A stretch of 64,000 bases of DNA from positions 248,001 through 312,000 of the forward strand of contig JABSSW010000019.1 in assembly GCA_018902385.1 (NCBI GenBank), written 5' to 3'. Positions 1 to 64,000 of the stretch are shown in pieces; position 1 is the first letter of the stretch; every line of letters starts with the position of its first letter. The notes under the pieces were generated by a model. That model ran no database searches. It saw nothing but the letters and a program-made list of their open reading frames with translations, and had not been told where the DNA came from. This DNA comes from Physcia stellaris (taxonomy: Eukaryota; Ascomycota; Lecanoromycetes; Caliciales; Physciaceae). The translations under genes and the position numbers were made by a program.

Positions 1-1778
1 ACAATGTAGACTGTAGTACGTCTGGGGAGTGGGATGGGCATCAGGGTACCATCGGTCCGGTATCAAAACGGTTTAGAGCGGAGTGAGTTCCTTCGACAGT
101 TTATTCGCTGATGCATCTCGTCTACAGATATGAAAGTGATATGAAGACTGGACGTCTCTTGCTGATCCCAATCTAGAACACCCAAGCCCCATTGAACCGG
201 TGTCGCTGATCATACCGCTGCCACGTGCCCGAGGTGCCCGAGGTGAGACTACTGGAGACTACCACCACGATTGAATGCGATCGTCCAGGCTATCTCAGAC
301 GTCGACATCTCATCCCCTTTCCCCCTCTCGCCCTTCTTCCTTTTCCCCAGCTTCCACCTTGCGGCCATCAGATGGTGGTGTGTCGAAAAGGGCGAAGAGG
401 TTGCTCCGAAGTTGCCGTTGCATGGCCATCTACCAAACAGGAGCTGAGCTTTCACAAGGGGCTCATGCACAATAGCCTGATTTTGGACGCATCATGCACG
501 TTAGAGGCAGGCCACTGATGTCATTTTCCGAGGAAAATAATGTGAGCCTTCCCATCTCATACCTCCATCTCCCCTCTAGCAGGACACTCGATGCCCACCC
601 TTTTTGCACCCGAACAAGCGACATCCTTCCATGCGCTTCATCGTTCGGATCCTTTGAGCCTTGCTCGCAAGACACTTGAACTTTGTCTTTCTTCTAGCTG
701 ATGATTAGCCAGAGCGGCGGTGGAAGCCGCAGAATCCTGCAATGTCCCCACCGGGCCGTAGCGGAGGAGATACCTAGCCGCTCGCTGCTGTGCCATGCCA
801 ACGATCATGATGCTGTGCTCCATGGGTATATAAACCACAAAATATTCGACCAGCGCCCATGGCAGCTTACGGCCGTAACGGGAGAGCCTTCCATTCGGGT
901 TGTTGTGCTTCCAGACATGATTATTAATTCTGTCCCAACTCCAGGCGAGTAGGAATTGCGACTGCACATAGGCGTTTGGTAACCTCGCTTAGAGCAGAGA
1001 TAGTTGGGTTGATGACGGCAAAAGAGCGGTGCGCTTCGGAATACACAAGGAAACGGTTGATGCAAGTGAACGTTAGAGGAGGGGCTCGTATATTATTGCA
1101 TGCGAGCCTGCACGCCAGCAGCAGATCCTGTGGTGGAGGGTGACGTGGGCTACGCTAAAGCCTGCACAAATAGCCAACGAGCGCCCATGCAAGAGTGAAG
1201 CCATCTTGCTCAGCTGAAGCCATTAATCATGACACATCGGTTTCCATATCAATTGCGCCGATTGCTCGCTGCGTTCAATCATATTCTTGCTCCCCCTCAC
1301 CGAGCAATACCTGCGTGGCCAACCACCGCACAGACGCACAGCTTCCGCGCACTTGTAGATTGCTATGCGCGGAAAGCGACATCGACGATTGCGAGATCTT
1401 GCATTGAACCTCGGTCTCATCCCGAGTGCCGAACGATACCGTAGCCTTTTCAACGTGATATTCTTGATCCCTCGCATCGCCCTCTAAGCATTGACGCAGA
1501 GACGCCCACTCCATCTGTCTTGTATCCCGAAGTCGGAATATTTGACTGGCTTGAAAGCCGTCGCGCTTGAATAGCTATTTTATGGTTGGTGTGACGGGCT
1601 CTAGCCTTCGATAGAACCTTCTTCAAGCTTTCGCCACATGACCTGGTTTTGCACTCCTCCCAGCCATCGGACTCTCAAGGCGATTGCTCTTTCGCCGCAG
1701 GGCTCTTGTATCCAGCGAATATTTGAGAGGTATAAGAATGCCTCGGACTCCATCGTCCGCCGTAGCATGAGGTGCACC
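1..1778. other. Left-edge stretch without a convincing gene
   Basis: Open frames here are short (at most about 110 codons), overlap on both strands and show no recognisable domain, signal peptide or family motif. No tRNA or rRNA was seen. It probably holds the 3' flank of the radical-SAM gene and either regulatory DNA or a gene off the left edge. Confidence 0.5.
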
Positions 1779-2992
1779 TCAAAGGTTGAATCCCTCGTGT
1801 CGTGCATGTTCAACAAACCTCCAAAGCCCAGCGTGCTCGGCTGCTTTTCGAATACTCGAGATCTCAGTTGCTGTAATGGACCGGTTGATGTCCTCGTACC
1901 GCCTGGACTCAGGCCTCGATTCTACGGACCTCTCACCGCCAGGCTCAACCACGATCAATGGAGAGCCTTCGCAACTCCGTGAAGCCCTTCGAGATTTGCC
2001 CACATGAGCGTCAGGATGATATTGTTCCATAATATTAACAAACGTGTCCCGAGACAGGTTCGATCCCATCCAGTGCATGATTTGCTGACCTTCACTTTCC
2101 TTACCTGGCATTACCAAGTGACGGACGAGTAGGCCTTTTTTCGCAATACCATCAGACGTGAAGCACAAGTCACCGACTTGCTCGTGCATCTTCTTGATGC
2201 TATCTCTTGCCGTAGCCGCATAATCGTCTGCCTTCAACAGACGCTTCGACGTTGCGTTATCCCAGACCTTGAAATCTGGAAGATAGATATCAACTAATCC
2301 ATCAAGAAGGTCTAACGAGTCTAAAGAGTCGAAAGCCGAGGTATTGTAGACGATAGGCAACCGCAGGCCTAGCTCACGAGCGTGGAGAATCGATAGCACG
2401 ACTTGGGGGACAACATGCTCCGGCGTTATCAAGTTGATACTAGGAAAACCTCAAGATTAGCAATTTATTGAATTCCGATTATTTTGAGACCGTCACCAGG
2501 GAAGAAGAGACGGTAGGACCATCGTCCGTACTGAGTGAAGAAACCCACTTGTGCACATTGCCCACATCCTGCAACTTGATATACCACTCCGCAAGTTCTT
2601 TAGGCGTGACATCGAACCCGTTCCGCTGGTGAGCAATCGTGTGGTTCTGGCAAAAGACACATCGTAAATTGCAGCCGGAGAAGAAGACAGAGCCTGAGCC
2701 ATTGTGTCCTTGTATGCATGGCTCTGTAACCCAATAAGTACACAATTCACTACAGTGATAATCAACTAGACTATCCCAGAATCGTACCTTCGCCGAAATG
2801 AGGTGCAATCACACTGACTTTTGCGGTCTCTGCTCCAATCAAACAAACGCCGGTCTTCTCGTACCGGTTGACCCCGCAAAACCGTGGGCAAAGATTGCAA
2901 TTCTTCAGGTGTGCGTACGCAGCTGAACGCTTTTTGGAGGCATCGATAGAAGACAAGTGCTGGTATCTTGGGGTATCTGGTACCCAAGACCT
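1779..2992 (-). CDS. Radical-SAM enzyme, pyruvate formate-lyase-activating-enzyme-like (PflA/AmmeMemoRadiSam type)
   Basis: The middle exon (about 2549-2723) encodes the radical-SAM 4Fe-4S motif CNLRCVFC (CxxxCxxC). The first visible exon (2788 to about 2992) carries an additional Cys cluster, CNLCPRFCGVNRYEKTGVC, typical of this subgroup. Joining across the intron at 2724-2787 gives PHFGEEPCIQGHNGSGS, the expected family run. The intron at 2440-2548 restores NINLITPEHVVPQ. These enzymes cleave S-adenosylmethionine to make a 5'-deoxyadenosyl radical; the substrate in fungi is unknown to me. The start is not resolved: a splice acceptor lies near 2990 and a further 5' exon is likely. Near the C-terminus about 35 residues (from GKSRRASRS to the next conserved stretch) look extra and may be a further in-frame intron. 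The family is mainly bacterial and patchy in fungi, so old horizontal transfer is plausible, but that is inference. Confidence 0.8.
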
Positions 2993-3387
2993 GTATCAGT
3001 GTTTCGCTTATTGAATTTGGAATGCCCCCTTCAAGGGAAACGGGTTCAGAAGGCGACAATTTACTGTGAGACCAAGATAAGAGATAAACAAGTCAATACA
3101 CAGAAAGTTTTGTTACCTACAGTCATCGAGCAGAAAGGGTGGCGCTAAGTGCAGTTGTCGTCGTCTTAGGGCTGACGACAATAACGAGATTGCAGTGCTC
3201 AGCTTTCTTGGCGATGCCATTGATAGATCAGAGTATGCCCGGTATAGCCGATTGATCACGGAATGCTGGTATAGGTCTAGATGTAAAGTACTCTACATGG
3301 GAAGAGTATGATACATGTAGTCACGGTTGGGTTTTTTGGGGTTAAGTCTGGTTTCGTCATTGGCAAGTAGATAACCGTCAAGAAACC

Positions 3388-3401
3388 ATGAACACTTTGC
3401 G
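3388..3401. repeat. Left copy of 14-bp target-site duplication
   Basis: ATGAACACTTTGCG occurs here and again, identically, at 4125-4138, bracketing a 723-bp insert. The bases on either side of the two copies differ, so the match ends exactly at the insert. Exact direct repeats of this length are the usual scar of target-primed (LINE-driven) insertion. Confidence 0.85.
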
Positions 3402-4124
3402 GGCCAGCGGCCGCCTTTTATGGCGGTGAGATCCACCTGTACGGGGTGCTGGCTACGAACCTGTTACCTTGTTGTAGCAGAGCCGAGAGGTCTCAAATCG
3501 ACGAAAGAGAAGCAGATAGCAGTGCTCTCGTGGTGACAAGGACACGTGTACGAAATTCGAGCACAACAACGATACGCGTTCCAGCTCGTGGAGTTCGAAT
3601 CTCACATCGTCGATTGATCGATGAACAGATCAAACAACAGATATATCAACAGACAAAATCACGATTAACGATCATCATCATTTACAGACGATTTTTGACA
3701 TCGATACTGCTACATTCGTCAAACATTCGTCTCGATTCGCCATTTTTCGTCACGATTTTTCTCTCTTTATACAACATACAGAGTTTTTCCGCGACGCTTG
3801 TTTCAGCTTGACAAATGCAAGAGATGAAAGCTTCGATATTACGAGTACAAAGATGCACGATGAATCAAATTTTCGTACGAAATACACGGGACGTTCACGA
3901 CATACGAGAAAAAAAAAAGAATTATAAGCACTGAATCGAATGTCGTGAAAAGAGCTCGATTGAGGAGAGTACTGAAGGTGATGGTGCTTAAAAGAAAATC
4001 CTCTAATAGTATGGATAGCATGAATCATTGTATTACAGAAAAGCAGCCACTATCATAGTCATATAGCCGCATAACGGGCCCTTAAGGCCGGTTCCGAGTG
4101 CTTAATGAAACAATCAATCAATCA
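3402..4124 (+). mobile_element. SINE-like non-LTR insertion (723 bp)
   Basis: The element lies exactly between two identical 14-bp repeats and ends in a simple-repeat tail, (AATC)3 plus A (about 4112-4124), as many non-autonomous LINE-mobilised elements do. Inside are candidate RNA polymerase III promoter elements: an A-box-like TAGCAGAGCCGA at 3475-3486 and a B-box-like AGTTCGAATCT at 3592-3602. The spacing (about 117 bp) is longer than in a normal tRNA. The stretch from 3481 recalls the D-arm of a tRNA-Leu, but no tRNA fold is intact. A 121-codon open frame inside has no recognisable domain and is probably not coding. The identical duplications suggest a fairly recent insertion. Alternative: a 5'-truncated LINE remnant, since the 5' 70 bp precede the tRNA-like part. 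Confidence 0.7.
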
Positions 4125-4138
4125 ATGAACACTTTGCG
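4125..4138. repeat. Right copy of 14-bp target-site duplication
   Basis: This is an exact copy of 3388-3401, immediately after the (AATC)n tail. Removing the insert and one repeat copy would give a continuous intergenic sequence between the radical-SAM and GMC genes. Confidence 0.85.
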
Positions 4139-4433
4139 CGCTCCTCGAAAAGCCGAGAAAATCAATCTACCACCTTGTCTACTTTTCAGGAACGCCAGAC
4201 ATCAAGATTTGATATACGAATTGAGGAAGAGGGCTACATAGGCTCTTCTTTGGATGAACGACTGAGTGCTTGATATTAGAATTCATTACGCTGCCATAAC
4301 ATGACGAATAACCCGTCTATATACTCCACTAGCGACCCAAGCAAATTCCTACCGTAGAGAAGCAAAACAGCGCTGGCTACATCGTAAGAGATTAGTAGGC
4401 ATCATACCGACGTCTGCCTACCCAGATCTGACG

Positions 4434-7400
4434 CTACGAAGTCCGCGAATGACGTCTGGGAAAGAAGCTTAATAGCCATTGTATGAAAGCGTCGATGGCG
4501 GCTTGCTCGGCTTGCTGACTTAAGATCGCCGATGCTGAAGCCGACGGCGCAATCGACGTCGACGCTGGATGGGAACCGACTATGACCGAAACCAAAGACG
4601 ACGCGACCGAAGCGGGGACTCCACCAGATGTCAACGCAGCAGAGACCGAAGAAGTCAATTCAGGCGGGCTCAGGAGGCTTAATGTTGGCGGGGGCGTCGT
4701 GGTAGCGACAGCTTCGGATTTTGACTGGAGGACGCCTGTAACGTCCAGAGTTGAAAGTATAGCGGATAGAGTGCTTCTTGAGGATCCAGAGGATCCTATT
4801 GGGGAGGCCGATGATGCCGGGGATTCTCCAGTCTTAGATGCTGTTGAGCTAGCCAGGCTGGCAGTCGTTAGTGGATACGTTGGGGCTTCCGGAAGAGTCG
4901 ATTCAGGGACAGAGTTAAGGGACAATGACACGGCACTAGAATGATTAGGCTGTGTGGAAGTACTTGAAGTACTAATAACGTTGCTTGTTGAGGTAACCGT
5001 AGAAGTATTAGCCAGTTGTACTGTGGATGCGGAAGCGGCAGCTGGCGACGATGTTGGCCTGGCGCTAGGACGGACATTTACGTTGTCAGCTTTGATGATA
5101 TCTGCGGCCTAGCAGGATGTCAGCTTAATCGGAAGGCCACTCTGCCGATACTCGCCTTCTCTGCCACACCATACACAACAGCTTGCAAGTGGGCAGCCGG
5201 TACCATCGGAAAAATACCAGCATCTACCACTCTGAGGTTTGTCGTGCCCCAAACCCGCAAGTGTGGATCAACTACACCGCCTTGCTCAAGAGGAAGCATC
5301 GCACATGTGCCGCTAGGATGGAACTCAGTACGTATCCCGTCGTTGATGACTTGGTTAATTGCATCCTCGTCTGCGTCTGGAGGTGGGACAAATTGTGCAG
5401 CCTGCAAGAGGCGCATTGACGGAGTTGCCAGTATCTGCCGATTGAATCTTATGGCTTCAACAAGAATTTGTCTGTCCACGGGATTCGACAACCAGCGAGG
5501 GTCTATTTGAGGAGGCTCGAAGGGGTCGGCAGAATTGATATAGACTGCGCCTCGAGAGAATGGATGCATGACCGCCACTGTTAGACTTCCAGCGTTATTG
5601 TTGATGATTTCATAGGCCGCTACATTATTCCGTCCCAATCTCTCAACGAGAGACCTCTTCTGGAGTGAGAAACCTGCAACAAGTGTTGGGTCAAGCCCAG
5701 CTCTGAGGTAGGCTGTAGGGTCTTGGAAGGTTGCGTTGACGAGTATTAGGCCAGAAGCATTTGTGATCAGCGGTAACGGATTAAAAGCCAGAGCATTGGG
5801 TGATCCGGCAGTCCAAGGACCTAAGGCGTCAATTAATTTCAGCTAGTGAGAAAACTTCGAATTCTTACCAATCTTATCGGTGGTATACTGTACTCCCGCA
5901 GCAGCATTGAAAGTAGCATTCGTTGTGAGTGCTGTGGGAGAAGGGTAGCTGTTATTGTTGTCTAAGACTTAGGTTAGCTTTAGTCAAAGACCAATTGGTC
6001 GTGGTGTGCTTACAAGGATAGAAGGTCCCAACCAGACAGTGATCTTGGAGGTTATTGCCGACGCCAGGCAAATCAAGCGCTATGGGGATATTATGTTCGG
6101 TCAACAATGACGAAGGCCCGATGCCAGATAATTGAAGTAATTGAGCAGAATGCAACGATCCAGCCGCGACGATGACTTCTCGTGTGGCATATACTGTCCG
6201 GCGTGGAGCCGAAGCGTTGGGTGCAAACTTTTTCGATTAGCGAGATGGAGTGAGTCGGTTACTGTGACATACCTCAACTCCAGAAACACCAAGGGTTACG
6301 TGGCTAGGGTCTTGACGACGGTTGAAGCGATTACTGGTTTGTCCACCTGCCGGAGGAGTCTCTGGAGGTGCATCGGCCCCTGGCCCGAATCCAAAGCCAT
6401 CGGGATTGCCATCTACATTTCCCTCTCCATCCTCGTTGCCACCATCAGTCGGGTTGGTTACCTCAACACTAGCTCCAACACCTTCAACCAGGATCCGGGT
6501 CACATGCTGGCCTGTGATCACATGAAAATTCTGCCTATGGACAATAGGGTCAAAGTAGGCTCGACGTGCATCTGAACGTGTCTGGTTGTTTGGATCGAGA
6601 TCTGTAGGCACGAGAGCCGGGCCAGCAGAAGTCCCATCATTGGGATCGAATTGAGTTGGGATACCCAAAGCGTTCAATCCTTCGAAAAGATTGACTGTAC
6701 AGTGATCAGCTGGAGAGCCGTGGAGAGCCGTGGGCTTTGCGTGGACTGAGCTTACCAGATTGGGGGTAAAAGTACTTCGGGTAGCTGACTTGGACTGGAC
6801 CAGATGTGCCATGGACTGCAGGATTGTAGTGAATGGAGTATTCCTGAGCCACATCTTCAGAATAGACAGGTGTGTAAGTCTCGCTCTGCAATCGCTGTTA
6901 GAGACGTTCAAAATTTGGCTGTATCAAACATTCACTACCTTGATGAAATATGGCAACATCCCATCCCAGCCCCATCCTGGGTTGCCTAAGGCTTCCCATG
7001 CATCATAATCATCGGCTCCTCCACGGTTCCAGCACATAGCATTCAGGATACTGCCACCCCCAAGCACTTTCCCTTGCGGCAAGGGGCGTGGCTTTCCATC
7101 GAGCTGTGTTTGAGGAACCGTGGATAAGCGCCAGTCGTAGTCACCTCCAATGTCAGCGCCTACATACACTGGATACTGAATGACAGGTTCATAGTGATCG
7201 CTGACGAGTCAACGAGGGAAAACTCGAAGTGGATGGGAGACTTACGCGATGCCAGCTTCGATGCAGAGGACAGTTACTCCAGGGTCTTCCGAAAGACGGT
7301 TAGTGACTACAAGCCCACTGATACCACACCCAACAACAATGTAGTCGTATGACTCCTGGACTGGGGCGTCAATGTCACGGCTGTTGAGGTGTATTCCGAT

Positions 7401-7457
7401 GGACGATTGAGTAAGCAAAGCCAAAGCAATCAACACTGCTGCCGGGGAACCCATCAT
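4434..7457 (-). CDS. Secreted GMC (glucose-methanol-choline) FAD oxidoreductase with Ser/Thr-rich C-terminal tail
   Basis: Eight exons (7246-7457, 6939-7200, 6756-6885, 6273-6694, 6014-6227, 5869-5961, 5156-5820, 4434-5108) join in frame to 890 residues. A hydrophobic signal peptide (residues 1-21) precedes the Rossmann motif GCGISG (43-48) with the FAD-ribose Glu about 67. [10 protein letters not shown] is the GMC signature. The catalytic pair is His612 (HPSGTCAM) and His655 (PAAHLQAV); their spacing of 43 equals that of glucose oxidase. It should be an extracellular AA3-type alcohol or sugar oxidase/dehydrogenase; the substrate cannot be told. Two parts are unusual: a Gly/Pro/Asp-rich insert around 6320-6470, and about 215 Ser/Thr/Pro-rich residues after the catalytic domain, probably O-glycosylated and perhaps wall-associated. 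No clear GPI signal is seen. The tail is attached by a GC-AG intron. Confidence 0.9.
5109..5155 (-). other. GC-AG intron separating GMC catalytic domain from its tail
   Basis: The donor reads AAG|GCGAGT and the acceptor CTAG, with GCTGAC as a branch-point-like site; the length is 47 nt. Only this splice keeps the frame: all preceding exons sum to 666 whole codons, and splicing gives VAEKAADIIK, the normal GMC C-terminal helix. Retaining the intron adds 10 residues ([10 protein letters not shown]) and stops, producing a complete catalytic domain without the Ser/Thr tail. Confidence 0.8.
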
Positions 7458-8334
7458 GATGGAGAGCTCAGAGCATGCAGAAAGATGACTATAATCTTAG
7501 CTGAAGTGCAGCTCTAAGGTGCAAGGCGGTGGAAGAAGGATTCAACGAGTGTGAGTGGGGGTGAGTAAAGGATGTCGAGGAAAGACTTGGGGATGAAAGG
7601 ACTTTAAAAACAGTCGGATCGGTTGATAAGCCCTCGTCATCGATCTAGGCACTCGGAATCTTCTACTTAAGATTTACACGTTTAACACATCATGGAAAAG
7701 AAGTACTTATCCCATTGGAGGAAAGTGGGCTTTTCAAAATTGGAAAGTGACTCCCTTTCTCAAAGTAGATGGTATCGTCTACAGAAACAACTGGAGGAAG
7801 GGAAGCCCGCGCTGCGGTCTACTGCCTTAGAACGCATGGTGTCTCCGTCAGCCAAAAAACACAGAACCTCGACTAGATGGCCACTGGAGACATGAACAAG
7901 ATGATGCTCGTTTCCATCTTCGTATGCAATTGATCGTCTCACCCCAGCTACTATTTTTGATCGGACAGGTGCATAAGGAGGATGATGGAGAAGGTATCCC
8001 TCCAAGTTTTAGCAAATGCCTACAGTGCAACGTAGGACATACTCCGAGAAGGGGCGTGCTCAAGTGCACCTGGCCGTAAAAGTGTCAAGGCTGGAAGCAT
8101 ACTTCTTTCGGACACTCGCTTGAGAACATCATGGGACTCGATCTGAGTGGTTGTGCATTGATACTGTCAAGCTTTGAGGGTTGAAGATCTACCTTTCATC
8201 ACAGGGAGGTGGTACGGTGCCAGTGCAGTGGCACCGAACAGTCACTGGACCCAGACAGGAATCATTACACCGTCTTGGAGTATACTGCGTATTGAATCTG
8301 GTCTGTTGCAGATGGAAAGTGCCGAGTAGGTGAG

Positions 8335-8340
8335 ACGCGT
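8335..8340. promoter_or_regulatory. MluI cell-cycle box (MCB), distal
   Basis: ACGCGT, 192 bp upstream of the MCM6 start codon. This is the core site of the Mbp1-Swi6 (MBF) factor that drives G1/S replication genes in ascomycetes. Function here is inferred from motif and position. Confidence 0.5.
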
Positions 8341-8443
8341 CAACGAGATGACGGTTGTGGATCATGGATGGATGTCCCAGTGCCAAGACGTACCAACCTA
8401 GCGCGTAACGCTAATGCAAGCACTTTACATCGCGCGCGAGTTG

Positions 8444-8449
8444 ACGCGT
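8444..8449. promoter_or_regulatory. MluI cell-cycle box (MCB), proximal
   Basis: ACGCGT, 83 bp upstream of the MCM6 start codon, next to a CG-rich CGCGCGCG run at 8431-8438. It is the second perfect MCB in this promoter, consistent with G1/S control. Confidence 0.55.
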
Positions 8450-8531
8450 TTCCAGCTCTACAACTCATATTCCGCTCGCTTGAAGGGTTTGTTGGGGAGA
8501 ATTTTCCTCAGAGACTCTGCTTATAGTCGAT

Positions 8532-11525
8532 ATGTCTTCAACCCTGGGCGCAATGCTCAGCTCCGACAATCCTGACACGGACAACGCTCGCAAAAATGCG
8601 GCACAGAAAAATGCCAATCGCAGAAGTGTGCAGCGTTCCTCTCCCCGCCCCAATGGACCACCCTCGGAGAGCAATGGAGCGCTTAGCGACACCGAGGGGT
8701 TTCCAGATGACGAGGTAGTGGGCGTTCGAGGTACGGACAGAAACAGACCTCAAGACCCAATGGCAAGAGCTGTGCCGAAGGTGGTGGACAAAGTTGGCGA
8801 GAAGGTCGCCGAGGAGTTTGAGAAGTTCTTGGAACAGTGCGTCGCGTCCTTCGGCATGAAGATATCCGATGATACTGACAGGTGTAGATTTGTTGACGAC
8901 GTTATATCTTCTGGGGCCCCTCCGTCAAGTGCCCTGGCAAGCGATAAATATTACATTGCGCAAATACACGGTCTTCGAATATACAGCCTTTCTACCCTCT
9001 ACGTCGATTTCCAACATCTTCTGTCGTTACGAGATCACACGTTAGCCAATGCAATAGCAGACGACTATTACCGGTACCTGCCTTTCCTCACCCGGGCTCT
9101 CCACAACCTTATCTCGAGATATGAGCCTCGATATTTCAAAGAGCACAGACAGCCCTCAAGCGCATCGTCTCAGACCAATGGATCCGTTGCTGGCACCGGA
9201 CCAACTTCGTCGGAAACGATGGGCGGCAAAACTACAAACCAACAGACAGATAAGCTTTTCACGCTTGCATTCTACAACCTTCCTTTGATCTCACGAGTAC
9301 GGCAATTGCGGACTGCCTCAGTTGGAAAATTGCTCTCAATCTCAGGAACAGTGACTCGGACATCGGAAGTTCGCCCTGAACTATATCTAGCTACCTTCAT
9401 TTGCGAGGGCTGCAGGACGGTCATCAACAACGTCGAGCAGACCTTTCGCTACACGGAACCTACCCAATGTCCCAATTTAGTATGTGGAAATAGACAAGGA
9501 TGGAGACTAGATATACGGCAGAGTACCTTTGTGGACTGGCAAAAGGTTCGGATTCAAGAGAACAGCTCGGAGATACCTACTGGAAGTATGCCACGAACAA
9601 TGGATGTTATCCTTCGAGGAGAAATAGTCGATCGGGCAAAAGCCGGCGAAAAATGTGTCTTCACAGGAACACTCATTGTAGTTCCAGATGTTAGCCAGCT
9701 TGGAGTCCCGGGTGTCCGCCCTGAGGCTACTCGGGACAACCGTAATGCTCCTCGAGGCGGCGACGCCGGAGGATCAGGGGTTACAGGTCTCAAGGCACTT
9801 GGTGTCCGTGATCTTACATATCGGATGGCTTTCCTATCCTGTATGGTTACGCCGGATACCTCGACTCCTGGCCAAGCTGCCAACTACCTCTCCGGCCAAG
9901 CGACCAACATTCTCGCTTCACTCAACCAGACTGCAACAATCGACCCCAATGACACAGGCGATCATGCCCAAGATGCCTACCTCCAATCCCTCACAGCTGC
10001 TGAGATCGAAGATCTCAAGCAGATGGTACACAGCGACCACATCTACTCCCGCCTCGTTAACTCGCTCGCCCCCATGGTCTACGGGCATGAGATGGTCAAG
10101 AAAGGACTCCTACTCCAGCTCATGGGCGGTGTGCACAAAACCACCCCGGAAGGTATGCAACTCCGCGGCGACCTCAACATCTGCATCGTCGGCGACCCCA
10201 GCACATCAAAATCACAATTCCTGAAATACATCTGCTCCTTCCTCCCCCGAGCAGTCTACACATCAGGCAAAGCCTCTTCGGCAGCAGGTCTGACAGCCGC
10301 GGTCGTCAGGGACGAGGAAACCGGTGAGCACACCATCGAAGCCGGCGCGCTCATGCTCGCAGACAACGGCATCTGCGCCATCGACGAGTTCGACAAGATG
10401 GACATCGCAGACCAGGTCGCCATCCACGAAGCCATGGAACAGCAAACCATCTCCATCGCCAAAGCCGGCATCCAAGCCACCCTCAACGCGCGAACATCCA
10501 TCCTCGCGGCCGCGAACCCGGTCGGGGGAAGATACAATCGCAAAACGACACTCCGAGCCAACATCAACATGTCCGCCCCAATCATGTCTCGCTTCGACCT
10601 CTTCTTCGTCATCCTGGACGAGTGCAACGAGAGCGTAGACCGCCATCTCGCAGAGCACATCGTCAACATCCACCGCTTGCGTGACGACGCCGTGCAGCCC
10701 GAGTTCACGACCGAGCAACTCCAGCGCTACATCCGCTTCGCACGCACTTTCAAGCCGGAATTCACCCCCGAGTCACGGGAGCTGCTGGTCGAGAAATACA
10801 AGGAGCTCCGCGCCGACGACGCTCAGGGTGGGATTGGACGGAACAGCTATCGCATCACGGTCCGGCAGCTGGAGAGTCTGATTCGGCTAAGCGAGGCGAT
10901 TGCGAAGGCGAACTGTGTGGATGATGTGACGCCGCAGTTTGTGCGGGAGGCTTTCAACCTGCTTCGGCAATCGATCATCAGCGTTGAGAAGGATGATGTG
11001 GAGGTTGAGGACGAGGAGGATGTAGAGCCCGCCAACGGTGATGGGAATGAAGACCGGGACGGTGACTCACCAATGGCGGACGGTGATGCGCAGCCTGATG
11101 CCGACGGGACCCCGGCTCCGGCTTCGCGGAAGACGAAGATAACGTACGATAATTATATGGCGATCTTGAATCTGCTGGTCAGGAGGGTCAATGACGACGA
11201 GCAAGCCACTGGCGAGGGAGTGGAGCATGAGGATCTGGTGGTCTGGTATCTGGAGCAGAAGGAGGAGGAGATAAACACGGAGCAGGAGATGAACGATGAG
11301 AGAAGTTTAGTAGAGAAGGTGTTGAGGAGGATGGTCAAGGTAAATCCCCATTCTAGCTAAATTGAACATGAAGATCAAGGCTAACGAGGGTAATAGGACA
11401 ACATCTTCATGCAAATACGAGGAGAAGGCCTCGTTGATGGCGACGAGGGCGCTGAGGGTAGCTCCAGGGACGCGGATAAGGTTGTCTACGTGCTGCATCC
11501 CAACTGCGCTGTGGAGGAGATGTAG
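8532..11525 (+). CDS. MCM6: DNA replication licensing factor MCM6
   Basis: Exon 1 is 8532-11339 and exon 2 is 11397-11525, with a 57-nt intron; the protein has 978 residues. The N-terminal tail is acidic/Ser-rich. It is followed by the MCM N-domain with a zinc finger (CEGC...CPNLVCG) and the MCM6-typical MPRTMDVILRGEIVDRAKAGE. The AAA+ core has Walker A GDPSTSKSQ (from residue 554), Walker B CAIDEFDKM and arginine-finger SRFDLFF. A C-terminal winged-helix region ends in VVYVLHPNCAVEEM, restored only by the splice. MCM6 is one subunit of the MCM2-7 helicase loaded at origins and activated in S phase. An Asp/Glu-rich stretch separates the core from the C-terminal domain. The subunit assignment is secure; MCM5 and MCM4 were considered and do not fit. 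Confidence 0.97.
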
Positions 11526-12426
11526 ACCTAATGATTCCCCAAAAAGCTTGGAAATACGAAACGAGGTTCTGATGAGGTAGGCCCGGAGCTCGGAGTGGAG
11601 AGGGTGCCGGTTGCAAATGATTATGAATTACTGCTACAATTTGCAAGGCTTGAGGGCACTGGCGTTGGAGGTTGGAGTTTGTTCCAGAAACGCAAAGGCG
11701 TTCATATATCGATGACTTTTCCCGCTGTGTATGGAATTTCAGGCCTGTAGATTATTGTATTATCAATCAACTATGAGAAATTGCGTACAGCCGTTGGACA
11801 TAAAAGGGGCCACAACTGATTATGGTACGAGAATGTATGGGAACAGATGTAGAAGCAGCATTGAGCGATGAAACAGGAGAGACGTGCATGGGTATCATGG
11901 AATTTTATGAAAAGGTACCGAGCGCTCTCAACGAACTCGTTCAAAAAGAGGAGATGACGATGTATGGCCTTCCAATGCTACAAAGAGGAAAGAAGAATTT
12001 GAACGGTCGTTGAATTCGACTAAATAATGCTAGTAAAGTAAGTATGCTATCAACACTTTTAGGTCCACGAAATCGCGCGTTTCGTAGCGGTCGTCAAAGG
12101 GAAGTAGATTCAAGTAGCGGAAAGAGCCCAGTTTTGTCCGCCGTGGTAGATTTGCCGTCCCATCAAATAGGAGAAATAGGAAAGATATCCGAAATATCCT
12201 CGGCGCAGACATGCTGGCACCATGATAAGAGACTAGAGACTGTGAAGGGCGTGACTTTGGTAAGAAACCGGGTAGGAATTGTCCAGGAGAATTTGTCGTG
12301 AAAGAAATCAAGATCCGCATCGAGTTCGTAGGATGATAGTGCTGCCCATGGCACCGATGATGCCTGAAGACAGCAGATCGAAAAGGCCAGCCGCTGAGAA
12401 CCAAGAAAGAAATGTCCAGTATGCCT
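11526..12426. other. Convergent intergenic region, MCM6 / SNF2-RING gene
   Basis: 3' flanks of two convergent genes. A 63-codon frame at 11822-12013 has no recognisable feature and is probably chance. Confidence 0.45.
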
Positions 12427-15400
12427 TCATGGCAAGAATAACGAATCCGGATCATCAGCGAATGGGTCGATTACAGGCAAACTGGACGGGTCTTGTTCAG
12501 GTTCCTGATCAGGCTCCTGTTCAGGTTCCTTGGCTTGACGGGATGTTTTGGTTACCTTGCCTTTTTTGGATGATTTCCTGGTCTTTTTCGCTGCCTTGTT
12601 GGACAAAAGTTGCTCTTGCTTATCTTTGTCGGGAACGATGGTACCAAGCTCGTCATCATCGACAAGGATAAAAGGGCATCCATCCGAATCTTCCCTGACA
12701 GGTCCGAAAAGACGCATCAAATCTGGCATTGGCAGTTGTTTGAGCATTTTTTTATCGTCGATTGCACGACCAATAGCCTGCTCTTTCTCTTTCTGCATCT
12801 CTATAAGCCTTTCGTCGATGGTATCCTTCACCATAAAGCGAGTGATATGCGTCTCCTTTTCTTGGCCAATTCGGAATACTCGACAGAATGCTGAAGAAAG
12901 TCAGTTTTGTGGGAAGAGTCTTAGACACGGTTAAATCACTCACCTTGCTGCTCGACGCAGCTGTTCCACCATAGATCGACACATATGACCTTTGAGGCCA
13001 TGGTCAGATTCAAGCCAACACCACCGCATTTCATGGAGGCGATGAGAATCTGTTTATCGGTATCATCGCGAAACATAGCTAGGGATTCATCACGGGCCTC
13101 GTGGCTCATACTCCCATTGTACTGCAGAGATCAGCGAAGATTTTCTGCCATGGGCGGGTAACCTACATTGCAGAATCCCCAATGACGCTGCTCGCATATC
13201 CTTGCAACGATTCTCATGCTGTGGATATTAGCTCTGATGTCTGCGTGAGTAGAGAGAGACGAACAGCAAGTAAAACTGTGAGAACACTATAATCTTCTCA
13301 CCCGGCCCCTCGTTCAACCAGCTCTCCAACTGTATTTGTACAGCCATTGTTTTAGAAGACTGCAGAACATCTCCTTCAAGGTCTAACCATCGAACAGCGT
13401 CGTTCTGGTGTTTTCTTCGGCGTGGTCTATTCTGCGCGAGAGAAGAACCTAGCGGTGAGATGTTTTCCATCTCAATCTCTTCAATCCCGTTGCAAGGCTG
13501 ACTCTTGGAGAATGCTGTGTGGCAGACGAGGCACATGGTAGAGGTTTCTTCCCTCTTAGATGCCTCATATGCCATGTGACTCAGACATTCTTTGCAGTAG
13601 AGGTGAAAGCAATCGGTGACATAAGGCTCGTCCGGAGGCATGTCACACATGTGACAGAGACTACGTTCCTTGAGTTCGGTCCATTGTTTGCTTTTGTTCA
13701 GATTCCTAAGATATTTCCGAAACCTTAGGACTAAAGTGGACTCATCCTGGATCTCTGCGCTACCGATTTCTGATGTCGAGGGTTTATCGGAAGCGTCTTG
13801 ATCATCTTCCAAGATTTGTCCCTTGTCCTCGATCATCCTCTTCATTGTGCTGTACATCTCTTTGCCTCGTTTTTGTGTCTCACCTGAATCAGGAGCGGAT
13901 ATTGTCCATAGTTTCTCGATATCTTCTATGGTGAATAAGTCTTGTATCACATCCTGAATCAGGAAAGGATGAGCTGTCAATTGTCGCAGGCGGAGCAACA
14001 TATTCTATAGCATTCGTTAACTATATGAGGCTGTACATGTATATTGCATGTACAAGGAAAGTCTAACCAGAACACGTGGCGATCTTGCCTCTAGTATTCC
14101 ACTCTTGGAGAAGCTATTTTCGTTAGTCAACTTTGTTTTCAATCTGACAACATTCATTTTATGCACCTATTGACATCACCGATGAATCTATCGCGAACCG
14201 CGTTGTAGAGAGTTCGCTCAACCTCGCTGAATTCGACATCAACAGTTCGCTGACGGTTTTCAGGCAGGGTCAAAAGTGGTGCTCCCATCAGGTGTGTGGC
14301 ATGAGTTCTGCGGATCATGAATTGTCTGAGATAGGCGTGCAGTCGCTCTGTACAATCATCGTTATTCTGAATGCAGAAATTTTTCTTGAAGACGTCAAAA
14401 GATCCGGCATGCTCTACCCGCAGGTACCGAAAGTACGGGTATAATTCGGACACTTTGTTCTGAATAGGTGTTCCACTTAAGGCCCAACGATGTCTAGTTA
14501 TTTCGTCAGACGACTTTTCTCAGATACAAGAATGGAACACCATACCGCGCCATGACAGCTCGACATGCAATCGACGTTTGAGACATATGATTCTTGATGG
14601 CTTGTGCCTCGTCCAATATGATTCTGTGGAAGAATACGCGATGAAGTGGTCCCCGATCCTTGTCCCACAGATGATGCCACCACTGCTTTTTATCTTCCAA
14701 GGTCTCTATCTCTGGTGGGGGTTCACATTTTGGATAAGAGCTGACAAGTTCTTGATAGGTCGTCAAAACGATATCTGCTTGTTGCAGAACAGTGAGAGTG
14801 CTAGGACCTCCAACCCTCGTTGATGCAGAGTGTCTAATGATGATCGGGAACAAGTCTGATTGAACGTGTTTCTCTAGCTCGGATATCCCTGGAAATATAA
14901 GCAGACCCTGGATAATGAGCAATAAGGACTCACACTGAGTGACCAAAGCAGGAGCGGCTACGATCAGGGTACACCTCGTGCCGCCACCTGAATCCGGGCG
15001 ATTGGCAACCATTGCGGCTGCTCGTGCGTAAGTAAACTGGTGAGACCAAGACATTAATTCATACCAATTGTTTGTACAGTTTCTATTGGTTCGTCAGCCT
15101 TGGCTAGGATCTAACGATATGACATGACTTACTGCCCAGTCCCATCTCATCCGCCACAAGACCGCCTTTGGGTTGAATGTCTCCAGTCTCTCTTTCCTTC
15201 TGTATTACTTCAATATAATGAAGCTGGAGTGCAAGAGCAATGGGGCTTACCATCCATGCTGCCCCTTGAACCTGGTAATGATGTAGAGAGGAGATCATGC
15301 CTATGGGGTTATTATAGTCCATTCGTATTGGGTGTGATCTACTCAAATTACCTTTCAGCTTCCACTGACCCTTGCCATCTGGACGAACTTTACGTATACC

Positions 15401-17240
15401 AAGAACTCTTGTAGAGCGGTCGATGTGATTCTTCTCTTGTCTTGCCAAAGCTATATCCTCGTTGTCGATGCCAGCTAATAAGCCAGCTAAGGCGTCCTTT
15501 TTCCTTGTTGCATCTGTAACTGCCAGCTTCCTCTTACTTAGATTAGCATTCGCGTCACTGTAAACGTTATGGCTCAGTAGACTGCTTAGATCGTTCAAGT
15601 ATCCCGCGCGATACGGATTCGGCTTCCGGGCTTTGGCCTTAGCTTTTGCCTTCTTCGCTGCAGAAGCCTTCTTTACTTTGGACGTCGCTTTCGAGGCGGC
15701 TGATGCTTTCTTGACTTTCTCCTTTTTCTTCTGCTGATGGCCTTTTTCCGTTGCTTTCTCGATTTTCTTTGCCTCTTGCTCCTCTTTTTTGAGCTGATCG
15801 TAGATCATTTTCTCACAGCCAGCCATCAGATTATGATGTAACTCCACCTCGAACGCTCTCATGAACGCCTTGTTATCTCGCTGATTTGTCTTGCTGCGTT
15901 TGTCAGGTGATGGCTCGTCTCTGGTATCAGATCAGTCCATTTCCTCCAAAACTACCTCTGAATCTCGCTTACTCGTCGCCAGAAGCTTCCCCGCTAGATT
16001 CAACCTCGTCCCTACTAGCTCGACGACGTTTAGCTGGAGATCCGAAGCGTGAGAATTGAGGAGTGAGAAGGTGTTCGTCATCGTCTACAACTGCCTCGTC
16101 TTCGTCGTCCTCGCTGTAAAAACTTAGTAACATTATCTGAATTAAGCCGCAAATTCTACCTATCTGTGAGTCCATTATCTCGGAGATACTCTGCCATCAT
16201 CTTCTTGCACCTTGCTTTCTCTTTTTTCTCGGCTGTCATGAAGAGTATATCATCTTCTTCGGACGTCTTTCCAGCTTTCTTCTTAGTTATATACTCTTTC
16301 CTCATGTTTCGAAAGCTAAACAATATTAACAAGTGCTTTTATCAATGGGCCCATCGAATACTTACGCCTCGACAGCATCACCATCCAAATGTACTGCTGG
16401 TGATGAGATGATACCTGATCTATCGGGCTCGACTCTTTGACTCGGATTGCCGCGAAATATAGCTCCCGCACCAGTAGTGATAGCATTGAGATCGTGACGT
16501 GCGGAGGATGGTCGGCCTGCCTGTGGTAACTTCTCGGACTCGAGAGTCGATCTTTTAGTGGCAGGTGCCAGTTTCTGCGAATTGACCGAATCCGAAATTG
16601 GGGATGAGCCGGCAGTAAAACCGCAACTGCCCGTGGTCTTTGAACTGCTTGGGACCGGAGTTGAGGATAGACTTTGTTCTTCCTGATCGCTATCTGGAAT
16701 ATCGATTACATCCGCACCCATGTTGTTCCATAGGAACGGGGTATCCGTTGTCTCAGCCTTGACATGGACCTTGACGACTTCAGCCGCTTCGATCACGTCC
16801 TCGTCGTCATCAGATTGACATAGATCGATAACATCGTCCGTCGAAAAACGTCCAAGAATGCCGATAGGGGACACCATGTCCTCTTGCTTGATTATAGCAT
16901 CAGGATGCTGATGCTCCGCCATATCAACCTCGTCCTTAGGTTTGATGAATGCCGGAACATCTCCGATATCCGACGCGTGATCCTCGACATCTATAATGTC
17001 TTCGCTTTCGAGTAATTGTAATCTCGCCGACCTCGGTGCTTGGCCGCACAATCTATTGGACAGAGATCTCGATTGGCTGTTGGGTATTCGTGCAATCACA
17101 TCATCGGACTGTGTCGCTAAAAGCATGTTATCGTCGTTAGGCATTTCGCGACCAGCCGTGTCAGGAGTTATTTGAGTACCGAAAAGATCCTCATATTCCT
17201 CATCTTGCCCTTGATCGAGAGTACTCAAAGGGCTATCCAT
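12427..17240 (-). CDS. ULS1: SNF2-family ATPase with embedded RING finger, Uls1/Ris1 type (SUMO-targeted)
   Basis: A multi-exon gene of roughly 1,350 residues. The helicase core contains VADEMGLGKTVQTIAAM (Walker A, rebuilt through an 18-nt exon), the DEAQ box ILDEAQAIKNH, the second lobe VFSQF, and RIGQEKETHITRFMVKDTIDER. A C3HC4 RING (CHMCDMPPDEPYVTDCFHLYC onward, about 13500-13660) sits between the lobes, as in Rad5/Rad16/Uls1. The N-terminal exon (about 16368-17240) carries three hydrophobic-acidic SUMO-interaction-like motifs: DIIDVEDHASD, DVIDLCQSDDDEDV and DVIDIPDSDQEEQ. This supports Uls1, a translocase and ubiquitin ligase acting on SUMOylated nuclear proteins. A Lys/Ala-rich basic segment lies at about 15600-15780 and a QEPDQEPEQD repeat near the C-terminus. 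A Rad5 identity is less likely because no HIRAN domain is visible. Confidence 0.85.
15065..15082 (-). other. 18-nt microexon carrying part of the Walker A motif
   Basis: Upstream exon ...CTG GGC A|GTAAGT; microexon AAACTGTACAAACAATTG; then |GTATGA, with the next exon starting CC GCA. Splicing gives GLGKTVQTIAAM. The flanking introns are 50 nt (15083-15132) and 47 nt (15018-15064). Skipping it would delete KTVQTI in frame and abolish ATP binding. Confidence 0.85.
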
Positions 17241-19571
17241 TATGAGCTCCTGAGCTTCAGAGGGTTTTTCTAGAGGCGTTACTGTTCAGCAGTGATGAGT
17301 TTCACCGGCTTGTCCCGAGAAAAGCGTCTCAGGAATCGAAAGCTATTCCATTTTGGTGTGCATAGAAGGTCGAACAGATGTTTAGACGAAGAAGGTATCC
17401 GAGATAGCGACTGACGTGATGCTATCAGTGGCAGGATTGGCAGTGATATCCTCAGTATCACGATCGAAACGATGATACGAAGTTAGAGTGGGCTCAGCTG
17501 AGGTCTAAGCGAGTCAGTGAGATATACTGCGAGAGACTATCCGTCTGACAGTGAAGCCAAGAAGTCTTCAAAATGAAATAATTGCATATATGTCAACGAG
17601 ATCGGAACGACAGCGGATAAGTCTTGGTGAGATGATGAGGAATAGTTTTCCAACTACTTCAAGTGAGTCCCTCAAGATGTGTGGAGTGAGTCTGACCTTG
17701 AGGAGCCATGCAAGGAAGAAGCAGAATATATCTGAACGTAGGAATGGCGGAAAGTGAAACTTCTAATGGGAAGGGGTATTAACAAGAACAGAGGTCGAGC
17801 TAGTGGGCAGACCTGATGTTGAGTGGGGGTCTTGAGAGAGAGAAATAGGATAAGTTTGACGAAGACTCACATTTGATCTAGATAGATTGGTTCAATCTAA
17901 ATAATTGTTGTCGCCGTTTTGGTATGTGAAGTCAAGGAAGCCTAGGAAGCCTGTAGCGTTAGATGGCAGAGATTCCAAGCAATAGCCCAAGAACACCAAA
18001 AAAGGGCAGCGAAGCTTGAGGGAAGAATATTCATTTGTGAAAATGCATGGTTCTGCCAAAGACATTCGGTTCGTAAGGCACGAAGCTGCTCCAGTAGGGA
18101 TCCAAGGTTGAGTCGAAACGATTTCTGTGAGGAAATGTGGTATTAGTTGATAAATGATAGATAGTAAGACAGCTCCTGAAAAGGAGGTCATACGACGAGT
18201 ACCTTGTGTAGATATCCTTCGGATATTTGCAAAACGTGTTTCTGCGTCTGCCGCAGCCGTGAAGGCAAATGGTGGTCTTGACGACTTGACAATACTTAAA
18301 GCTGAGCTCAAGCATCAATAACGGAGGTTTGAAATTTATCGTGCGGCCGTGAAGATCGAACCTCTGTCCTGGAAAGCGTAGATCTTTCGGGCTGAGAAAG
18401 AGACTCGAAGGCCAAAAGAGCAGTATTAATAATTCGTGGCCAAACCATCCACAACGACCCCAAAATTACTGACTTTGTGACTCCTCGACATACTAGCGTA
18501 CCCAGCGTCAGCATAGCCATCCCATATGTGCGATAGCTTGTGAACATACTCACCACACACGATCGGTCGAGTAAGCTCCTGCTATCAGCTATAACTAGCT
18601 CAAGGGGATTCGAACAAGACGCTGTCGTCAAGAGCCTGTACAGAGAAAGGCATCTTTGGTCCATTTTCGGGGGAGTAGTGCAGGTATCAAGAGTGTATAG
18701 GTTTGCTCAGATAGTAGCATTGTCTAGCAGGCTTAGACATATAGCCTGTGAGTATGCTAGCCGTTAGCAATAGCACCGACAGCATTTTTGACTGTAGATA
18801 GATGAACATACCTACTGGAAAGCCTTTGGAGCCCAGCTGACGATGAAAATGGGTTTCCTCTATTGTTAGGCATTATTGTTCGTCGGCGGGTATTCGCTAT
18901 TGGCTGATGGAGACTGGTAGGGTGTTTGAGGACTGATGCAAGGCCTTCTATGGCCGACAAGGAGTTCTATCTTCACGTAGTAGTAGGAATGTTAGTGAAT
19001 CTTGCCGTCCGTGTACCTTAATCATCGGTCCCGGTCAGGTGATCAATGCACAAGGCTAAGGTAGGTAGGTCTTACTCTAGCATAGATTCACTGCCTCGCC
19101 TCGCTTCTATCATCTTCCATCCTTTGCAACAAGTGCCTTATTACAGGCACGCTTGCTACCTGGTAGGATGCTCATAATGCTCTAGCACCAAGCAACCATC
19201 ATCAGAGGCCGTAAAAGTAATATGATTCTCTCGAGCATAATCCCGATCCCAGTCCAGGACGCCCGTTCTATGCAATCCACAGTTGAAAAGAAAAACTCGG
19301 ATACTATATGTACAATGCAAAAGGTTGTTAAGGGTTCTCACTCCACACAAAAGCCGAAATGCCCAAAGATTGCCACCAACGCCCCGCACAATCCCTGGTG
19401 CGTGAGATTGAAAACTCCTAATTTTCCCCAGAACGTGCGCTTCGCGCTTGATAGTGACTCAAGAAGATCGACGATGTTTCTTTGCGCACCTGGTTCAAAT
19501 CGGATAATCGAAAGGACGCAGGCAAAGAAATTCCATCACGTATTATGGCCCTTTGACAAAGCTCATGGGGA
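17241..19571. other. Long gap between SNF2-RING gene and Ca2+/H+ exchanger
   Basis: About 2.3 kb with several minus-strand frames of 60-140 codons (for example at 17279-17461, 17892-18311 and 18308-18664). None has a recognisable domain or a convincing splice link. It could contain 5' exons of the SNF2-RING transcript, a fast-evolving small gene or non-coding RNA. Confidence 0.4.
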
Positions 19572-21935
19572 CTAACGTGCCTTACCGCCTTGATCAGTCT
19601 CTGCTGGTGGATAGTACCTGGGACAGCTGTTAGCTTCGACTCGATCGCCATCTAGACAGCAGACAAACCATGCGGCAACAGCAATGATCAGATATAGCGT
19701 CATCAGAAGAACACCCTCAAGCCTAAAGATATTAGAACCAATCCTGCGATCCAGACCTTTGCAAAACTCACCAGTGCGATTTGCCGTCTTGAATGAGATA
19801 GTTGACTAGCAGAACTGCCACAAACAATACAGCAATCTGAAATCCATCAAAGTCGAGATTCATGTTCTCGTTTCCAAGGATCCAGCCGAGAACCACGACG
19901 AACGGAATTATGAGCAAGGCAATCTGCATCGAGCTGCCCACTGCAACGCCAATTGCGAGGTCCATCTTATCCTTGACCGCCACAGTGACGGCCGTCGCGT
20001 GTTCGGCTGCATTTCCAACAATGGGCAAAAGGATCAGACCGACGAATGTTTTCGACAGAGCAGGATGTTCATCAGTGAGATCATTAATACTGTCGACCAT
20101 GAATTCAGCACAGACTCCGACAAAAGCCGTTGAAATCGCAAGAGTAAGTACGGCAACCCAAATGTAGAGCTGGGGTTCTTCCTTATCATCATCCGGCTGT
20201 TGTGTTGGATTCTCTTGGGTAGAGGGACCTGGCATTATGAGCTTGACTTTTTCATCATCAAATCTACATTAGCAAGCTTACCTCCCAGGCTAGCTGAAAT
20301 GCCGGCACCCATAGTTGCGAAGTTTTTGGTAGTGTCTCCGGCTTCGGGTTTAGTTCGCCTCTTCTCGACTTTCTAAAGTGTTTTCGGTCAGAACACATGC
20401 GACCAAGCGTATACCGAATGCTCATGAACTAACCTTACTTGGCTCATTGTACATGGCGCTGTGAGTCTTTAATTGAAAGAAGAGATAAGCTCCGTAAACA
20501 AGTAAAAGGAGGACTGCCGTTGCTCGAGACAGTGCCGCTATGTTCGTTTCCTTAGCGGCCCTGTCCGCATCCGTCTCTGTCCACTGTGTTAGGAATTGAG
20601 ATCATCGCATGTATGGTGATGATTTCTTACGAGTTGTAGCCCAGGCGTGGAAGGCCGCAGGAATGATCAAGCTGCCGACGGCAAGAGACAACAAGCTTGC
20701 AGCGGTCTGTGCTACAGTAACATTGAAGTGTTGCTCAACCCGGTTTATCTATATGCATCGTAAGTTCTGCAGAATATAGGAGCTTGACGAACCGGAGTGC
20801 GCTTACACCTCCAAAGAAGAAACACATCCCCATCACCAAAAGTAAGTTTGATAATATACTGCCAATCAGAGACGTTTGGACGATGATGATCTCGGGAGGG
20901 GTTGCAACCAATGCGATGATGGAAACAATAAGCTCCACAGCATTGCTGGGAGACATTAGCACTCGACTTCCGGGAACGATGGATCGCTTACCCAAATGTC
21001 GCGTTCAACAAACCCCCAATTGTTTCCCCGTGTGTAGCGCGATCTCCTCGGTAGCATAACTCAGCATTGCAGCTAAAGGAATGATAGCAATAAAATTAAT
21101 GGCGAAAATTGCAACAGGGTCTAATTTTGCATAGTGCACCGCTATTCCAACAGGGATCATGACCAGCAGAACATTTATCCACGAGTTGAACAACGTAGCT
21201 CTGATCTGGCCCATGAATGTGAATTGTTGTTTCGCCTTCTTCGACTCCGTGGTAGGGGCCCTCTCGATGCTAGAGCTCTCTTTATCTTTGAAATGGAGCT
21301 TATTGAGGAATCTTACTCGGCGCCTTGGCCCTGGAGCTGTCACATTGTCGGTTTCGTCGACAATGGTCTGACTCGTTGCCGTACCGGAGTCCTGGCTAGG
21401 CTCTTTAGTCTCCTCATCTATCGCAACATCTTTGATCACTGGAGATCCATTTGCGCCAGTAGACGATGAAGGCATTGTGTTCGCATGGGGCGGGCTAGTG
21501 TATTCTTGACCTCCATGACTCTGTCCCTGGTGAACAGCTGACTCGGACTGGGAGTGAGAGAGCGGGCGCAGCCCAAACTCTTCATCGGCTTTTGGCCGTC
21601 GTCGAACTACCAATTGTCAGGGAAGCTAGCTTTGGTCGCCGATTGTCAACATGGTCCGAAACTCACTCTTTTGAAAGGGATTTAGGTTAGGTGTCTCGTC
21701 ATCTCCATCGTTGTACCATGCCTGTTGACGCGCGGCGGTCCGATATTTGTCTAGAACCGATGTAAGTCGAGAGAATGCAGGTAGGTTGAGAACGCCCCTA
21801 GTGGCGGGAAATCGACTTACGCATGGCTTAGGAAGGAGATCAAGTCAAACGTCCGAGGATTGCGCAAGTGGCGGACGTTGAGTATTATATCTAGATGACT
21901 GCGGTAAGCTGAGATGCTCAGCTGACTGAGAGAAG
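19572..21935 (-). CDS. Ca2+/H+ (cation/proton) exchanger of the CAX/Vcx1 family
   Basis: The two alpha-repeats with the CAX signature are visible: [12 protein letters not shown] in the first half and [13 protein letters not shown] in the second. These Glu residues bind Ca2+ in the family. About eleven hydrophobic segments flank an acidic linker (about 20170-20230). The N-terminal cytosolic part (21005-21613) is Ser/Gln-rich and precedes [17 protein letters not shown], the first membrane helix. The last exon (19572-19722) adds [20 protein letters not shown] and ends shortly after. Such exchangers sit in the vacuolar membrane and use the proton gradient made by the V-ATPase (VMA8 lies in this same window) to store Ca2+. 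The start is unresolved: an exon ending in [14 protein letters not shown] (about 21842-21935) needs another exon upstream, because no in-frame ATG precedes it. Confidence 0.88.
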
Positions 21936-23653
21936 ATAGACATGGGTTGGCTCACAAATGATGGAGGTAACGTGGTGGGTGGTCGCAGGGACGGCGAGAC
22001 AGCCACAGATCAGGGACTGGATTCAGGCAGTAAGGCACTTCGACTGTGGGGTTGGCGCAGTTTCGAGGGATTTTGGGCTGTAAACTTTGTGCGACCGACT
22101 CTGCGTTTAAATAACGTCTATCAACCCACAGTGACCCCTCGATAAGTGACGGGGAGAGAGTAGTGAAGAAGATTCGCGGCTGGATGGAGCGTTCATGGAA
22201 CGATTCACGACGATAATGACGATGGGGATCTAGGAAATAAAGTGCCTACCGGCGATTCCTCCCCTTTGTCACTTGTGTTTACTTGGCCAAGAGCCAAGAA
22301 TGTAGGTAACAGGTTACAATCTAGCGTATCAGGTTAGCCGGGACAGTAAATAATGACAATGACATGCGATATAGGGAATGAGGCTTGATCCTACCTCGCA
22401 GCGCCACAGATGATCTCCCTCTGGCCGTGTTAGTTGCAGGATGATGGGCTGGTGATTGGTGAAGGATCGTTTCTGGGAGTAATTGGCTGCGAAGGGTGAC
22501 TCTAGGCTGTAAACGGCTAGGCTTCGATGAGCTTGATTCAAGATGTTGATGAACTGGGAAACGCCAAATGGTATGAATTTCTGACGAATGGACAAGGTGA
22601 TCAGGCTTTTATAGAGGGCATCAACCTTCTCTTCGCCTGGTTTTACCGATGAGCGGCTAAACGAGGAAGCAGCAGAGGTAATCTTAATATTAATGTACTT
22701 TGCAAGCTTGCCAGCTTTTTGTCGCACAGAAAACTGAAAAGGCAGAACCTTAAGACGGATCTCGCTAGGCCTACCTCATTCAGCCTAGCGTGCATCTAAC
22801 CGCAATCGGGCAAACTCCAAACAGCCTGGAGGGCGCGACTGCTGCAGTGCTGCCAGCCGGCTTTCCTTGTCCATCTCACCTGTGAACGACGTGTATCCGT
22901 CTGCCGATAACCGCCATGATGAAAAGTCTGTCCGATCCCCACGCGTTCAAAACTCATAATGTGCCATGACTACAGTCGGCTTTCGTCCTTGACGCTATCG
23001 GAGAGAGGCACCGTATAGTCCGCTGGAGTTCATCAAAACTGCCAGCGAACTCAAATTTTTCAGCAGCTTCAAGCTTAAATGAATACTCGGATAGCTGCTT
23101 ATGTGCTGAACGTCAGAGCCTCTTCGGCGGCTCGCAGCGGATCCACGATTCCACCAGATCGATCCGGTCTATAAGACCAGGACCGCGTCCTCTTTCGATA
23201 CCTTCATTAATTACCTATGGTCAGAGAAGATACGTTTGCAATCGTCAGAGCGATTATTTGCCGAAAAAGTGGTGAAGGATTGTCTTGCGAATTAGCGCCT
23301 CAAGATCGAATGGAGATCGTTGGCTTTATGGAGATTGCTTTGATTTTGCCAGTACTTCTTAGATGGCATGACAATTTCTATCGAAAGTGAAATTGGTTTG
23401 TACGATCAGACAACATGTTGCTGGAACGCAATCTGGATGACATGGCACGCTGTAGCCAGAGGTCGCCGACCACAACATCCATATGCGGCCGAAATCTCCA
23501 CTGACTCTGCCATAGCCTCAATTACGCCTAGCAGCTCCATACTGTTATCTCCAGCTTTTCTTTTGCGCTAGAGACAAGCCTGAAGAAGGCTGTTCTTCCC
23601 ATTCTCTTGACTTTTGTCAAGGTACGTTCCGAGTACCGCAGATAGTAGTCATC
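21936..23653. other. Divergent promoter region, Ca2+/H+ exchanger / IML1
   Basis: About 1.7 kb. A 132-codon minus frame at 22329-22727 shows no recognisable feature. The first exon and promoter of the exchanger, and the 5' UTR of IML1, must lie here. Confidence 0.4.
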
Positions 23654-26600
23654 ATGCGCCACATTTTGCCGTTATCTATACATGATGAGACCCTTTCAGC
23701 AGCAGATGTTCTTCTTAATCTTGCGTTGTTTCCCCGCGATCATAAAATAGTCACGGGATGTCTATTACAGCTTACTGCCGTCAATGCTTCGAGTACAATA
23801 GAAATCATGAGCCATGATGCACCGCAGAATGAGACCCAGGACACGAGCGATGTGCCAGACCTATCTTCGAAACTCACCAGGGGTCTGGCAGGCCAGGAAA
23901 CGTACGATGATGAGTACCCGGTGGACCATCGAAAAGGATATTACTTTCTTGCGAAAGAACTGGATTCTGAACGGTCATCTAAATTAGGTGGAGTCCAGGT
24001 TAGTCCTCTATCTGCTTTCACGTGCAGATCAAAAGGGCTAAATTATGCACAGATATCCATGGCTTCGCAGATCGCGCAAGCGTTTGGCTTCAAGAAGGGC
24101 AGTCTCATGCTCGTCTCCAAGGTACCTTCAAATTGCTATTCCACATCTTGTTTGGCATTGTCGCCTAATCATTTCAGGTAAACGACTCTGTTTGCAATGC
24201 CTCTCACGTCGAGATCGTTTTCAGAGACGAATACCTGACTCGTGCAGACATGTGGCATCTAATTGCAACAGAATTGGCAGGTCATACGGCGTATAGAAAT
24301 ATGAAGATCTGGTCGATGCGTACAATAAAGGCTTCGGTTAAGAATGTGTACGTCAATGGGCAAAAGGTGCAGTCTGCGCTTTTCAACATGTCAACCAAAC
24401 CAATATTCCGAAGCGAGTCTGCCCGCTATGTTTTATTCATCCAGATGTCGAAAGAAATGTGGGATTTTGATGCTAGTGGGAGCGGAGAGATCATGTTCAG
24501 CAAAGCTCTCAACGGATTCCTTCCAGAGCTTTTCCAACGTTGGCAGGGCATCGACGTCAAGCATCTTGTCACAGTAGTGCTCTTTACAAGGATCGAATAC
24601 TATGATAACCAAACAGATTGCGTGGATCACGATATTAGAGAGCATCTAAGGACTCAACCTCAGGGGGCAATTCATAGTCATCACAAGGATTTCTATCGGG
24701 TCGTTGTCAGTGATATGGCCAGTGGGGAGGGAGAAAGGATACTGAGACAGTTGAAAGCCGAGTTCAAGGTATTCCTCCGTGATGTGTGCGTCTGCCGACC
24801 AACAGCAGGAAAACACTTCTCGTTTGGCTCGGGCTTTGCCACGGCATCAGCAACAGAACTGCCCGAATGGGTTATTAGAGGACATCCTTGCAGTGCTAAT
24901 CATGGCAACATTCTCGAAGCAATTAGCCTTGCTTCATCTCAGTTCTCAAGCGACTATGTCGACCGAGATCTCGTAAGAACGGGCGTTTCCATTGCAGTTA
25001 TCACGCCAGGCACTGGAGTGTTTGAGGTGGAGTACAATCAACTCCTCACAACCACAGAGAAATTGGTCGCTAATGGTATTGGAATCGATTTAATCTGTCT
25101 TTCAAGGATGCCCTTGCATTCGGTTCCCTTGTTCAAGTACACAGCATCCCAGATACATGATGGGAAATCAGCCTTACCGGCTAGAAGAGATGACCAATCT
25201 AATCAAGCAACACCAAACCCCAACGCAGACCTTAGCATAAGGAAGACTTCAGAGAATCTTCGATCCAGTCATTGCATTCATAGACATGGCCAAGCTGGGA
25301 GCTCAACGTCAATCGATCATTGGAGCTACGCCATTCCGCACTGGATAGATGTCTCGTTCTGGACATCCGCACTGGATGAAACAAAGTCAGAAGCAATTCT
25401 CTTTAAGGAACATCAAGCATCGAATAAATGGCAAGCTCGAAAAGCTTTTCGACCCAGAGTGAGGATGTACGAGCTTCAAATGTTGGGCGCTATGGAGAAT
25501 ACGATGGATCACATTGCTATTCCGTATTTACCATCTTCTTTTGCATTACCAAAACCCAATTATACAGGAACGCCTGACCAGACATTGCGTCCATTGGGAA
25601 ACGACAACTCTGAAGAAATGAGTAGATCCTCGAGTTCTCGAAGGAACAATCGCGTTAACCCAACTTGGACTCCAACCTACGCATCGAAATCCAAGTCTCC
25701 AACGAGGAACAGTGTCAGTCAACTCATGGATAGGCATGATGAAATTGTTTTTCTACAGCCGGAGCTGGGATACGTTGCAACGTGCAGGTCGGATAACCAC
25801 ATAGCCAGAGATGTAGAGCTTACCTCCTTAGCCAGTACTCAAAATTATAGACTTGCAGAGACAGTGGTAAATAGTGGATCCTTCGAAAGTAGCCAGCAAG
25901 ATGCATTCGATAAAAGGCCTGATGTCGAAACACTCACAGACACTACTAGACGAACGTCGCTGAAGAAGGCCAACGCATCTTCAGGAGCACAATCATCCAA
26001 CTCACCGCTGGCCAAACCCGCTAGATTTTCCCGCCAACTTAGCTTTGGACTTCGAGGATTTGGTATCACAACGCCTAAAGCAATTGCCAGTACAGAGCTC
26101 TTTGCAGAACATGCAAAGTCACCGTCTTTACTTGGACGCACTTCAAAGACTCAGGAAGTCTCCACTCAAGATACTGCTTCGATGGCAGAAGTTGGTCGAT
26201 TCCGGGATCAAAGTATCACAGGCTCTCGGCTGGCTCAACCATCGAATACAGAGACAACCACGCTGTCTAGACCTATTCCAATCCGTAAAGACACTGCTAT
26301 TCGTCATTCCTATGGTGCAATTGGAGAGTCACAACATGCACCACCGGCTCATCTAGGACATGAAGTGCGTCGGCACCCTGCAGAAAGGACACCATGGAGC
26401 GAAGATGAGGAAACAACGTTGACTCCCAATGCAGAACGCAACGAGGCCATGTTGAAGGCCAAGGTTCTGTCATCATGTACTGCCCTGACCTCTTGGATGA
26501 CAGTGCTAAACCCATGTAATCCTCCCAAGACGGATATCCCCACTTCAAGTCGTATGGGCCGTTGGCAACACGTATTTCCACGCCCTCTCCGTGCTTCAAA

Positions 26601-28932
26601 AATCAAATGGAAATCTCTCTGCTCCCCTGCTGCTGTGCCCATCACTACCGATGATTTTCCTAGTGCAGCTGAATTAGAGGTTGAATTCAAGCAATATTCA
26701 TACAATATAGGTCCGGTAGAGACGCATGATCTATCTGAAACCCCTTGTTCTCGTAATGAACTATTTCGAGAGATGACTGCAATCCGCCTTTCACATGGAT
26801 TCCAACTCGTCACCAGTATGGGAGTTACACGTTGCTTGCAACGACCTGCAGATCAAGAATTAAGAGTGTTTGATAAAGATCTATTTACGGACAAGGATCT
26901 TGTTGTTCACCTCTCGAAAAATAACTTGATTCATCAGTTGAAATATGTTGAGAACCGTGGGATCGAGGTCAAATGCTTTGTTCGTCCTGGAATTGCACCA
27001 TTGGCCTCTGCCATCGGCCATTCTTTACCGGTCATATACAGGCCGGCGATTCGGACAATGCTAGCTGATGAGTACAAGTCTCTCGAGATAAAATTTCATC
27101 AACAGCCTAGCGATCTTGACTGGCACAAGCTTGACTTATTTCTCTCCGGTGTTGGACAGCAACCCGCGGCGACCCTAGCAGGCGCATTGCGATTCTGGCG
27201 CGCGAGATACGTATTGATTCCTGTCGATCGACCTGCTAACAGCCGTCGGCCATTACAGTCAATGAACGAGGATAGCGAAGAAGAAATGAGGTTAGAGGGC
27301 ATACAAAGATTGACGCAAATGTGGCAGAGGTTTCGCTATGTCACTCCTGAAGAGCGTCGTTTCCAGGCCACCTTGCGCCGACGCAAGGACACAAATCCAT
27401 TAGATATCATGTATCAGACACGGAATCCGTCTGCAATTGTTGCGGCTGAGAAGGAAAACATTGGCGAAGCAGAGTCTGCAGGCAGTGCTGTGGAGCTGCT
27501 TCCTGACAGTGAGCTCTACCAACGGTCCGATCTCAATCTGGTGTCACTCGCCCAAACTATACAAAGTGACAAGGGAGTTCGTATGATAGATCGGAGATGG
27601 CATTGGAGGCTCCATTATAGCTGCTTCATCGGTTTTGAGATGACGACATGGATACTACAGAATTTTCGAGACATTGGAACCCGGGAGGAGGCAGTTGAAC
27701 TTGGCAACGAGCTGATGGACAATGGGCTTTTCCAACATGTCGAGCAACGACATAACTTTCGAGACGGCAACTTTTTTTACCAGATCGCCAGCGAATACAG
27801 AATCCCAAGGCCCGAATCAAGAAGCTGGTTTGGAACACGAAAGTCAGTGCCCGCAACACCTGTATCAGAAGCCCCAGGTAAAGATTTTCCAAAAACTCCG
27901 GGCTCACGGTCAAGCTCAAATGTTGGTGAAAATATCGAAGCGGATAACCCAAACCAAAGCAGTGACAAGCAACGGTTGGGTGTCGCCCTTAGCAAATCGC
28001 TTTTGTATGACGTGGATCATCGTAAGCGGTCATACAGGCGTGAGTTAATCACGCTGCACTACGATCGCCTGCATAATCCGGACAATTGCTATCATATAAG
28101 GATTGAATGGATGAACGTTACCTCTAAGCTGATCGAGGACGCGATAGTGTCCTGGGCGACCACGGTTGAGAGATACGGTCTTAAGCTTGTCGAAGTACCT
28201 CTTGCCGAAGCGTCTGCCGTTACCGACATGCATCCTTTCCGAGCACCCTATCTTATTCGGCTGGCCCTCCCTCCGCCGACCGAACGGCCTCAAGTTTTGT
28301 CCTATCTCGATGAAAAGTCGTTCAACCTCCATATCGACGACGACCCCCATTCGTATCAAAAGGCTATACTGAAGAAATTCCACTACGTCTTGGACTTCGA
28401 GGCAGCGCGCGACTTTCCTCCAGACGTTGACGTAGCTTACTCTTGGGGAAAACCCGATTACACCTATGCACAGTACGTCCATAAATCTGGTGTCCTTCTA
28501 GTGCAGATTACGGACGATGGCCACTTCTTAGTCCTAGCAAACAGGCTATATAACGATCGTAATGCCATACCCCGGGAGGCAATGCAACAAGTCCCAGACA
28601 GCAAGTTCCAGTCCTACCGAAACAGCGTGCCTTTGGCGTCTCCTCAGGCATCACCCTACTCTTCACCCATAGTTCGGCCGAGCAATAGCGCTCATATTGC
28701 TGGGCGTCAAGAGCAGATCTCAAGCTATAATGGGCCAGAACAACTCAAGATTGAACTTGAATCCTTTTGCCAGGACACTGGTGCATTAGAGCTTTTCTAC
28801 GATGAAACTTTGCATGGAAATACAACGCCAGGGCAACAAACACCGCACATGGAGAGCAGCATCCCAACATTGGGGCTACCGCCAAGCCTAATGCGCAAAG
28901 ATAAGCATACAAACATGAAACCCGACGTGTGA
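23654..28932 (+). CDS. IML1: IML1 (DEPDC5 orthologue), GTPase-activating subunit of SEACIT/GATOR1
   Basis: Exons 23654-23998, 24053-24121 and 24178-28932 join in frame to 1,722 residues. The N-terminal domain (SIHDETLSAADVLLNL; ASHVEIVFRDEYLTRADMW) and following SABA-like region (RYVLFIQMSKEMWDFD) match the family. A DEP domain begins about residue 1270 (DRRWHWRLHYSCFIGFEMTTWIL...). The C-terminal domain contains FRAPYLIRLALPPP and HYVLDFEAARDFPPDVDVAYSW. In yeast and animals Iml1 with Npr2/Npr3 is the GAP for Gtr1/RagA on the vacuole and shuts down TORC1 when amino acids are low. A Ser/Arg/Pro-rich, poorly conserved region between about residues 430 and 780 is probably disordered and phosphorylated. 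An additional short 5' exon cannot be excluded. Confidence 0.95.
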
Positions 28933-29854
28933 TGTGGGCCAGGGGCTTTTGCACCTTGCAGCAATACATCATCACCAGGTCGGCGGTTGATTTTTACCGC
29001 CGAGCGAAGCGAAGGCCTAAGCCAATCATGGGATCAGTTAGGAAGTTGTGTTGGTCTGTGAGATCCTTTCTTTGGCCCGAATTCAGACATTCGAGTACAC
29101 TGAACCGCGAGACGCAACGGCTTTCGTATGGCTCAGCGAGACCTAAGAGTATGCTTTAGTCCGAGGATGGATACAAGGGATCTGCTCTACTCGACAGCGG
29201 GCGCACGAGTTGGCTGGGTCCAACCCATGCTTTGTCAACAAGTCGGCTCAAGCAAAGGTCGGACAAATGGCGAACTCTCGCTTCGCTTGGATTATTGTGC
29301 TGTTGTCCCCGTCTCACAAGAAGAGCAAAGGCTACTACAATCACCCTTGCCATTGCGAAAAGGGTTACAGGCTTTGAGCTGTCTGTTACACGAATATCCT
29401 GGCTTGATGAAGAATCGTCGATAGCCATGTTCCATACGAGTAGCGTCTCAAAGCGGAGCGATCAAGAATAGCCGAAACATCGGCTCCCAGCGCCTAAATC
29501 CGAAAAACGGCAGCCAACCGATTCTCGCTTAAGCATCCTGTTTTTAGACCTGCCAAGCATCTCAAACAATTCCAACGTCAGCATCTCAACCTTCCATTCC
29601 CACCCAACCTCCTCGCACACGTCAATCTCTCTAACGTTACTCTAATAGCATGATTTGAATTTAGAACAGGGCGTCAATTCGTACCCAGCCGGGGACTCGA
29701 TAGGTATAATCATGATGAGTTCGCCAGCTGACTTCCTCATGCTTCCTCTCCATCCTCTGCTCTGCTCTATCCTCTCCCAAGCCCCAGCTCGCTTAATCGT
29801 CTCACTCTTCTGTGTAACAGAGACTCCCTGCTCCAATCTCAGATAGACTCGGTC
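28933..29854. other. Intergenic region downstream of IML1
   Basis: Contains overlapping frames of up to 98 codons without domains. Pyrimidine-rich sequence from about 29570 to 29850 looks like the 5' leader of the next gene. Confidence 0.4.
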
Positions 29855-30604
29855 ATGACTCCTTTCTCTTCCCCAAGCAAGACAGGCTGGGCACAAGAAC
29901 CCTCCGTTCATGTGATCGAGCATGTGCAGGACACCGACCAGGCACTTATATGCCCACAGCAATGCCAAAGGCCCATCTCTCGCTGGCCGAGGATCATATC
30001 GGCATGCACTCACCTACTTGTCGTCTGTCTAAGCACTGTGGTCCTGGGCCTCGGCTCTCACACGCTCGCTGGGTACTCGCCCACTCGAGACATCCACTTC
30101 GGCGGTGTCGATATCTCATGGCCCAGGAATCTCGACCTCCACCCGATTTATTTTTTCCTTATAGTCTCTACTCTAACCGTGGTACTATCACTTTCGTCTG
30201 CCATACTTTCCTTCTGCCGCCTACATCTGGCCATCTTTTCGTTGATCGAAGTTGGATCTACTATGGTCAGCCTTGTTATGCTCCTTATATGGCTCGCCGC
30301 GGACTTTCTTCAGCACCGCTCCGAGTTAAGACCGAAAAAGGACCTTCTTTCCTGGGCATGTCGTCGTACAAGTAGTCCTACCAACATCCTTGTCCGATAT
30401 GAAACCATATGCCATGAACAAGTAGGCTATCACTCCTCTAACCTTCAAAAGTAATCACTAAATTGATTTCAGATTGCCATTAAAGATGTTGCTATCATTG
30501 TCACTCTTGCACATTTCGTTATAATCCTAACTTCAGGGGCGGCCTGGCACTGTGCGGAAAAGATAGCTAAGGCTAGCTCAAATCCATGGAGACTGAAGCG
30601 TTAG
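29855..30604 (+). CDS. Small four-helix membrane protein, unknown (MARVEL-like topology)
   Basis: Exons 29855-30421 and 30473-30604 (51-nt intron) give 232 residues. Hydrophobic segments lie around ISACTHLLVVCLSTVVLGL, IYFFLIVSTLTVVLSL, IFSLIEVGSTMVSLVMLLIW and VAIIVTLAHFVIILTSGA, with a short basic C-terminus (NPWRLKR). The arrangement, with helices 1-2 separated by an extracytoplasmic loop and helix 4 coming from the second exon, resembles fungal MARVEL-domain proteins, but no diagnostic motif is certain. The function is unknown. The start is the first ATG after a pyrimidine-rich leader. Confidence 0.6.
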
Positions 30605-30966
30605 TGTACACATTCAATCATATTCGTCTCTATTTGGGGTTTCTCTCGCCCCAGAGACGATAGCCTCGGGCCGACATCTGCATCTTGACTTAATCTTTAA
30701 CACACTGGTGATAATTTCATATCCTAACACACATGATTGGGGTTCCTCATACCTGTTGCGGCACGTGTTTAGCCTTCCCTGACACACAGTGAATAACCGA
30801 GCTTCCAGCTCTTCCTCTATGTGGCATTTGGTCGGTGTTGTTCCGATCAACACTGGCCTGCAAGCGCGGACCTCTTCGTGCAAGTCAAAACTGAAGTCTT
30901 TCTTACCCTTTCCCACAACCCTCCTACATTCAAAGACCCAGTCTTGTTGGGCCACGCGTCCCAATC
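30605..30966. other. Short intergenic region
   Basis: 362 bp between two same-strand genes. A minus frame overlaps it but has no recognisable content; it most likely holds the terminator of the membrane-protein gene and the promoter of the next. Confidence 0.4.
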
Positions 30967-31948
30967 ATGGTAGCTTTCAGCAAGCACGACTCGCAGGACA
31001 GGCTATTCGAGATTCTAGAACATTACCGTCAAACTGCTGAGGTCCATCCTGTCGTCAATATTCTCGGGTGGGATACCGGCTTCAAAGAGACATTTCTACG
31101 CGTTCTGCATCACGACTACGATACCATCACTGCGCGGTCCTCAGATTTGGCAGATCACGAAATCACAGTCAGCCAAAAGGCATTCACCATGCTGATGCAA
31201 AACGAAAATGACCATCACGCTGCCATCCAGATCTATGTCGAGGAGCTACTTGGTATTAATTCCGCAGCAGAAGAAATGTCGCCGATCAAGGATGCTATCC
31301 ACGTTCGAGCTACACTCCTTGACGGTAAGCGAACCCGTGTCCGGGCTAGACTCCACAGGGCTGACACGTGTTACTCTAGGCATTATGAATACCGAAAATT
31401 TAGACCTTGAGCCTGATGATGATCCAAAGTTGCAGAGACTCGAAGCCCTTTGCAAAGAGGCCAGAGCAGATTTTGAATCGTCAGGCTCTGCCCGCTATGA
31501 AAAAGCCAACGCAGCTAGATTCCTTCGCGATACCGTTGAAAACACTATTTTGTACATTAAATCCAACAAAATTGTGGATTCCGACCAGGGATTCCCTCGA
31601 CCTGCGGCGCCCGAGTACGAGGAAAAACTCAAAAGCCTGGAGCAGACGTTCCAGGAAGCAGCTCTTGCAGCTAGAGAAGCACACCGCGGCGAACCACGTC
31701 GGTTCGAGAAGACTGCGGCAAATCTTGTTCCGCTACGCTCACAGCAACACCGTACCCCTATAGTCAAGCGTAGGGCCACCGAGCCGCGTCGCTCTCCTCT
31801 ACGGCTAGGAAACTATGAGGTGTCAAGTATCTCTAGCTTATTCCCATCAGCGACCTTACCTAAGCGTCCGAGAACTCGTCCGTCAGCCTCACCTCGTGAA
31901 CGTCAGAACGGCATGTATGTCGACCGTTATCGGCCTGCATGGACATAG
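30967..31948 (+). CDS. Unknown conserved-looking protein, 308 residues
   Basis: Exon 1 (30967-31324) and exon 2 (31380-31948) join in frame across a 55-nt intron (GAC G|GTAAGC ... CTAG|GC ATT). The N-terminal two thirds are alpha-helical in character (for example HYRQTAEVHPVVNILGW and FLRDTVENTILYIKSNKIV). The C-terminal third is basic and rich in Arg/Ser/Pro (RRATEPRRSPLRL, PKRPRTRPSASPRERQ) and probably disordered, perhaps nuclear. No catalytic motif, membrane helix or named domain is visible. The intact splice and long frame support a real gene; I do not recognise the family. Confidence 0.6.
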
Positions 31949-32366
31949 CTAAAGTATGTGGCGGTTGTATGGTAGCGATGCTGATCAAACTCAGTTGAAC
32001 GGGCCAGGGGCCATGGTCATCTGTCAGGCTAACAGAGAATCACAGTGCAAGTGGGATTCGGTAGCTCATGGTTAGCACTACGGCTTTTACGTTACTTGGA
32101 CATATTCTAAAGCGGTTGTTTTGTGAATGAGTAAAAGCAAAAGCTTCAATACTCTTCAAAGCAGGAATCCGCTTCAGATAGGCCCCTTTTGTCTTTACTC
32201 CGTACTGCAGGCACTTACTACTGTAGATAACCCTAACGCCAAGCCCTATCGTAATGTTCAGACCTGCCGTGACTCCCATGAATTTCTCTTCAGCCTTCGA
32301 GAGTCCTAGTGCAAAATCTGCCCATTTTGAACTGGGTATAAAGAGCTGCATCTGCTGACATCCTAA
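31949..32366. other. Intergenic region upstream of ARC1
   Basis: About 420 bp without a supportable gene; presumably the ARC1 promoter. Confidence 0.4.
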
Positions 32367-32474
32367 GTCAGGAAGGCAACACTGGCATTCTTGTCAACGC
32401 TGCTCCTGCAATTTCCGAGAAATCTACACCATTTCCCTAAATCTTCAATACTATCTCGAAGACTCTCGTACATC
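32367..32474 (+). promoter_or_regulatory. In-frame leader upstream of ARC1 with mitochondrial-presequence composition
   Basis: Between an in-frame TAA (32364-32366) and the ARC1 ATG (32475), 36 sense codons stay open. They read as Leu/Phe/Ser/Arg-rich with no acidic residue (for example STLLLQFPRNLHHFPKSSI, then LSRRLSYI), as in matrix-targeting sequences. No ATG lies inside; a TTG at 32391 could serve as a non-AUG start. Confidence 0.35.
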
Positions 32475-33809
32475 ATGTCAAACTCCGCCAGCTCTCTGCT
32501 CTCCTTTCTCCGCTCTTCCTATCCTGACCTCATCTCTCCAAACACCTCCGCGTCCGATATCTCAAACCTCTCTCCAACCATTTTCTCCCCTAATACATAC
32601 ACCGAGCCCGAGAGGACGGAATCGGGCCAATGGCTCACTGCGTCTTCTCATCTCACCGACTCAACTCAAGATGCAGCCAAACATACGGAACGCCTCGGCT
32701 CTCTGAATACACACCTTTCCACGAGAACGACACTGTTAGGCTCCAAACCCTCTATCGCGGACATTGCTCTATATTACAGCCTGGCGCCGCTGGTGAAGAA
32801 CTGGAGCCCAGATGAGAGGACAGGAGAAAAAGGATATCCATACATTGTGCGGTGGTTAGACTTTGTGCAGAATAGCCCGGTATTCGGCCTCAAATTCGGA
32901 ACAGAAGAGTCAGGAGAGAAAGTAGAAATCGACGTGGACGACATCCGGTTCGTTCGAAAACCCGTCGATGCGAAAGAGGAAAAGGAGCGCAAGAAGAAAG
33001 AAAAAGCAGAAGCACTAGCCGCCGTGCCCACCACAAACGGCGCTCCAACATCACAACAAAAGGACCTTCCAGTCGGCAAAGGCAAGCCAGACCCTTCACA
33101 AACAAACCCTTCACCCGCAGCCGCCGACACCTCCTCCAAACCCGCCAAAAAGGAGAAAAAAGAAAAAGCGCCCAAACCCGCCAAAGCTCCTCCAAAAGAA
33201 ACCCCCCTGACACCCTCCCTCATCGATCTGCGCGTTGGCCACATCCTTCACTGCACCCCTCACCCGAATGCCGATTCCCTTTACGTCTCAACTATCGCGT
33301 GCGGCGACCCGCCTGGCACCGACAACACCTCTACGCACGATGCCACAGGCCAAATCGTGCGTACTGTCTGCTCCGGCCTGAACGGCCTTATCCCCATTGA
33401 ACAAATGCAAAACCGCAAAATCATTGCCGTCTGCAACCTCAAGCCCGTAACCATGCGCGGGATAAAGTCCGCAGCGATGGTGCTGGCGGCATCCCCTAGA
33501 TTGAAAGAGGGAGAAGAGGACAACCACAAGGGCCCGGTGGAGCTGGTGAGTCCGCCCGAGGAAGCGCAGGCGGGGGAGAGGGTGTGTTTTGAGGGGTGGG
33601 AAGGGGAGCCGGAGGGGGTTCTCAATCCTAAGAAGAAGGTTTGGGAAATGTGTCAGGTTGGGTTTACGACAACGGAGGACGGGGTGGTTGCGTTTGATGC
33701 GGGCAGTGTGGAGCAATTGAAGGATGAGGGGAAGGGGGTCGGGAAACTGGTGACTAAGGGGGGAGGGTTCTGCAAAGTGGAAAGTTTGAAGGGGGCGACG
33801 GTGAGGTAG
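32475..33809 (+). CDS. ARC1: ARC1/G4p1-type tRNA-binding cofactor of aminoacyl-tRNA synthetases
   Basis: Intronless, 444 residues. The N-terminal about 155 residues form a GST-C-like domain (KPSIADIALYYSLAPLVKN), used by Arc1 to bind MetRS and GluRS. A Lys/Ala/Pro-rich linker follows (about 165-250; KKEKKEKAPKPAKAPP). The C-terminal EMAPII-like OB-fold starts about residue 250 (LIDLRVGHILHCTPHPNADSL) and continues through CNLKPVTMRGIKSAAMVLAAS. The protein delivers tRNA to the two synthetases in the cytosol. The first ATG of the main frame is used as start; an upstream in-frame leader is listed separately. Alternative names are tyrosyl-tRNA synthetase C-terminal-like or AIMP1-like, but the GST-C plus EMAPII order fits ARC1. 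Confidence 0.92.
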   Translation: MSNSASSLLSFLRSSYPDLISPNTSASDISNLSPTIFSPNTYTEPERTESGQWLTASSHLTDSTQDAAKHTERLGSLNTHLSTRTTLLGSKPSIADIALYYSLAPLVKNWSPDERTGEKGYPYIVRWLDFVQNSPVFGLKFGTEESGEKVEIDVDDIRFVRKPVDAKEEKERKKKEKAEALAAVPTTNGAPTSQQKDLPVGKGKPDPSQTNPSPAAADTSSKPAKKEKKEKAPKPAKAPPKETPLTPSLIDLRVGHILHCTPHPNADSLYVSTIACGDPPGTDNTSTHDATGQIVRTVCSGLNGLIPIEQMQNRKIIAVCNLKPVTMRGIKSAAMVLAASPRLKEGEEDNHKGPVELVSPPEEAQAGERVCFEGWEGEPEGVLNPKKKVWEMCQVGFTTTEDGVVAFDAGSVEQLKDEGKGVGKLVTKGGGFCKVESLKGATVR

Positions 33810-34483
33810 ATGGTGGTCAAACATCGTCCGTGAAACGAAGTGGGAGGCTTGGATTTGCATCAGTTCGTATCAGACTATGCTACCTAATGCCCTCTTCTCC
33901 CCCTTCTCGCTCACTACAGGTTTTACTGTCAAGCTCGCTTCAAGTGCTCACCCATCCTTCCTTCGTGCTGTTTCCCGACCCTCCATGCTCTCACTATGGA
34001 GACATTAGATAGGTCATTGAAGCCAATTCCAAAACACAAGCATCCTTTTGAACCCAGCTTTTCTACCACCGTCATTTCTCTAGAAGTGGATATCGTAAAT
34101 CATCCAAGCATGTGATGTGCAAGCTCACCAACCTCCCTTCTGGCATTCATTCACAGCATCACCGATCCAATCCCGAGTCGTACTACTCGCTCGACCGTCG
34201 ACCCTTCTGCACGAGCATCAAACCGAGAAAAACAAAGTCGCGTGAGCGAAGCGCGACGCGTCCCAATCTAACCCCATCCAGAGTACTAGAACGATATAAG
34301 ATTAGCTTGCAAACTAACGATACCTCCAGGGCCTGATAGGCAGATCACAACGTAGAAGCTCTGATCGTATGAAGCTACCGAAAAGCATTGTACAAATTGA
34401 AAACTCACTTAGGCATTAGGTACCTCCCAATTGCTGCAGGCCAAAGCCCCAGCAATCCCGAACAAGCCACGCGCTGGCCCTCG
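33810..34483. other. Intergenic region ARC1 / HTH gene
   Basis: About 670 bp without a gene I can support; one 74-codon frame at 34112-34336 has no features. Confidence 0.4.
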
Positions 34484-34873
34484 ATGGACTCCCACAATCC
34501 CCCCGTCCCGCCATCAAAACCGCCCGAAAAGCCGCCCAAAAAGGTCGCCAAATCGGTAGAAGAGCGACCGCAGAACGCCCACTATTCCGACGTCCAGCGC
34601 CTGCAAGCCCTCGCGCTCTACGAGGCGGGGATCCCGGCTGCCGTTGCGGCGGAGAGGGCGGGTATCAAGAGCGCCAAGACCGTGAGCAATATCGTCAAGA
34701 AAGCGCAGTCGAGAGGCTATGACAGGAATGTTTCTACGGTTTTGAAGCTGGAGTATGTGTCTGATGGCGTGAGGTCGGGGAGACCGAGGAAAGCGGACAA
34801 GAAGGAGGCCAATGGGACCGCAGGTGATGCTGCGGTGGACATTGACCAGGGAAGGCCGCCGCAATCAATCTAG
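34484..34873 (+). CDS. Solitary transposase-type helix-turn-helix protein with GRPRK motif
   Basis: 129 residues from the first ATG. A Pro/Lys-rich start is followed by an HTH (about 34-75; SDVQRLQALALYEAGIPAAV then ERAGIKSAKTVSNIVKKA) and the linker SDGVRSGRPRK (about 93-103). This HTH plus GRPRK arrangement is the N-terminal DNA-binding half of fungal Tc1/mariner-type transposases. No second HTH and no DDE catalytic domain follow; the frame stops and the CHO2 3' end begins 95 bp later. It is therefore either a domesticated DNA-binding protein or a truncated transposase remnant. No inverted repeats were seen nearby. The frame is intact and GC-rich compared with the surrounding intergenic DNA, which favours a maintained gene. 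Confidence 0.65.
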   Translation: MDSHNPPVPPSKPPEKPPKKVAKSVEERPQNAHYSDVQRLQALALYEAGIPAAVAAERAGIKSAKTVSNIVKKAQSRGYDRNVSTVLKLEYVSDGVRSGRPRKADKKEANGTAGDAAVDIDQGRPPQSI

Positions 34874-34967
34874 GCTTGGAACGTCACAGATATTAACTTT
34901 CATGGTTGTGCTTCTTATAGACTTGTCATGCTCCGTAAGTATATACATCCCCCGTCCGCGTAAAATA

Positions 34968-37900
34968 TCAATATTTAGGCTGTGTTGGCGTGCCTTTACC
35001 CTTGGAGAGGGACATCCACGGTGCCTTGTAGACCGGGGTGAGATTTTGTTATCAAGCGAGTATGGAACCACTTGACTTACCAGTACTTTTTTAGCATTAC
35101 ATATCCGCCATGCCAAATTTCGAACCTGGGAGGAATCAGAAAATTACAATCCCGAATAGGATCGAGACTTACGTTGCCGTCGGCTTGAACAACCTCAGGG
35201 GCTAACTCGATACCAAACCTGCATCATCGTCAGCATACTCTCTCTCCTATTCAACCTATCTATATTCAGTCTCACATCCGATGAACCGCATAAACCACTC
35301 GTTTGGCGAATTTTCCTTCGCGCTCAACCAACCCTCCGTAAGGTTCGTCAATAGTGCTAGTGGTTGGAATGTCAGCTCCGGCCATGACTTGCACAGGTGG
35401 CATTTCCTCTACCTTGGGGCAATGTCTGGATGGCGGTCAAAGCAATTCCGAATGAGGTGCAGCAGCGCTTTCTCCACTGCACCACGAAGTAAGCCGTTCT
35501 CGTCGGTATCAGCATCGTCTGCGTCAAACTTGTCGATCCTGATCTCGAAAGGAAGAGATATCGCCATGACATTGTGCTTGCCATTGTGGTGGTAACGGAA
35601 TTCGAAAACTCCTGTAATCCACCAAAGCTTATCTCCAGCAAACTCCATCTCCCCCAACAAGTAGTCTTTGGATTCTCCATCCATACGCTCATGCCCAGAA
35701 ACCCGGGTGTCACACACTAGAGTGCCGCGATCAGAGATGATGGAGTCGTATTGATCCCGGTTGGTGGCAACCCATCGGCCTTGTGAAGAGGTTCGAGTCA
35801 CGTCCCGAGATGCGTTATCAGCAACCATGTAGAGCCCTATCCAATCTCTTTTGCTGTGGTTCAGAGGCGCAGTCCATCGGATCTTTATAGGAGCTCCATA
35901 CTCAAAGACGAGTGCTTTGAAGTCGTCCCCTGGTTTGACACTTGCACGGCCACCCTCGTCGCTCACCGATGACGTACCTAAGATCTCAACCGAATAATCT
36001 TTGGGATCGTACCCAGCAAGATCAGGCGCCAATCTTGTAATGCTAATGCGTGTGGGATGCTTGAATAGGGCAGTAGAATCCCTTACAAACACACTCATAC
36101 CAGCAGCGATCTTAGGGCGGGCAGCATCAACGAAGTCGTCGACTGAATCAAGCGTTTCAGTAAGCATTTTGTCCACACTACCGTGTAGCTGGACGAGTGG
36201 TGGGGGAAGTGACCGTTTGAAGCTTCTGGATAAGCCGGATTCCCCTCGCATGCTCTGCCCGTAGAGCTTCTGCATGTGAGGGCGCTCAACGAATTGTATG
36301 AAGCAAAGTGCGAGCAGGTGACTCAGTATGGCAAGTCCAAGGATGGCACTGCTTCCCGTGATGAGTGCAGCACCCCAGACGCCAGCAAGTCCAATCACTC
36401 TCTCAGGATTGTTCAGAAAACGGTAAATACCACTGTAATTTAGCTTGGGCGAGTGATCAAAGAAAAAGTCCCCAAAGAACCATCCAAACTCTCCCAATGA
36501 TTGGTATATACTGATAGTGGTCCACATTTGTAAAGCCACAAGACCAGCGCCAATAACGTGTCTCAATAAGACAAACCCGGAGCTCCAATCAGCTGGGGCT
36601 GAATACATCTTCCAGGAAGCAGCAACAAAACTTGCATAGCACATGGTCATGCTCAGGTGGTACATGCCTTTCCACTGCCGCCACGCTTCTTCGGTGCTTT
36701 CGCCATATTTAAGGAAATGGCGTGTCCATCGTTTTCTCTTCGACTGGCGATCGAGCAAGAAGCCAACACCAAGCGAATACCACAGCCGCCAAAGAGTGGC
36801 ATTGACCACAAAGAGTGCCTGGAAGAGCGTGCTTGATGGGGTGAGCACCATAAAGGAATAAATGTATATCTGTAAGAGGATCACTGAGGTGTCCGTCACT
36901 CTGTGAAGATCGATGTTTTGAAGACCAAGAAGATTGTGGACTGGAGATGGCTGAGAAACAGTAGCCAATGGAGGTGCGCCATTCACGTGGCCATCCTGTC
37001 TTTCATGTGGAGGTGGATCGTCTTGCTCATTCTCGTGCTCGAGAAATTGTTTCCGAGAAGGCGGTGGATTGTACGTCTTTTCAATATGGGGATTCTCCAC
37101 CCACATAAGAAAAGCAAATTGGGCAGCATGTGCAACAATTGAGATAAACAAGACCTTGTAGCTCGCAGCCATCAATGATATGCCATAATACCAGGCATAG
37201 CCCACTGAATACATGGGATGAGGAGCCATCTCGAAGACGCCATCGAAGGTAAGTTCCTGATCAACAAGATAGAAGAAGTCGCCCCAATACCAAGCGAAGT
37301 CTTTCACGACTCGATGTGCGTCCATTTTGACCCAAAGATTGAATCCAAACAGACTCAATCCTCCGAGCCACCGTGCTGCCGTACGAGTAAGGCTTTCGTC
37401 TACAGGCTGCGAACCGCAGGCAACGGCGAACATGGTGTAAGACACAAAGTCACACATCAAGATGAGATCAACGATGCGACGAAAAAGGAGCCAAGTGTTG
37501 TACTCGACAGGGGCATCTTCGAACGTATAGTCCTGGGGTATCTTCGTCTCCATTTCTCGTTTTAGCGTCCTGTACAGCCACAAGTTCTTGTTTTCGCCAG
37601 TCTTCGGATCCACAAAAATTTTCGTCTTCTTCGCCCATGCCACCAATCTTCGGTGGTTCGACTGTACGTGCAAGAGGTATCCAATGCCAGCATTGTAGCA
37701 TGCTCGCCAGAAAAGGAAGACAACTGCGTAGATTGGGACCCTCAAAGAAGCCGGAAGAAGTGGCATTGCAATTATGTGTGCACCTAAAATAGCCAATACC
37801 ACCAGATCGGACAAATTCTTCGGTTGAGATGGCGAAAGGATCTGAGAGACCATATCATGTGTTTGGGGGACCGTGAATACTGCTCTCGTTAGATCTCCTG

Positions 37901-38099
37901 TTGAACACTTTAGAACTCAGCTGGTAATAGAATACTCACCCACACCGTCCGGCGTCCTTCCTATCGTCTTTTTCTCCTTCCGATCCTTCTGAGTAGGCAT
38001 CGGGTCATCTCGAGCTTCAACCTCCTGCTGCGGGTCTGTCACATTCCTTTGACGGAGCATGTCCTCCCCTGAGCCCGTAGCTCCTGAATTGCTGGCCAT
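34968..38099 (-). CDS. CHO2: Phosphatidylethanolamine N-methyltransferase CHO2
   Basis: Six exons (37940-38099, 35413-37879, 35276-35356, 35173-35218, 35081-35125, 34968-35024) sum to 951 residues, the usual length. Many membrane helices and conserved CHO2 runs are visible ([58 protein letters not shown]). The four short 3' exons rebuild [53 protein letters not shown] and a stop. The enzyme sits in the ER membrane and makes the first AdoMet-dependent methylation of phosphatidylethanolamine on the way to phosphatidylcholine. The start is MASNSGATG at 38099; the upstream open frame has no ATG. It is divergent from NBP35, sharing about 620 bp. Confidence 0.97.
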
Positions 38100-38721
38100 T
38101 GTGAGGAGGATGGATAATTGAAGAAGCCAGCTTGACTGAATCCCAGTGTTGTCCAACAGCACTAGCTGCTAAATATCTTGTGGCTCCTTTCTGCGTTTCG
38201 TGACCTGCGAAGCTTCTCCAGATTGGTGAACGACTTGAGGCAATCATGGGTCGTCAAAAGAAAAGATACCAAGATTGGGCAGTCGAGAGGGGTTCTGTAG
38301 AGCCTGCCTCGCTTGGCAAATTGTGCGTGGTGGAACTGGCATGCTTGGAAAACAAGCGTGGGGTTTTTCTCTGGTCAAGAAAATGACGTTGTTGGCCGCA
38401 AAGATTCTTCTCCCAACAATTCTGAAATGCATGTGAAAGCAGAGAAGTCGCCGACAATGGAACGTGAGACGGCGCGACAGAATCATCATGAACTGCAAGA
38501 TCGTATACGTTCAGGGAGTCCTGTAGAGTAGCCATGTGCAATACCCACGCAGTTCTTTCTTATCAATCAACGCACCCTGCTCTCCAGCTGCCCCTCATCC
38601 ATCACACACCCATCGCGGCTATCCTGTCTAAAACGGACCTCATGCCGACAAATGATATGCAGCTCGACATCATTCCTCGTAAGCTGCGCCATACTTAGAT
38701 ACATCGTTCAAATCAGTTATC
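38100..38721. other. Divergent promoter, CHO2 / NBP35
   Basis: About 620 bp with only overlapping short frames. It must contain both promoters. No inositol-choline responsive element was recognised with confidence. Confidence 0.4.
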
Positions 38722-39726
38722 ATGGCACCCTCGCTGGAAGAGCCTATTCAAGTCGACCTCGCTGCCCCGGTCAAGAACACTCCAAAACTCGTCGCACCCG
38801 AGCCAGAGCACTGTCCAGGTCCCGAATCGAATCTTGCAGGAAAAGGTGATGCCTGCGCTGGCTGCCCAAATCAATCAATATGCGCCACTACTCCCAAGGG
38901 TCCTGACCCCGATCTTCCGCTCATCGCCGCCCGCCTCTCTGGCATCAAACACAAGATCCTCGTGTTGAGTGGCAAAGGCGGCGTTGGCAAATCCACATTC
39001 TCCACCATGCTTGCTCATGCCTTTGCTTCAAACCCAGATCACATGGTGGGCATCATGGATACAGACATCTGCGGTCCGAGTATACCGAAGATGATGGGCG
39101 TTGAGGCAGAAACTATCCACATCAGCAACGCTGGCTGGAGCCCTGTATGGGTTGCAGACAATCTCGGCGTAATGAGCGTGCAGTTCATGCTGCCAAACAG
39201 AGACGATGCCGTCATTTGGCGGGGTCCGAAGAAGAACGGCCTGATCAAGCAGTTTCTCAAGGATGTCGAGTGGGGCGAACTCGATTACCTTATCGTGGAC
39301 ACACCTCCCGGAACGAGCGATGAACATTTGAGTGTCAATTCATTTCTCAAAGAGTCCGGTGTCGATGGAGCGGTGGTCGTCACAACGCCACAAGAGGTCA
39401 GCCTGCTTGACGTGAGGAAAGAAATCGACTTCTGCAGAAAAGCAGAAATCAAGATTTTGGGTGTCGTGGAAAACATGTCCGGCTTCGTCTGTCCGAGTTG
39501 CACGCACAAGACTCAGATTTTCAAAGCAACGACTGGTGGAGCCAAGAGGCTGGCGAAGGAAAGCGGGATCAGATATTTAGGTTCTGTGCCTCTGGACCCA
39601 CGGATTGGTACAGCTTGCGATTATGGAGAGAGCTTTTTCGAGCATTTCCCTGACAGTCCTGCCTGCAGGGCGCTTGCCAAAGTCGTCAGGCGTATCACCG
39701 AGGAGGCAGGTCTGGGAGAAGACTAA
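38722..39726 (+). CDS. NBP35: Cytosolic Fe-S cluster assembly factor NBP35
   Basis: Intronless, 334 residues. The N-terminal cluster site C31-x13-C45-x2-C48-x5-C54 is exactly the NBP35 pattern that separates it from CFD1. The P-loop is [10 protein letters not shown] (83-92), followed by [17 protein letters not shown] and [17 protein letters not shown]. The C-terminal CPSC of FVCPSCTHK bridges the dimer. NBP35 and CFD1 form the scaffold that assembles 4Fe-4S clusters for cytosolic and nuclear proteins, likely including DNA-replication and repair enzymes and perhaps radical-SAM enzymes. Nothing is odd about the gene. Confidence 0.97.
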
Positions 39727-39908
39727 GAGGTTCTCTGATGGCGTAAAGCCGGAAGGTGCTCTTTCCAAGATCTTGTTAGGACAGGCGCTTGGGAATTGAG
39801 CATTCTCGAAGAGCGAAGGCAGGTTCAGTGTACCAAGACATGAAAAGGTAGGTTCAAAAGGTAATCCTGATTTATGTAGTAAACGACACTAACGATCCAA
39901 ATAATGTG

Positions 39909-41928
39909 CTACAGCATAAATTCAAATCTCCTTAGATTTCCGCTTCCTTCTTTCATCACTAGTCCCTCATCTTCCTCAGAAATAGCCTCGTACTCAGCCT
40001 TAGCCCGACTGTTCTTTTGAGATAGTATCAACCGCAAGGTCAAGCTCAATACACCTACAGCTGCCATGAACGCTGCACAGATGGACATCCCTTTCACGTA
40101 ATAGGGACCATCACTCTCGGGATATAGATGTGTCCCAATGAGGGGTCCCAATTGGCCGATGATATTCAGCATTGCCACTCCAGTACCTTTCCGCGAGTCG
40201 GATTCTTGGTTGTTGATGGTCCACGTAATTATTATCGTTATTGCTGAAAAGAAGCCCGTAGCTGCTGGGTAGACTCCGGCGTAGCGCCAACCAAGGCCAG
40301 CACTTTCTTCCTTAGATCCCGCAATAGCGATGATTGTGTAGCCGACGGCGGCCAATAAGGCATGCAAACAGACGAACAAACTTCTCGTCCGCCAACGGTC
40401 GGACAGCCAGCTGGTCAAGAGAACTACGACAAAGGCGACAAGGTACGGGGGTGCTGCCAGGGCCTGAGACTTCAAGTCTGAATAACCCATCCTACGACAA
40501 GGTGAGCAGCTGCGTTGAAAGCACATGTAACTTCTCAAACTTTGGGTACGGTAAGTTCCCCAAATTTAGAGACTTTGTTGTCCACAGCCTCTAAAACTTA
40601 TAAGGATAAACTCATGTGAAACAGAACTTACTCTTCAATGATTGTTGGCAAGAATACTGGCAACGAGCTGAATGCGACATTACAACAGAGAAACATGACC
40701 TATAGAAGACGTCAGCAACTCTATTAAAGCGTATATTAGATACAAACACCGAACACGCAGACCAATCCACCCACAGATAGAGCCTGACTAAGGCCCCGAT
40801 AAATGCGGCAAGTGAAAATTTCGTACAGTTGCGGGCTGAGGGACTTACGGCAGTGACATACGCTTTTGGATCAATCAGAGTCTGTAGTATTTCAGCAAAA
40901 CTTAATCCTTTTCCAGTAGATCCATCTTTGTAGATTTCCTTTTCCTTTCGAAGTCTCAAATTCGCTATGCGTCTCTCCCGCGGGGAAAGGTATACTGCTG
41001 TCTCAGGGCTGTCAGGAATGTAGAACCAGGCAAAGACGGCGATGATGACACTAGGGAACCCTTCTACAAGGAAGAGCATACGCCATGGTGTGATAGCAAT
41101 ATATTGCGATGTTTTCGTGATCGCCCAAGCAAGACTCGCGGCAAATGATGTAGCCAGCGGTGCCGCCGAGATGAAAAGACCTGTCCTCAGAGCAAGCTCA
41201 TCCCTTTTGTAGAAGAAAGAAAGATAAAATGGCACACCCGGCCCGAAAGCAGCCTCGCAAATACCCAGCAACAATCGTAGTATAACCATAAATCCGAAAG
41301 ATGAGGAAACGGCCTGTAGAGATGCTATTAGACCCCAACAACCTACACAGACGGCGATGTAAACATGGGGCGGTATGACGCGGTAGAGTAACGTCATCCA
41401 CTCGAATATGATGTAGGTAATATAGAATGCTCTCAGGAGCCATTCATATTGATCCGAGCTTAAGGAAAGATCTCGAGACAAGCCGGCAATCTTGGCGTTT
41501 CCGATGTCTGGTAACAGTCAATCCACCGCCTGATTCAGAAACGTGAAGGCGAAAACATTACTTGACCGATCAAGAAAGCTCAACATATAGAGTAGAGCTA
41601 TGAATAGTACTAGGCGAATATCTAATTTTTTGACAACTGACTGTTCCTCGTCCGGTGTGTATAGCATAAAGCTCTGTTCAGTGGCATCGCTGTGCCGACG
41701 ATCCAGGCGATTAGATTTTTCGATCCTGAAATCCACACTTGCTTGATCATGAATCTTTGGTAGGCTCTGAGGGAGACCATCTAGAGTTTGAAGTGCATAA
41801 GTATTGGCGGAGCTATTGTCGTTGGTGCAATCGGGTTCCGACTCCCAGTCATCAGAGTCGTAGTCATGTTGCAGCCACGAAAATTGGCTGCTTTGCTCAA
41901 TTCGGTCAAAGTGGGCGTGCTGGGGCAT
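39909..41928 (-). CDS. MFS transporter, anion:cation symporter / Dal5 (allantoate-nicotinate permease) type
   Basis: Exons 41562-41928, 40849-41507, 40632-40699 and 39909-40491 sum in frame to 558 residues; the intron at 40700-40848 (149 nt) is the longest of the three. A long acidic N-terminus precedes about twelve membrane helices. Typical ACS-family stretches are DIRLVLFIALLYMLSFLDRSS, SSDQYEWLLRAFYITYIIFEW, GICEAAFGPGVPFYLSFFYKR, CCNVAFSSLPVFLPTIIEE and YVKGMSICAAFMAAVGVLS. It should be a plasma-membrane importer of a small organic anion such as allantoate, nicotinate, pantothenate or a dipeptide; the substrate is not predictable. The short exon 40632-40699 is needed to restore PTIIEEMGYSDLKSQALAAP. 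Confidence 0.9.
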
Positions 41929-42972
41929 TATGAACCTATCGTGAGCGGCTCAGACCAAGACTCAACGACGGAAATCCCATGGCTGGAATGAATCTAGCCT
42001 TGAGTTCCCCTGTCGAATCAGCGGACTCAATAGCACCCGAATAGCTTGTAGCCAGCTTTTTCATAATTCATAATTATTGAGTCACCAGCTAGGTATATTA
42101 TTGACAATGCGAACGAAAGTGAGGTACCGGAAGTAGTCGAGATACTTTAGTCATGCGCAACGGTTCCTCGGCCCGCGAAGCCGTCAACAATTATGTAACA
42201 GATTTCATAAGGTACATTAGCTTAATAGAACCACGTGAGCTTTCGTAGCCACGAAGCTGGAGTATCTGGATCTTTATCCTATCAGAATCCCATATCCATT
42301 CGATATATATGGAACATACGACTTAGTCGAGCGATACACGTTCGAATAAGCGCGACTTGCAGCACTAGGAGAAATCGAGGTAGGAATGAGATCGTAGTCA
42401 GCGGAACATATCCCAACGACTCCCTATAAACTTCATCTGTCCGCTAGACTAGGAGCATGCCTCTCGTAGGGTACAAGTGCCGGAAGTGTTATCGTCGTCT
42501 TCGATTCCTAGAGGGACTAACTGCAGCACTTAGCCTGTCGAGCAAAATGGCTAGTAGCAGTATTATTGTTCTTGTGCTAAATCTCTATGCGCTAAGTTGC
42601 TCCTTCCATGTTGGATGCTTGTGCCTTCGTATGGGCCCAGTGACTCACGGACGGGATACTTCCCTGACTCACCTTCCTCTCTCTTCTTACATACTTGACT
42701 CCCACAAAGTCACCTCATTAAATTTCATGCACTCTTCATACTTTGTAGACTTAGCTATTAACATTCAGCACCCTTATATCTTGATCTTGCGTACAGGATT
42801 CGTAGGACGTTTGCGCCTTATACACCACCGCTTGCTCCACCTTGGCATATCGACAGCTCTGTCTTTTAGCCTCAACTTCGATTAGGGAATCCAGAGACCA
42901 CAACGACCTATCCACTGAGAGCAGAGGTCATCAAATTCTACGATTGACAGATATTTCTCCTATACTAGAATC
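41929..42972. other. Divergent promoter region, MFS transporter / vWA protein
   Basis: About 1 kb. A 142-codon plus frame at 42457-42885 is open but shows no recognised domain and no splice link to the vWA gene. Confidence 0.4.
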
Positions 42973-45900
42973 ATGGCGACCTGGAAGGAAGAGCTGGATA
43001 GCCCATCCAAGAGAGAGCTAAAGCGTGTCCCGTTCAACGCCTCAAGAAGGTTCTTCGCTGTTGACGCTTCTGGCTCGACGATCGGTAGAATCATCAAATC
43101 TGAGGGAGCATTCGTACAGCAGCTATCGAACAATGCCGAGGACAAGGTTGTGAAATGGAACAGTATTTGTTCTCGGCCTGAGCCTGTTTCTGAGATACAT
43201 CCATGGTCGTATTGGAGTAAGTCTTTCGGGAGATTTTTATATCGTCCAGATTGGTATATGATCTGTGGAGAATTTCTCAGCATCTGTCCGCACATCTCCA
43301 GTTCTACCGTGACAACGCTTTCATCCGAAGCGGAAGATGCTAATTCTTGTAATTCTAGTGGGCAATGGAGGAACGAAGCCTGACGCCATTCTGAAGCATG
43401 CGATGGCACTGAGAGAGATACGCGCTTCAGACGCGTGGATTATGACTACCGATGGGGAAATATCAGATACCCAAGTGAACGCCTTGACTACTCTGGCAAA
43501 CTCCGAACACGTGATGCAGATTCCGATTGTCCTGCTCATCGCTGGCAATAGGTATACCCATTCTCCAGAAACTACAAATATCTCGGTTGCGATTCCATTC
43601 TACGCAGGCGCGACCGATGCAATGCTTCTTTACAAAGATGTGGCAGACGGACGTATATATGTGGTGTCTGCAAAAGGAGCCTTTCGTAAGTTTTTCCGGA
43701 CTATTTGCCTCTCGGCCCCTTTCCCGGTTTGGTTTGGAGCTGTAAGACGTGTCGTACGAGGGGCTCACTCAAGAGGCATCTCTTGCAATTCAACGCCTAA
43801 CCCAATCTGACAATGCTAATCCGAAATATCTAACAGAAGCTCTTTCTGCCACTGTTGATGAAGATCTTACTACTACCTGGGACTCTCTTCAATCATTCGC
43901 AAATGAGGAAGCCTTCAATAAGGCATGTAATTCGCTACATATATCCGTCGTCTGCAGCCGGGATCGGTCAAACGTGAAAGGCGCATCCCTTGGCCCGGCA
44001 TACGAATCAGCTACTGGATGTCTGGTGGACATTGACTCACTCCTAGAGCAGTCTCAGATCGCCACTAATGACTTGAAGCAACTCTTGAGCGATGAAGCCA
44101 TCGACCGCCTGGCCGTCATCTGTAAGACCTTGGGGAAACTTGACAAGCTTCGATCACTACTGCTGAGGCACAAGAGACAGCAAGTAGCACTGCGGCTAGA
44201 GGACCGCCATGGAGCTGGAATTGTAATGGAACAAATGCAAGCCCACGATTTAAGTGCGGAGCAATCGGTGATGCTTCGTAACCGGCTCCGTGAAGCTCAT
44301 ATGTCAAACAGAGCTACATACCAGACACTTGTAAGCTCGCCAAATGACGAGGCCCGCGAAGCGTCCGAGGTCAACAGATCTATCAACAAAGCACTAGCAT
44401 ACATTGCTAGTCTGGACAAAGCTTCCTATACCGCCGACATCTTGTCTCGGAAAAGCAACCGAGCCATGCGGGCTGAGAGGATAGATGCAGCAGACGCTGA
44501 GGTGCATGTGATGGCACTTGATCTTTCCGAACAGGCAGAAGCCTACCGTGGGGAGTGCCTCATTTGTGCTGGAGACAACGAGATAATGTCGATTGTTTTG
44601 AAGCAATTGGACCAAGCAAACGTGGAGGAAAACACAACGAATTTTGCCCTGTCAGTAATTTTTGGCGCCTTCTCTCCCTCTCCTGTACATTTGTGACCTG
44701 TTTATCTTGAAAATTTCCTTTAAGAGCGAACGCTGACTTAGAAATTCACTCAGGGACTTCCCTTTGGCTGCTGGGTGTGCAGCACGTAACGTTGACATGG
44801 TTTCCAGCCAGTGTATCTGCTTTCAGTGCGCTTTACTCTGTCCGAAATCAATATACAATGAGAATCTGGCCGCTATCCTCCCTACCGTGGTCTACAAGGA
44901 TGCCAACATGCGTTACCTGAATCATCAACTCTGTACTGCCATCACTCAAGGTCTCAACACGGGTATCGCTGGAATTATGCAACTTTTTATAGCAATGATG
45001 GACGAAGTACTTGAGAAGGAATGGTGCCAACCAACCCAGGGCATTGGGCTCGACGATAATGAGAAGAGGGTACGACGTGAAGTGGTAAATTGGATGTTGA
45101 ATAACATCATAACCCACTGCAGGACTCGGGAAACGTTCAACGAACTAGGGGCTTGGGTTCCATATCCACAGGCCTTACTTTGGGCTATCGACGATTTCGA
45201 GCGGGCGACATTAGACAGTTGGTTGATACAGTACCCTGTTTCCGGATTCGCGAAATGCGTACGAGTTCTCAAGCGTATTGACCAGATGCAGTTGTGGGTG
45301 ACTCGAGGCGACTTAGGCTTGGGGCAATCAAGTACTGCCGACAAGGATCCAATGACGACCACCCGTCAAGCTGCTCGTGAAAAAACACTACTATTGATTA
45401 TCGCTGCTGGTGAGGTTAAGCTCCTCCATCTCGTGGTATCTACAATGATGAAATCTTTGCTTCACCAACACGATAGTACATGGGCGTACCCGTACCTTGA
45501 CCTTGTGTATCAAGACTTCAATGCTCCTGGCATACCACGAGACCTGGGCTCATCATCATTGCTGCCTGCATACAAGTTCTGGAAAAAACTACCAGAAGTC
45601 TTGAGAGGGTGGAAAGATGTCCGAGATTTCCTGGCCATAACGATGGAACAATCAATGGCACCTCAAATCTACACGCAGAAACGGCGTATCGAATTATGCC
45701 GGCGCATACAGCTTGTCATCTTCTGGGCTGCCTTCACGCAGAAGGGCCATGTGAGCCCAAAAACTTTCTTTCACACTATTCGTCAGCAAGAACCACTGGC
45801 CCCATCTGTAGTCGATGGCTTGAGGGCGTCATCTGTACCCATCCCAGAGCACCTGATAACGGAAACCCTGACCTCGATATTCTGGTCGTCTGTCACGGTA

Positions 45901-46530
45901 TCTATCGACGATGTCCATAATAATGACAGAATTGCTCCGTTTGCCAATCCTTTCGGCCCAAGCGTTCTCCAATGTGCCTTCTCCGGCTGCGAAAATAAGT
46001 TCTATCATGAGGACTCAGGCGCCACTCCTGACCCTGATCAAGTTCGTCGACTTCGAGCTCAGCATCTCAAGCAGATTTTCGGTGGTCCTGGGTTTCAAAC
46101 CTCGTCAACGGGTTTGCCAGAGCCTACCCAAGCCCCAGAAGCTCCATCCGCAGGCCATTGCAACTTGCATTCGGCTATCGCAAGGGTCTGGTCAAAAACT
46201 ACTCGAGAACGAAAGGTCGTCCTTATAAAGTCAATAAAACAGCTTCCTACGGGCGAGGAAGCCCGTAACAACAACAGAAATCCCACAGACCGTTTCGTTT
46301 CGGAAGTACAAATGCAGATCTGTGTGGACAGTGGGCGAGGGGATATCTACCAGTCGCTAGAAGGATGCATCGAAACCCATCTGCCCAGCTTTCTTGAAGC
46401 GTTGAGAATAGCTTCCAAGAGGGCAGGGCTGGCTGACGAGACTGGAGTGGACTATGTGCATGACTGGACCCAGAACAAGATAGCGGCAAAGATTAAGTAT
46501 GAGCTCTCTCTGAAGGCCGATATGCGATAG
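42973..46530 (+). CDS. vWA-domain protein with Cys-cluster (RING-like?) and large helical C-terminus, unknown
   Basis: Exons 42973-43216, 43359-43685, 43747-44650 and 44754-46530 join in frame to 1,083 residues. A von Willebrand A-type domain opens the protein, with a complete MIDAS-like set: D31-x-S33-x-S35 (FAVDASGST), T87 (GGTKPDA) and D113 (WIMTTDGEI). A helical middle follows (about 190-450). Then comes a Cys-rich segment C461-x2-C464 ... C500-x11-C512-x-C514-x2-C517-x3-C521, which looks zinc-binding and RING-like but lacks a visible canonical His. The C-terminal half is helical, with another Cys pair (CAFSGCENKF) at about 900. A vWA plus RING pairing recalls plant RGLG/copine ubiquitin ligases, but the architecture here is different. 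The function is unknown. The introns (142, 61 and 103 nt) are longer than the local norm. Confidence 0.75.
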
Positions 46531-47335
46531 GCTGGTATTAGATGTGCTTTCACTTGCACTGGGAAGGATTGCGTGCCAGTAGAGGATAGCTTCTTGGTCG
46601 AATTATATTTACACGTTTCTGAAATTTGTTTGAATGAGAATTGATAGATTTTTTTGGATTCGTAAATGGCCCTGAGTCAAGCTACCAGCTGTTCAATCCT
46701 TATTCTGTCGGATTTCGCGGCAATGTGAAGCGATGATAGAGGGCAGAATTCGGCGTTTTATACCGGTTGGAGTAAAGTGATGCTTGTTGACGCCTTGGTG
46801 TGACAGAGGATGCCCTTCCATGAGCAGGCGAGCTCATAAGGAAAATACTGATCAAGACGTTTCCTGTTATCCACAGTGCGCCAGAGTGAGCCACATTCGC
46901 CATCTTCTTCGTATAAAGATTGGTGCATATCGTTTCTCTAGGCTTCGTGATTAGAAACCAGAGTTTGAGAGCCTTCTTTATGATATGGTCTGAACAATCA
47001 AGCTAATTTCTAATTAATTAAACACATCAGTGAGGCTGGTGGAAGGCTGTCCATTTGCTGTCTAATGACATCCGTGCCTCCTCAATGAATTCGCATTATA
47101 ATGGAATCTCCGTTCGCCCATTGGAAGATTTCCTAGCGAGCATCACTTCCTTGAGATTGGGATGCAATTGTACCATGTCTCCATGAGCGGCGGTTTGGTG
47201 CCTTCAGGCTGGGCTCGAAAGCTCCTGTCAGCCGTCTCTCAGGGTGAGTCATCTTTCATAGTCCAGGGTTATACGAAGCGCTTGAAATGCGGGTGATGTA
47301 ACGCCTTTTTGGATTGCTATGAAACCCTCATGGAG
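46531..47335. other. Convergent intergenic region, vWA protein / MTR3
   Basis: About 800 bp. A 67-codon minus frame (46700-46903) starts with ATG and has one hydrophobic segment (SGALWITGNVLISIFLMSS); it could be a tiny membrane protein but nothing else supports it. Confidence 0.35.
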
Positions 47336-48408
47336 TCATCTCAGTTGAGATTCAAGGCTACGTTTTTGTAGTTTGATCTCAGTGGATTCCTTGACAGCTT
47401 CCACAAGAACAAGTCTTGCTGCCACAGCTGCGTCTACCGCTCGATCCATCAAGGCATCGATCGCTGCGTGGTCCGAAGCATCGCGATCGATCTCACCAAA
47501 GGTATCTCCTTTTACCCATATTTCAGTCACTTCATCCCGTGATTGGAGATAGCTTAGTACGCAAGCACCACCTAGGTTTGTATGCTCTGCCGGACAAGGA
47601 TCCATCAACATTCGAGCCGTTGCTTCTGGTTCGCCTGAATCCGCTATGGGTGTCGTTTTCTTCTTGCCTGTCGCAGGCTGGCGGACTGTAGCCGCAACGC
47701 CCCCAGTAACAAAATCCACGCAGTCAATACCCGCATCCACAATTGCGGCAGAAGCCACAGTGATACAGCCAGATAGGATCGACATCATTGCCAATCCCTT
47801 GCTCTGGCTGGGCTCACCTATATTGAGTGCACCTGTATTATCGTTCCCGCAGTCTACTTCACCCTCGAGGATGGTGATAATCACATCGACGCCGCTTTTC
47901 GGCCATCGCTCAGTGATGAGCATGCCACGCAAGGCAGTCTCAAGGTGGACGGCAAGATCACGCTCGCTAGAATCCCGCACGTAACCTCTCCGTTGTCGAG
48001 ACGCAAAAGGCGCGAATTTGATATGGGTTGAGAGAAGCAGCTGTGGGGTGAATGGTGCTGATCGCGGGAGGGGTCGCGGTCCATGGACGGTACACGTCAA
48101 TTTTAGTGAACTCGATCGGTTTGAGAGGTATTCAGAGCCTGAAGTTGTTCCTGAAGAAGGCTCAAGCTCTAGGTACGCCGAACCTGAGGCAGAGGGTGTC
48201 AAACCGGTCTTCAGGACTATGAAAGCAGCAGTTAGGTCAACTATAGAGGCAACCGCTTTTTGGGCTGTCAGTACCTACATATCTTCCTGATCTGATTTGG
48301 TGCTCGCGTCCGCAGGCGTCCAGGGTTCTGGAGACCTGTGATCGGCTGGGCGTACACTGGGGGCGTAGTGCCACTGGCAGGTCCGTTGACGCGTCTTCTG
48401 TCGGCCAT
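47336..48408 (-). CDS. MTR3: Exosome RNase PH-like core subunit MTR3
   Basis: Exons 48279-48408 and 47336-48216 (62-nt intron) give 336 residues. The N-terminal exon ends IRKI and splices to FLKTGLTPSASGSAYLELE, the usual MTR3 beginning (R.....K.G....A.GSAY.E). RNase PH-fold stretches follow: KLTCTVHGPRPLPRSAPFTP, then KFAPFASRQRRGYVRDSSERDL and SILSGCITVASAAIVDAGIDC. MTR3 is one of six catalytically inactive RNase PH-type subunits forming the ring of the RNA exosome in nucleus and cytoplasm. The protein is longer than yeast Mtr3 (about 250), with an insert around EGEVDCGNDNTGALN and a longer C-terminal helix. Rrp41 and Rrp46 were considered; the start and the overall spacing fit MTR3 best. 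Confidence 0.85.
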
Positions 48409-50281
48409 GATATCAATAATGAGCCACGACAGATCTTCAAGCTTCTTCCCGTTCAAACATGAACATTCGTATTTGAGCGTTGGTTGTGGTGTATTTTACA
48501 TTAGCGGCTACTTTACGCATTTTAGCTTGTTATAAGATACCTCTTCAATCCCATTAGGTAGTTAGGTAGACATGCCCGCGAGGCCAGTCATAAATCTCAA
48601 ATCTTCCATCAACTAGGTAGGATCGCACTACTTCGTTTGCTCCTTGCAACAGTATCGCCATTCGTCGTCCCCTGACATTGAGCCACCGCTTATACTCTCA
48701 GATTCCCGTAAGTGAATATGCTCAAGTCTAACCACGTTTCGTCACACTTTACATGAAGAAATCAACCTTACAAGTTCTGGCGACGCCTATGAGCCATTGA
48801 ACAACATGCACTACCATCTGATCAGCGTAGAAACACAGTCTCAATAGATGAGACCCAATTCGATTCCTGCCCGAAAAGGCTGTCTAAAGATCTAGCACTA
48901 ACTACAATTCATAGATACAACGGGGTATTAAGTCCCCATTCGTGAAGGCCACCTTTGGGTAATACAAACCTTTCCTCCCCGTGTATGCTCCTATTCGCCC
49001 TCAATATCACGCTTCTTTAACATTGCGCGATTCTTGATGATGAGAAATTGTTTTTCAGTTCTGCTACTGAACTATCATGTGGATTAACATTACCAAACTT
49101 ACCAAATCTCTGAAATGGATATCGTCAAATTCTGGGTAGTCTAGATAGATTTGAAAACGGATTTTGCTGACTGCAGAACGATCCAGGTCCACCTTGGCAT
49201 TTAATTTTACTTCGGTTTACAAGGTAAGCATATCTACATGTCCTTTGCCCGCATGATGATGAAAGAAGTCAATCCATTCCCTGAAATCCTTCCCTACCAA
49301 GTCACCCTCCCACACCGGACTGGCTCCTACCAGCTAGGATGATTGGTGGTGGAGTTAGGCTGCCCCATACGTTGCATCGCGCTTCGTTATGGAGTGGACT
49401 TTCATGCTGACTTTCGAGCCCAGAGTTTGTGTTTGGTCGTCTTGGCCATCGTAGACTTGGGGCCGGTAGGAGAGACCTGATTAACTCGGCTTTTCTGACA
49501 TTGCGTCAATGTTTCTGAAGCTCACAAGCAGGCTCACTGGACTCGTTTTGCTAACCCTTTGGGAGAATCTAGATTTTCGGCTCCGAATATCCCATAGGTC
49601 TTTCAGGGCCTAATGTCTGTAGGGATCAGTCTGGCAGGTCATAAAAGCATAGCTTGGGCCGAAAGACAGAGTTCGGGCGGCTGCTTTCCTTTACAGTCGA
49701 ATCATCAACACGGTGAGTAGGAGAGCAGGATCTGTAGCGCGATTGGATCAGAGCCCGCTTGCAGAAGGCCTTGAAAGGAAGGATCAATGTCAAATAGTCT
49801 TTCTCATATACAAAGTAGAGGCGTTCGTTGCCTGACAATAGTCTGCATTGCACTCGACTGCAAAAGCCTCAGTGATCTATATCGATGGCAACATGCCAAA
49901 TAAGATGGGTTGACGCTGGATTTTGGTTGGGCCGGATTTTGATGCCAAGACGAGAAACGCAGGGGTTGCCCACTAGCGTCGGTCAGCGATTCCTGTCCAC
50001 TTCTCCAGAGACTCCCGTTGTCTTCACTTTCGACAATAATTCAACCGCGCTCTACTCCCCCAACACCTGTGAAATCGACTGTGCGAACATAATGCAGCTT
50101 GCCCTAAGATCAACCGCGTCCATATAACGTCCACAAGCCTGTGAACAACAAGAACATCCCCGCCTACTCTGTCCCATCTTTCGCCCTCGAGGCCCCATTT
50201 TTCATCGCTACAAAGTGGAACGGCAGCTGGATGCATTGGCGTCAGTCTTGAAGACGCAGTTTAGGCAGTGGTGCCGGGGAG
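48409..50281. other. Long gap between MTR3 and ANP1
   Basis: About 1.9 kb on the 5' side of both genes. No frame above 80 codons with any feature; no tRNA or rRNA recognised. Probably regulatory or non-coding. Confidence 0.45.
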
Positions 50282-52075
50282 ATGTTAAATAACAGGCACC
50301 ATGCCTACCTCAATGGGCAATCCGCCTATCCCCGAGGGAGCAGTCTTCCCTCAGCTTATAGGTCCGTTGGGCTCGACAACACCCGGTCACGGTGGGGGAT
50401 GCTCGGCAGCGTTACTAACTTGTGCACTCTTCGCAGATATCAGCCAGCTTCCAAACAACTACGGCGAAGGAAACAGCTCTTGACTCGATTAGCCATTCTT
50501 GGCAGCATATCCCTGCTCCTATCCCTTATCTTCTTCCCTTCCTTCCGCACCGCGACCTTTACAACACTTTCACTTGGTTTACTATCAACCAGTGAAGACT
50601 TGCAGCTTGAGACTGTCAGATATTATGACCTTTCTAACGTGGGAGGTACAGCAAGGGGTTGGGAGCGAGAGGAAAGGGTCCTCTTATGCGCCCCTCTACG
50701 GGATGCAGAATCGCATTTGCCTATGTTCTTCGCTCATCTACGCAATTTTACATATCCGCACCACCTCATCGATCTAGCCTTCCTAGTATCCGATTCCAAA
50801 GACAACACTTTGAGCCTTTTATCCCATTTGCTGACAGACTTACAAAAAGACCCGGACCCTAAACAGCCGTACGGCGAGATATCAATCCTAGAGAAGGACT
50901 TTGGCCAGAAAGTCAATCAGGATGTCGAGAGTCGTCACGGTTTCGCTGCTCAGGCAAGTAGGAGAAAACTGATGGCGCAGGCTAGGAACTGGCTACTCAG
51001 CGCTGCCCTTCGGCCCACTCACAGCTGGGTCTACTGGCGGGATGTTGATGTGGAGACTGCACCGTTCACTATTTTGGAGGACTTGATGCGGCACAATAAG
51101 GATGTCATTGTTCCTAGTATGCTATATAATCATCGTTCGAGGAGATCATTGCACTTACATACACAAAACAGATGTCTGGAGACCCCTACCTGATTGGCTT
51201 GGAGGTGAACAGCCATACGACTTGAATTCATGGCAAGAGTCAGAAACAGCACTCGCTCTAGCTGACACATTGGACGAAGATGCTGTCATAGTCGAAGGCT
51301 ACGCAGAGTATGCTACTTGGCGCCCTCACCTTGCGTATTTACGCGATCCTTATGGAGATCCTGATATGGAGATGGAGATCGATGGCGTGGGAGGCGTGAG
51401 TATATTGGCGAAAGCCAAAGTGTTTCGATCTGGTGTCCATTTCCCTGCATTTAGCTTTGAGAAACATGCGGAAACTGAAGGGTTTGGAAAAGTGAGTGCC
51501 ACCACATTCTCCTTTTCGAAATCAAGCGACTAAGAGCAACGTAGATGGCGAAGAGAATGGATTTCTCAGTGGTTGGTCTACCGCACTATACGGTTTGGCA
51601 TCTTTACGAACCAAGCGTAGACGACATCAGACATATGGAGGAGATGGAACAAGAACGTAAGAACCGCGAGAAAGAAGAAATGGAGCGTGCGGAGCGCATG
51701 AAGAAGATCAAGGAGGATTTCAATGACCCTAATAGTCAGTGGGACAAAGACAAGGCAGACATTGAAGGCATCACGCAGAAAGATGAAGAGGCAAAGAAGC
51801 AACGAGACCAAGCAAAGCAGTCGGAACAGAAACAGGCGCCTGCCGGTCAGCAGCTCAAAGACTCCACCGAAAATGCAGAGCCGAAGGTTGGAAAGAAGGA
51901 TTCCGAAAAGGCTGCCGCTGGGTCGGTCAAGGAGGCTTCCGACTCAAACGCAGTCAAGGGAGCAAGCAACGAACAAGAAGAGAAGAAGAAGAGCAAAGCG
52001 GTCAAAGAGGGCCAAGAGGCAAAAGCTGCCAAAGACGAGCCCAAAGCGGCAAAGCCGAGGGCAGCCGCGCAGTGA
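50282..52075 (+). CDS. ANP1: Golgi alpha-1,6-mannosyltransferase subunit, Anp1/Mnn9/Van1 family (Anp1-like)
   Basis: Exons 50282-51116, 51172-51491 and 51545-52075 sum in frame to 561 residues. A type II membrane anchor (LLTRLAILGSISLLLSLIFF) follows a basic N-terminus. The luminal domain has the family runs RVLLCAPLRDAESHLP, HSWVYWRDVDVETAP (the D-x-D region), NVWRPLPDWLGGEQPYDLNSW and FPAFSFEKHAETEGFGKMAKR. The complex extends the N-glycan mannan backbone in the cis-Golgi. The C-terminal about 160 residues are a charged, coiled-coil-like, Lys/Glu/Ala-rich tail (EMEQERKNREKEEMERAERM), as in Anp1 rather than Mnn9. The first ATG of the frame was taken; the true start might be a little downstream, since residues 1-45 look unlike a typical N-terminus. 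Confidence 0.9.
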
Positions 52076-52618
52076 AGTCCCTAAACGTGATGTAAAGAGT
52101 ATTTTGGACATGCTGCGTTTTCGAACTCATATCTAGAAGGCTTGGAAGGGATTATACCAGGGAATCTCACGGTATGGCGTACATAGGTGTCTGTCTCTTT
52201 ATCGAGATGATTTCACATCTGAGCCGATGGCTTGGCAAGAAAAAACATGTAACATACAACATCTTTTCCTCTGTTTAGCTGCGTGCGACGAACTTCAATC
52301 ATTGACAACCGTGATACTTGCAAGGCCGTCAGAGAAGACCTCGTGGTACATCTTGAAATGATGCTGCCTTACTAATTTGCCAAACGGTGTCACCTATCAC
52401 GTATTAGTTAAGGTTTTCAGAGTACAACAGTATTTGATATGTGGCTTTGCATAATTTCAAATGACACCTTTTCCCATCATCTCATCCACACATCTATCCG
52501 GTCCCACAAACGGCGGTTGGCTGATTGACTTGGATGTTCTCGATATGGGGAGATTCAGTGCGGCGTCATAGCCTTCGATTCAAACTCTCTTTCCAAGGCC
52601 AGCAGAAGAACTCCAGTC
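52076..52618. other. Intergenic region ANP1 / GEA
   Basis: About 540 bp between two same-strand genes; no gene or RNA recognised. Confidence 0.45.
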
Positions 52619-55600
52619 ATGGACAGTCAAGAAAAGCGCGCATACCCTAGAGTCGCCATTGCTGTTGATCCTGTTGCACTCATTACAACGGAATGTATCA
52701 CTGTCACTTCTGCCATGCGAAAGCATGCACGATGGGCTCATTCGTCTGTCTCCGCTATCTTGGGAGGGGGGGCTACAGTGTCGGGCGGACGAGAGGTCAG
52801 GCCGAAATCTAGAGATACTAGAACAAAGGATCGGCCAGACAGGTCACTTCAAGGGTCAAATGGAACAGTGGGCACCGACGAAAGCTTGGCCAGCCGTTGG
52901 GGACTACGAGGTAAAAAAGGCAAAAGCATGCAAGACAATCCTCTGATGTCTGCTTTTGCTCGGCTCAGAAACGATCTCCGAGGATGCACAGGTCTGTCTA
53001 ACAAGAATTCATCGCACAGGAGGAGATGCTGACCATAATAGACATAAGGACCTTTGATATTCCATCTTTGCTCCACCCCTTCCTCCAAGTCATCCGCTCC
53101 TCCTCCACCTCCGCCCCCATAACCTCCCTCGCTCTGGTCGCCATCACAAAATTTTTTGCTTACAACCTCATTGGCAGGGAGTCCCCAAGACTTCCCTTGG
53201 GAATGCAATTGCTATCTGCAGCGATCACACACTGCCGTTTCGAAGCTAGTGACACGGCAGCAGACGAAACGGTACTGCTACGAATATTAAAGCTGATGGA
53301 GGATATGCTCTCCGGACCTGGGGGAGATTTGCTCGGGGATGAAAGTGTCTGTGAGATGATGGAGACTGGCTTGAGCATGTGCTGTCAAATGCGCCTGTCA
53401 GAGCTCCTTAGGCGGTCCGCAGAGATGTCTATGATCACTATGTGCCAAGTAGTTTTTGAGCGCCTGAAGTCGCTCGAAGCAGAAGCCGGTGAAGATGTTG
53501 AGGCACTGGACGCAGATGATGAACGTACAGCGCAATCGCTGAAGATGGAGCCATCGATAGATGGCGCACATGTGGTTTCGCCGAAAAAGGACAGGATCAA
53601 GGATCCATCTTCAGCCATTCTTACTGACCCAGAACACGGTCAAAACGAAAAGACCGAGCCATCATCTCTGGACGTGGAAAAGCAGACCAATGATGGCAAT
53701 TTCACAAGGTCGCTAGCCAGCGCTAGCACCATTGACTTAACCCAGCATTCCGAAGTGAACGCTGGAGACGACACCACAATCAAACCCTATTCTTTACCGT
53801 CTATACGGGAGCTGTTCCGAGTCCTCGTCGATCTACTTCAACCTCATAATAGGCAGCATGCGGATGCGATGAGGGTCATGGCTCTTCGAATTATTGATGT
53901 AGCACTCGAAGTGGCAGGACCATCTATAGCCAAGCATCCGAGTCTTGCAACTCTGGCCAGAAACGATCTTTGCAGGCACCTCTTCCAGTTGGTGCGTTCG
54001 GAGCACATGGGTTTACTCAATGAGTCATTAAGAGTTGCCGGAACTTTGCTCGCTTCTTGTCGTGGAGTACTTAAATTACAGCAGGAGTTGTTTCTATCAT
54101 ATCTCGTGGCTTGCTTACATCCTCGAGTCGAGATACCATCCGAGCCGGGCATTGATCCAGCATTATACGAAGGCGTCCCACAAGCGCCAAAGCTTGTGAA
54201 GCAGCCTCCCTCGCAAACGAGTAGTGGCCGCTCGACGCCTGTGCCAGTCAAGGATCGACAAAAACTCGGGCTGGAAGGGGGCTCCAGGAAGCCCGACGCT
54301 AGAGAGGCGATGGTGGAGAGTCTTGGGGCACTTTCAAGGATACCCAGCTTCTTAATTGAGTTATACGTCAATTATGACTGTGAAGTGGACCGGAGCGACT
54401 TGTGCGAAGATCTCATAGGATTATTATCAAGGAATGCTTTTCCCGATTCGGCTACCTGGAGCACGACCAATGTGCCACCTCTGTGCCTAGATTCGTTGCT
54501 AGGCTACATACAATTCATAGCTGATCGACTCAATGATGAACCGCGATACGAGGGCTTTCCAGAGAGGCAACGGCTTCTGGAGCAGCGAGCCCGCAAGAAA
54601 ATCATCATTCGAGGAGCCACGAAATTCAATGAGAATCCTAAAGCAGGCATCGCCTTTCTAGCTTCTCAGGGCATCATTGATAATCCCGACGACCCCTATT
54701 CGGTTACAAGATTCTTAAGAGGAACCACAAGGATTAGCAAAGGGATACTCGGTGACTGGTTGTCGAAAAAGTCTCACGGGCATTTGCTCAAAGCATTCCT
54801 CGATCTCTTTGACTTCGATGGCAAGCGAGTCGACGAAGCCTTGAGAGATCTCTTGAACTCCTTCCGACTGCCTGGTGAATCGCAATTGATCGAGCGTATA
54901 GTGACCGACTTTTCCGAGAAATACTGTGCAAGCTCCACCCCGGAGGGCGTCGCTGATAAAGACGCCGTGTACATCTTGACTTATGCTATCATCATGTTGA
55001 ATACAGATTTGCATAATCCTAACATCAAGGGTCAGAAACGCATGACTTATGAAGATTTTGCCAAAAATCTCCGCGGGGTCAACGGTGGCAACGATTTTGC
55101 CGCCGAATATCTGCACGAGATATATGATTCTATCAAGACAAATGAAATCATTTTACCGGATGAACACAATAACAAGCAGTCTTTCGACTATGCCTGGGAA
55201 GAGCTCTTACTCAAAGCTCGAACAGCCGGGCAGTTGATTCTCTGTGATACCAATATATTCGACGCAGATATGTTCAGTGCCACTTGGAAGCCCACTGTCG
55301 CAACGTTATCATATGTCTTCATGTCAGCATCTGATGACGCTGTTTTCTCCCGAGTTGTCGCAGGCTTCGATCAATGTGCTCAAATTGCAGCCAAATATAA
55401 TCTAACGGATGCCCTTGACCACATAATATTCTGCCTTAGCTCGATCACTACAATGGCATCGCCGCAGACCTCTAGTACAGCACTAAATACTGAGGTTCAG
55501 GTGGGAAAGAAGAGCGTCATGGTAAGCGAGCTCGCTGTCAGGTTTGGCAGGGACTTTAAGGCACAATTGGCGTCTGTCGTTCTTTTTGGGGTCATTTCAG

Positions 55601-57738
55601 GGAAGGAATCAAAGATAAAGAAGGGCTGGAAGCATGTACGTATCTCTTCCTCAAGATTTGGTCTGAGTCTGCTAATGACATGTGTGTAGATTGTCAGGAT
55701 ATGGCTCAATCTTTTTGTGAATTCATTGATACCCTCTACCTTTTCTAAAGCCCATGAGATACTCGACATTGCGCAAATTCCCCTTCAACCCCCATCTCAG
55801 ATTATCGATCGTGCAGAGAATGCAAATGAGAGTGGGCTTTTCCAGTCTTTGACATCCTACTTATCCAGTTACGCTGCCGATGATCCTCCTGAGCCATCGG
55901 AGGAAGAACTAGAAAGCACATTGTGTACCGTGGACTGTATCAACGCGTGCGCCATGAGCGCCGTCTTCTCCGGCGTGTTGTAAGTTAGAAGACATGGATG
56001 AGGTTGGGGAAGCCTTGCTAAAAAACTACCAGACAAATACCTGTTCCGTCGCTCCAAGCCCTCGTGAACACCCTCCTTGAGCAGATGCCGGAAAACTCTT
56101 CGCCGGTCGTTATTACCGTTAAACCAGAGAGGCCCCCTGCAGGTCCTGCGAGAACGAATGGTCATCGCACGATACATCAAGGTCCTTTCTACGATCCTGC
56201 CATTGTGTTCGTACTTGAGCTCGCCACTGTTCTAGCAATGCGTGATGCAGAATCCATCGCAACTGTAGGACAGGCGGTCGCAGATACTCTCTATGCTGTT
56301 GTCCGCGACGCTGCCCATGCCCATCCACTCTTACTTTCACGAGCCGTATATTACCTTTTGCTTCTGCTAAATGCAAGCCAAGTAAGTCTCTAAATGACAT
56401 AGTTCTAGCGCCGGCTAATTGGTGTAGGAGCATTCATTCATACGTGCACCGGTGGTTCTCCATACAATCTCAAGCTTTGATCAGCCGATCCTTGACAAGG
56501 CCGCCACAAGTATTTCCAAAGGCTTAGCCATCTGTGTCAAAGAACCAAGCCCTCTGAGGAATGAAGTTATTAATACACCAGACTTCTGGTCATTGTTACA
56601 AAGCTTAAAGGATCAGCCTGAGGTAGCTTCTGATGTCTTTGAATTGATCACAAGGGCAGTCACCAGCCGACCTTCGTCTGTGACTGCGGACAACTATGAA
56701 GCTACTGTTTCTCTCTTGAATAGCTTCGCCACAGCAGGGAGCGTCGGGGCCGTCATTGAGCAGAAAAAGGATAGGAATGCCAGGAAGTCGAAGCCAGTCA
56801 AAACGGTCAAGCCCCGGTAATCACTCTTACCCGCTCCGTTCGCAATACGAGCATTGACTGATAGATTTCCCAGTGAGCTCGAAGTCGTTGATCGAGGATT
56901 CAAAGCCGTCACGATGATCTACCATCTGACTGATCGCGTGCCGAGTCTTATCGAACAATCCCACCTGGAAAGGAACGAAGGTACCGATGCCCCTTGTTTT
57001 CTATTTTTGCGTTTCGTCTGACTGGAAAAAATAGCATGGATCACGTACTGGTCTCCAATTTTCCAAGCGCTACGGGCCCAATGCCTAAACCCCTGCCGCG
57101 AAATTCGACACCAAGCCTTCTCCTATTTGCAGCGTTCCTTACTCTCTCCTGATCTCGCCTCTCCTGATCATCAGGAATGGACAGCTATTTTCGGCGAAGT
57201 ACTCTTTCCTTTGATATCGCGTCTACTGAAACCGGAAACCTACCAGTCCGATCCAATGGGCATGGGCGAGACTAGGGTGCAGGCAGCGACATTACTATGT
57301 AAGATTTTCTTACATCACCTCGTGCTACTCTCAGAATGGGACGGGATGCTAGATCTTTGGCTCAAGATTCTGGACGTCATGGAAAGTCTGATGAAAAGTG
57401 GGCAAGCGGATAGTCTTGTGAGCTTCTTGCCAAGTCTGGTTTTTGTCAGCCAATCAGCTAAATGTATATTTCAGGACGAAGCGGTGCCCGAAAGCATCAA
57501 AAATATTCTGCTTGTTATGGCCGATGGCGGCTTCCTCAAGCCTCCGGCTGAGGGCGAGGAATCGTCACGGATCTGGCAGGAGACCTGGAACCGTGTTGCC
57601 AGATTCCTGCCCCACATGTTCAGGGACATCTTTCCAGAAGCAAGGAGTGCTGAAGGAAAGCCGCCGGAAGGTTCCGTCGTGCTAGAAAACCCCCAAGTCG
57701 AAGCTCGGTCTCCTGAACCCAAGAGGGATCGGCAGTAG
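52619..57738 (+). CDS. GEA1: Golgi ARF guanine-nucleotide exchange factor, Gea1/Gea2/GBF1 family
   Basis: Seven exons (52619-52991, 53042-55635, 55690-55979, 56033-56381, 56428-56816, 56874-56980, 57035-57738) sum in frame to 1,601 residues. The N-terminal DCB domain begins AVDPVALITTECITVTSAM and continues over the first splice as GCTDIRTFDIPSLLHPFLQV. The HUS region (MVESLGALSRIPSFLIELYVNYDCE) is followed by the Sec7 domain from about residue 640. The catalytic glutamic finger is Glu about 737 in FRLPGESQ. C-terminal HDS domains (DYAWEELLLKARTAGQLIL; AWITYWSPIFQALRAQC) complete the order. The protein activates Arf1 at the early Golgi for COPI coat recruitment and is the target class of brefeldin A. 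A Ser/Asp/Glu-rich linker lies between DCB and HUS (about 290-390). Yeast has two paralogues; which one this corresponds to is not meaningful here. Confidence 0.96.
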
Positions 57739-58867
57739 GGAGCGATATCAGAGATGGGGAGCAATGGGAAAGAGGAAGCACCCTGAGCTTCTTTGTATCT
57801 ACTGTAACTGTAAGAAAGAATACTGGTGCATACGCATAGATTATTTGTTTGTTACTGAGGAGAAAACCACAAGTAGACTGCGCGAGGTTGATGTTTGGCT
57901 TTTCGTGGCCAGCCTAGTGACTTGATCTTTCTAGGAATGGGTGGACATGAAGTACACTCTTGTCCACGCATCAGATTTCGCGTGGCTTTCCATCGAGGGA
58001 CACAACAATGTTCAGTTCACCCTATCGATCGGCCTAGCAAAGGCACCCTACTTCATCTTCCCTGATCCCCCTCTCAATTTGATAGCCTGTTGCCAACGTC
58101 GACAGAGACACCCCGGCATTCTAGCCATCTCAGCTTCCGCGGTGAAAAAGGAAGCTACCTCTCCAGCAAGCTACAGTTATCAGTCGTCACGACATCGGTG
58201 CCCTTTACCCAAGGTAGAACGAGAAGGCCAGTGTCGAAGCGAGCTAGGAGACGGATCGACACTCCATCCTGCATAACTCCACTAAGCACTATTGGCCCTT
58301 GACCCTTCCAAGTGAACAAGTCACAATTTTCGAAATGATGAAAATGGGCATTGTGAAATGCCAGGTTCCCTCGCTGAAGGGTCTAATGTGGATATAGAGC
58401 GGAGTAATGGTAGGTAGATGTAGTCCTTGATTTTGAGACTTTGTGTATGTCGTGTGAAAGCGGCACCAAATCATCCGTCATTTTCTTGGGCCAAATGGAC
58501 AGCGACAGGAGACGCCGGAGCTTTCCGATAGTTGACTGGGCCACAGAAATGCTGCATCGTGTCCGCCATTCTTGAGGTAACAAGCGCCTACAGATAGTCC
58601 CTGTCCCGGCTAAGCCGACTTTAAGCGTAGGTCCGCGAGTCTGATTTCTAACCGCATGGTGAGCACAGTTCTTGAGAGATCTTTGGTGAGCGACATAAAT
58701 CCCAGTAATTGGGAAGGAGAATTGGCGTATGGTTGTTGTTACTGTTTCTACGCAATAGACAGAGCCTTGGTGCTTTGATCTGTGCGCAAAGCCGTGATTC
58801 TTAATCGGAGTCCGCGACAAAAGGTTCGCGTGAAAACTCAGACGTTGGTAGTTTACCTTTTCCCAGC
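57739..58867. other. Convergent intergenic region, GEA / SYF1
   Basis: About 1.1 kb between two 3' ends. Overlapping frames of up to 145 codons lack domains. Nothing supportable. Confidence 0.45.
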
Positions 58868-61590
58868 TCAGTCATCATCCAGATCAACATCCAGCGCGTC
58901 AGGATTGACAGGTACAGCAGGCTGCTGCCGTGACTGCACGTTGCCGCCTTCGAGCCCATTGCTAGCTGCAACAAATCCAACAGGTGCTCGAGCTTGACGT
59001 TCCAGAGCTGCCATGGCGTCAGCTTGTTTCACGTCTTCGACCATTTCTTCCTCATCCTGGCCTTCATTTGGTTGCTGCTGACTTCGCGCAAGTGCTTGAG
59101 ATGCGATGAAGTTGACGTCGGTGCTGATGGCATGTTAGTCTTCGTGTCAGAACACAAACGCAGTAAATCACAAGACTCACTTGTATTGGGCTTGAACACT
59201 TCGCTTGATGCGCAACATTTCTTTAAAGGTGTCTTCGTTGCCATGCTGCACCTCGAAGCTTTCCCATTTCGACCAGAAAGACGGCGTTGTCCTTGGGTCG
59301 CAAAATTGAGAGGCATGTCCATAAATGACCCGGGCCCTATCGATTTCTCCCAATCGTCTCTCCATCTCAGAAAACTTCAGACACATGTCTCGAGCTTCCT
59401 TGTCAGGCAACGCTGCTATAGCTCTCTCGTAGATGGGCCGTGTGGATGTCAGTCCAAAATTGGCCGCCGATTTGGCAATGTAGAAATTGAACATTTCGAA
59501 TCGATCCTCATCAGACACTGCCCGGGTGGCTCGTTCATAGATTCGCATTGCATGCCTTGCCAATCCGCGCTCCTCCTCCAGACTGCCATACATGAGATAG
59601 AGCACTTTGGCGAACTTTGGTGGGCATCCTTCGACGGCCTGTTCGAATAAATCACGAAGCCTCTCTACACTGATTTGTCGATCCACCGCTTTCGTCAAGT
59701 ACAGATTCCACAACTCGAATGCCACAGGGTAGTTGAATAGGTCAAGACCTCGCTCATAAATCTTAAACGACTCCTCGAAATACTTGTTTTCCTCAAGTAG
59801 TTTGGCATAATTAGCAACGGTCTGGGGCGTAGCTATTCGAAGCTCAAATATCCGCTCGTAGACCTTCCTTGTTTCCTCGAGATTACTGACACTCTCCACC
59901 AGGTCAACATAGAAGCTCCAAAGTTTCCAACTCTTGTGAACACGCTGCTGTGGCGACAACGTCTCATCAAAGTAATCGACCGTAGATCGCTTCGGCGCTT
60001 GCGTTGCCTTCGCCATGATATCAACAGCTCTATCGAGGTCTTCGTTGCGTAGCTCCATTTCCGCCCATCCACACCAAGTTTCTGCAAGTTCTGCCACCGA
60101 CTTAAACGGTACTTTGACAGCCTTTTCCAGAATGACTCGAGCATTACGCAAATCACCTCCTTCTTCGTAGAACCTAGCGTAGTTGAGCCAGAGTTCATGG
60201 AATTTGCCGACTGCTTTCCTAGGTTGTACGGCAGCGATGGCATCAGTGTACGTTTGCACAACTTCAAGCTTATTGTCGCCCCATAGAGCTACTCTTTTTT
60301 CCCATTCTATTACATTATTCGGGTTTTGACGTAGAAGCACGTCATTTACCAAAAACGGCCGTCGGTCCATCAACTGCTCAAACCGCATCATTCGGATGTC
60401 GAGATCGAAATCGGCGTCCTCATTCATCTTTCCTTTTTCCGAGCGAATGGCTGCTGCATCCATGAGTGTGCCGATTATGGACTCTTCGAATTCTGCGTAG
60501 GCATCAAAAACCATGGTAAAGTCTCTCACCGTCATGACAGACGTTATGCCTTCCTCGAAGATATCTCGAGCTCTTTCGAAATTGCCCTTGGTAATCCAAT
60601 AAGTTGCGAGGCCGGCCCATAATTTCCCTCTCTGGTCTGCAAAACGATCGATGCCACTCCGCACAATGTTTTCCACGTCGATGCCAACATTGTCTGCGGT
60701 ATCTACCTCTCGTGCTCGCTCCACAAGTAGGTCCACCATCTCGGACCATAGCTGAAAGTCACTCTTTCCCTGTTTACTCCTGAATCTCGGATTGTTGAGT
60801 ATGTCCATATACTTCTTGACCGCCTCAGTGGACTGGCCCATTTCCACCAATAGTGAGATATAATCCTCCATATCTTCGGGATGTATTTGCATATATCTTC
60901 TCCATATCTTCATCCCAGTCTCGCCCGAGGCGGAACTGGCGAACGGCCGGAAACGAGCCCAGATTCGGTTGTGTTGAGTGAGGGGTAAGGCACGAAGGGC
61001 TCTATCAAAAGTTCGACGTGTGTGTGTTATAAGCGGCTGCTGCATAAGGAAGGAAAGGTACATTTCCCAGATTTTCGGCATTTTATTGAGTAAAATCAAC
61101 GCTCGCTCGAACAAAGCGTTGACTTTGGCGTATTCTACCGAGTAGATGGCAGGGTTCATGTTTCGCAAGTGCTTGGTGCGAAGTTCAAGATACTATATAC
61201 CAATTAGATCCCCTTTGATCGTGAAACGAGTCAGCGAAGCTACCATTTTCCAGATTTTATATGATCGAGGGAGATGCGTGCATGCACGTTCCATCACCTA
61301 GAACAAAATGTGAGATTCACAGCTTCCTAGGCAGATGCGACAATGTACACACGAAAGCTTGCTCGAGCAAGGTGCCATGTTGATGTTTATGGTCAATATA
61401 ACTAAGCCATGGTTTGATGCTAGCCGGATCACGTAGGATGTCCTGCTCATAAACGACGTCGTCTGCGGACTGTGATCTAATCAGTAAATTGGTGCGATTT
61501 CGGTCTCCATACGCAACTCACGATAAGATAGAGGCTCATGTCCGGCTTTGCATGCAGTGATTTGGATGTGGACTTTGCGGAAGTAGCCAT
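58868..61590 (-). CDS. SYF1: Pre-mRNA-splicing factor SYF1 (XAB2 orthologue)
   Basis: Five exons (61522-61590, 61353-61469, 61244-61297, 59181-61192, 58868-59123) sum in frame to 835 residues. Almost the whole protein is HAT (half-a-TPR) repeats, for example FERALILLNKMPKIWEMYLSF, TFDRALRALPLTQHNRIWARF, IYERGLDLFNYPVAFELWNLY and IYGHASQFCDPRTTPSFWSKW. The short 54-nt exon restores VMERACTHLPRSYKIWKMYL. SYF1 is a scaffold of the Prp19-associated NineTeen complex in the spliceosome and in animals also acts in transcription-coupled repair. The C-terminal exon ends in an acidic ALDVDLDDD. The gene is divergent from VMA8 with a 450-bp shared promoter. Confidence 0.96.
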
Positions 61591-61829
61591 GGTAGGTAAA
61601 AGTTCTCCGGGCATGGTGGACGATCTTGAGCGTTAAAGGCCGGAATTCTTAAATCAAAATGAATGCATCGCTTCAAACGAGTGGATGCAACGACGCGACC
61701 GGAATTGGTGGTGATGTTACTACTGGTAGGTGTTGACTGACAAATTCCAGTTGCCGCAGAGTGACACTGTACCACTCACGGTTTAGAGGGCCGACTTACC
61801 GATTGTTCATTACCTGCAGTAGAGTACTC

Positions 61830-61867
61830 GTAGAGTAGTACATTACCTTATTTTATTACTACTCTAC
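61830..61867. repeat. Perfect 11-bp inverted repeat with 16-nt loop
   Basis: GTAGAGTAGTA (61830-61840) and TACTACTCTAC (61857-61867) are exact reverse complements separated by an AT-rich 16-nt spacer. It lies inside the SYF1/VMA8 promoter. Confidence 0.75.
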
Positions 61868-62004
61868 AACACTGATACTACGAAGCGGGCCGTCCAGATT
61901 TCCATCTAGTGGTCTCATTCACTTCCTCGTTAGGCCGTTGCCGATCCTCTTGAGAGCTGCGGGCTGAATATCAACGCTGTTGAAAGCGTCGAAGAATACC
62001 TACT

Positions 62005-62017
62005 CTACGTCACGTAG
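62005..62017. promoter_or_regulatory. 13-bp palindrome CTACGTCACGTAG before VMA8
   Basis: A perfect palindrome around a central C, ending 23 bp before the VMA8 ATG. It contains ACGTCA/CACGTA words resembling CRE/ATF or bHLH/bZIP half-sites. The position fits a site near the transcription start of VMA8. Confidence 0.45.
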
Positions 62018-62040
62018 TAGAACGTTGGCAATTTTCTAAA

Positions 62041-63297
62041 ATGTCTGGCGGCGGCGTAGGGACTCACCAGATATCGCTGATTCAAAGAAGAGTATCTAAT
62101 TTAGAAGTGCAGGACAGAGAGCCAGTTTTCCCCACCCGACAGTCGCTGGGTGCTATGAAAAGCAAGCTGAAGGGCGCCGAGACAGGACATAGTCTATTGA
62201 AGAGGAAAAGTGAGGCCTTGACGAAGTAAGCTATGCAACGCATGTTTCCAACAACTGCTAATGGTCGTCAAATAGACGCTTCCGAGGTACTCATGATCTG
62301 ATGCTAATAGGATGAGATACTGAACCAATCAGAAATTACCAAACGAATCGATGAAGCCAAGCGCAAAATGGGCCGGGTGATGCAAATAGCAGCGTTCTCT
62401 TTGGCCGAGGTGACCTATGCTGTGGGTGGCGACATTGGTTATCAAATACAGGAGTCGGCCAAAAATGCTCGCTTCCGGGTCAGGACCAAACAAGAAAACG
62501 TATCAGGCGTATTCTTACCTGCCTTCGAAAGCTACACCAAGGACGAGAACAACGACTTCGGCTTAACCGGTTTAGGCAAAGGAGGTCAACAGGTTCAGCG
62601 CTGCAGAGAAACTTACTCAAGAGCAGTGGAGACATTGGTGGAGCTGGCGAGTTTACAGGTCTGCAACCTCGTTCTCTTCCAATGTCCATGATTGCTGAGC
62701 TAGTTTCAGACAGCTTTTGTAATTTTAGATGAAGTAATCAAGGTGGTAAACAGAAGAGGTAAGCCCAGCGTACAGTCTCCCTTGCTGACGCAAACTAAAT
62801 CAATTACACAGTTAATGCCATGTGAGTTGCACGAGAACCCAACAAATGTAGTGGCTTTGCTAAACACAAATTTTTCGTTCCTCGAAGTGAGCACGTAAGT
62901 GCTGCTAGCAACGAGAAAATTTGGATTCCCCATTGACTGACATGTGTAGGTCATCATACCTCGAACGGAGAATACCATTAAGTGTATGTTTGAGCGCTCT
63001 TTTAACCAGCACACATATGCTAATAGCGAGACAGACATTAACTCGGAGCTGGACGAACTTGATCGGGAGGAGTTTTATCGGTTGAAAAAGGTGGAACTGG
63101 TTGAGTTCGCAACGGATCAGATCATTGGCTAACAGTGTGTCTTTCAGGTCAAAAACAACAAACAGCGAGACAATGAGATCGCGGAAAAGGCCGAAGCGGA
63201 AAAAGGCAAGAGACGGGACAGTGACAAGGAGAACGAAGCTGGACCGGAGGCCAAGGATGTCCTGGGTGAGCAAGAGGACCAGGATGTAATTTTCTAG
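62041..63297 (+). CDS. VMA8: V-type H+-ATPase subunit D (VMA8), nine exons including three microexons
   Basis: Exons 62041-62225, 62276-62286, 62333-62658, 62710-62758, 62812-62821, 62888-62894, 62950-62983, 63035-63090 and 63148-63297 total 828 nt, giving 275 residues. Every junction has GT and AG, and the chain restores the very conserved family text: LTKRFREITKRIDEAKRKMG, then VVNRRVNAIEHVIIPRTENT, IKYINSELDELDREEFYRL and KKVKNNKQRD. Subunit D is the central rotor shaft of the V1 sector and couples ATP hydrolysis to proton pumping into the vacuole. The Lys/Glu-rich C-terminal about 45 residues are typical of fungal forms. What is exceptional is the exon size: 11, 10 and 7 nt, with 34-, 49- and 56-nt exons beside them, inside a gene of only 1.26 kb. 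Confidence 0.95.
62276..62286 (+). other. VMA8 microexon, 11 nt
   Basis: ACGCTTCCGAG between introns 62226-62275 (50 nt) and 62287-62332 (46 nt). With flanking bases it encodes K-R-F-R-E, the invariant start of RFREITKRID. Confidence 0.9.
62812..62821 (+). other. VMA8 microexon, 10 nt
   Basis: TTAATGCCAT between introns 62759-62811 and 62822-62887. It supplies V-N-A and the first two bases of I in RRVNAIEH. Confidence 0.88.
62888..62894 (+). other. VMA8 microexon, 7 nt
   Basis: TGAGCAC, preceded by GAAG and followed by GTAAGT. It completes I and encodes E-H before VIIPRT. Without it the frame breaks and the conserved EH pair is lost. Confidence 0.85.
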
Positions 63298-63492
63298 TGG
63301 CCAATCCTTCCCTGATCGAACACAATGTATGCTTCTCTCTGCTATTCTCGTTGTGATGGACACTCAAGTTGACTATTCCCAGGCGCTAGTCCCTGCTTGT
63401 CGTTGTTTGTAAGTCATGATCCAGATGGCAGTTCCTAGGTTTCTAGTCCTGTTGGGCCGCAATGTGTGCAAGCTAGGCGCCAGTGTTATCTT

Positions 63493-64000
63493 TCATTGCC
63501 GTTGGTATACAACTTTCATGATCTTGCCCTCGTCTCCAAGTGCCATGCCGGCCGTCCTTTCTTTCGCGCTGATGGCACCAGCTTCTGCTTCGTATTCAAC
63601 GAACGCTATTCCCGTCCTTCCAGGCACGAGTCGAACCTCCCTAAATCCTTCGAATCTGCCGAATATTGATGTGAGACTGTCGACATCGTAATTGTCTGGT
63701 AGATTCTGCACGAAGAGGATCTTGTTCGGCGGTAGGTACTCTTCCGGCACGACGGCACCTGCTGCTGGGTTCGAGGATTTGAGGCCCGCTCCACGTGAGG
63801 CTTTGACGGGTCTGGCGGCACCAGCGTCTGGTGCGGCCACTGCTGCCGACCTCTTCAGCTTCTTCTGGATCTCGGCTGCTTCTGCAGCTTGCTTTCGCTC
63901 TAGAATCACTCAAATTTTAACGACGTTCGCCGAGTGCTCGACTTAACTCCATACCTTTTTCGGCCAGTCTTCTCCGCTTGTGAGATTCCAGCTCTTCCGA
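63493..64000 (-). CDS. U1A/U2B''-type snRNP RRM protein, 3' part (gene continues beyond the right edge)
   Basis: The last exon (63493-63899) and the end of the previous exon (63955 to beyond 64000) splice across a 55-nt intron to ...HKRRRLAEKERKQAAEAAE. A Lys/Ala-rich linker is followed by an RRM: NKILFVQNLPDNYDVDSLTS (RNP2 ILFVQNL) and GIAFVEYEAE (RNP1 region), ending KIMKVVYQRQ. This is the C-terminal, second RRM of the U1A/U2B'' family (yeast Mud1/Msl1), which binds snRNA hairpins in U1 or U2 snRNP. Which of the two it is depends on the first RRM, outside the window. It is convergent with VMA8, with about 195 bp between stop codons. Confidence 0.85.

Follow-up and report, generated by a model that had tools for sequence, protein, structure and literature searches.

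Three predicted microexons of 11, 10 and 7 nt in a VMA8 gene most likely split into ten coding exons

Results

VMA8 and the genes beside it

The DNA analysed here is a stretch of 64,000 nucleotides from Physcia stellaris, referred to below as the window. Positions 62041-63297 of its forward strand hold VMA8, the gene for subunit D of the V-ATPase. An earlier note, made from the sequence alone, had named the gene so, and the profiles leave this identity standing: the predicted protein scores 234.9 bits against the Pfam profile PF01813 (cut-off 25.7) and 258.1 bits against TIGR00309 (cut-off 72.25). Its best solved chain, with 359.3 bits, is 3j9t_M, a V-type proton ATPase subunit D which we take to be Vma8 of baker's yeast (the yeast chain in what follows). 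This alignment is colinear over the full length (query residues 4-256), and residues 4-216 of the query are aligned without a gap, crossing all three of the microexons described below. In all, 12 distinct solved sequences match at an E value of 0.001 or better. Identity to the two chains aligned, the yeast chain and 6vq6_H, is 74% and 52%; 6vq6_H is presumably the subunit D chain of a mammal, the rat (the mammalian chain).

Directly upstream, in divergent orientation, the pre-mRNA splicing factor gene SYF1 occupies 59180-61590 on the reverse strand, with its start at 61590 and three introns, each of 51-55 nt, close to the 5′ end (at 61470-61521, 61298-61352 and 61193-61243). On the other side, at 63496-63909 of the reverse strand, lies a gene for an RRM protein akin to U2B''/U1A, the N-terminal part of which seemingly extends toward or beyond the end of the window. 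VMA8 thus sits between two likely spliceosomal-protein genes. Compared with four other genes, VMA8 is intron-dense: it holds nine introns in 771 coding bases, beside the three found in SYF1, and MCM6, NBP35 and ARC1 appear as uninterrupted reading frames with predicted ends.

Exons, introns and splice signals

The earlier note had described nine exons. All nine, with their GT/AG boundaries and with the three microexons, are found letter for letter at 62041-63297, yet VMA8 most likely has ten coding exons, because 62056-62112 is likely an intron within what had been taken as exon 1. The ten exons measure 15, 113, 11, 326, 49, 10, 7, 34, 56 and 150 nt, that is, 771 coding bases or 257 codons with the stop, for a protein of 256 residues; the nine introns are 46-66 nt long, and introns 2-7 have the phases 2, 1, 0, 1, 2 and 0. 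The coding part of exon 1 (62041-62055, 15 nt) starts at the ATG and reads MSGGG, and the 5′ UTR is presumably continuous with it. Exons 2 (62113-62225, 113 nt), 4 (62333-62658, 326 nt), 5 (62710-62758, 49 nt) and 8 (62950-62983, 34 nt) are drawn from both the sequence and the spliced alignments. The microexons are exon 3 (62276-62286, 11 nt), with RFR and parts of the neighbouring K and E codons; exon 6 (62812-62821, 10 nt), with NA and parts of a V and an I codon; and exon 7 (62888-62894, 7 nt), with the final base of that I codon followed by EH. Each of the three is bounded by AG and GT, and both length and flanking sites are those of a microexon, taken here as an internal exon no longer than about 30 nt that lies between GT-AG introns. 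Exon 10 (63148-63297) runs for 150 nt to the stop codon and ends in DVIF, as does 3j9t_M.

Donors were scored with nucleotide frequencies published for Fusarium (PMC5677156), so that the consensus is that of Fusarium, and were ranked as percentiles among 6,884 GT sites. Introns 2, 5, 6, 7 and 8 have donors between the 97.8th and the 99.8th percentile; those of introns 1, 3, 4 and 9 are weaker (71.8th, 87.9th, 90.1th and 52.3rd). The donors beside the microexons, in introns 2, 3, 5, 6 and 7, range from the 87.9th to the 99.8th percentile. A CTRAY branch site is present in seven of the nine introns. Around the 11-nt exon, intron 2 (62226-62275, 50 nt) combines a donor at the 97.8th percentile with CTAAT, and intron 3 (62287-62332, 46 nt) has the donor GTACTC and a CTAAT 25 nt from its 3′ splice site. 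Intron 4 (62659-62709, 51 nt) is one of the two without CTRAY and has CTGAG 11 nt from its 3′ splice site. In the second group, intron 5 (62759-62811, 53 nt; 99.6th percentile) and intron 7 (62895-62949, 55 nt; 99.8th) both contain CTGAC, and intron 6 (62822-62887, 66 nt; 97.8th), the other without CTRAY, has CTAAA only. Intron 8 (62984-63034, 51 nt) is in frame and free of stops, with a donor at the 98.9th percentile and CTAAT. In Drosophila, very short exons are reported to accompany higher splice-site information (PMC1431713). The 10- and 7-nt exons, with strong sites on either side, agree with this finding, although nine introns of a single gene yield no general rule. The earlier note had considered specific helper signals; as far as the core splice sites go, there is no need to assume any for the VMA8 microexons.

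The boundaries of intron 9 are the least certain. Alignment to the yeast chain places it at 63100-63147 and alignment to the mammalian chain at 63091-63177, and exon 9 (63035-63090, 56 nt) accordingly ends at 63099 in the former and at 63090 in the latter. We favour 63091 on donor strength: it stands at the 52.3rd percentile, and 63100, which makes a very poor donor, at the 8.3rd. The preferred intron, 63091-63147, is 57 nt long and has the donor GTGGAA and a CTAAC 15 nt from its 3′ splice site.

A probable in-frame intron near the start codon

The proposed intron 1 (62056-62112) is 57 nt long, in frame and without a stop; it starts with GT, ends with CAG and carries CTAAT with its A 13 nt before the end. 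Its removal joins MSGGG to DREPVFPTR. The same arrangement is seen in two homologous chains, where SG at residues 2-3 is followed directly by NREQVFPTR or by KDRIEIFPSR. Furthermore, when the insert is left out the bit score rises for 11 of the 12 PDB sequences and is unchanged for the twelfth, although the largest gain, for the yeast chain, is only 3.4 bits. Six reading frames of the window that run without interruption, 14,436 nt in total, contain not one in-frame look-alike of this intron, for a pattern that was set post hoc. Taken together, these observations make 62056-62112 a likely in-frame intron inside the first exon of the earlier note.

The rival reading is that the nine-exon chain of 276 codons is the main mRNA and that 62056-62112 is coding, giving the protein an N-terminal insert of 19 residues. 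We regard this as quite unlikely and rejected it as the main form on the homologous N-termini, the bit scores and the look-alike search, to which the well-placed CTAAT can be added. Yet the stretch is open in frame, its donor GTAGGG is weak, and the local spliced aligner placed no intron here, its paths beginning at 62113 and 62110. For these reasons the form of 275 residues may still occur. The chain of 276 codons is open in the sequence as had been claimed (275 residues and a stop), but the likely form is the one with intron 1 removed.

Support for the three microexons

We used a protein-to-DNA aligner that charges a flat cost for each GT-AG intron and ignores splice-site strength. Starting from 3j9t_M and from 6vq6_H, it recovered all three microexons with the boundaries given in the earlier note, which had expected protein-level gene finders to miss them; a simple protein-guided aligner thus found three out of three. 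When the 11-, 10- or 7-nt exon was forbidden, the score fell by 73, 28 and 29, respectively, with the yeast chain and by 51, 28 and 29 with the mammalian chain. With GC and AT donors also allowed, the losses were 34, 18 and 16 (yeast) and 23, 18 and 16 (mammalian). Dinucleotide shuffling led to the same picture: with the yeast chain as query, none of 1000 shuffles of 62228-62330 reached the observed score of 784 (maximum 777), nor did any of 1000 shuffles of 62761-62947 (maximum 778).

Could an mRNA do without the microexons altogether? Once all three are forbidden, the best path of the aligner splices 62770 to 62949 (NRRGKPS-VIIP) and 62210 to 62332, in each case donor to acceptor. These joins drop RVNAIEH and the residues around RFR, and the score goes from 784 to 682 for the yeast chain and from 525 to 445 for the mammalian chain. 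Given the fall in score and the conserved residues lost, this structure was rejected, and we consider it extremely improbable.

The predicted chain was also compared with every other solution between the same outer splice sites. In the tract 62226-62332, with an internal exon of 1-39 nt and both introns of at least 30 nt, a single in-frame internal exon exists, the 11-mer, which gives KRFRE. In the tract 62759-62949 there are three solutions with one exon, two of them with a stop and none giving VNAIEH, and ten in-frame chains with two exons, two of which are free of stops; VNAIEH results only from the combination of the 10- and 7-nt exons. The chain, its frame, its homology and its uniqueness are thus direct observations. 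RFR and VNAIEH are identical across three aligned subunit D proteins, and the split codons that flank RFR vary (K/K/L and E/D/Q). The statement that the microexons supply conserved residues holds, in these three proteins, for VNAIEH, for RFR and for the I that follows, but RFREI is not invariant as a whole.

As the earlier note had it, the microexons are needed for the frame: a premature stop arises when any one of them is skipped, when the 10- and 7-nt exons are skipped as a pair and when all three are absent. Retaining any of introns 2-7 or 9 (seven out of nine) has the same effect, and the frame stays open when intron 1 or intron 8 is retained. Retention of intron 8 would yield a protein of 273 residues with an insert of 17 codons. 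On this sequence-based evidence the three microexons look real and appear to be needed both for the frame and for conserved residues.

Two other classes of arrangement were rejected. In a stwintron, one intron interrupts a splice signal of another and no exon separates the two; such an arrangement, or a recursive one, was rejected because the 7-11 coding nucleotides between neighbouring introns must stay for the frame and the conserved residues. Recently copied introns of the introner type were rejected within the 64-kb window by a search for intron similarity: the nine introns share only matches of 10 nt (E 0.013-0.016), and elsewhere in the window no match had an E value below 0.13. Searches for relatives by which to date the introns, in collections of prokaryotes, viruses and plasmids, gave no match.

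Discussion

Proposed removal of crowded introns

We consider it highly probable that VMA8 is a gene of ten exons whose nine short spliceosomal introns are intron-defined and removed sequentially, with constitutive inclusion of the microexons. In the predicted chain the introns would form two clusters so tight that just 11, 10 and 7 coding bases separate them. Each short intron would be recognised as a unit through its branch site and the 5′ and 3′ splice sites that bound it. As a spacing of 7-11 nt hardly admits two spliceosomes at once, the introns that flank a microexon would leave in turn and not simultaneously, and with the first intron out the microexon would become part of a longer exon. 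Since skipping any microexon breaks the frame, inclusion would be constitutive. That the RNA is spliced along the predicted chain, in this order and with all microexons included, is what we infer from the DNA. For fungi, recognition of splice sites has been inferred to run mostly across the intron (PMC2397502), and for plants a consecutive removal of the introns flanking a microexon has been proposed from read data (PMC8831610). Of the two modes proposed in the earlier note, intron definition is likely here, given the introns of 46-66 nt and the report on fungi (PMC2397502), whereas recursive splicing is not needed. To rule out exon definition for exons this small, as the earlier note did, goes too far, since it is reported for the 4-nt exon of MPC1 (PMC9929638).

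On a different reading, a VMA8 microexon would be an alternatively spliced regulatory switch: transcripts with skipping or retention would be subject to mRNA decay, and the level of VMA8 would be adjusted in this way. The premature stops produced by skipping or retention around the microexons and the just moderate donor after the 11-nt exon are what such a switch could use, and a fungal microexon switch has been published in another form, that of Trichoderma Xlr2 (PMC11121469). However, the invariance of RFR and VNAIEH in the three aligned proteins and the strong donors that flank the 10- and 7-nt exons speak against it, and we judge it unlikely. A more far-reaching version is that the intron clusters of VMA8 are long-standing and retained for their function, with a fixed order of removal around the 10- and 7-nt exons that would set the level of subunit D by yielding either productive mRNA or a premature stop. 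We think this very unlikely; if true, a block of microexons in a housekeeping gene would act as a sensor of splicing capacity.

VMA8 among known microexons

VMA8 is a clean and well-supported new example of exons of a size that has been described before in fungi, in plants and in animals. Seven nucleotides had been described as near the lower limit of what spliceosomes can define. Published exons are smaller: 1 nt in plants (PMC8831610), 4 nt in humans (PMC9929638), and 5 and 6 bp in basidiomycetes (PMC9142197, PMC1184071), and the known lower limit of exon size is unchanged by VMA8. Nor are three microexons in one gene exceptional, as had been suggested, since bglA of Rhodotorula minuta is reported to have ten exons of less than 30 bp (PMC9142197).

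This bglA is, like VMA8, a fungal gene with many short introns and several microexons, and in basidiomycete yeasts its minimum exon is given as 5 bp in Sirobasidium magnum and 6 bp in R. minuta (PMC9142197). It differs in that it encodes a cell-bound beta-glycosidase in Basidiomycota (PMC9142197), whereas VMA8 is a housekeeping gene of an ascomycete. Short introns and tiny exons are also shared with the P450 genes of Phanerochaete chrysosporium, where the shortest reported exon has 6 bp and 41 genes contain exons no longer than 29 bp (PMC1184071), but these were described in a genome-wide survey of structure in a large basidiomycete multigene family (PMC1184071). In plants, small microexons of 1-15 nt, for example in APC11 and VPS55, are said to be often absent from annotation, and one rice transcript has adjacent microexons of 5 and 12 nt (PMC8831610); unlike those of VMA8, which are predicted from sequence, they lie between plant introns and have RNA-seq and RT-PCR support (PMC8831610). 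The human MPC1 exon of 4 nt resembles the VMA8 microexons in being constitutive, which in VMA8 would be the case by inference, and in having a length that is not a multiple of three; its long flanking introns and reported exon definition (PMC9929638) set it apart from VMA8 with its introns of 46-66 nt.

Xlr2 of Trichoderma likewise has a microexon in a filamentous ascomycete, but there it is a regulated switch in a transcription factor (PMC11121469). Where that paper introduces the switch, it calls functional microexons previously undescribed in filamentous fungi (PMC11121469). For S. pombe, a 12-nt exon is reported, and vma8 is mentioned as using an alternative 5′ splice site (PMC5728500). 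No report of microexons in VMA8 was found among the literature matches listed on the topic. The interest of the gene lies in a trio of exons, 7-11 nt long, anchored by homology and apparently constitutive, within a housekeeping gene of a filamentous ascomycete; our searches brought up few reports of microexons from such fungi. VMA8 should be useful as a test case for gene finders and for microexon-aware read mapping, and as a compact substrate for studying the order in which crowded introns are removed.

Other features of the window

SYF1 scores 1258.8 bits against 9l5r_I among solved chains, followed by 5mqf_M (774) and 9esh_X (759.9). MTR3 (47339-48274) reaches 247.3 bits against 8pel_F and at most 31.1 against any other solved chain. 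Papers that mention the entries 8PEL and 9L5R study Chaetomium thermophilum (PMC11958768, PMC12375074), and the two matches fit a filamentous ascomycete better than a basidiomycete. Two long genes lie on the forward strand in one reading frame each: MCM6 at 8484-11360 (958 codons, uninterrupted) and a gene for an IML1/DEPDC5-like protein at 24169-28932 (1587 codons). The sole match in the window at the Rfam gathering threshold is a box C/D snoRNA of the type snR61/Z1/Z11 at 49032-49116 of the forward strand, with 62 bits.
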